From assembly GCA_013820875.1 (NCBI GenBank), contig JACDHS010000048.1, forward strand, positions 1-34,736: a stretch of DNA of 34,736 bases, in the 5' to 3' direction. This DNA comes from Verrucomicrobiota bacterium (lineage in GTDB: Bacteria > Verrucomicrobiota > Verrucomicrobiia > Limisphaerales > JACDHS01). Shown here piece by piece: positions 1 through 34,736 of the stretch. Within the stretch, counting starts at the first letter, position 1. Each line of letters opens with the position of its first letter. A program made the translations under genes and the position numbers. Under the pieces are notes generated by a model, which was given only the letters and a program-made list of their open reading frames with translations, had not been told where the DNA came from and searched no databases.

Positions 1-340
1 CGTTTCCGGCGACCTAAAGTGAAAAAACCCTTATTTTTCGACAATTCGCCCGTATGAAGCTTTCGCATCTGCCCGCAAACCACACGGCCTCTTGTCACCT
101 CCAGGGTGAACCGCCACTGAAGCTATTTGCGGGTTCACACCCCATCAAATAAAGAACTTCCCTACTTTTCAAGCTCCTCCAACTGCCGGATTAAGGTTCA
201 ACCGCTAATCTTCGCTAATAGTCGCTAATGGAGAAGTGGTTATGCAGACAGACAAAAACCTTTTTCCAGGGTGAAACCCTGCACGCCGTGGGCGTGATCT
301 GCTGCCGATGCTGCCGATGCTCCCAAGCTCTCAGTGATGA
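1..340. other. Intergenic stretch, no gene recognised
   Basis: I see no convincing gene between the left edge and the terminator behind atpG. The open frame that starts at 228 on the plus strand runs into atpG antisense and has a low-complexity, Cys-rich start, so I treat it as spurious. The only structure is a short 10-bp periodic motif at 202-231. Confidence 0.6.
202..231. repeat. Three 10-bp tandem repeats (CGCTAAT core)
   Basis: The heptamer CGCTAAT occurs at 203, 213 and 223, exactly 10 bp apart, so all three lie on one face of the helix. The flanking three bases vary. It is short and could be chance or part of a dispersed repeat; I assign no function. Confidence 0.5.
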
Positions 341-347
341 ACGTGGG

Positions 348-392
348 AATAAAAAAACCCCGAAAAAGATTCCGGGGGTTTTTGAAAACCTT
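348..392 (-). terminator. Intrinsic terminator after atpG
   Basis: Read on the minus strand, AAAAACCCCCG pairs with CGGGGTTTTTT around a loop of about 10 bases, and the stem runs into a T tract. It begins about 20 bases after the atpG stop codon. The A/T arms on both sides could make it work in both directions. It closes the atp operon at atpG. Confidence 0.85.
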
Positions 393-406
393 TATTCGAA
401 GCTATT

Positions 407-1288
407 TTACTGCCCCATCCCCATCGCAGCCGATGTGATTTCAAGCAATTCCTTCGTGATCGTCGCCTGCCGAATCTTGTTATATTCGAGCGTGAGATCT
501 TTGATGATCTGCTTGGCGTTGTCGGTCGCGTTCTTCATCGCCACCATTCGCGCGCTGTGCTCAGACGCTTTGGCTTCCAGAAGGAGTTGATAGACCTGGA
601 AATTTAAACTGTGCGGCAAAAGGGAACCGAGCACGTCCGCTTTTTTAGGTTCGAACAGGAATTCTGTTACACCTTTGGTCAAGGTTTCACCGGCACCGTG
701 CCCCTGCACGCCTGCACTGACGCCTTTGATCTCACCAATCGGAAGGAACCGATGCAGCTCAGGCTTCTGCGTGAGCGTGGAAACGAAATTCGTGTAGAGA
801 ATATCAACCTGGTCCACTTCGCCCTTGAGAAACATCTCCTGGGCAAACTTGGAAATGCTGCGCGCTTCAGCGAAGAGCGGGGCATCTTTATAAGTGAACT
901 CCGCAGCAAGCTGCCGCTTGGTTCGAGCGACGAATTGCGACCCTTTACGGCCAGCGGCGATGTAGATCGTGGTGTTCTTGTCGAACCTGCCCGCTTCACG
1001 GAGCAGGTTGGTGTTCAAGGCGCCGCACAAACCTTTGTCCGTGCTCACAACAACCACGCAACGCTTCTTCACTTCACGGACTTCCAAAAGTGGATGATTG
1101 AAGTCGCCAATGTTCGCACTCACTTCCGCGAGAACGTTATTCATCAACTCCGCATAAGGACGCCCTGAAAGCGCAGCCTGTTGCGCTTTGCGCATCTTCG
1201 CCGCGGCGACCATCTGCATCGCCTTGGTAATCTGCGCCGTGTTCTTGATCGACTTGATACGTCGTCGAATGTCGCGTGTGCTCGCCAT
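407..1288 (-). CDS. atpG: F1Fo ATP synthase gamma subunit
   Basis: This 293-residue protein is the central rotor shaft of F1. It turns inside the alpha3beta3 ring and couples proton flow to ATP synthesis. The N-terminus (MASTRDIRRRIKSIKNTAQI, then TKAMQMVAAAKMRKAQ) is the classic gamma signature of the long N-terminal helix, and the C-terminus (residues about 255-293, with NAKQIIKDLTLEYNKIRQA) is the matching helix of the coiled coil. Length is normal for the family. It is the last gene of the cluster; a terminator follows at once instead of atpD. The 142-base gap to atpA is the longest in the operon and holds a perfect inverted repeat. Confidence 0.97.
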   Translation of the reverse strand: MASTRDIRRRIKSIKNTAQITKAMQMVAAAKMRKAQQAALSGRPYAELMNNVLAEVSANIGDFNHPLLEVREVKKRCVVVVSTDKGLCGALNTNLLREAGRFDKNTTIYIAAGRKGSQFVARTKRQLAAEFTYKDAPLFAEARSISKFAQEMFLKGEVDQVDILYTNFVSTLTQKPELHRFLPIGEIKGVSAGVQGHGAGETLTKGVTEFLFEPKKADVLGSLLPHSLNFQVYQLLLEAKASEHSARMVAMKNATDNAKQIIKDLTLEYNKIRQATITKELLEITSAAMGMGQ

Positions 1289-1362
1289 GATTAAATTCCG
1301 TTTCTAGTCTGGTAACGAGTGGCTCGTTCTCTATTACAAAATCCGAACTGTCTGCTTCTGTT

Positions 1363-1387
1363 TTGATATCACAGTTTGTGATATCAA
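1363..1387. promoter_or_regulatory. Perfect 11-bp inverted repeat between atpA and atpG
   Basis: TTGATATCACA, spacer GTT, then TGTGATATCAA is a perfect inverted repeat. Each arm also contains the self-complementary octamer TGATATCA (1364-1371 and 1379-1386). It could be a protein-binding operator in DNA or an 11-bp mRNA hairpin that protects or pauses the transcript. The sequence alone cannot separate these. Confidence 0.6.
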
Positions 1388-1430
1388 GCGGAAAACTCCG
1401 CGCTCGTTAACCTCGCAAACTTCTATGCTC

Positions 1431-2963
1431 TTACTTATAAGTCTGCTTGAACTCAGCAATGGCGCTCTTGAAGTCACCTGCGATCGCATCGCTAAAGGCT
1501 TTTTCCTTCGAGAGACGGCCCATCAAGTCCGCTTTCCGATTGGTCAGGTAATCGACCAATTTTTTCTGGAAATCTTTCACCTTTTCAACGGCAACATCAT
1601 CGAAGTAACCGTTTTGGGCGGCCCAAAGAATGACAGACTGCACTTCAACGAGGAGCGGGCTGAATTGCGGTTGTTTGAAGATTTCAACAACGCGTTTGCC
1701 ACGTTCAATCTTCGCCTGGGTCGCAGCGTCGAGATCCGAACCGAACTGCGCGAAGGCAGCAAGTTCGCGGAACTGCGCCAAATCGAGCTTGATACGGCCA
1801 GCAACCTGTTTCATCGCTTTGATCTGAGCGGCAGAACCGACGCGGGACACCGACAGGCCGACTGACACAGCGGGACGAACACCTTGATAAAACAAATCGG
1901 TTTCAAGGTAGATCTGGCCGTCTGTAATCGAAATAACGTTGGTCGGAATGTAAGCCGAAACGTCACCCATCTGGGTTTCAATGATTGGCAACGCGGTCAA
2001 AGAACCGTTTCCATACTTCTCATTCACACGGGCGGAACGTTCGAGCAAGCGACTGTGCAGATAGAACACGTCACCCGGATACGCTTCACGACCGGATGGA
2101 CGCTTCAACACCAATGACACCTGGCGGTAAGCCACAGCATGCTTGGAAAGATCATCATAAATGATCAATGCATCCATGCCGTTGTCCATGAACCATTCGC
2201 CCATCGAACAACCGGCGAACGGAGCGAGGTATTGGTTCGTGGCAGAATCGGATGCGCTGGCCGAAACGATAATTGTGTAGGGCATCGCGCCAGCTTCTTC
2301 GAGAACGGCGATCACGCGGGCAATGTTCGATTGCTTCTGGCCGACTGCGACGTAGATGCTGTAAACCGGGCGGTAGCTCGTATCTTTCGCGGCTTCAGCA
2401 GCGCGGTTTTGGACGGCTTGACTAATAATGGTGTCGATTCCGATGGTTGTTTTGCCAGTGGAACGATCGCCGATGATCAACTCACGTTGACCGCGGCCGA
2501 TCGGAATCATCGCGTCCACCGCCATGATACCCGTCTGAAGTGGTTGACCGACCGACTTACGTTTAATGATGCCCGGGGCAATCTTTTCCACCGGATAGGA
2601 AACATCGCTCTTGATTGGGCCTTTGCCGTCGAGCGGGAGACCGAGGGTGTTCACCACGCGACCGAGCAAACCTTTGCCGACGGGCACAGAGAGCAACTTC
2701 CCGGTCGTGCGCACTTCCTGGCCTTCTTTGATGCCGGTGTAGTCGCCGAGAATAACTGCACCAACCTCAGTTTCTTCCAGGTTCAGCGCGAGGCCGGTGA
2801 CTCCGTTGCCGAAGTCCAACATCTCGTTGAGCATCGCGTCAGTAAGGCCTTCGATCTTCGCGACGCCGTCACCGATTTCGCGGACGATACCGACATTTTG
2901 TTTGGCGACAGATGTTTGTGCGCCGGAAATTTTCGATTCAATTTCTTGCAACAGATTACTCAT
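1431..2963 (-). CDS. atpA: F1Fo ATP synthase alpha subunit
   Basis: This 510-residue F1 alpha subunit holds the non-catalytic nucleotide sites and forms the hexameric head with beta. The Walker A motif GDRSTGKT lies at about residues 165-172 (most homologues have Q where this has S). The alpha/beta family signature is seen in [20 protein letters not shown] around residues 280-300. Length is normal. Only 5 bases separate it from atpH upstream, so the two are surely co-transcribed. ATG start; the N-terminus fits the family. Confidence 0.98.
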
Positions 2964-2968
2964 ATGGA

Positions 2969-3364
2969 TTAAGCGGCTTTAAAGCTTTCGTTCAGTTCAT
3001 TCAACCTCGCGCGAACAGTGCCATCGAAGACATCGCTTCCGACCTGCACACGCACGCCTCCTAAGAGGCCCGGGTTTTCCTGGAAAATAAAATACAAACC
3101 CTGGCCATACCGTTTGGTCAGGATCTCTTTGTAATTGTTCTGCAAATCAGGTGTGAGAGCGGTCGCACTTTCGATCTTTGCCGTGCGAGCGGCTTCGTCC
3201 AGTTTGATGAGGCGTTGAAAATGCGAGAGAATCGCACCGAAACCACGCGGTTTCCGTTTCAACACTTCATCCACCGTCTGAAGAACGCGCTTTTCGTCCA
3301 GGATGCCATTGATCTGGCAGTTCCGGAACAGTGACTTCGCGTCGCGTTTTGCCTGTTTGCTCAT
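2969..3364 (-). CDS. atpH: F1Fo ATP synthase delta subunit, short form
   Basis: Delta ties the top of F1 to the peripheral b stalk. The C-terminal family signature is clear: [20 protein letters not shown] near residues 101-120, followed by LNEL. The protein is only 131 residues, against roughly 170-185 in most bacteria, and the loss is in the N-terminal helical domain that normally binds the alpha N-terminus. ATG start; it lies 6 bases after atpF and 5 before atpA, so the spacing leaves no room for a missing N-terminal exon-like part. Either the domain is truly shortened or it has lost helices in this lineage. Confidence 0.9.
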
Positions 3365-3370
3365 GTAAAA

Positions 3371-3931
3371 TTAAGCAGCCAATTGCTTGCTGGTTTCGTC
3401 AGCCAAACGTTTTTGGTCATCCAAAGTCAGCACTTTACCGCTGACTTTCGCGGTGGTTGCCACGACAAGGCGTCCGACTTCCTGCCTCAACTCAGCCAAC
3501 ATGCGAGCATGATCCGCCGCAGAAGCTTCGCGAGCTTTGGCAATGATCTGTTCAGCTTGTTGAATCGCTTTTTGCGTTTCGGATTCCTGCACCTTGGCAG
3601 CAGCGGCACGAGCTTCTTCGATCAGCTTGTTTGCCTGGGTGTTTGCCTGGGTCAGGATCTCCTGCGCTTTGGCCTGGGCGTTGGCCAATTCCAACTTCAT
3701 GCGATCGGCATCTTTCAACCCCTGCTCGATGCGATCACGGCGCTCATTCAACAAAGTGAGGATGGGCTTGAAGGCAAATTTTTGGAGCAGCAGGGCGACC
3801 ACAATGAAGCTGATCACCTGCGAGATGAACAACGTTCCGCTAAAACCGAACGCCTTGGCTGTATCCGTGGCAATCTGTCCCAATCCACCTTCCGAAGCGG
3901 CTAACAAATAAATTTGGTTCATATCCAGCAT
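3371..3931 (-). CDS. atpF: F1Fo ATP synthase b subunit
   Basis: The b subunit is the peripheral stalk that holds F1 against rotation. The 186-residue protein has one N-terminal membrane helix (about residues 30-50, FSGTLFISQVISFIVVALLL), followed by a long Ala/Glu/Lys/Gln-rich amphipathic helix typical of the b dimer. The family motif FAFKPILTLLNERRDRI follows the membrane span. The ATG at 3931 is used; a second ATG three codons in (3922) is possible. A GC-rich hairpin separates it from atpE. Confidence 0.95.
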   Translation of the reverse strand: MLDMNQIYLLAASEGGLGQIATDTAKAFGFSGTLFISQVISFIVVALLLQKFAFKPILTLLNERRDRIEQGLKDADRMKLELANAQAKAQEILTQANTQANKLIEEARAAAAKVQESETQKAIQQAEQIIAKAREASAADHARMLAELRQEVGRLVVATTAKVSGKVLTLDDQKRLADETSKQLAA

Positions 3932-3944
3932 TAAAAAAGAAATT

Positions 3945-3966
3945 GGCGCGGAGCGAACTCCGCGCC
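3945..3966 (-). promoter_or_regulatory. Intercistronic hairpin between atpE and atpF
   Basis: A perfect 9-bp GC-rich stem (GGCGCGGAG / CTCCGCGCC) closes a 4-base loop, TTCG on the coding strand. It starts six bases after the atpE stop and is followed by AATTTCTTTTTT. That makes it a candidate partial terminator or 3' stabiliser for atpE mRNA. The c subunit is needed in many more copies than b, so such a site would help set stoichiometry. Confidence 0.7.
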
Positions 3967-3972
3967 TTTTGA

Positions 3973-4191
3973 TTATTGACCGCGAGCGAGGAAGATCGCG
4001 AAGAACACGATACCTTCAGCGAAGGCAGTGCTCAAAATCGCTTGAACGAGGATCTTCGTAGCTGCACCTGGATTGCGTCCAACCGCGTCAGCGGCGCGCA
4101 TACCGATCATACCTACAGCGATCGCAGAAGCAAAAGCTGCTGCAGCGATGTGGATATTACCGGTGATCTCTCCCAACATGGGCATTAACAT
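3973..4191 (-). CDS. atpE: F1Fo ATP synthase c subunit
   Basis: This 72-residue proteolipid makes the rotor ring. It is two membrane helices joined by a polar loop, GRNPGA (about residues 38-43). The ion-binding carboxylate is Glu59 in AFAEGIVFF. The residue after it is Gly rather than the Ser/Thr of sodium-type rings, so I infer proton coupling. The ATG at 4191 has AAGGA upstream at suitable spacing, which decides it over the ATG two codons later. Confidence 0.96.
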   Translation of the reverse strand: MLMPMLGEITGNIHIAAAAFASAIAVGMIGMRAADAVGRNPGAATKILVQAILSTAFAEGIVFFAIFLARGQ

Positions 4192-4268
4192 ATGTATTTT
4201 CCTTTTCTGTTTTTCTCAGCGACTCCCGCAGCGCGAAGCCACACGGACAAGCCGCCGAAAGTTTTAAA

Positions 4269-5243
4269 TTAATGTTCGTTGGCCGGATGACTGTGGCCCT
4301 CTTCTTCGTGCGTGCAGATCAACAGCGTGAACACCGCAGTCAGCAGCATGAACACAAGGGCTTGCACCAACCCGACCAGGATTTCCATGAAATAGAATGG
4401 CAACGGCAGCAACCAACCAAAGTAGGTTCCGCCGAGATGGGCCATGGCTTCCAACATGTTTTCACCCGCAAAAATGTTACCGAACAAACGGAAGCTCAGT
4501 GAAATCGGACGGAATACAATCGAAACGACTTCAAGCACACCAACCAGAATGAACACGATGATCAGAACGATCTTCATGAAACCAGTGGCGTCGCCCTTCG
4601 GCCCGAAAAGATGCATGATAAAGCCGCCAGGGCCGTTCGCCTGTAATGCCCAGTAGGTCCAGCAGGCAAAGAAGACCATCGCCATGGCGAGTGTCATGTT
4701 AAGGTCAGCATTGGAACCGCGGAGCAACGGTTCGGTGATATGAAAATGCCCGGCTGCATCGGTCACACCCCATCCAACTGTGCCGACCCCTGGAATCAAG
4801 CCAAACCAGTTGGCGAAAAGAATGAAAATAAAGATCGAAGCAAAGAACCAAAAAGTCTTGTTCACCAAATCGCGGCCGATAATCCCTTCAAGGAATCCGT
4901 AGAGGCTTTCCACCATCCATTCCCAAAAGTTTTGCGCTCCTTCAGGGACTTGCTTCGCACTGCGCATGGCGAATCGGGCGAAGAGAATGAGGAAAAGCGC
5001 GACCACCCACGTGACTACCATTGAATTGGTAATCTGAAACCAACCAAAATCTTTCAGTACCGGTGCCGCTTGCGGCAAGCCATGGTGACCAGAGACTTCC
5101 GGATTGGCGTGGACGGCTGGCGCCTGGCTGATTCGTTCGGCCGCTTCGGCTGGTGTTAGACGATCCGGTTGTTGCGCGAAACCAAAACAAACCGACAACA
5201 ACAACAACAACGAGGCCGTTAAAATTGAATTAAAGGTGCGCAT
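4269..5243 (-). CDS. atpB: F1Fo ATP synthase a subunit
   Basis: Subunit a carries the two proton half-channels next to the c ring. The 324-residue protein has a hydrophobic N-terminal segment (about residues 8-23) that looks like a signal sequence, a periplasmic stretch, then several membrane helices. The essential Arg is in ISLSFRLFGNIFAGE, near residue 255. The C-terminus is His/Glu-rich. It is the first gene of the operon; no atpI/atpZ is seen upstream. The 5' untranslated region carries two adjacent hairpins. Confidence 0.97.
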   Translation of the reverse strand: MRTFNSILTASLLLLLSVCFGFAQQPDRLTPAEAAERISQAPAVHANPEVSGHHGLPQAAPVLKDFGWFQITNSMVVTWVVALFLILFARFAMRSAKQVPEGAQNFWEWMVESLYGFLEGIIGRDLVNKTFWFFASIFIFILFANWFGLIPGVGTVGWGVTDAAGHFHITEPLLRGSNADLNMTLAMAMVFFACWTYWALQANGPGGFIMHLFGPKGDATGFMKIVLIIVFILVGVLEVVSIVFRPISLSFRLFGNIFAGENMLEAMAHLGGTYFGWLLPLPFYFMEILVGLVQALVFMLLTAVFTLLICTHEEEGHSHPANEH

Positions 5244-5719
5244 TCGCGTTCCGTATCAAAAGCTTTAAGGGAAAAGATTTCCCTTCGAAAACGATTAAGT
5301 TTTCGAAAGCGTGCGCAAACTTGCATGAACGTGAATTTTTTCACAAGGAGTTTTTTGCGGGTTTTTACGGCATTTGGGTGTTTTCCGTCACGAGAAGCCT
5401 GACCAAATGCCATTGGATAGACCGCTCAATCCGATTCATCCTTTTTACCTTACACCTGAGGTTCATTAACTAAACGGCAGTGGCCCTCTCCCGCTGGGCT
5501 TAGCATTACCCACATCTTTCCTGTTTCTGAATCCCAACGAGATTCCGTAACAAAGGGGTGTGACTGGCGGTCAGGAACTCGTGAAATGAACCTCCTCTCC
5601 CAGGGGGCCCGGGTTAGAGATTCACTGCGGAGAACCTTTGGTGAAATCGTATAAAGGGTAAATCGCGCTCGGGCGGGAAGCGCAAAGACGCCTTTACAGG
5701 TTGCATTCGCTCGGACGTG
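5244..5719. other. Intergenic region upstream of atpB
   Basis: This 476-base gap separates the atpB start from the end of the DUF1501 gene, both on the minus strand. It should hold the atp promoter, but I cannot name convincing -35/-10 boxes. The part next to atpB has two hairpins (5267-5307). The part from about 5440 to 5719 shows no gene and no clear repeat. Confidence 0.6.
5267..5307. promoter_or_regulatory. Two adjacent hairpins in the atpB leader
   Basis: AAGGGAAA (5267-5274) pairs with TTTCCCTT (5278-5285) over a 3-base loop, and TTCGAAAAC (5284-5292) pairs with GTTTTCGAA (5299-5307) over a 6-base loop. Both stems are perfect and they abut, sharing two bases. They sit 24-64 bases upstream of the atpB ATG. 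They may be mRNA structures that tune atpB translation or stability, or binding sites; no function is shown. Confidence 0.6.
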
Positions 5720-7196
5720 CTAAGACAAAACAGCGTTAATAGCGTGACCATGCACATCGGTCAGGCGACGTTCGATGCCGTTGTGATAGAAGCTGAGACG
5801 TTCGTGGTCGAGGCCGAGCAGGTGGAGCAGGGTGGCGTGGAGATCGTAGATCGTGGTTACGTTTTCAACGGCCTGGTAACCGAACTCATCCGTTGCGCCG
5901 TAACTGAACCCGCGCTTCACGCCGGCGCCGGTCATCCAGACCGTGAACCCTTTTGGGTTATGATCCCGACCGTCGGCACCTTTCTGAAAGGTTGGCATCC
6001 GGCCAAATTCCGTCACCCAAACCACCAGCGTGCTCTCCAGCAAGCCACGCGCTTTCATGTCCTTGATTAGAGCGGCAGCGGGTTGATCGAGGATCGGTGC
6101 GTGGATGTCATATTGTTCTTTGAGTTTTTTATGGCCGTCCCAGTTGCCGACCCCTTCGCCCATCGCGTAGGAACCATTAAACAATTGCACGAACCGGACG
6201 CCGCGCTCGACGAGCCGCCGCGCCAACAGGCAGTTACGCGCAAAGGCCGCTTTTGTTTTGTTGGAATCGTTCACCCCGTACAGTTCGCGGGTGGCTTCGC
6301 TTTCTTTGGAAAAGTCGTTCACCTCCGCGGCGCTGAGTTGCATTTTGGCGGCGAGTTCGTAACTGGCAATTCGCGCGCTCAGTTCGGTATCACCGGGATG
6401 TTGCTCCAGATGTTTGTCGTTGAGAAATCTTAGGAAATCACGCGTGGAGAGTTCTGCCGCGCGCGTGATCTGTTTTGGCGTATCGAGATTTGGAATCGGT
6501 TTATCGGCGTTGAACGGTGTTCCCTGGAACACTGCGGGCAGAAATCCTGCGTTCCAATGGTTCGGTCCGATCTGCGGCACGCCACGCGGATCGGGAATCG
6601 CCACAAATGCCGGGAGCTCGCGGTTCTCTGTTCCCAGCGCATAGGAGGCCCATGCGCCCATGCTTGGGAATCCGTCGAGCGTGAAGCCTGTGCTCATTTG
6701 GTTTTCAGCGGGACCATGCGTGTTGCTCTTGGCGGTCATTGAATGGATGAAACAAAGCTCGTCCGCCAGATCCGCGAGATGCGGGAGCATGTCCGAAATC
6801 ATTTTGCCGGACTGACCACGGGGTTTGAATTCCCATGGGCTCTTGATGAGATTGCCGTTCTCTCCCTGGAACGTAATGAGTTTGTCAGCGCCCGGCATCG
6901 GTTGTCCGTGGTGCTTGATGAGTTCGGGTTTGTAATCCCAGGTATCAACGTGACTGCATGCGCCTGAGCAAAAAATGACGAGGACATTTTTCGCTTTCGG
7001 ACGGAAATGAGGCGAACGCGGAGCGAGCGGATTTTGTGTATTGAACTGCGGGCGTATTGGGCCGCTATCTTTGCCTAATAAGCCCTGCTCCGTGAGCAAA
7101 GCTGTCAGGGCAATGCCGCCGAGGCCGGTCCCCGCGTGGCGGAGAAACGAGCGGCGGTTGAGGAGCCAGCGACCGGCGTTGGAGAGTGGCGCTTTC

Positions 7197-7207
<11 letters not shown>
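5720..7207 (-). CDS. DUF1501 family protein (secreted, Tat-type signal)
   Basis: This 495-residue member of the DUF1501 family resembles the alkaline phosphatase/sulfatase fold and is abundant in Planctomycetes and Verrucomicrobia. The N-terminus has a twin-arginine-like signal, [20 protein letters not shown] (about residues 17-36). Family features include [20 protein letters not shown] near residue 75-95 and [11 protein letters not shown] near residue 395. It overlaps the upstream PSD1 gene by 11 bases, so the two are translationally coupled. The pair is thought to act outside the cytoplasm in polymer breakdown, but the reaction is unknown. Confidence 0.93.
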
Positions 7208-10076
<2,869 letters not shown>

Positions 10077-10093
10077 TGTGAGCGGAAAACTAT

Positions 10094-10105
10094 CAAAACG
10101 TTTTG
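10094..10105. promoter_or_regulatory. 12-bp palindrome upstream of the PSD1 gene
   Basis: CAAAACGTTTTG is a perfect 12-bp palindrome placed 18 bases upstream of the PSD1 start codon and 30 bases after the mlaD-like stop. It is operator-like, but short and AT-rich at its ends; I call it only as a candidate site. Confidence 0.35.
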
Positions 10106-10135
10106 TCGCGCGCCATCAAAGATCCCACTACTTCG

Positions 10136-11128
10136 TCACCGCCGCCCCGCGGGTACATTTGTCGAATTCACGTATTTGCGCAGGAACCAGTGCCGTTGCA
10201 TCCCCTCAACGAGGCGTTCGAGTTCGCGCATGGAATTTTGCGTTTGCAACACCAGTCCAGGCAGGTCTTTCGCTTCGTTGCCGAGCGCCTCGCTGATCCC
10301 GGGGAGATTCGTGCTGGCGAGCTGCAGGCTGCTACTGGCGAGCTGAAGGTTATGAAACGTGACCTGTAATTCATCCATTGATTGATTCGCTTTGACGAGA
10401 AGTGTTTCGAGTTCATCGGCAATCGAGGAATCGGTCAGAAATCTGCCCACCGTGCCATTGCCCGCCTGGAGATCAGCGCCAATGTTGTCGGCGCGAGTGA
10501 GCAGTTGGTCCAGGCGCTCCTGCGTGGTGATCATGTTCGATCCGAGCGTCGTCCAGGTGTCGAGGCCTGAACTCAGTTTTTTTAATGCGGGCACGGCCTC
10601 GCTCCGGATTTCTTCAACCGCACTTTCCAGTGCACTGGGAAGCTGCTCATTGCAGATAATACTCGCGTTCTTTTCCGGTAGCGGCAGTCCATGGCCCCGC
10701 GTGATCTCAAAGTAGGCGTCGCCCACCATCCCGAATCTCTTTTTAACAACCGCGGATGAGTCGTCCCGCACGAACAGGAAGAAGTCGCGCCGAATATTCA
10801 CCTGGGCCTCCATGCGCCCGTCCGGATCGACGCTGACATCCCAAACAGTCCCCATCAGCGTTCCGAGGAAATAGACTTCGGAGCCTTGCCGGATGCCCGC
10901 CGCGCCAGCCTCCGGCAAGATGATCCGTAGTGTCACATTGCCCATAAACCAGCGCTGGCTGCGACCCGCCAATGCCAGGGCGATAATCAGCACTCCGACA
11001 ATCACCAGGACAAATGTGCCCGTGATGCCGTGAACATGCCGGAATCTAAACCTCTCGCGCAGCGTTTCGCGTTGTTTGCCCGGATCGTTCGAGGATGACT
11101 GTTGAGGGATTTCAGTTGGTTCGTCCAT
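10136..11128 (-). CDS. MlaD/MCE-domain lipid transport protein
   Basis: This is a substrate-binding MCE protein of an Mla-type ABC lipid transporter between inner and outer membranes. The chosen start is the ATG at 11128, giving 330 residues (MDEPTEIPQQSS...); it lies two bases after the upstream permease stop. The frame stays open further upstream, but that part overlaps the permease and is Cys/Arg/His-rich nonsense. One membrane helix (about residues 35-55), then the MCE domain (VTLRIILPEAGAAGIRQGSE, GTVWDVSV) and a long helical C-terminal half with amphipathic repeats. The family usually sits beside an ATPase gene; none is here. Confidence 0.88.
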   Translation of the reverse strand: MDEPTEIPQQSSSNDPGKQRETLRERFRFRHVHGITGTFVLVIVGVLIIALALAGRSQRWFMGNVTLRIILPEAGAAGIRQGSEVYFLGTLMGTVWDVSVDPDGRMEAQVNIRRDFFLFVRDDSSAVVKKRFGMVGDAYFEITRGHGLPLPEKNASIICNEQLPSALESAVEEIRSEAVPALKKLSSGLDTWTTLGSNMITTQERLDQLLTRADNIGADLQAGNGTVGRFLTDSSIADELETLLVKANQSMDELQVTFHNLQLASSSLQLASTNLPGISEALGNEAKDLPGLVLQTQNSMRELERLVEGMQRHWFLRKYVNSTNVPAGRR

Positions 11129-11130
11129 GG

Positions 11131-11919
11131 CTACAGATAGGTCAGCATTGATACCACCGCCGAGATGACAAAGAGTCCTGCAATGGAACGGGTGAGCGCA
11201 CGTTGCGTGGCGTGCGGAATTTCTGCATACGACCCACCGACGCCGAGTCCCTCTATACAACAAGAGGCGCTGGCAAAGAGGGCAGGGAGGATGCTTTTGG
11301 CAACGATGCTCACCATATCCTGAGGGTGAAGGGCGCGGAGCACTGTGTTGGTGAATGACCACATGTCCCGACTGCCCGTCCCTAGCCAGGCGCCGAACAG
11401 ATAACCACTGGCAAGCGCCACCACGATAAACACGATCGTCAGGCACAACGTTGCAACGGCCATCCCCAAAACTCGGGGCATCACCAGATTCAAAAACGGA
11501 TCAATGCCTTGTGCTTCCATCGTATGAATTTCACCGCTGGCTTTGAGTCCGCCCAGTTTCGTTGCCATTGCGCTACTGCTGCGCACGATCACAACGATGT
11601 TCGTCAAAATCGGCCCCAATTCACGGGCGACAACGGCAACCAGTAGTGGTCCGAGTAGTTGTGATTGCCCCGCTTTACCAGTCCAGAAGCCAAGTTGCAC
11701 CACCACAGAGATGCCGACAAAAATCGCGGTCCCACAGATGAATCCAAGTGGTTCGATACCGACTGCAAGAACCTGCCGCACAAACGTTTTCCGCACTGTG
11801 CGCCGCCAACTTCCTGGCTGAAGGCAGACAAACAAGGCGGTACCAATTACCGCAGCCGTGTGTCGCAGTTCGTCGTATTGCCTCCAGACCGTCGCCCCCA
11901 AATTTACAATTGCGCGCAT
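11131..11919 (-). CDS. MlaE/YrbE-type ABC transporter permease
   Basis: This is the integral membrane permease of an Mla-type lipid ABC transporter. It has 262 residues from the ATG at 11919, which follows GAAGG at about 11 bases and gives the usual family length. A TTG at 11982 would add 21 residues and cannot be excluded. Hydrophobic spans alternate through the protein, and the conserved family region is ARELGPILTNIVVIVRSSSA with LGGLKASGEIHTMEAQGIDP after it. It is followed with two bases' gap by the MlaD-like gene. The energy-supplying ATPase must be encoded elsewhere, if the complex is functional. Confidence 0.9.
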   Translation of the reverse strand: MRAIVNLGATVWRQYDELRHTAAVIGTALFVCLQPGSWRRTVRKTFVRQVLAVGIEPLGFICGTAIFVGISVVVQLGFWTGKAGQSQLLGPLLVAVVARELGPILTNIVVIVRSSSAMATKLGGLKASGEIHTMEAQGIDPFLNLVMPRVLGMAVATLCLTIVFIVVALASGYLFGAWLGTGSRDMWSFTNTVLRALHPQDMVSIVAKSILPALFASASCCIEGLGVGGSYAEIPHATQRALTRSIAGLFVISAVVSMLTYL

Positions 11920-11999
11920 GAATGTCCGTGCCTTCGAGAGAATCCGGCACCCAGTGTGCCAGCCTAATGAGGCAAGAGCCAATCATTCTGTCATTATCA

Positions 12000-12206
12000 T
12001 CAACCGTGTCTCGCTCGATGAAGCGCGCCACAAAAGCCAACAATGGCGGCAGCAACGCCTCCAACCACCATCCAAATCGCTTTGCCACTCGATGCTTCCG
12101 TGAAAAATTTGTAAATGTCGGAATCGGAAGAGTTCGTTACGTTGATCCCCAAAATGACGAGCACAACTCCACCGGCCATCAGAGCCAGAGAAAGCAGTTT
12201 GTTCAT
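12000..12206 (-). CDS. DUF3185 family small membrane protein
   Basis: This 68-residue protein has two membrane segments (about residues 3-20 and 46-63) separated by a polar stretch, NVTNSSDSDIYKFFTEASSG. The pattern, including GINV near residue 20 and KAIWMVVGG at the second helix, fits DUF3185. The ATG at 12206 starts the first hydrophobic helix directly; the upstream extension of the frame reads through the tRNA gene and is not real. It begins 28 bases after the 3' end of tRNA-His and may share its transcript. Function unknown. Confidence 0.75.
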   Translation of the reverse strand: MNKLLSLALMAGGVVLVILGINVTNSSDSDIYKFFTEASSGKAIWMVVGGVAAAIVGFCGALHRARHG

Positions 12207-12233
12207 AGAGTGTGTGCGCAAGAAGAAGAAAAA

Positions 12234-12309
12234 TGGGGTGACCAACGGGACTCGAACCCGCAACCACCAGTACCACAAACTGGGACTCTACCATTGAGCT
12301 ATGGCCACC
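12234..12309 (-). tRNA. tRNA-His (GTG anticodon)
   Basis: The cloverleaf folds fully. The acceptor stem is GTGGCCA with TGGTCAC; the anticodon stem CCAGT/ACTGG closes the loop TTGTGGT with anticodon GTG; and the T stem GCGGG/CCCGT carries the TTCGAGT loop. The histidine identity marks are present: an encoded G at -1 (12309) opposite the discriminator C. The 3' CCA is encoded (12234-12236). Confidence 0.95.
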
Positions 12310-12323
12310 ATTAAAGCGGGGTA

Positions 12324-12352
12324 AAGCTATGTTTACTCCCTGTTCCCGTCAA
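12324..12352 (-). promoter_or_regulatory. Candidate promoter of tRNA-His
   Basis: On the minus strand TTGACG (12352-12347) is followed after 17 bases by TAGCTT (12329-12324), a good -35 box with a weak -10 box. Start of transcription would fall about 8 bases before the tRNA 5' end. Confidence 0.5.
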
Positions 12353-12390
12353 GAGAATCTCTTTGCCGGGACTATTCACGGGCCTGGAAA

Positions 12391-12684
12391 GGTTCCAAGT
12401 CACTTCCAGATCATCCGGAAACCGTCCGCACACGTTCCAGGCCATTTCCGGATCATCCGGAAACCGTCCGCACACGTTCCAGGCCACTTTCGGATCATCC
12501 GGAAACCGTCCGCACACGTTCCAGGCCATTTTCGGATCATCCGGAAACCGTCCACACACGTTCCAGGCCGTTTTCGGATCATCCGGAAACCGTCCACACA
12601 CGTTCCAGGCCGTTTTCGGATCATCCGGAAACCGTCCGCACACGTTCCAGGCCATTTTCAGATCATCCGAAAACTTCCTAAACG
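12391..12684. repeat. Tandem array, seven units of exactly 42 bp
   Basis: Five near-identical 42-bp units (12433-12642) are flanked by one diverged unit on each side. Each full unit reads cgttccaggcc...ttcggatcatccggaa...cgtccgcaca. The core TCCGGAT-c-ATCCGGA is an inverted repeat with one central base, so each unit has an operator-like or hairpin-like centre. Differences are single-base changes with no indels. Because 42 is divisible by three, all frames stay open across it and give false ORFs with a 14-residue repeat on both strands. It lies between tRNA-His and the end of the aminotransferase gene. Confidence 0.92.
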
Positions 12685-12880
12685 CCTGAAAATCAGGCGA
12701 TCCTCGCTTCAGGCACTTGCAAAGACAACCTCGGTTCTTTCTGATGGACGTTTTTATCGAGTAAACTGCCGGTAAAAATGTGCTTAACGCCGTCCAAACT
12801 CTCAAAATGGGCCTCTGAGACCTAAAAACTGCTCTCCTTTAAGGTTACAGCCATTCGTCATCCAAAACTGCCGATTTTGA
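12685..12880. other. Gap between tandem array and aminotransferase gene
   Basis: No gene is recognised here. It would contain the 3' end of the polysaccharide-type operon transcript; I see no strong terminator hairpin with a T tract. Confidence 0.4.
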
Positions 12881-14125
12881 CTACGCAAGGACAGGATCCC
12901 CCACGGTGATGCGCTTTTCCAACAAGTGAGCAGGTACCTTACGATGTTTACAAATAAGCCGCCTGACCGTTTCCGATACATATTCCACGTCGGCATCAGT
13001 CATTTCCGGATAAACCGGCAAACTCACAATTTGTTCGTACAATTGACGCGATTTCGGCAAGTCTCCCGGTTGATAGCCGTACGTTGCCCGGTAGTAAGGA
13101 TGCATGTGCAATGGCATCCAATGAACACTCGTTCCAATTCCCGTCCGCTTCAGTTCCTCGATGAAACCAGCGCGATCAATCGAGAGTTGATCCAGTTTTA
13201 ACCGGATCACATATAAATGCCACGAATGGAGGCGATCATTCCATTGCACTGGCAGAATCAATTCGTCCACATCGCAAAGCAATTCAGTGTAGTAATCCGC
13301 CAGCAACATTCTCTTGCAGTAGAACTCATCGGCTTTGCGCAACTGATGCAGGCCGATGGCGGCGGCGATATCAGTCAGGTTATACTTAAATCCTGGCGCG
13401 GTGATCTCATAATACCATGAACCATCCGCGGAAAAACGTTTCCAGGCATCACGCGAGATTCCGTGTAGCGACATGATCCGCATTCGATCTGCGTATTCCG
13501 GATTATTGGTGCAGGCCATGCCCCCTTCCCCAGTGGTGATGGTCTTGTTGGCGTAGAATGAAAAACAACAGATGTCGGATGAATCTCCCAACCCCTGCCA
13601 GGGAGCGGAGTTGCTCGCCTGGAAATAGGAGGGACAGCAGTGCGCCGCGTCCTCGACTATTTTCAAATCGTAACGCCGCGCCAGTTTGCCAACAGCCGTC
13701 ATATCACAAATCTGTCCGCCGTAATGCACCGGAATAATGGCGCGGATCTTCTCTCCCTTTTGCAAAGCTCCCTCGATGCGCCGCCCTGCATCCGCTACAT
13801 CCATGTTGAAATCCGTAAGGTTGCAATCCACCAGGAGCGGACGCGCATTGAAGTAGCGGACCACTTCGGCGGTTGCAGCAAATGTCATCGTTGGCACGAC
13901 AACCGTTTCGCCAGCACGCAATCCGATTGCCTCCAGCGCGAGGTGCAAGGCAGCGGTGCAGGAATTTACCGCAACAGAATGTTTCATGCGGATATATTCA
14001 GAGAATTCCGCTTCAAACTTTTTCGCCTTCGGACCCGTGGTCAGCCATCCGCTCGTGAGTGTATCGACCACTTCATCAACTTCTTCACGACCGATGCTTG
14101 GCTTATGGAATGGAATGGAACGCAT
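12881..14125 (-). CDS. DegT/DnrJ/EryC1-type sugar aminotransferase
   Basis: This PLP-dependent aminotransferase acts on nucleotide-linked keto sugars in surface polysaccharide synthesis. 414 residues, in the family range. The PLP lysine is Lys194 in SFYANKTITTGEGG; the PLP-contacting Asp is in KIVEDAAHC (about residue 159); the N-terminal glycine-type start is GWLTTGPKAKKFE. ATG start at 14125. It is the third gene of a unit with the epimerase and the NusG-like factor. The exact sugar cannot be read from sequence; amino-sugar formation on a UDP-linked sugar is the best inference. Confidence 0.92.
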   Translation of the reverse strand: MRSIPFHKPSIGREEVDEVVDTLTSGWLTTGPKAKKFEAEFSEYIRMKHSVAVNSCTAALHLALEAIGLRAGETVVVPTMTFAATAEVVRYFNARPLLVDCNLTDFNMDVADAGRRIEGALQKGEKIRAIIPVHYGGQICDMTAVGKLARRYDLKIVEDAAHCCPSYFQASNSAPWQGLGDSSDICCFSFYANKTITTGEGGMACTNNPEYADRMRIMSLHGISRDAWKRFSADGSWYYEITAPGFKYNLTDIAAAIGLHQLRKADEFYCKRMLLADYYTELLCDVDELILPVQWNDRLHSWHLYVIRLKLDQLSIDRAGFIEELKRTGIGTSVHWMPLHMHPYYRATYGYQPGDLPKSRQLYEQIVSLPVYPEMTDADVEYVSETVRRLICKHRKVPAHLLEKRITVGDPVLA

Positions 14126-14176
14126 AATATTTTTAACGAGGAAGAACGGGAATGCTCAATGCGACGTAAGCCGCAA

Positions 14177-14341
14177 CGGAGCGCGGCGCAACCGCAGAGC
14201 GGTTCGTCTCATTTATAGTTCTGATTTGTGCGAAGCATCAGCCGCAGCGCGTGAGATTGTTCGAGCGTCATAGAAGGCCCAGCAGCGCAACGTTCCAGCC
14301 TTGAGCGCTGCGGCTGATGCTTCGCACACAGCCGCGCTCCG
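14177..14341. mobile_element. MITE-like palindromic element, short copy
   Basis: The left arm (14177-14251) is identical over 69 bp to 18512-18580. The right arm (14305-14341) is its inverted complement, but lacks about 40 bp from the middle of the arm. The element has no ORF. It is inserted between the epimerase and aminotransferase genes of the same operon, so the transcript must cross a hairpin here. It could be a MITE or a long REP/BIME-type repeat. Confidence 0.8.
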
Positions 14342-14350
14342 CAGATGCTC

Positions 14351-15394
14351 TCACTTCCTGCCTCCACCTGGACAGCGCTGTTTAAACCACTCGACCGTGG
14401 TTTTCATTCCTTCCTCCAATGTATGGGATGGAACATAGCCCAGAACGAATCGGGCCTTGCTGATGTCAGCGAGCGAGTGCGGGATGTCGCCCAAGCGGAA
14501 TTCGCGGTGGCACGGACGCAATTCGCTCAAGTGCGGAAAATCGGGCAACAAATTGCAACGAATGATGTCGAACAACTCCTTCAACGTGGCTCGCCGTTGC
14601 AACGCGATATTAAAACATTCCCCAATCGCTTCTGAGTTTGAACATGAGGCCGCCAATAGATTCGCCTGAACCACATTGGCCACATAACAAAAATCCCGGC
14701 TGACTGAGCCATCGCCATTTATGACAGGCGTTTCATTGTCACACATGTTCATGATCCATCGAGGAATCACCGCGGCATACGCCCCATGAGGATCCTGTCG
14801 CGGACCGAACACATTGAAATATCTTAACCCCACGACTTCCAAACCGTAGTTGCGCCAGAAGACGTTTGCGTAAAGTTCGTTGACAGACTTTGTCACCGCA
14901 TAAGGTGAAAGCGGCTGGCCGGTTTGTTCTTCGATTTTTGGCAGGCCGGGATCATCCCCGTAAATAGCACTGCTCGATGCATAAACAAACCGCTTCACCT
15001 TTTCGTTGCGCGAGGCCACCAACATATTAAGGAATCCGGAAACATTCGTTTCATTGCTGGAAATCGGATCCTCCACAGAACGCGGCACCGAACCAAGCGC
15101 GGCCTGGTGCAGAACATAATCAACGCCACGACAGACTTCCTCGCAGGTGCTCAATTGGCGAATATCTCCCTCGACAAAGCGAAACTTTCCCCGTTGCGAC
15201 GCCTTGATTCCCGACAGAACCTCACGAAGATTTTCCGCTCTTCCTGTCGAAAAATTATCCATGCCAATCACCTGCTGATTGTTCTGTAAAAGCTTTTCGA
15301 GAAGATTCGACCCGATGAAACCTGCCACCCCTGTGATCAGCCACACTTTCGGTTCATCACTCATCCTGGAAATCGCTGCATCAAAAGCACTCAT
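14351..15394 (-). CDS. UDP-N-acetylglucosamine 4-epimerase, WbpP/TviC type
   Basis: This extended SDR enzyme interconverts UDP-GlcNAc (or the uronic acid) and its galacto epimer for surface glycan synthesis. 347 residues from the ATG at 15394, which gives the same 14-residue lead before PKVWLITGVAGFIGSN as recalled for WbpP; a TTG at 15484 is less likely. The NAD-binding TGVAGFIG is near residue 20, ALGSVPRSVEDP is typical of the WbpP group, the active-site Ser lies in ASSSAIYG, and YAVTK supplies Tyr and Lys. It is upstream of the aminotransferase, with the palindromic element between them. Confidence 0.92.
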   Translation of the reverse strand: MSAFDAAISRMSDEPKVWLITGVAGFIGSNLLEKLLQNNQQVIGMDNFSTGRAENLREVLSGIKASQRGKFRFVEGDIRQLSTCEEVCRGVDYVLHQAALGSVPRSVEDPISSNETNVSGFLNMLVASRNEKVKRFVYASSSAIYGDDPGLPKIEEQTGQPLSPYAVTKSVNELYANVFWRNYGLEVVGLRYFNVFGPRQDPHGAYAAVIPRWIMNMCDNETPVINGDGSVSRDFCYVANVVQANLLAASCSNSEAIGECFNIALQRRATLKELFDIIRCNLLPDFPHLSELRPCHREFRLGDIPHSLADISKARFVLGYVPSHTLEEGMKTTVEWFKQRCPGGGRK

Positions 15395-15614
15395 AAACTT
15401 GTAAGTATTTAAACTGAGAGGAGGCGCATTTCTCACCGGTGTGCTTCCAGAGGGGACAGGGGTTTCGTGTAGTTTTTGAGACAAAGCTCCGCACGTGGTT
15501 GTTTTAACCCTTTCCCCTTACTCTGAACTTTTACCGCCCCGAACCAGCCGTTTTCCTTGAGAACATTTCTTTTAAGACCAACCCAATTCCCACCGACATT
15601 TTCTTATGAATGCC

Positions 15615-16163
15615 TTACGCATTCAAAAGCGACGCAGGCAAAGGCTGCATCGCCGGAACCACAAATCCTAATCGCAACTCCACAGTCGTCGCGCGCCCGA
15701 GCATATCTATCAGCACCTGGACACGTTCCCGCGCCGGCATCACTCGCAACACGATTGCTTCCATACCGAAAAAAGCTCGATCCGCGATAATCACCCGGTC
15801 TCCTTCACTGGGCGCCTCGGGCGCAACCTGCACATCTTCATTCCCGAACGCCTGCCGCAATTCGTCGATCACCGCATCTGACACCGTGGGATAGCGATCG
15901 GCGAAATGGATCATGTGACTGACTCCTGAGGTGTATTTGACCAGGTCCAACTGCGTGTGAAAATCAAACCGCACAAAGAGATAATTTGGAAAAAGCGATT
16001 CGGTCATCCAAACCGGTCCGCGGCGGGTCAATTTGTGAGAACGCAGACGCGGACAGAAAACCTCCAGATCGGAGAGTCGCCTCAAATTAGCCGCTGCAAT
16101 GTGCTCGTGTTTTGGTTGCGAACGCAGACAGAACCAGGCCCGCTCAGTTGGATAACAATTCAT
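15615..16163 (-). CDS. NusG/RfaH-like transcription antitermination factor
   Basis: This 182-residue specialised NusG paralogue has an N-terminal NGN domain (AWFCLRSQPKHEHIAAANLR, then the FPNYLFVRFDF core near residues 59-69) and a C-terminal KOW-type domain (GDRVIIADRAFFGMEAIVLR). Such factors (RfaH, UpxY, LoaP) ride RNA polymerase through one long operon, usually for polysaccharides, and often head that operon, as here. The ATG at 16163 is preceded by AAGGA and AGGA; an ATG at 16217 would add 18 polar residues. I see no clear ops/JUMPstart element upstream. Confidence 0.88.
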   Translation of the reverse strand: MNCYPTERAWFCLRSQPKHEHIAAANLRRLSDLEVFCPRLRSHKLTRRGPVWMTESLFPNYLFVRFDFHTQLDLVKYTSGVSHMIHFADRYPTVSDAVIDELRQAFGNEDVQVAPEAPSEGDRVIIADRAFFGMEAIVLRVMPARERVQVLIDMLGRATTVELRLGFVVPAMQPLPASLLNA

Positions 16164-16437
16164 CTTTCCTAATTCCTTGGATTCCAGCTTCTCCGAAGAT
16201 CGATTCGAGTGATACATTGCTTACTTCGAAAGAAATTCGCAACAATCCCAATGCTGTAATGCATCGTAGGGAACTGGAGTAATCAGAAACGGGCAAAGAA
16301 CTTAAGCAGGAGTTGGGACCAAAGCGGCGAAAGATCCAAACAATGCTGGCAGCGCGGGTTTCACAATCAAGACGAGCAATCCGGGGCTCCCATAACAAAA
16401 CATTTGTCCCATTGCCATTAAGTGCTTTTATTCAGGT

Positions 16438-17310
16438 GTGACCGAAAACTTTTCTGACACAACCGTGGTCCTGATTGGACACGGCTCCACTTTGAATGCT
16501 GATTCGGCTGCTCCGACCTATCAGCACGCGGACGAGTTGCGTCGCAGAAAGATTTTTGCCGAGGTAAAGGAAGCCTTCTGGAAACAGGAGCCGTATATCT
16601 GGCAGGCGACTCGCGGGATTTTCACACCGCGCGTCTTTCTCGTTCCACTCTTCATCAGCGAAGGCTATTTCACCGAGGAAGTCATCCCGCGCGAACTCGG
16701 CTTTCCGCAGTATGGCAATCCAGGCAGAATGCCACTGGTGGAACAACGCGGTGAACAGACATTTTATTACTGCGGCCCAGTTGGAACACACGACAGCATG
16801 ACCAGCGTGCTGCTCGCTCGCGCCAAAGAGATCGTTGAAACGTTTCCGTTTCCCCGCACACCTAAAGCCAGTGAAACAACTCTTTTCATCGCCGGCCATG
16901 GGACAGCCAACAACGAGAATTCCCGGAAAACCATCGAACACCAGGCGGAACTGATCCGGGCCATGAAACTTTATGCGGATGTTCACCCCGTCTTTATGGA
17001 AGAAGAACCGCGCATCGCCGATTGCTATAAACTGGCGGATACAAAAAATATCGTGATGGTCCCATTCTTCATCAGCGACGGATTACATTCCTTCGAGGAC
17101 ATCCCGGTGATGCTTGGCGAACCCAAACGAATCGTGCAGGAACGTTTTAAATCGGGTCAACCCACCTGGAGGAATCCAACCGAAAAGCACGACAAACGTG
17201 TCTGGTACTCCCCGAGCATCGGCAACGAACCGCACATCGCCGAAATCATCCTGCAACGAGTGAACGAAGCCGCCATCGTCCCCCCGCGAACGGATACAGC
17301 CACCGCGTAG
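16438..17310 (+). CDS. Tandem CbiX-like chelatase-family protein
   Basis: This 290-residue protein has two CbiX-type halves. Half one has VVLIGHGST near residue 10 and VFLVPLFISEGYFTEEVIP near 68; half two has LFIAGHGTA near 148 and IVMVPFFISDGLHSFEDIP near 205. The family inserts cobalt or iron into sirohydrochlorin. The first His is present in both halves, but the second metal His is seen only in half two (GLHSFED); half one has GYFTEEV there. GTG start at 16438. No sirohaem or cobalamin genes are beside it, so an actual chelatase role is uncertain. Confidence 0.8.
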   Translation: MTENFSDTTVVLIGHGSTLNADSAAPTYQHADELRRRKIFAEVKEAFWKQEPYIWQATRGIFTPRVFLVPLFISEGYFTEEVIPRELGFPQYGNPGRMPLVEQRGEQTFYYCGPVGTHDSMTSVLLARAKEIVETFPFPRTPKASETTLFIAGHGTANNENSRKTIEHQAELIRAMKLYADVHPVFMEEEPRIADCYKLADTKNIVMVPFFISDGLHSFEDIPVMLGEPKRIVQERFKSGQPTWRNPTEKHDKRVWYSPSIGNEPHIAEIILQRVNEAAIVPPRTDTATA

Positions 17311-17389
17311 AATCAAAAGAACCTTCCACGATCGTTTCAACTTGTGGAAAAAAGCGGTTCCTCGACGTTTTCGGTGGAATACATTGTTA

Positions 17390-18430
17390 CTACTTTTTGT
17401 GTGAATCGCGTTCGTAGTGTTGTTTGAGGATGTCGGCGCCGAAATCGTTTTCGAAATCGCGCCAGACGGTGTGGACGTGATTGGCGTCGTTTTGGGTGTT
17501 GTCGTATTCGAGGAGAAAGGTCGGTCCCTGCACGCGGTAGTAGTGGCCTTCCCCTTTTTCAATTCCTCCAGCCCAGGCGAAGTGGATGTGTTCCAGTCCG
17601 GCAGCCCTTATTTTTTTCCAATCCTCATCGGCAATCGCGTCGCGGTAACGATAGATATATTCCTTGATCAAATTGAGGAAGATTTCGCCCTGTTCCCGGT
17701 TCATTTCGCCAAAAGCAATTCCTTGTTGCTCGAGCGGTTTCACAGTTCGCGCGGCCCTGGTGAAAATTTCCCTGGGCGCTTTGTCGGAAAAAATCGCGCT
17801 GCGCCGTTGTTCATCGTCCAGGGCGTTCACCAACTTTCTTCCCAGATCTTCTTCCTGCGCGAGCGGACGCATTTCTTTGCCTGTCCCTGATTTAACTTCG
17901 GCCGGATTGGCCCCAAAGAAGATGGGTGTGCCGGAAACGAATTTGCCCTTGGCCAGGGTTAAATTGATGGAGAGATGGTGTCCTTCGAATCGCCAACCCC
18001 AGGTCTCTGTTTCGGAGGGTTCACCAAAGAAGGTGATGCAGTAGGCGCCGGGATCGCGAACAGGGCTTTTGTTTTCCATTTCGTACAGGATCTGTTCGAG
18101 CGCGACGATGGTGGTGGCTTTGATATAACCGCGCTGGCTCAATGCGGAATCGAGTAACGCATGGAGCAGGTCGTGTTGTTTCTTGTTGAGTTCTTTCAGC
18201 GGAAGACCCTGGCGTTCCCGTGGAACGTAATGCCAGTTGTGGCGGTTATCAGATTTGAATTCCTGCACGGCTTGCGCCCGTGCCTCGGGCGAAAGGCTTT
18301 CGAGGAAGGCTTTGGCGTCTTCTACCATTTCTTCGATGGCGAGGTGGGCCTGCGCACAGGAGAGCGAACACAAAAACAGGATGACAATGACTGCGCTTTT
18401 GAACCGGTTCATGGTGGAACTGAACTTCAT
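17390..18430 (-). CDS. Secreted DUF3500 protein
   Basis: About 346 residues from the ATG at 18430 (340 from the ATG at 18412). Both starts give a signal peptide, NRFKSAVIVILFLCSLSCAQA. The body matches DUF3500: repeated EEM/SPEARAQAVQEF early, FFGEPSETETWGWRFEGHH in the middle, and the C-terminal block HIHFAWAGGIEKGEGHYYRV with DANHVHTVWRDFENDFG. His-rich conserved positions suggest metal binding, but the function of DUF3500 is not known. The frame upstream of 18430 runs into the palindromic element and is not coding. Confidence 0.88.
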   Translation of the reverse strand: MKFSSTMNRFKSAVIVILFLCSLSCAQAHLAIEEMVEDAKAFLESLSPEARAQAVQEFKSDNRHNWHYVPRERQGLPLKELNKKQHDLLHALLDSALSQRGYIKATTIVALEQILYEMENKSPVRDPGAYCITFFGEPSETETWGWRFEGHHLSINLTLAKGKFVSGTPIFFGANPAEVKSGTGKEMRPLAQEEDLGRKLVNALDDEQRRSAIFSDKAPREIFTRAARTVKPLEQQGIAFGEMNREQGEIFLNLIKEYIYRYRDAIADEDWKKIRAAGLEHIHFAWAGGIEKGEGHYYRVQGPTFLLEYDNTQNDANHVHTVWRDFENDFGADILKQHYERDSHKK

Positions 18431-18502
18431 ATGGTGCGGAAAAGAAATAGTAAATTCCCGGATGCAGAGCAGAGGATGCCTGATTTTAAACGGGTGAAAT
18501 TG

Positions 18503-18720
18503 GCGTGGAATCGGAGCGCGGCGCAACCGCAGAGCGGTTCGTCTCATTTATAGTTCTGATTTGTGCGAAGCATCAGCCGCGGCACGTTAGGATGGTATAA
18601 TAGCGTTTCGAGTCCCAATACCGGTCTCAAAATTCACGTGCGGCGGCTGATCCTGCGGACAAATCAGAACTATAGAAACAACGAACCGCTCTGCGGTTGC
18701 GCCGCGCTCCGATTCCACGC
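18503..18720. mobile_element. MITE-like palindromic element, full copy
   Basis: The outer 40 bp of the left arm (18503-18542) and right arm (18681-18720) are perfect inverted complements. The inner part of the arms (to 18580 and from 18643) pairs imperfectly, leaving a centre of about 60 bp. Total 218 bp, no ORF. 69 bp of the left arm recur exactly at 14177-14245. The size, long terminal inverted repeats and lack of genes fit a MITE or large REP-like palindrome; no target-site duplication is obvious. Confidence 0.85.
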
Positions 18721-18785
18721 AACTGCTCCTCCCACCTCACCTGTTTAAAATCACACCCCCTCATCACACGACGTAAACTCAGCAG

Positions 18786-18814
18786 TTGACCGTTTAAGAA
18801 ACTTTGACTAATAG
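18786..18814 (+). promoter_or_regulatory. Candidate leuA promoter
   Basis: TTGACC (18786-18791) is followed after exactly 17 bases by TAATAG (18809-18814). Transcription would start near 18820-18822, which is at or next to the GTG of the leader peptide, so the leader mRNA may have almost no 5' untranslated region. Confidence 0.55.
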
Positions 18815-18820
18815 TAACGC

Positions 18821-18889
18821 GTGAATCGAAACCTGAACCTACTGCTTACGAACGTGCTGCTGTCTGGCAGCGCGGCAGTCGGGGTTTAG
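18821..18889 (+). CDS. leuL: Leucine leader peptide of leuA
   Basis: This 22-codon frame starts with GTG and ends with TAG. Six of 22 codons are Leu (CTG, CTA, CTG, CTT, CTG, CTG), in two clusters: L-N-L-L-L at codons 5-9 and L-L at 13-14. There are also three Val codons. It lies directly upstream of an antiterminator strand and a terminator that precede leuA. This is the layout of a ribosome-mediated amino-acid attenuator: stalling at Leu codons when leucyl-tRNA is scarce. No Shine-Dalgarno is visible, which fits a leaderless message. Confidence 0.8.
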   Translation: MNRNLNLLLTNVLLSGSAAVGV

Positions 18890-18945
18890 TTTTCGGATCA
18901 CAAATTTCGAAGACCCCACTGCCAAAGTTGGCGGTGGGGTCTTTT
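18874..18945 (+). promoter_or_regulatory. Leucine attenuator: antiterminator and terminator
   Basis: The terminator stem GACCCCACTGCC (18912-18923) pairs with GGCGGTGGGGTC (18930-18941) over AAAGTT, followed by TTTT. Its 5' half can instead pair with GGCAGTCGGGGT (18874-18885), which equals the exact complement of ACCCCACTGCC plus one bulged C. The two folds exclude each other. The antiterminator strand covers the last codons of the leader, so a ribosome reaching the stop would hide it and allow termination, while one stalled at the Leu codons would leave it free. Confidence 0.85.
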
Positions 18946-18968
18946 GATTTAACGGGGTGATGGAGTTC

Positions 18969-19028
18969 TGGAGTGATGGATTACTGCGGTTGCAGTGCCT
19001 CCCAATACTCCACCGCTCCATTACTCCA
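18969..19028 (+). repeat. Inverted repeat upstream of the leuA start
   Basis: TGGAGTGATGGA (18969-18980) pairs with TCCATTACTCCA (19017-19028) with one mismatch-type G-T pair, and nearby TGGAGT/ACTCCA copies allow a longer fold. It ends 11 bases before the leuA ATG. It may affect translation or be a dispersed repeat. Confidence 0.5.
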
Positions 19029-19039
19029 TTTCGGAAAAT

Positions 19040-20608
19040 ATGAAAAACAATCGAATCATCATCTTTGACACAACGTTGCGCGATGGCGAGCAATGCCCGG
19101 GCGCATCCATGAATTTGCGAGAAAAACTGGAAGTCGCCCGCCAACTCGCACGCCTCAAAGTTGATGTGATCGAAGCCGGGTTCCCCGTCATCAGCGATGG
19201 CGATTTCGAAGCCGTTCACACCATTGCCAAAGAGGTTAAAGGCCCCATCATCTGCGGTCTCGCCCGTTGCGTTAACACAGATATCGATGCCGCCGGCAAA
19301 GCGGTGAAGCCGGCTGGCAAAAAGGGCCGTATCCACGTCTTCCTCGCCACGTCGAAGATTCATCGCGATTTCAAACTCGGCAAAGCGCAGAGCGAAATTA
19401 TCCGGCTCGCCGTGGAAGGTGTGAAGCGCGCCAAGTCCTGGGTGCATGATGTCGAATTTTCCCCTGAAGACGCCTCGCGCACAGAACCTGATTTCCTCGT
19501 TGAAGTCTGCAAAGCCGTCGTTAAAGCAGGCGCAACCGTCGTCAATATTCCGGATACAGTCGGCTGGGCTGTGCCGGAGGAATACGGCGCTCTCATCAAG
19601 TTGCTCCACGATTCCGTGCCGGAATTCAAATCCGGCAAAGCAATTATTTCTGTTCATTGCCACAACGACCTCGGGTTTGCGGTCGCCAATTCTTTGGCCG
19701 CCGTTCGCAACGGCGCGCGCCAGGTGGAATGCACCGTCAACGGAATCGGCGAACGCGCGGGCAATGCCGCGTTGGAAGAAATTGTCATGGCGACAAAGAC
19801 TCGCAGCGATTTCTTCAAGGGCATGACTTGCGGCGTGAACGCAAAGGAGATCGTCAAATCATCACGGCTTGTTTCCGGCATGTGCGGATTGGTTGTGCAA
19901 CGGAGTAAAGCGATCGTCGGCGAGAACGCGTTCGCCCACTCCAGCGGCATTCATCAGGACGGCATTTTGAAGAAGCGCGAGACCTACGAGATCATGGATC
20001 CGCAGACAGTCGGCTGGGGCAAGACGGAATTGCCACTCACAAAACACAGCGGACGCGCTGCCGTGGCGGTGCGATTGAAACATCTCGGTTTCAAGATGAC
20101 CGATGCCGATGTCGCCGCGCTCTTCGCGAAGTTTAAAGAAATCGGTGACAAGAAAAAATTTGTTTACGACGAAGATTTGGCCGCACTGGTCGAAGGGCAC
20201 ATTGCCGAAGTTCCGGAAACCTGGAGTTTGATCTATCTGAACGTGACCAGCGGAACCCAAACTGTTCCCACTGCGACCGTCACATTGACGAAAGCCGGAA
20301 AGAAAGAGGCCGAAAAAATCCTCCAGGATGCCGGTGTGGGCGATGGTCCGGTGGACGCTGCATTGAAAGCGATTGATCGCCTCACGAAGACTCGCGGCAA
20401 GTTGATGGATTACTCACTCCGCGCTGTTTCCCAGGGCAAAGACGCGTTGGGCGAAGTCACGGTAAAAGTGAATTTCGGCGACGGCGAACTCGTCACCGGA
20501 AAAGGCGCCAGCACCGACATCATCGAAGCGAGCGCCCGCGCGTATTTAAATGCCGTGAACCGTTTCCTCTGCAATGGGCGGGAGAAAGTCCGCCTGCGGC
20601 AGCCGTAA
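19040..20608 (+). CDS. leuA: 2-isopropylmalate synthase
   Basis: First committed enzyme of leucine synthesis: it condenses acetyl-CoA with 2-oxoisovalerate. 522 residues from the ATG at 19040; the frame upstream of it is not family-like. The DRE-TIM barrel signature [16 protein letters not shown] is at residues 8-23 (most homologues have S where this has C). The metal-binding HxH is in SVHCHNDLG, with [17 protein letters not shown] after it. The C-terminal regulatory LeuA dimer domain (about 380-515, ending in [19 protein letters not shown]) is present, so leucine feedback is likely. Expression appears controlled by the leader attenuator just upstream. Confidence 0.96.
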
Positions 20609-20655
20609 AGCGGCACCCGGGTCACGGCACCCGGATCAGATAGCCACGACTGCAC

Positions 20656-20692
20656 AAAAACACGAATCAGGGTAACCCCAATTCGTGTTTTT
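20656..20692. terminator. Bidirectional terminator between leuA and nitroreductase gene
   Basis: AAAAACACGAAT (20656-20667) pairs perfectly with ATTCGTGTTTTT (20681-20692) over a 13-base loop, with more T after it on the plus strand and A/T arms on both sides. It lies between two convergent genes and can serve both. Confidence 0.8.
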
Positions 20693-20708
20693 TTGTGTTC
20701 ATTCGTGG

Positions 20709-21401
20709 TTAAATCTCTTCTCCCGTCCATGGCTGACCATACGTTTCAGAAAAAGCGATTTCGTTGAGCGCCAGCCGGCCGGGATATTTTTTCTCCGGCG
20801 GTTTCGCTCGCCCAATCGCCAGCAAAGCCACGACTTCGGCGTCTTCCGGAATCTTGAACTCACGTTTCACTGCCGCAGGATCGAACCCTTCCATCGGCGC
20901 CGTGTCGTAGCCAAGCGATTCCGCCATCAACATCGCGAAACTAAAGGCGATCATCGTGTGGCGGTTAAGCCAAGGCTGCCATCCGACACTGCCGGAAATG
21001 AAATCCATTGCGCCTTTGATGATTTGGTCGTTGTTCTCCGGCTTGCCTAATCCGCGGCGGTTGCCATCTTCGAAGATCTTCTTCGCGCTATCCTGCGTCT
21101 GTTGCCTGGCTCCAATAAAGATTACAACCGCCGACGCTTCAGAAACTTTCTCCTGATCAAACGCCACGGCCTGCAACCGTTTACGATTCTCCGATTTCTG
21201 CACCACGACAAATCGCCAGGGTTGGAGGTTGTAACCGGACGGAGCTTGTCCCGCGAAATGCAGGATCTTGCTCAAATCTGCGGTGGGAATTTCTTCGTCG
21301 GTAAAGTGATTAGTCGCGCGACGTTCCTGGATTACCTCCGAAAGATCCCGATGCGAACGTCCTTCTTTTATAGTTTGAATCCGTTGAGCACGCTTTTCCA
21401 T
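20709..21401 (-). CDS. Nitroreductase family protein
   Basis: This FMN-dependent oxidoreductase of the nitroreductase superfamily has 230 residues, in the usual range. The FMN-binding N-terminal block ERRATNHFTDEEI (about residues 26-38) and APSGYNLQPWRFVVV (about 53-67) are typical, as is the C-terminal VVALLAIGRAKPPEKKYPGR. ATG start at 21401. These enzymes reduce quinones or nitro compounds with NAD(P)H; the natural substrate is not readable. It stands alone, convergent to leuA. Confidence 0.9.
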   Translation of the reverse strand: MEKRAQRIQTIKEGRSHRDLSEVIQERRATNHFTDEEIPTADLSKILHFAGQAPSGYNLQPWRFVVVQKSENRKRLQAVAFDQEKVSEASAVVIFIGARQQTQDSAKKIFEDGNRRGLGKPENNDQIIKGAMDFISGSVGWQPWLNRHTMIAFSFAMLMAESLGYDTAPMEGFDPAAVKREFKIPEDAEVVALLAIGRAKPPEKKYPGRLALNEIAFSETYGQPWTGEEI

Positions 21402-21480
21402 AGTTTGTATCTACCGTACGAGCGTCAAAACTGGTTTCAAGGGGGTAAATACCCTGAAAAAGATATCAACGAACCTTGTT

Positions 21481-24222
21481 TTACCGCGTTGGTCGTTTCA
21501 GAGGCGCGGCTGTGAAATCAACCTCCACAAACTCGGTGTTCTCAGCCTTTTCAATTATGCTGTTCCCAATCTTCAATAGATTGCCATTGGCGAAGGAAGC
21601 GCGCACAAGACGTTTTTTCGAATCGCGACGAATCCATACGAGCTCACTGGACAACTCAACACCCCATTGCGGTTGCTTGAAGACAGCGCCGCTTTTCAGT
21701 AGTTCGGGGTCCATGGCGATGATCAAGTCTGTGAAGCCTTTTGGCAGGGCAACCTCAATCGCGGCGCTGGCGTCTGCAACCTGAACACCCTCTGCATCGA
21801 ACAGAGATAAGCGCGTCAGTTTTGCGATAGCAGGTTTGCGCTCAAAACCTTCCATCATACTGACGAAGGTGGAGGTCTTTATATCTTGTCCACGTCGGCG
21901 AATCATCAATGCCGGATTCCAAATCTCTTCATCGAAACTCCTGAAGTAGGATGGTATCCACGCTTCCGCAGTGTAAGCTTGAATGTCGCTCGATAAATCG
22001 GTGTAACGAAATGAAACGCTTTTGCCAGCCGGTATCAGGTCATGCTGGTCAACGACATTCCAGGTGGCAGTCCAGCCTGTGGGAGAATTGGTGTCGCGCT
22101 GAAAATTCCGCATCTGTGTTTTATTTCCGTAATCGTCAGTCGGCTTGAGTTGCAGGCCATCGGTGACCATTTTTCCGTTGGGTCCATGCACAAATTTCGC
22201 GTGATCGGTCCCGCCAGCCACTCGGAATAGATCGAGCACGTAGAATTCACTCGCGGAAACGTCCACCAAAGCGACCGTCCTTTCATAGCGCCCGCCGGTG
22301 ACTTGCGGAGATGAAGCGCTAATCGCCCGGAAGTTTTTCCCATCTGCCCAGAGTGTTGTTTTGCCAGCACTTTTGGGATGATTGCGTCCATCCACCGTAA
22401 CGGTGTTGTGTGCAGCAGTGTGCAAAAACCATTGAGCCTTTTCTGTTTTCCATCCGCCGAACTGCACGGGAGGGTAGCCAAATTCCGGCAACAGATTCAC
22501 ACCATGAGCGAACAGGCCAATGGTCATTGCATCATGATGACCGTGCGAGCCGCCGCTGTCGTAGTCCAACCAGAGAGCGCGGGCATTCTCTTTCGTTCCT
22601 GATCGGAGAATCGCGATTCGCCACCCCTCCTTATTGATACTTCCTAATTCAACATCTGCGCCCTCACGCGCAATCACCGTGGCAACGTTTTTGCGAACAG
22701 CATTTGGGTTTGCCACAAACAAGTCGTGGGGCAGGCCATTCAACGTCCTGCCGTTCTCCCGATGAAGAACCTGAACATACGCTGGATCACCCGTCGCTTC
22801 ATAGAGTTGCCAGAAAAACGAAAACATGGAGGGAGCCAGAGTTGGCTTAGTCAGCTTTTGAAAATTTACGCCAACGTATTTATTGGCAGGCTTGCCGAAA
22901 CCGCCGCAGTCCCCGGAATCCGGGTAAAAACGATCCAGGCAAAAGGTATCTATATGGAAACGGTAAGTCTGTTTCAGAGAAGGCTGACGTTCTATCAACC
23001 GCGCCAGGAAGTCCGGTTCCGCCCGGCTGTATTGCGCCAGAAAATTCGCCATGCCGGAAATGGTGTAGGACGAATAACCTGACAAGCCTTTCTCCCCGGT
23101 CACACCGTCCACAGCCGTGGCGCGTTGCACAAAAGTATCGATGAATGCTTCAACCTCGGCGCGGTTTTCAGGCCATCCCAGCACCGTCTGAAGAGTAGCG
23201 GCCGTGCATTCCGCGCGTGGAAAGTTGCTGTGAATTTTTTTCGTATTCTTTAATGGATCGCGGAGGATGCCGTTCTCGATATTTTGTTGAACCGCAGCAA
23301 AGGTGTTCTTGGGGTTGGGCAATTTGTGGTTCTTTGCTTTATTAGAGAGAAAGGCCACCAACCCAGTGTTGTCTCGCAATCCTTCAAAGACCTGGTCATA
23401 GCCGAGCGCCAACTCATGCGTTTCTTCACACGTATCGTGCCAGATGGAAACGTAGCCATTATAGGCCTGTGTATTCCGCTGTTCGTAAACCAATCCCTGC
23501 GTGGCGTAGTCAAAGCTGGGATACAGATCGGCCACGCGATCGAGGAGAATACCAGCTTTGCGGGCGTAGTCCTCGTCACCGGTAAAGACATAAGCAGTTC
23601 CCAAAGCGTTGATGCCGCCGAGCACCAACTGTTTGAATTGACCGTAAACCAGGTAGGCTCCGATGAATCGCCAACGTTTGCCGTCGGCAACGTAGCCTTC
23701 GCCATCGTCCACCCCGAATTGGTGCAACGGATCGGCTGGATCAGGATGCTCGGTGTTGAAGAGCAGTTTACGATCTGCTTGTGCCGGATCGAACACGCTC
23801 TGTTCGTCCAACCCTGATTGATAGAATGCTGCAAAGTCGTTCTTCGGAAACAGTTCCTTGCAATGTGGGCATCGCGTTTTCCAGCGGAGTTTTTGCGGCT
23901 CCATGATCCACGTGTACATCGGAACCGATTTCTTGCAGGCCGGGCAATCGCCATTGGACCAGACCATCCATGAGCGCGTAATCTTTGGGCCAAACATCAA
24001 ATCCCAAAGTTCATCATCCGACAGCTCTTTCCAGAATGCTGCTTTCTTAACCGCATCGAGCTTCAGTTGTCTGCCTTCAGGATGTTTCTCGAGGTTGTCA
24101 CGAATGTTGCTCAATGTCTCAGGCGCATAGAAGGCGCTGCGCTTTTTCAACGGCAACTCGGACTGGGCGATAGCACCCTGCGACAACAACAGCACAGCGA
24201 TCAGGAATGAAAGCAACTTCAT
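21481..24222 (-). CDS. Secreted heparinase II/III-like polysaccharide lyase
   Basis: 913 residues with a clear signal peptide, MKLLSFLIAVLLLSQGAIAQ. An alpha-helical toroid region (about 30-480) precedes a beta-sandwich with the heparinase II/III signature SGGSHGHHDAMTIGLF near residue 555, holding the His residues of the active site, then AAHNTVTVDGRNHPKS near 600. An unusual addition is a four-Cys zinc-ribbon-like motif, CPAC (93-96) and CPHC (118-121), near the N-terminus. It probably cleaves uronic-acid-containing polysaccharide outside the cytoplasm by beta-elimination; the substrate cannot be named. Divergent from ppdK. Confidence 0.87.
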   Translation of the reverse strand: MKLLSFLIAVLLLSQGAIAQSELPLKKRSAFYAPETLSNIRDNLEKHPEGRQLKLDAVKKAAFWKELSDDELWDLMFGPKITRSWMVWSNGDCPACKKSVPMYTWIMEPQKLRWKTRCPHCKELFPKNDFAAFYQSGLDEQSVFDPAQADRKLLFNTEHPDPADPLHQFGVDDGEGYVADGKRWRFIGAYLVYGQFKQLVLGGINALGTAYVFTGDEDYARKAGILLDRVADLYPSFDYATQGLVYEQRNTQAYNGYVSIWHDTCEETHELALGYDQVFEGLRDNTGLVAFLSNKAKNHKLPNPKNTFAAVQQNIENGILRDPLKNTKKIHSNFPRAECTAATLQTVLGWPENRAEVEAFIDTFVQRATAVDGVTGEKGLSGYSSYTISGMANFLAQYSRAEPDFLARLIERQPSLKQTYRFHIDTFCLDRFYPDSGDCGGFGKPANKYVGVNFQKLTKPTLAPSMFSFFWQLYEATGDPAYVQVLHRENGRTLNGLPHDLFVANPNAVRKNVATVIAREGADVELGSINKEGWRIAILRSGTKENARALWLDYDSGGSHGHHDAMTIGLFAHGVNLLPEFGYPPVQFGGWKTEKAQWFLHTAAHNTVTVDGRNHPKSAGKTTLWADGKNFRAISASSPQVTGGRYERTVALVDVSASEFYVLDLFRVAGGTDHAKFVHGPNGKMVTDGLQLKPTDDYGNKTQMRNFQRDTNSPTGWTATWNVVDQHDLIPAGKSVSFRYTDLSSDIQAYTAEAWIPSYFRSFDEEIWNPALMIRRRGQDIKTSTFVSMMEGFERKPAIAKLTRLSLFDAEGVQVADASAAIEVALPKGFTDLIIAMDPELLKSGAVFKQPQWGVELSSELVWIRRDSKKRLVRASFANGNLLKIGNSIIEKAENTEFVEVDFTAAPLKRPTR

Positions 24223-24416
24223 GGTAGTCGGAAAACTCTAGGCACCCGATGGCAGGGCGACAAGTGCTTTGCACGGGGGTTGGAGAAATCCAGCCTTCTC
24301 AAGCATCACCCATTTTCGCTTCCCAAAACCTCGGTTTAACCGGTTTTTCATGCAAGGAATTCAGACCAAACTTTAATTTGGAGCACCCTGCCTCAACTTC
24401 TGCAACACAATCACCG

Positions 24417-24445
24417 TTGACTCTCCCCTGCGCTGACTTTAAATT
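24417..24445 (+). promoter_or_regulatory. Promoter of ppdK
   Basis: TTGACT (24417-24422), a 17-base spacer, then TAAATT (24440-24445) make a good sigma70-type promoter. Transcription would start near 24452, about 50 bases before the ATG at 24502. Confidence 0.65.
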
Positions 24446-24501
24446 CGCGCCTCAATTTTCTGCGGATTTCCCAAAGAAAATAATCAAAAAGCAGTTTATC
24501 T

Positions 24502-27264
24502 ATGGCATCCAAATCCAATAAATACGTTTACACCTGGGGTAATAAAAAAGCCGATGGTGACGGTTCAATGAAGCCCCTTCTCGGTGGCAAAGGCGCGAAT
24601 CTCGCCGAAATGACCCGCATCGGTCTCCCCGTTCCTCCCGGATTCACTATCACCACCGAAGTTTGCACTTACTACTACGCAAACAAACGCACTTACCCGA
24701 AAGAACTCCAGGCGCAAATGCACGCCGGCGTTGCAAACATGGAAAAAATCATGGGTTGCAAATTCGGTGATGCCAAAGGAATGCCGCTGCTTGTTGCCGT
24801 GCGCTCCGGTGCTCGTGACTCCATGCCCGGCATGATGGACACCATTTTGAATCTCGGTTTGAACGACCAAACCGTTCTCTCCCTCGCTGCCGCGACCAAG
24901 AACGAACGATTCGCCTGGGATTGCTATCGCCGCTTCATCCAGATGTACGGCGATGTCGTCATGGGCGTGCAAAAACGCGAAGGCGAAGATCATGAACCCT
25001 TCGAAACCATCATCCACGAGTTCAAACACGACGCCTACGGTGAAGATCTCGTGGACAGCGATTTGACTGCTGCCGATCAGCAGGAACTCGTCAAGCGTTT
25101 CAAAGCGCTCGTCAAAGAACGCACTGGCAAAAGCTTTCCGAACGATGCCTGGGCTCAACTTCAGGGCGCAGCAGGCGCTGTGTTCGGTTCCTGGATGAAT
25201 GATCGTGCGACCGTTTATCGTCGCAAATACAACATTCCGACCGAATGGGGAACAGCCGTCAACGTGCAGGCGATGGTTTACGGTAACACCGGCGTGAACT
25301 CAGGTTCCGGCGTTGCGTTCACCCGTAACCCGGCCAATGGCGCCAATGAATTCTACGGCGAATTTTTGATCAACGCCCAGGGCGAAGACGTCGTTGCCGG
25401 CGTTCGCACTCCTGAGCCGGTCATCAAGTTGAAAGACCAGATGCCGAAGTCCTATGCGGAATTGCTCGTCGTTCGCAAGACCCTGGAAAAACATTTCAAG
25501 GATGTGCAGGACGTGGAATTCACGATCCAGGAAGGCAAGTTGTTCATGCTCCAAACCCGCAACGGCAAGCGCACCGCCATGGCCGCGCTCAAGTTCGCGA
25601 TGGACATGGTCAAAGAAAAGCTCATCGACGCAGAAACCGCAGTGCTCCGCAATCCGGCCGATCAGCTCGACCAATTGCTTGCTCCTGTGTTCGATATCGC
25701 TGAAGCGAAAAAAGCGAAAGTGATTGCCACCGGTTTGCCAGCAGGTCCAGGTGCTGCTTCCGGCCGAATCTATCTGAATGCAGACCGCGCGGTTATTGCC
25801 GCGGAAAAAGGTGAACGAGTTCTGCTCGTTCGCGTGGAAACATCACCGGAAGATTTGCGCGGTATGATCGCGGCAGAAGGCATTCTCACCGCTCGCGGTG
25901 GTGTCAGCTCGCACGCGGCGCTCGTCGCTCGTCAGATGGGTAAAGTTTGTATCTGCGGCGCCAGTGGCTTGCAGATCGATTACGACAAGAAGACTGTCAC
26001 CGTCGATGGCAAGACCTATGAAGAAGGTGATTTCCTTTCAATTGATGGCACCGCTGGAACGGTTTACGCAGGTGAAATCAAAACGGCTCCGTCCGAAATC
26101 ATCGCCGGGTTGATCAATGGCGACAAAGCCGCTCAAAAAACTGAGAAGTTCAAGAGCTATGTCCAACTCATGAAATGGTGTGCGCAATTCAGCCGCATGG
26201 CTGTCCGCACCAATGCCGATAATCCTGAGCAAACCGCAAACGCAATGGCTTTCGGCGCAACCGGCATCGGCCTCACCCGCACAGAACACATGTTCTTCGA
26301 AGGTGATCGTATCGATGCGATGCGCGAAATGATCCTCGCTGATTCGCTCCAGGCCCGTGAAGCCGCTTTGGCGAAATTGCTTCCGTACCAACGCGACGAC
26401 TTCTTTGGCATCTTCAAGACTCTCAAAGGATTCCCGGCAACGATCCGTTTCCTGGATCCGCCACTGCACGAATTCCTCCCCCACACCGAAGAGCAGCAGA
26501 AGGAACTCGCAAAGAAACTCGGTGTCTCTGTGGATAAAATCAAAAACCGCGTGCATGAACTCCATGAGTTCAATCCAATGCTCGGTTTCCGTGGTTGCCG
26601 TCTCGGGATCAAGTTCCCGGAAATCACCCGCATGCAGGCCCGCGCCGTCTTTGAAGCAGTTGCTTTGGCGACCAAAAAAGGCATTAAGTGCAAGCCTGAG
26701 ATCATGATCCCGCTCGTCGGTTTCAAGAAGGAACTCGACCTGCAAACTGAGATCGTTCACGAAACAGCGAAGGCTGTGCAGGCTGAGAAAAAAGTGAAGT
26801 TCACCTATAGCGTCGGCACGATGATCGAAGTTCCTCGCGGTGCTCTCACTGCGGACGAAATCGCTCACACCGCTGAGTTCTTCAGCTTCGGCACCAACGA
26901 TCTGACCCAGACCACGATGGGCATGAGCCGCGATGATTCCGGTTCATTCCTGCCTCCTTACCAGGAAGCAGAGATCATGAAAAAGAATCCTTTCGCAACG
27001 ATCGATCAGACCGGTGTTGGTCAGTTGATGCAGATCGCAATCGAAAAAGGCCGCAAGACCCGCCCTGACATCAAGCTCGGCATCTGCGGTGAACATGGTG
27101 GCGATCCGGATTCGGTGAAGTTCTGCCATCGCATCGGCTTGAGCTACGTCAGTTGCTCACCGTTCCGCGTGCCAATCGCCCGCCTCGCCGCCGCCCAGGC
27201 CGCGATCGAAGAAAAACGCGCCGCTGCCGCGAAAAGCGCGAAGCCCGCAAAAAAGAAGAAGTAA
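24502..27264 (+). CDS. ppdK: Pyruvate, phosphate dikinase
   Basis: This enzyme reversibly converts pyruvate, ATP and Pi into PEP, AMP and PPi, so it serves gluconeogenesis or a PPi-linked glycolysis. 920 residues, slightly longer than usual. The N-terminal ATP-grasp domain has [21 protein letters not shown] (about 28-48). The phosphohistidine domain has the swivelling His471 in [12 protein letters not shown]. The C-terminal PEP/pyruvate barrel carries Cys862 in [12 protein letters not shown]. The end is an Ala/Lys-rich tail with a run of lysines, an extra of unknown use. Single gene with its own promoter and terminator. Confidence 0.97.
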
Positions 27265-27286
27265 TCTTCTGCGCATTTGAATCACA

Positions 27287-27314
27287 AAGCCGCCCGGAAA
27301 CGGGCGGCTTTTTT
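27287..27314 (+). terminator. Intrinsic terminator of ppdK
   Basis: AAGCCGCCCG pairs with CGGGCGGCTT over a GAAA tetraloop and runs into TTTTTT. It lies 23 bases after the ppdK stop codon. Confidence 0.92.
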
Positions 27315-27520
27315 GTTTGGGGCAAGGAACGGCTGGTTTAGAGATACTGCCCGCGATGAGCGACTTACCGCATAGCCGATAATGTAAAACCGAAGTTCAC
27401 AAACCGTAAATTTCCAACTCTCTTTTCAGCTAATTTCCCAGTGCCACAATGCATGGAGCTGCGATGTTGCAAGGTTCACCACAACGATTGAACTGTGGGT
27501 GGCCTGGAAGGGATTTGTTT

Positions 27521-29881
27521 ATGGGAAAGTTTTTGCATAGGAGTAACAGAGCTCAACGAAGATCTCATATTTTGCTCTATTCACTTGTGGTCTGCATCCT
27601 CAGCAGCACCGCGATGCGAGCAGCCACTTACTACGTGCGATTGAGCGGTGACAACGCGAATGATGGGCTTTCACCGGAAACCGCCTGGCGAGGTATCGAT
27701 AAAGTCAATTCCGTCAATTTCACAGCAGGAGACAATATCCTTTTCGAAGGGGGACAAACCTTCAGCGGCAATCTTTACTTTGATACACAGGACCGGGGAA
27801 CGGGCGCTAATCCAATCACCATCGGATCCTTCGGAACCATGCCGGCCAACATCAATGCAGGAGTGGAAACAGCCCTTTTCGCTTACAACACGGCAGGAAT
27901 CGTCATCAAAGATTTAAACTTCGTTGGAGTCGGGCCGCGAACCAATTCCAAAAACGGGATCACCTTCCTCACCGACCTGGAAAATGTGAAACTCTCCGGG
28001 ATTACCATTCAAAGGGTGAACGTCAGCGGATTCGGCCACAGCGGAATCAGCATTGTCGGTTGGAATGAGCGTTCCGGATATAACGATGTTCACATCAGCC
28101 ATGTCGCCGCTTTTGATAATCTTGATTCTGGTATTTCCACCGTTGCGCGAACTCCCAGGGCACATTCAAATATCTATATCGGTTACTCCAAAACCTTTCG
28201 CAATTTCGGCAATCCGGATGCAGAAAAGAATACAGGCAACGGGATCATTTTAGGTGGTGTGAACGTCGGCATGATCGAACGTTGTGTTTCTTACGAGAAT
28301 GGGAAGAACAACACCACTGGCGGAGAGGGCGGTGTCGGCATTTGGACTTATGACTCAGCACGGGTTGTGATTCAGTTTAACGAGGCGCATTCCAACCAAA
28401 CTTCAGGGCGAACTGATGGGGGTGGATTCGACCTGGACAACAACGTTCAGGATTCAATCCTTCAATACAACTATTCGCACAACAATGACGGCTCTGGCCT
28501 GCTCCTCGGCACCGATGCAGCAAACACGAGGAACATCATCCGCTACAACATCAGCCATAATGATGGGCGAAAAAACGGATACCCTGGCATGTTCATTTAT
28601 GGCCCGGTGAGCAATGCGGATATTTACAATAATACGATCATCCTAAACGAAATCGCTGGATCTCCTCCGGCGTTGCTCGTCCAGAATGGCGCGAGCAACC
28701 TGCGCTTCAGGAACAATATTTTTTATACAAAAGGCGGCGCCAGGTTGATCCGTATCCTGCCTGGGAGCAGCGATCTTGTATTCCAGGGAAACGCTTATCA
28801 CGCCGCAGACGGTCAATTCAGTATTGTTCAGGAGGGAGTCAATTACACCAGTCTAGCAGCATGGCAGGAGGCAACCGGCAAGGAACTAATGGGTGGCCAA
28901 AATGTGGGTTTGATCTCAGATCCTCAATTCATCGGCCCGGGTCGGGGAACAATACTAAATGATGCCACTGCAATAGAACTTTTGAACGGCTACCGCCTCA
29001 GGAGCTCATCGCCTTTATTAAACCAGGGACGTGATCTGCGTTCCCAATTTGGGATCAATCCAGGACAGCGCGATTTCCTCGGTAACAGCGCGGTATCCGC
29101 CACTCAATTCCATCCGGGAGCTCACGCGTTCGGCGGTGCATCCATTTACTTCCAAAATGCAGATGGGCGATTGGCCGCCTGGAATATGCAGGACACTTTG
29201 CTCGCCCAGGCAAAGATTCTGCGTGAGGGCACCCGGGTTAACAGCAGCACCTGGCGAGCTTTTGCCACCACCGACATCAACACAGATGGATCCCCGGACG
29301 TGCTGTTTCAAAACGCGAACAGCTCGGTCTCCGTGTGGCTAATGGATGGGACGACTTTTCTCAGTTCAGCCCGGTTGCGGGCGGGCGCCGGACCTGGCGT
29401 AGAATGGAGAGCCGTTGCCGCAACTGATCTCAACGGCGATGGACAAAGGGATGTGCTCTTTCAAAATCCCTCTGGACAATTGTTGGCGTGGTACATGAAC
29501 GGAACAACCTTCCTGAACGAAGCACTGCTGCTCAATGGTCAGACTCCTGGCGTCGGTTGGGTCGCAGTTGGAGCAAGTGATTTCAACCATGACGGTTCGG
29601 TCGATGTCCTCTTTCAGCACGACGACGGGCCTTTAATGGTGTGGCTAATTAAAGATTCCCAGTTTCAATCGCAGCCTCTGCGCAGCCGTGGCAGCCCAAC
29701 AGTGTGGACAATTGTTGCTCTCGTTGATCTGGATCAAGATGGAAGCACAGACATTATCTGGCGGCACGTAAACGGGCGGATGGCAGTTTGGAAAATGAAT
29801 CAAACTAATTTCGTGAGCTCAGCAGCGCTTCGCAACGGACAACCTGTAGCAGCAAACTGGCGTGTCATAGGCGCCCGCTAA
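27521..29881 (+). CDS. Secreted beta-helix protein with FG-GAP/VCBS-type tail
   Basis: 786 residues from the ATG at 27521, which follows GGAAGGGA at good spacing; the frame extends to 27449 but lacks a site there. A signal peptide ends near ...STAMRA|ATYYV. The first half is a right-handed parallel beta-helix domain (repeated N/I/Y turns such as YNNTIILN, FRNNIFY), opening with the extracellular lyase-like start YYVRLSGDNANDGLSPETAW. The tail (from about residue 540) has five copies of a roughly 48-residue unit with Ca-binding loops DINTDGSPDVLFQ, DLNGDGQRDVLFQ, DFNHDGSVDVLFQ and DLDQDGSTDIIW. It may bind or cut polysaccharide; the activity is not shown. Paralogue of the next gene. Confidence 0.87.
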   Translation: MGKFLHRSNRAQRRSHILLYSLVVCILSSTAMRAATYYVRLSGDNANDGLSPETAWRGIDKVNSVNFTAGDNILFEGGQTFSGNLYFDTQDRGTGANPITIGSFGTMPANINAGVETALFAYNTAGIVIKDLNFVGVGPRTNSKNGITFLTDLENVKLSGITIQRVNVSGFGHSGISIVGWNERSGYNDVHISHVAAFDNLDSGISTVARTPRAHSNIYIGYSKTFRNFGNPDAEKNTGNGIILGGVNVGMIERCVSYENGKNNTTGGEGGVGIWTYDSARVVIQFNEAHSNQTSGRTDGGGFDLDNNVQDSILQYNYSHNNDGSGLLLGTDAANTRNIIRYNISHNDGRKNGYPGMFIYGPVSNADIYNNTIILNEIAGSPPALLVQNGASNLRFRNNIFYTKGGARLIRILPGSSDLVFQGNAYHAADGQFSIVQEGVNYTSLAAWQEATGKELMGGQNVGLISDPQFIGPGRGTILNDATAIELLNGYRLRSSSPLLNQGRDLRSQFGINPGQRDFLGNSAVSATQFHPGAHAFGGASIYFQNADGRLAAWNMQDTLLAQAKILREGTRVNSSTWRAFATTDINTDGSPDVLFQNANSSVSVWLMDGTTFLSSARLRAGAGPGVEWRAVAATDLNGDGQRDVLFQNPSGQLLAWYMNGTTFLNEALLLNGQTPGVGWVAVGASDFNHDGSVDVLFQHDDGPLMVWLIKDSQFQSQPLRSRGSPTVWTIVALVDLDQDGSTDIIWRHVNGRMAVWKMNQTNFVSSAALRNGQPVAANWRVIGAR

Positions 29882-29920
29882 TCTCTGTAAAAGGGCCGCA
29901 TAATCTCTTCTGGCATATGC

Positions 29921-29937
29921 CCTGCTAAATAGGCAGG
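29921..29937 (+). promoter_or_regulatory. Small hairpin over the Shine-Dalgarno of the second beta-helix gene
   Basis: CCTGC (29921-29925) can pair with GCAGG (29933-29937), which includes the AGG of the ribosome site before the ATG at 29941. It could lower translation of this gene; the stem is only 5 bp. Confidence 0.35.
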
Positions 29938-29940
29938 ACA

Positions 29941-31764
29941 ATGAGGTTTTACTTCCGAAGCACCTTTGCTTCCCTGTCAGTATTTACATTTCTAACGCTT
30001 GGTTTTGTCTCCGAATTAGACGCCGCCACATACTACGTAAGCCCCAATGGAAATGATTCCAACAACGGTCTTTCCACTTCTGCCCCGTGGCGAACCATTA
30101 GCAAGGTGAATGGTGTGAACTTCGCTGCCGGTGATAGAATTCTATTCCAGGGCGATGCAACATTTGCAGGAACCATTTCCCTGGATGCCAACGACCGGGG
30201 AACCAGCAGCAATCCGATCATCGTGTCTTCTTATGGTACGGGCCGTGCCACAATCAACGCCGGCAATGAAACAGGGTTTCTCGCTTTCAACACTGCTGGC
30301 ATTACGTTGAGCAATCTGAAGTTCGTCGGCGCAGGTGCATCCGTGAACACCAAAGACGGTGTCAATTTCTACACAGGCCTATCGGGCAATGTGAAATTAG
30401 ATGGGATTACCATCGACAACGTGGAAGTCAGTGGATTCGGCAAATGTGGTGTGAGTGTCGGCTCCTGGAATAATCAAACTGGCTATCGCGATGTACGAAT
30501 CACCAATGTTTTCGCGCATGACAATTTACACGCTGGAATAGCCACTTACGCCCAGGTTCCCAATGTCCATTCCAACGTTTACGTAGGCAGTTGTGTTGCT
30601 TACAACAATTTCGGGAATCCGAAATCTTCAGGAAACACGGGGAGCGGCATCGTTCTCGGCAACGTGATCAACGCCACAATCGAACGTTGCGTAGCTTACA
30701 GCAACGGCAAGAACAATTTTGCCCCCACAGAAGGTCCGGTCGGTATTTGGGCTTACGACTCTTCTTACGTCACCATTCAATACAACGAGGCTTACTCAAA
30801 CCGGACAGGCAGCGGCAAGGATGGCGGCGGATTCGATCTCGACATCAATGTCAGCAATTCGATCATGCAGTACAACTACTCCTATGACAACGATGGCGCG
30901 GGCTATCTGCTCTGCTGCGGGAATGATAATCGCGATAATGTCATTCGCTATAACATCAGTGCAAATGATGGCCGGAAGAACGGTTACGCTGGAATTCACA
31001 CCTACGGCAATATCACCGGAGCGGAGATCTATAACAACACCGTCTATCTTACCCAAACCAATGGATCACCGCGTGCCGTGTTGTTGGTCACTGGCACCAC
31101 CAATCTTCGTTTCCTGAACAACATCTTCTACGGAGTGGGTGGAGCCCGACTGTTGGAAGCCAGCTCCGGGCAGTCCGGCCTGGTGTTCCTAGGTAACAAC
31201 TACTTCGCCACCAATGGCAGTTTCAGCATTCGCTTCAACAATGTGAATTACTCAACGCTCGATTCCTGGCGAAATGCCTCAGGACAGGAAACAGTGAGTG
31301 GAGTAGCAATCGGCTCTGGCATGGATCCCAAATTAGTGGCCCCGGGAACTGGTGGCATCCTGAACAACGCGTATGGATTGACTAACGTCACCGCTTACAA
31401 ATTGCAGAAAGACTCACCCATGATCGATCGCGGCGTGAATCTCAATACCTACTATTCGACCACCGGCCTGACAGATTTCTATGGCGCCCCGCTGATGCAA
31501 GGCGCTGGCTTCGACGTTGGAGTTCACGAGTGGACTCCGGACTTTGTACAAGTCTCCCGTCTCGATGCGCCTTTGTTCAAAGATGGAGTGTTTAGCTTTG
31601 AGGCAATTGGACCAATTGGCGCCACGAATGCCGTTCAATTCTCCACTGATCTTGTCTCATGGGCCACTCTGACGAATATCGTCAACACCACTGGGACGAT
31701 CACTTTCGAAGACATCCCAGTAAAAGGAACAACACGCAAATATTTCCGATCGAAGCAGCTTTAA
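29941..31764 (+). CDS. Secreted beta-helix protein, paralogue with different tail
   Basis: 607 residues with a signal peptide (FRSTFASLSVFTFLTLGFVSE, cleaved near LDA|ATYYV). The beta-helix domain is collinear with that of the upstream gene along its full length: shared landmarks include ATYYV, FGNP, GGGFDLD, NDGRKNGY, and NLRFxNNIFY. Instead of the Ca-loop repeats it ends in a short sandwich-like tail, VQFSTDLVSWATLTNIVNTT, ending in RKYFRSKQL, of the kind common at C-termini of verrucomicrobial secreted proteins. AGGA lies just before the ATG. Only 59 bases separate the two genes, so this is a tandem duplication with tail change. Substrate unknown. Confidence 0.87.
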   Translation: MRFYFRSTFASLSVFTFLTLGFVSELDAATYYVSPNGNDSNNGLSTSAPWRTISKVNGVNFAAGDRILFQGDATFAGTISLDANDRGTSSNPIIVSSYGTGRATINAGNETGFLAFNTAGITLSNLKFVGAGASVNTKDGVNFYTGLSGNVKLDGITIDNVEVSGFGKCGVSVGSWNNQTGYRDVRITNVFAHDNLHAGIATYAQVPNVHSNVYVGSCVAYNNFGNPKSSGNTGSGIVLGNVINATIERCVAYSNGKNNFAPTEGPVGIWAYDSSYVTIQYNEAYSNRTGSGKDGGGFDLDINVSNSIMQYNYSYDNDGAGYLLCCGNDNRDNVIRYNISANDGRKNGYAGIHTYGNITGAEIYNNTVYLTQTNGSPRAVLLVTGTTNLRFLNNIFYGVGGARLLEASSGQSGLVFLGNNYFATNGSFSIRFNNVNYSTLDSWRNASGQETVSGVAIGSGMDPKLVAPGTGGILNNAYGLTNVTAYKLQKDSPMIDRGVNLNTYYSTTGLTDFYGAPLMQGAGFDVGVHEWTPDFVQVSRLDAPLFKDGVFSFEAIGPIGATNAVQFSTDLVSWATLTNIVNTTGTITFEDIPVKGTTRKYFRSKQL

Positions 31765-31771
31765 GAGGGTG

Positions 31772-32080
31772 TTACAGGTTTCTGTGTAAGTCGTTGCAAT
31801 AAGGAGAAACGCATAAAATCGATCGCTGGCACTCAGCTATCTTCGGCCATTCACCGACTTTGGTGAAGTTCTTGCGAATCTGTTTCTCCCGTTTCGGGTC
31901 CAGGTGCCACTTCTTGAGATGCGGCTGGTCGTTGTTGTTGCCGGTGTAAACGATTTCTGAATATTCCGGCGGCAGAATCTCATCCAGTGCCTCCTTGTAA
32001 AAAGCGCAGGCCTCCCGGTCCACACCCACGAGGAACGCTTTATAGCCGAGCGGTTCCACATTTCCCCGGAAATGATCGGC
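31772..32080 (-). pseudogene. hsdR: Remnant of a type I restriction enzyme R subunit
   Basis: The segment from about 32075 down to 31838 encodes text typical of the HsdR helicase region: ADHFRGNVEPLGYKAFLVGV, REACAFYKEALDEILPPEYS, VYTGNNNDQPHLKKWHLDPK, REKQIRKNFTKVGEWPK. It then leaves the family where ILIVTEKLLTGFDAP would be expected, and stops. A full HsdR has roughly 800-1100 residues, so under a tenth remains. No hsdM or hsdS is seen. It is a decayed piece of a restriction system. Confidence 0.8.
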
Positions 32081-32131
32081 TTCTCCGCTTCCGGCGCTTT
32101 GAAGAGCAATCCCGCCGCTTTGATGCCTGCT

Positions 32132-33439
32132 CTATTCTTGAATAGTGTAAAAGTGAGACGGCAAATCACTCATTTTCGCTTTTTCGTGAAATTCAGGATA
32201 GGGCAAAAACAAGGTTCCGTTTGCTCGCGCCACGCCCAAAACATTTCCGAATGGACTCCCAATATCCAAATCACGCGTGTGAATGAAGCCACTATTGGTT
32301 CTTTTAAAAATAACGACATCCAAGGCCAATCGCCCTGTCTTTGGAGACTCCTTCTCTTGATGGCGAGCCAGCACCAGAACGTAGTCTTTCCCTTCAAAGG
32401 TATCCGCGGCAGTCAGCAAAACCGCGCATTCATTGAGCTTAAGACCAGTGCGCGAATAATAAACTTCCGCTTTGGCACCGGGACGGATGCCTGTCTCGCT
32501 CAACCAGACTCGTCCGCTTTCATCTGAATTTTGGATTAACACCTCTGCATTCCCAACGCGCATGGCATGCCAAAACGATCGGTAAGCCAAAACGGGAGTG
32601 GAAAAATCAGATTCAAAATGTTCGAGAACATCAAATCTAACCGGCGGATTCAATATCTGAGCGTGGTAATGATTGATCCAATCTTTCCATGATTTTATCT
32701 CAATCCCTCTGTTTTCCAGATCGAACGCCTGCTTGAATTGATTGACGATAGCTGGTTTTGTCTTTTTGTCGTGGAAACTCTGAATGATCTTCTCTTGTTC
32801 TTCCGATCGACGTTGTTTAAAGACCACTTTGGCTTCTTCTTCGCTCCTAAAAAAATTAGCATCTGGTTTGAATACCCATCTTGAGTCCATGTGCAGCAAT
32901 TGTTCTTCTATTCTCTTATCGGGCGCATCTGGTAATAGTTTCCAACCATCCCCAGATCGACGTTGAAAAACAACGCGAGCCTTCAATCCTGGTTGTTCTC
33001 TGTGGTTTTCTTTGGTGTTTTCACGCAGTGCAGGAATTACTGTCGCGGCCCGTAGTTCATTTATTCCATCTTCCTGATTTGAAAGAATGGCTTCTGTGCC
33101 GATAAGGAATCCAAAATCGCTCGCTGCTTGCCATTCCTCAAAAAGCGAGACGACGTTCTCCGGCGGGTTCTTTGCATCAATGTTCAAAAAGAATTGAGCA
33201 AACTCAGTGAAGTTTTTCGTTTTCGCTGCGTTTACGGCGCGACCTAGAGTTTGATTAGCATCTGATAAGCCAGAAGCAGTTGCGGTAATACCTTGACCGC
33301 TCCAGCGTGCAGTCCATTTACCCTTTTCTCCTGAAATACTTGATGTGTCATTGGCGATTGCCTGAAAACACATAAGTAGCAACGCTCCGAGAAACGCCTT
33401 CGATGGCGAACTGATTTTATGGAATGTATAGTTTAGCAT
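32132..33439 (-). CDS. Unrecognised secreted protein
   Basis: 435 residues, ATG start at 33439. A signal peptide is plausible (SSPSKAFLGALLLMCFQAIANDT). The body is charged and soluble with no motif I recognise; it has helix-rich parts (EEEAKVVFKQRRSEEQEKI) and a C-terminal half that looks beta-rich (YVLVLARHQ, LALDVVIFKR). No membrane span beyond the signal. It starts 20 bases after a smaller unknown gene, suggesting co-transcription. I assign no function. Confidence 0.7.
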   Translation of the reverse strand: MLNYTFHKISSPSKAFLGALLLMCFQAIANDTSSISGEKGKWTARWSGQGITATASGLSDANQTLGRAVNAAKTKNFTEFAQFFLNIDAKNPPENVVSLFEEWQAASDFGFLIGTEAILSNQEDGINELRAATVIPALRENTKENHREQPGLKARVVFQRRSGDGWKLLPDAPDKRIEEQLLHMDSRWVFKPDANFFRSEEEAKVVFKQRRSEEQEKIIQSFHDKKTKPAIVNQFKQAFDLENRGIEIKSWKDWINHYHAQILNPPVRFDVLEHFESDFSTPVLAYRSFWHAMRVGNAEVLIQNSDESGRVWLSETGIRPGAKAEVYYSRTGLKLNECAVLLTAADTFEGKDYVLVLARHQEKESPKTGRLALDVVIFKRTNSGFIHTRDLDIGSPFGNVLGVARANGTLFLPYPEFHEKAKMSDLPSHFYTIQE

Positions 33440-33459
33440 GAATCATTGAAAATACGGGC

Positions 33460-33771
33460 CTATGCAGACCGTTTTGTGGTCACCGGAGAAGTATAGGATC
33501 CCGTTATTGGATTCGGCATCCCTCCGCTGAATGGTCCTATTTGATAACTGGAATTATAGTAATAGCTCCAAGCAAACTTAGTCTTATGATAAACCGTCGG
33601 AACATTCGGTCCGATCCACTCCAACCAAGCATTGTAACTTACACTGGCAATCGTGATCGGCGAAAGCGAAATCGACATAACCTTCTCATACTTACCTACT
33701 TCTGAAGTATGCAAAAACCAACAGCAGTTAAGGTTAGGATCAGGGCGAGCCAATAATTTCTCTGAATCCAT
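33460..33771 (-). CDS. Small unrecognised protein
   Basis: 103 residues, ATG at 33771. It has adjacent cysteines (NLNCCWFLHTSEVG), a Trp/Tyr-rich middle (YNAWLEWIGPNVPTVYHKTK, FAWSYYYNSSYQ) and a Gly/Pro/Thr-rich end. There is no signal peptide or membrane span. It lies 20 bases before the next unknown gene. It could be a real small gene or the tail of a lost larger one; I do not recognise a family. Confidence 0.45.
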   Translation of the reverse strand: MDSEKLLARPDPNLNCCWFLHTSEVGKYEKVMSISLSPITIASVSYNAWLEWIGPNVPTVYHKTKFAWSYYYNSSYQIGPFSGGMPNPITGSYTSPVTTKRSA

Positions 33772-33880
33772 TCTTTTCGGAAATTACTTTTGGTAATCGC
33801 TATAAACACAGATGTTTCAGCAGAAAAGCATTCACCCAACATGTGGTTGGCTTTTCAAGCGGCCTTCTTCGCATCGTCGG

Positions 33881-34259
33881 CGTAACCGAGTCCCAAAACG
33901 ATCGTTTTACGTCTCTGTAAACGTAACCGAGAGAGAAATGCGGGGAAAGTTGCCTCTGTAAACGTAACCGAGGGAGAAATGCGCGGAAAGTTGTCTCTGT
34001 AAACGTAACCGAGAGGGAAATGCGGGGAAAATTGTCTCTGTAAACGTAACCGAGAGAGAAATTCGGGGAAAGTTGTCTCGGTAAACGTAACCGAGAGAGA
34101 AATGCGCGGAAAGTTGCCTCGGTAAACGTAACCGAGAGAGAAATTCGGGGAAAATTGCCTCTGTAAATGTAACCGAGAGGGAAATGCGCGGAAAATTGAC
34201 TCTGTAAACGTAACCGAGAGAGAAATGCGGGGAAAGTTGTCTCTGTAAACGTAACCGAG
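33881..34259. repeat. Tandem array with exact 41-bp period, ten cores
   Basis: The core CGTAACCGAG occurs at 33881, 33922, 33963, 34004, 34045, 34086, 34127, 34168 (one change), 34209 and 34250, always 41 bp apart. Each unit also has TCTCtGTAAACGTAACcGAGA, a 7-bp inverted repeat around a 7-base loop that is perfect in the units reading TCTCGGT. Between units a purine-rich stretch (gaaatgcggggaaag) varies slightly. As 41 is not a multiple of three, the long ORFs across it cycle through all frames and are not genes. A 14-bp palindrome AAAACGATCGTTTT lies in the first unit (33895-33908). Confidence 0.92.
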
Positions 34260-34480
34260 AGGGCATTTTTGACGATTGGAAGGTTCCCGGAGGGATGAAC
34301 AAACGTTCAGTTCAGTGACGCCACCCAAACGCACCGCTTTCGCACAAGCGACCAATAGTCCGCCCACCACACCGACACACCATCACCCTTATCGCGGCTA
34401 CCTTGTCCGCCAGGCAGTCGGAAGTTTGAACGGATGGAAGGTGAAAGAACGGGCATTTTGCCGGATACGGTGGGACACAC
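34260..34480. other. Junction region between the 41-bp array and the recombinase remnant
   Basis: No gene is supported. The recombinase frame remains open into this part down to 34307, but the protein there no longer resembles the family, so a recombination or deletion junction lies near 34481. Confidence 0.5.
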
Positions 34481-34736
34481 CAGGGCATTCATGGCCTGGT
34501 TCTGTGTGGCCGGGGCAACATTGCCATTGATCGCCAAATCACTGAGAAAGGATTCGACCTTGGGTTCACTGGGAAACAGGTCGTCCCGGGACTTCATCCG
34601 GTGAAAAGCAACATAACGTCTGATCCAATCGATGTAGGATCGCTCCGTGTGAATGGAATAGTGCAGCAGCCGCATTTTGGTGCGCACCTGATCCAACAGT
34701 TTGGGTTCTGAAACTGCACCGGAGTGACCTTGACTT
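34481..34736 (-). pseudogene. N-terminal remnant of a tyrosine recombinase (IntI-like), partial
   Basis: The minus-strand frame enters from the right edge and encodes the SAM-like, DNA-clasping N-terminal domain of a phage/integron-type integrase: LLDQVRTKMRLLHYSIHTER, SYIDWIRRYVAFH, VESFLSDLAINGNVAPATQN, QAMNAL. Where the family continues into the catalytic domain, the sequence changes abruptly (VCPTVSGKMP...) and ends at 34307. No R-H-R-Y catalytic residues are present, so it is inactive. The true start lies outside the window or close to its edge. Confidence 0.8.

Follow-up and report, generated by a model that had tools for sequence, protein, structure and literature searches.

The leu leader of enterobacteria encodes a short peptide with clustered Leu codons, the rare CTA among them, and folds into competing hairpins. 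Leader peptide genes that are themselves leaderless have been described in actinobacteria, namely LeuL1, LeuL2, IlvL and TrpL of Streptomyces lividans and the leader of ilvB in Corynebacterium diphtheriae (PMC8079986, PMC5784534). The leuA leaders of actinobacteria carry the LEU pseudoknot element and have no typical intrinsic terminator (PMC1262725). In Sinorhizobium meliloti, the 5' end of the trpL/rnTrpL attenuator RNA is the leader ATG (PMC7298713).

The sequence analysed here (the window) is the whole 34,736-nucleotide stretch of contig JACDHS010000048.1, from a Limisphaerales genome of 5.7 Mb in 239 contigs. The region in front of leuA was read as a leucine transcription attenuator of the classical four-strand, ribosome-mediated kind, whose leader peptide gene is leaderless (probability about 0.9). 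What the sequence and its comparison with relatives show directly is the set of parts, how these are conserved and covary, the constancy of their spacings and the distance from promoter to start codon. The features are as follows.

18786-18791, plus strand: -35 element TTGACC of the leader promoter (direct reading)
18809-18814, plus strand: -10 element TAATAG, with a 17-nt spacer and 6 nt to the start codon (direct reading)
18821-18889, plus strand: leader peptide gene VNRNLNLLLTNVLLSGSAAVGV, GTG to TAG, 22 codons (direct reading, frame conserved in 63 loci)
18833-18845, plus strand: strand 1, first Leu cluster, pairing with strand 2 as protector or anti-antiterminator (predicted fold)
18853-18874, plus strand: hairpin P1, second Leu cluster in its 5' arm, nested within 1:2 (fold, relatives)
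18874-18887, plus strand: strand 2, 5' strand of the antiterminator, GGCAGTCGGGGTTT, over the last codons (fold with strand 3, covariation)
18910-18924, plus strand: strand 3, common to antiterminator and terminator (folds, covariation counts)
18929-18946, plus strand: strand 4 and T tract, intrinsic terminator (fold, covariation)
19040-20608, plus strand: leuA, 2-isopropylmalate synthase (TIGR00973, 703 bits, cutoff 598.7 bits; NF002086, 749 bits)

With its clustered Leu codons, its antiterminator and terminator and a predicted protector before leuA, the locus resembles the enterobacterial leu leader (leuL; RF00512 Leu_leader); unlike leuL, it is predicted to be leaderless, starts with GTG or ATG, and encodes AAVG[FV] in strand 2 before the stop codon. 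The RF00512 model aligned with the window leader over its full length at 16.6 bits (E 0.56), below its gathering cutoff of 50, and at the gathering threshold Rfam returned only a tRNA and no leader family. A predicted leaderless leader gene is shared with the actinobacterial leader peptides, which precede leuA, leuS, ilvB or trp, but a full terminator and antiterminator set the locus apart from the actinobacterial leuA leaders. It does not fall within the actinobacterial LEU element, given a strong terminator 94 nt upstream of the leuA ATG at 19040, and the predicted fold joins the Leu run to strand 2, whereas in the LEU element the run pairs with the Shine-Dalgarno (SD) box of leuA. The nearest actinobacterial parallel is LeuL2 before leuS, leaderless with a hairpin and a U stretch. 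The predicted 5' end at the leader start codon is as in S. meliloti trpL, which differs in responding to tryptophan, preceding trpE(G) and belonging to the Alphaproteobacteria.

Repeated elements flank the leader. A long near-palindromic element (18505-18730) lies just 5' of the promoter, has 81 matches genome-wide on either strand and a further copy within the window at 14177-14328, and resembles a miniature mobile or REP-type element. The gap between terminator and leuA is occupied by a repeated palindrome (18946-19039; 27 genome matches; fold -43.6 kcal/mol) which ends just 5' of the leuA start and might influence how leuA is translated in this strain. Elsewhere in the window, two tandem arrays were found in DNA otherwise unassigned (12409-12674, 42-bp unit, 6.3 copies; 33911-34261, 41-bp unit, 8.6 copies).

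A preliminary description of the window had placed a promoter with 17-bp spacing and a 22-codon frame with six Leu codons in two clusters in front of leuA, and direct reading found both where it had put them. Across 62 loci the -35/-10 spacer measured 16-18 nt, the -10 hexamer began with TA in 53, and the end of the -10 element stood 5-12 nt from the start codon, 8 nt being most frequent. In 65 of the 67 loci in which TTGAC was found, it lay 35-40 nt upstream of the leader start codon, a count that for about ten loci uses another in-frame start, one nearer 36 nt. A transcript from such a promoter would start on the start codon itself or a few bases away from it, so that the leader mRNA is very probably leaderless, and translation of the peptide appears to begin with the first base of the RNA. 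An SD core was present 5' of the leader start in 1 of 63 loci and 5' of leuA in 9 of 63; SD scarcity has been reported for Verrucomicrobiota (PMC10783764). Because SD cores are also scarce before leuA, the argument for a leaderless start is carried by the promoter distance and not by SD absence. It is unlikely that the attenuator is real but transcribed from further upstream, with an ordinary 5' UTR: the leader promoter does rest on consensus predictions, but the 35-40 nt distance, the -10 element at 16-18 nt spacing, the missing SD before the leader and the near-identical spacing of the ilvB leaders (TTGAC 34-40 nt before the start in 29 of 30 loci) all speak against it.

The six Leu codons of VNRNLNLLLTNVLLSGSAAVGV are codons 5, 7, 8, 9, 13 and 14. 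The frame is conserved in 63 loci at 22-25 codons, with a mean of 6.7 Leu per 23 codons, and counted from the stop codon Leu stands at -16 in 50, at -14 in 52, at -10 in 60 and at -9 in 55 of the 63. These codons vary synonymously (CTG/CTT/CTA/CTC/TTG). In the 63 leaders (L004-L082 plus the window), CTA makes up 12.7% of Leu codons versus 2.0% in leuA, and CTC 4.5% versus 34%, a sixfold excess of CTA and a sevenfold shortage of CTC in the leaders. Since CTG is also favoured by pairing in P1, only the CTA excess points to codon choice for sensitivity, which it suggests. The conserved C-terminus, AAVG[FV], abuts the stop codon, and strand 2, which encodes it, is fixed at the nucleotide level: the Gly codon at -2 is GGG in 47 of 48 cases, all three positions being nearly invariant. 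The final Leu codon ahead of strand 2 begins 24 or 27 nt from the stop codon in 58 of 63 loci.

That the product of the frame is a small functional peptide, the terminator merely ending the frame's own transcript, is barely credible. Such a gene would have its own promoter and terminator, as this frame does, and a conserved C-terminus such as AAVG[FV]; against this, the C-terminus is fixed in nucleotides, as strand 2 requires, the Leu positions change by synonymous drift, leuA or leuA2 lies downstream of the matches read in detail, and covariation between strands 2 and 3 would be needless.

The whole leader folded at -72.9 kcal/mol versus -37.2 for shuffled sequence (z -9.8). Within it, the antiterminator 2:3 (18874-18887/18910-18923) reached -25.5 kcal/mol (z -6.2), the terminator stem 3:4 (18909-18924/18929-18944) -29.9 kcal/mol over 16 bp (z -8.1), with a T tract running to about 18945, and the 1:2 protector with nested P1 (18833-18889) -28.4 kcal/mol (z -4.2). 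The T tract of the window is short and broken (TCTTTT). The antiterminator strand named in the preliminary description, GGCAGTCGGGGT, is exactly 18874-18885, and the pairing strand runs on to 18887. Its terminator stem with T tract is likewise present, although the 12 bp given there fall short of the 16 bp in the RNA fold, and its view of the two folds as mutually exclusive agrees with the competition of 2:3 and 3:4, both of which covary, for strand 3.

Covariation was scored in a 60-row alignment. In 3:4, 94.4% of cells were paired across the 60 sequences and 8 of 13 pairs showed both-sided changes, as did 6 of 7 pairs of P1 in relatives. P1 and 3:4 together had both-sided changes in 14 of 20 pairs (score 0.288 versus 0.186 shuffled, 0 of 500 as high), and 2:3 in 5 of 10 (0.191 versus 0.137, 0 of 500 as high); both scores also exceeded those of slid versions. 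Kinship of the sequences inflates such counts, so reliance was placed on covariation combined with geometry. The 1:2 protector was the least uniform part of the attenuator: the duplex averaged -17.8 across 63 loci versus -14.4 with shuffled codons, beat the codon shuffles in 52 and was no better than the shuffle mean in 11, and that of the window itself was weaker than the cross-locus control (-17.3 versus -18.3). The predicted protector would complete the four-strand design and, like the leaderless start, P1, the conservation throughout the order and the leuA2 and ilvB counterparts, was absent from the preliminary description. In the window it is lengthened by a stem (18821-18831/18891-18901) that includes the GTG start codon and that, in the finished RNA, would hide the leaderless start; a similar pair, GTGAATCGAAA...TTTCGATTCAC, was seen at L115.

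Control might also be non-classical, the Leu-rich frame being translated while stalling or another fold acts on leuA translation or Rho access and not on intrinsic termination, a mode put forward for the LEU element of actinobacteria. There is precedent in the leaderless Leu-rich leuA leader of Streptomyces, which has no typical terminator (PMC8079986), and in S. coelicolor leader mutants inconsistent with classical attenuation (PMC1262725). At the present locus this is highly improbable, with a strong intrinsic terminator, made of a covarying stem and a T tract, shortly past the stop codon, and with strand 2 complementing strand 3; the leuA start region need not take part in any pairing. A riboswitch, in which the RNA itself would bind leucine, was discounted, since conservation falls on codons and helices and no unpaired pocket is conserved.

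For the classical attenuator, the site of transcription start, stalling, termination and the response to leucine were inferred from these features. RNA polymerase would start at or beside the leader GTG, and a ribosome would initiate on the RNA 5' end without an SD site. With ample Leu-tRNA the ribosome would reach the stop codon and cover strand 2 (18874-18887), 3:4 would form, and transcription would terminate near 18945. With scarce Leu-tRNA it would stall in either Leu cluster. A stall in the first cluster would occupy strand 1 and preclude the 1:2 protector; one at codon -10 from the stop would leave the front edge of the ribosome about 2 nt short of strand 2. A ribosome extends about 12 nt beyond the first base of its A-site codon, and with this reach a stall at -10 leaves strand 2 just free, whereas at the stop codon it is covered. 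After either stall, the free strand 2 would pair with strand 3, no terminator would form and leuA would be transcribed. Without translation, 1:2 and 3:4 would form together, making termination the default.

Relatives were retrieved with LeuA as query (80 loci), and most of them have the same type of peptide ending in AAVG[FV], followed by a terminator. The comparison upstream of leuA proposed in the preliminary description largely bears it out, with conserved Leu codons (63 loci) and covariation of both stems (60-row alignment); homologues in which the Leu-rich frame is missing or the stems do not compete, which it had named as contrary evidence, are not the rule, most relatives keeping both features, and ribosome-mediated leucine attenuation before leuA remains the best reading. 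The leucine leader is absent before leuA in some relatives (e.g. L029, L031, L036, L043, L058, L062 and L069). In L036, L043, L058, L062 and L069, a different upstream sequence common to the group precedes leuA; there the attenuator was probably lost or replaced.

Specificity was gauged with a detector that required TTGAC, a start codon 34-40 nt further on, a frame of 15-35 codons including six or more Leu, and a terminator beyond the stop codon. It gave 57 matches in the 420 nt before leuA (81 sequences) and none elsewhere in 1.14 Mb on both strands, which excludes chance. A covariance model (R1) built from 60 leuA leaders, the window included, matched 242 of 293 genomes and 107 of 118 genera of Limisphaerales at E <= 0.001, a count that is partly circular as some genomes are training loci (e.g. 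L004, L114), although 107 genera exceed the 60 training rows. R1 also gave many matches of 22-37 bits across 289 genomes of the phylum (the own genome and other orders and classes); the 16 read outside the own genome were rejected, each being a terminator that follows a tRNA or another gene and has no leuA downstream. As modelled, the R1 sequence family looks confined to the order.

R1 also matched before a second type of leuA in G293, G411 and G570 (L117, L115 and L116, respectively), whose enzyme of 557-569 aa we take to be the yeast/actinobacterial type of 2-isopropylmalate synthase. As predicted from these matches, one switch is placed before two distantly related enzymes of the same step. 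Of 26 leuA loci from other orders of the class, 16 carry a Leu-rich leader that follows TTGAC or TTGCC at 35-40 nt, has a C-terminus other than AAVG[FV] and is succeeded by a terminator; no such leader was found at the other ten, families f3 and f4 among them. In other classes, which were skimmed, Leu-rich leaders occur too, some of them leaderless.

A second attenuator was found in the own genome before ilvB (L094:1989-2086, C68, minus strand), the only real one among the weaker own-genome R1 matches that were read. Its Val-rich leader, MIFAAQLVVARAVVVVCDDAVRSCCA, has TTGAC 37 nt upstream of the ATG and is followed by a terminator. Among the ilvB loci of the order that were examined, those of 30 genomes with the own genome among them, 29 of 30 have a Val-rich, predicted leaderless leader and a terminator, the C-terminus being mostly AVGACRA-like. 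No attenuator was found at trpE of the own genome, which lies directly behind an upstream gene.

A literature search, which went without most subscription papers and the broad attenuation surveys, returned no description of a leucine or other amino acid attenuator, or of a leaderless leader peptide, in Verrucomicrobiota, and nothing that contradicts the suggestion in the preliminary description that the attenuator may be new there. As judged from sequence, the mechanism is a known one, the phylum is new for it, and the RNA family is new. Leaderless attenuation by intrinsic terminators may, as a tentative and somewhat doubtful extension, be a general control of branched-chain synthesis in Verrucomicrobiia and neighbouring classes, covering two leuA isozymes and, through Val codons, ilvB; if so, loading by leaderless initiation means that the switch would sense the capacity for 5'-end initiation besides the charging of Leu-tRNA. 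The leader would provide a complete, testable regulatory RNA family, absent from Rfam 15, for a large and mostly uncultured phylum. Its constant TTGAC-to-start spacing makes leaderless translation in Verrucomicrobiota directly testable, and the conserved geometry may allow amino acid regulons of uncultured members to be predicted from genomes only.
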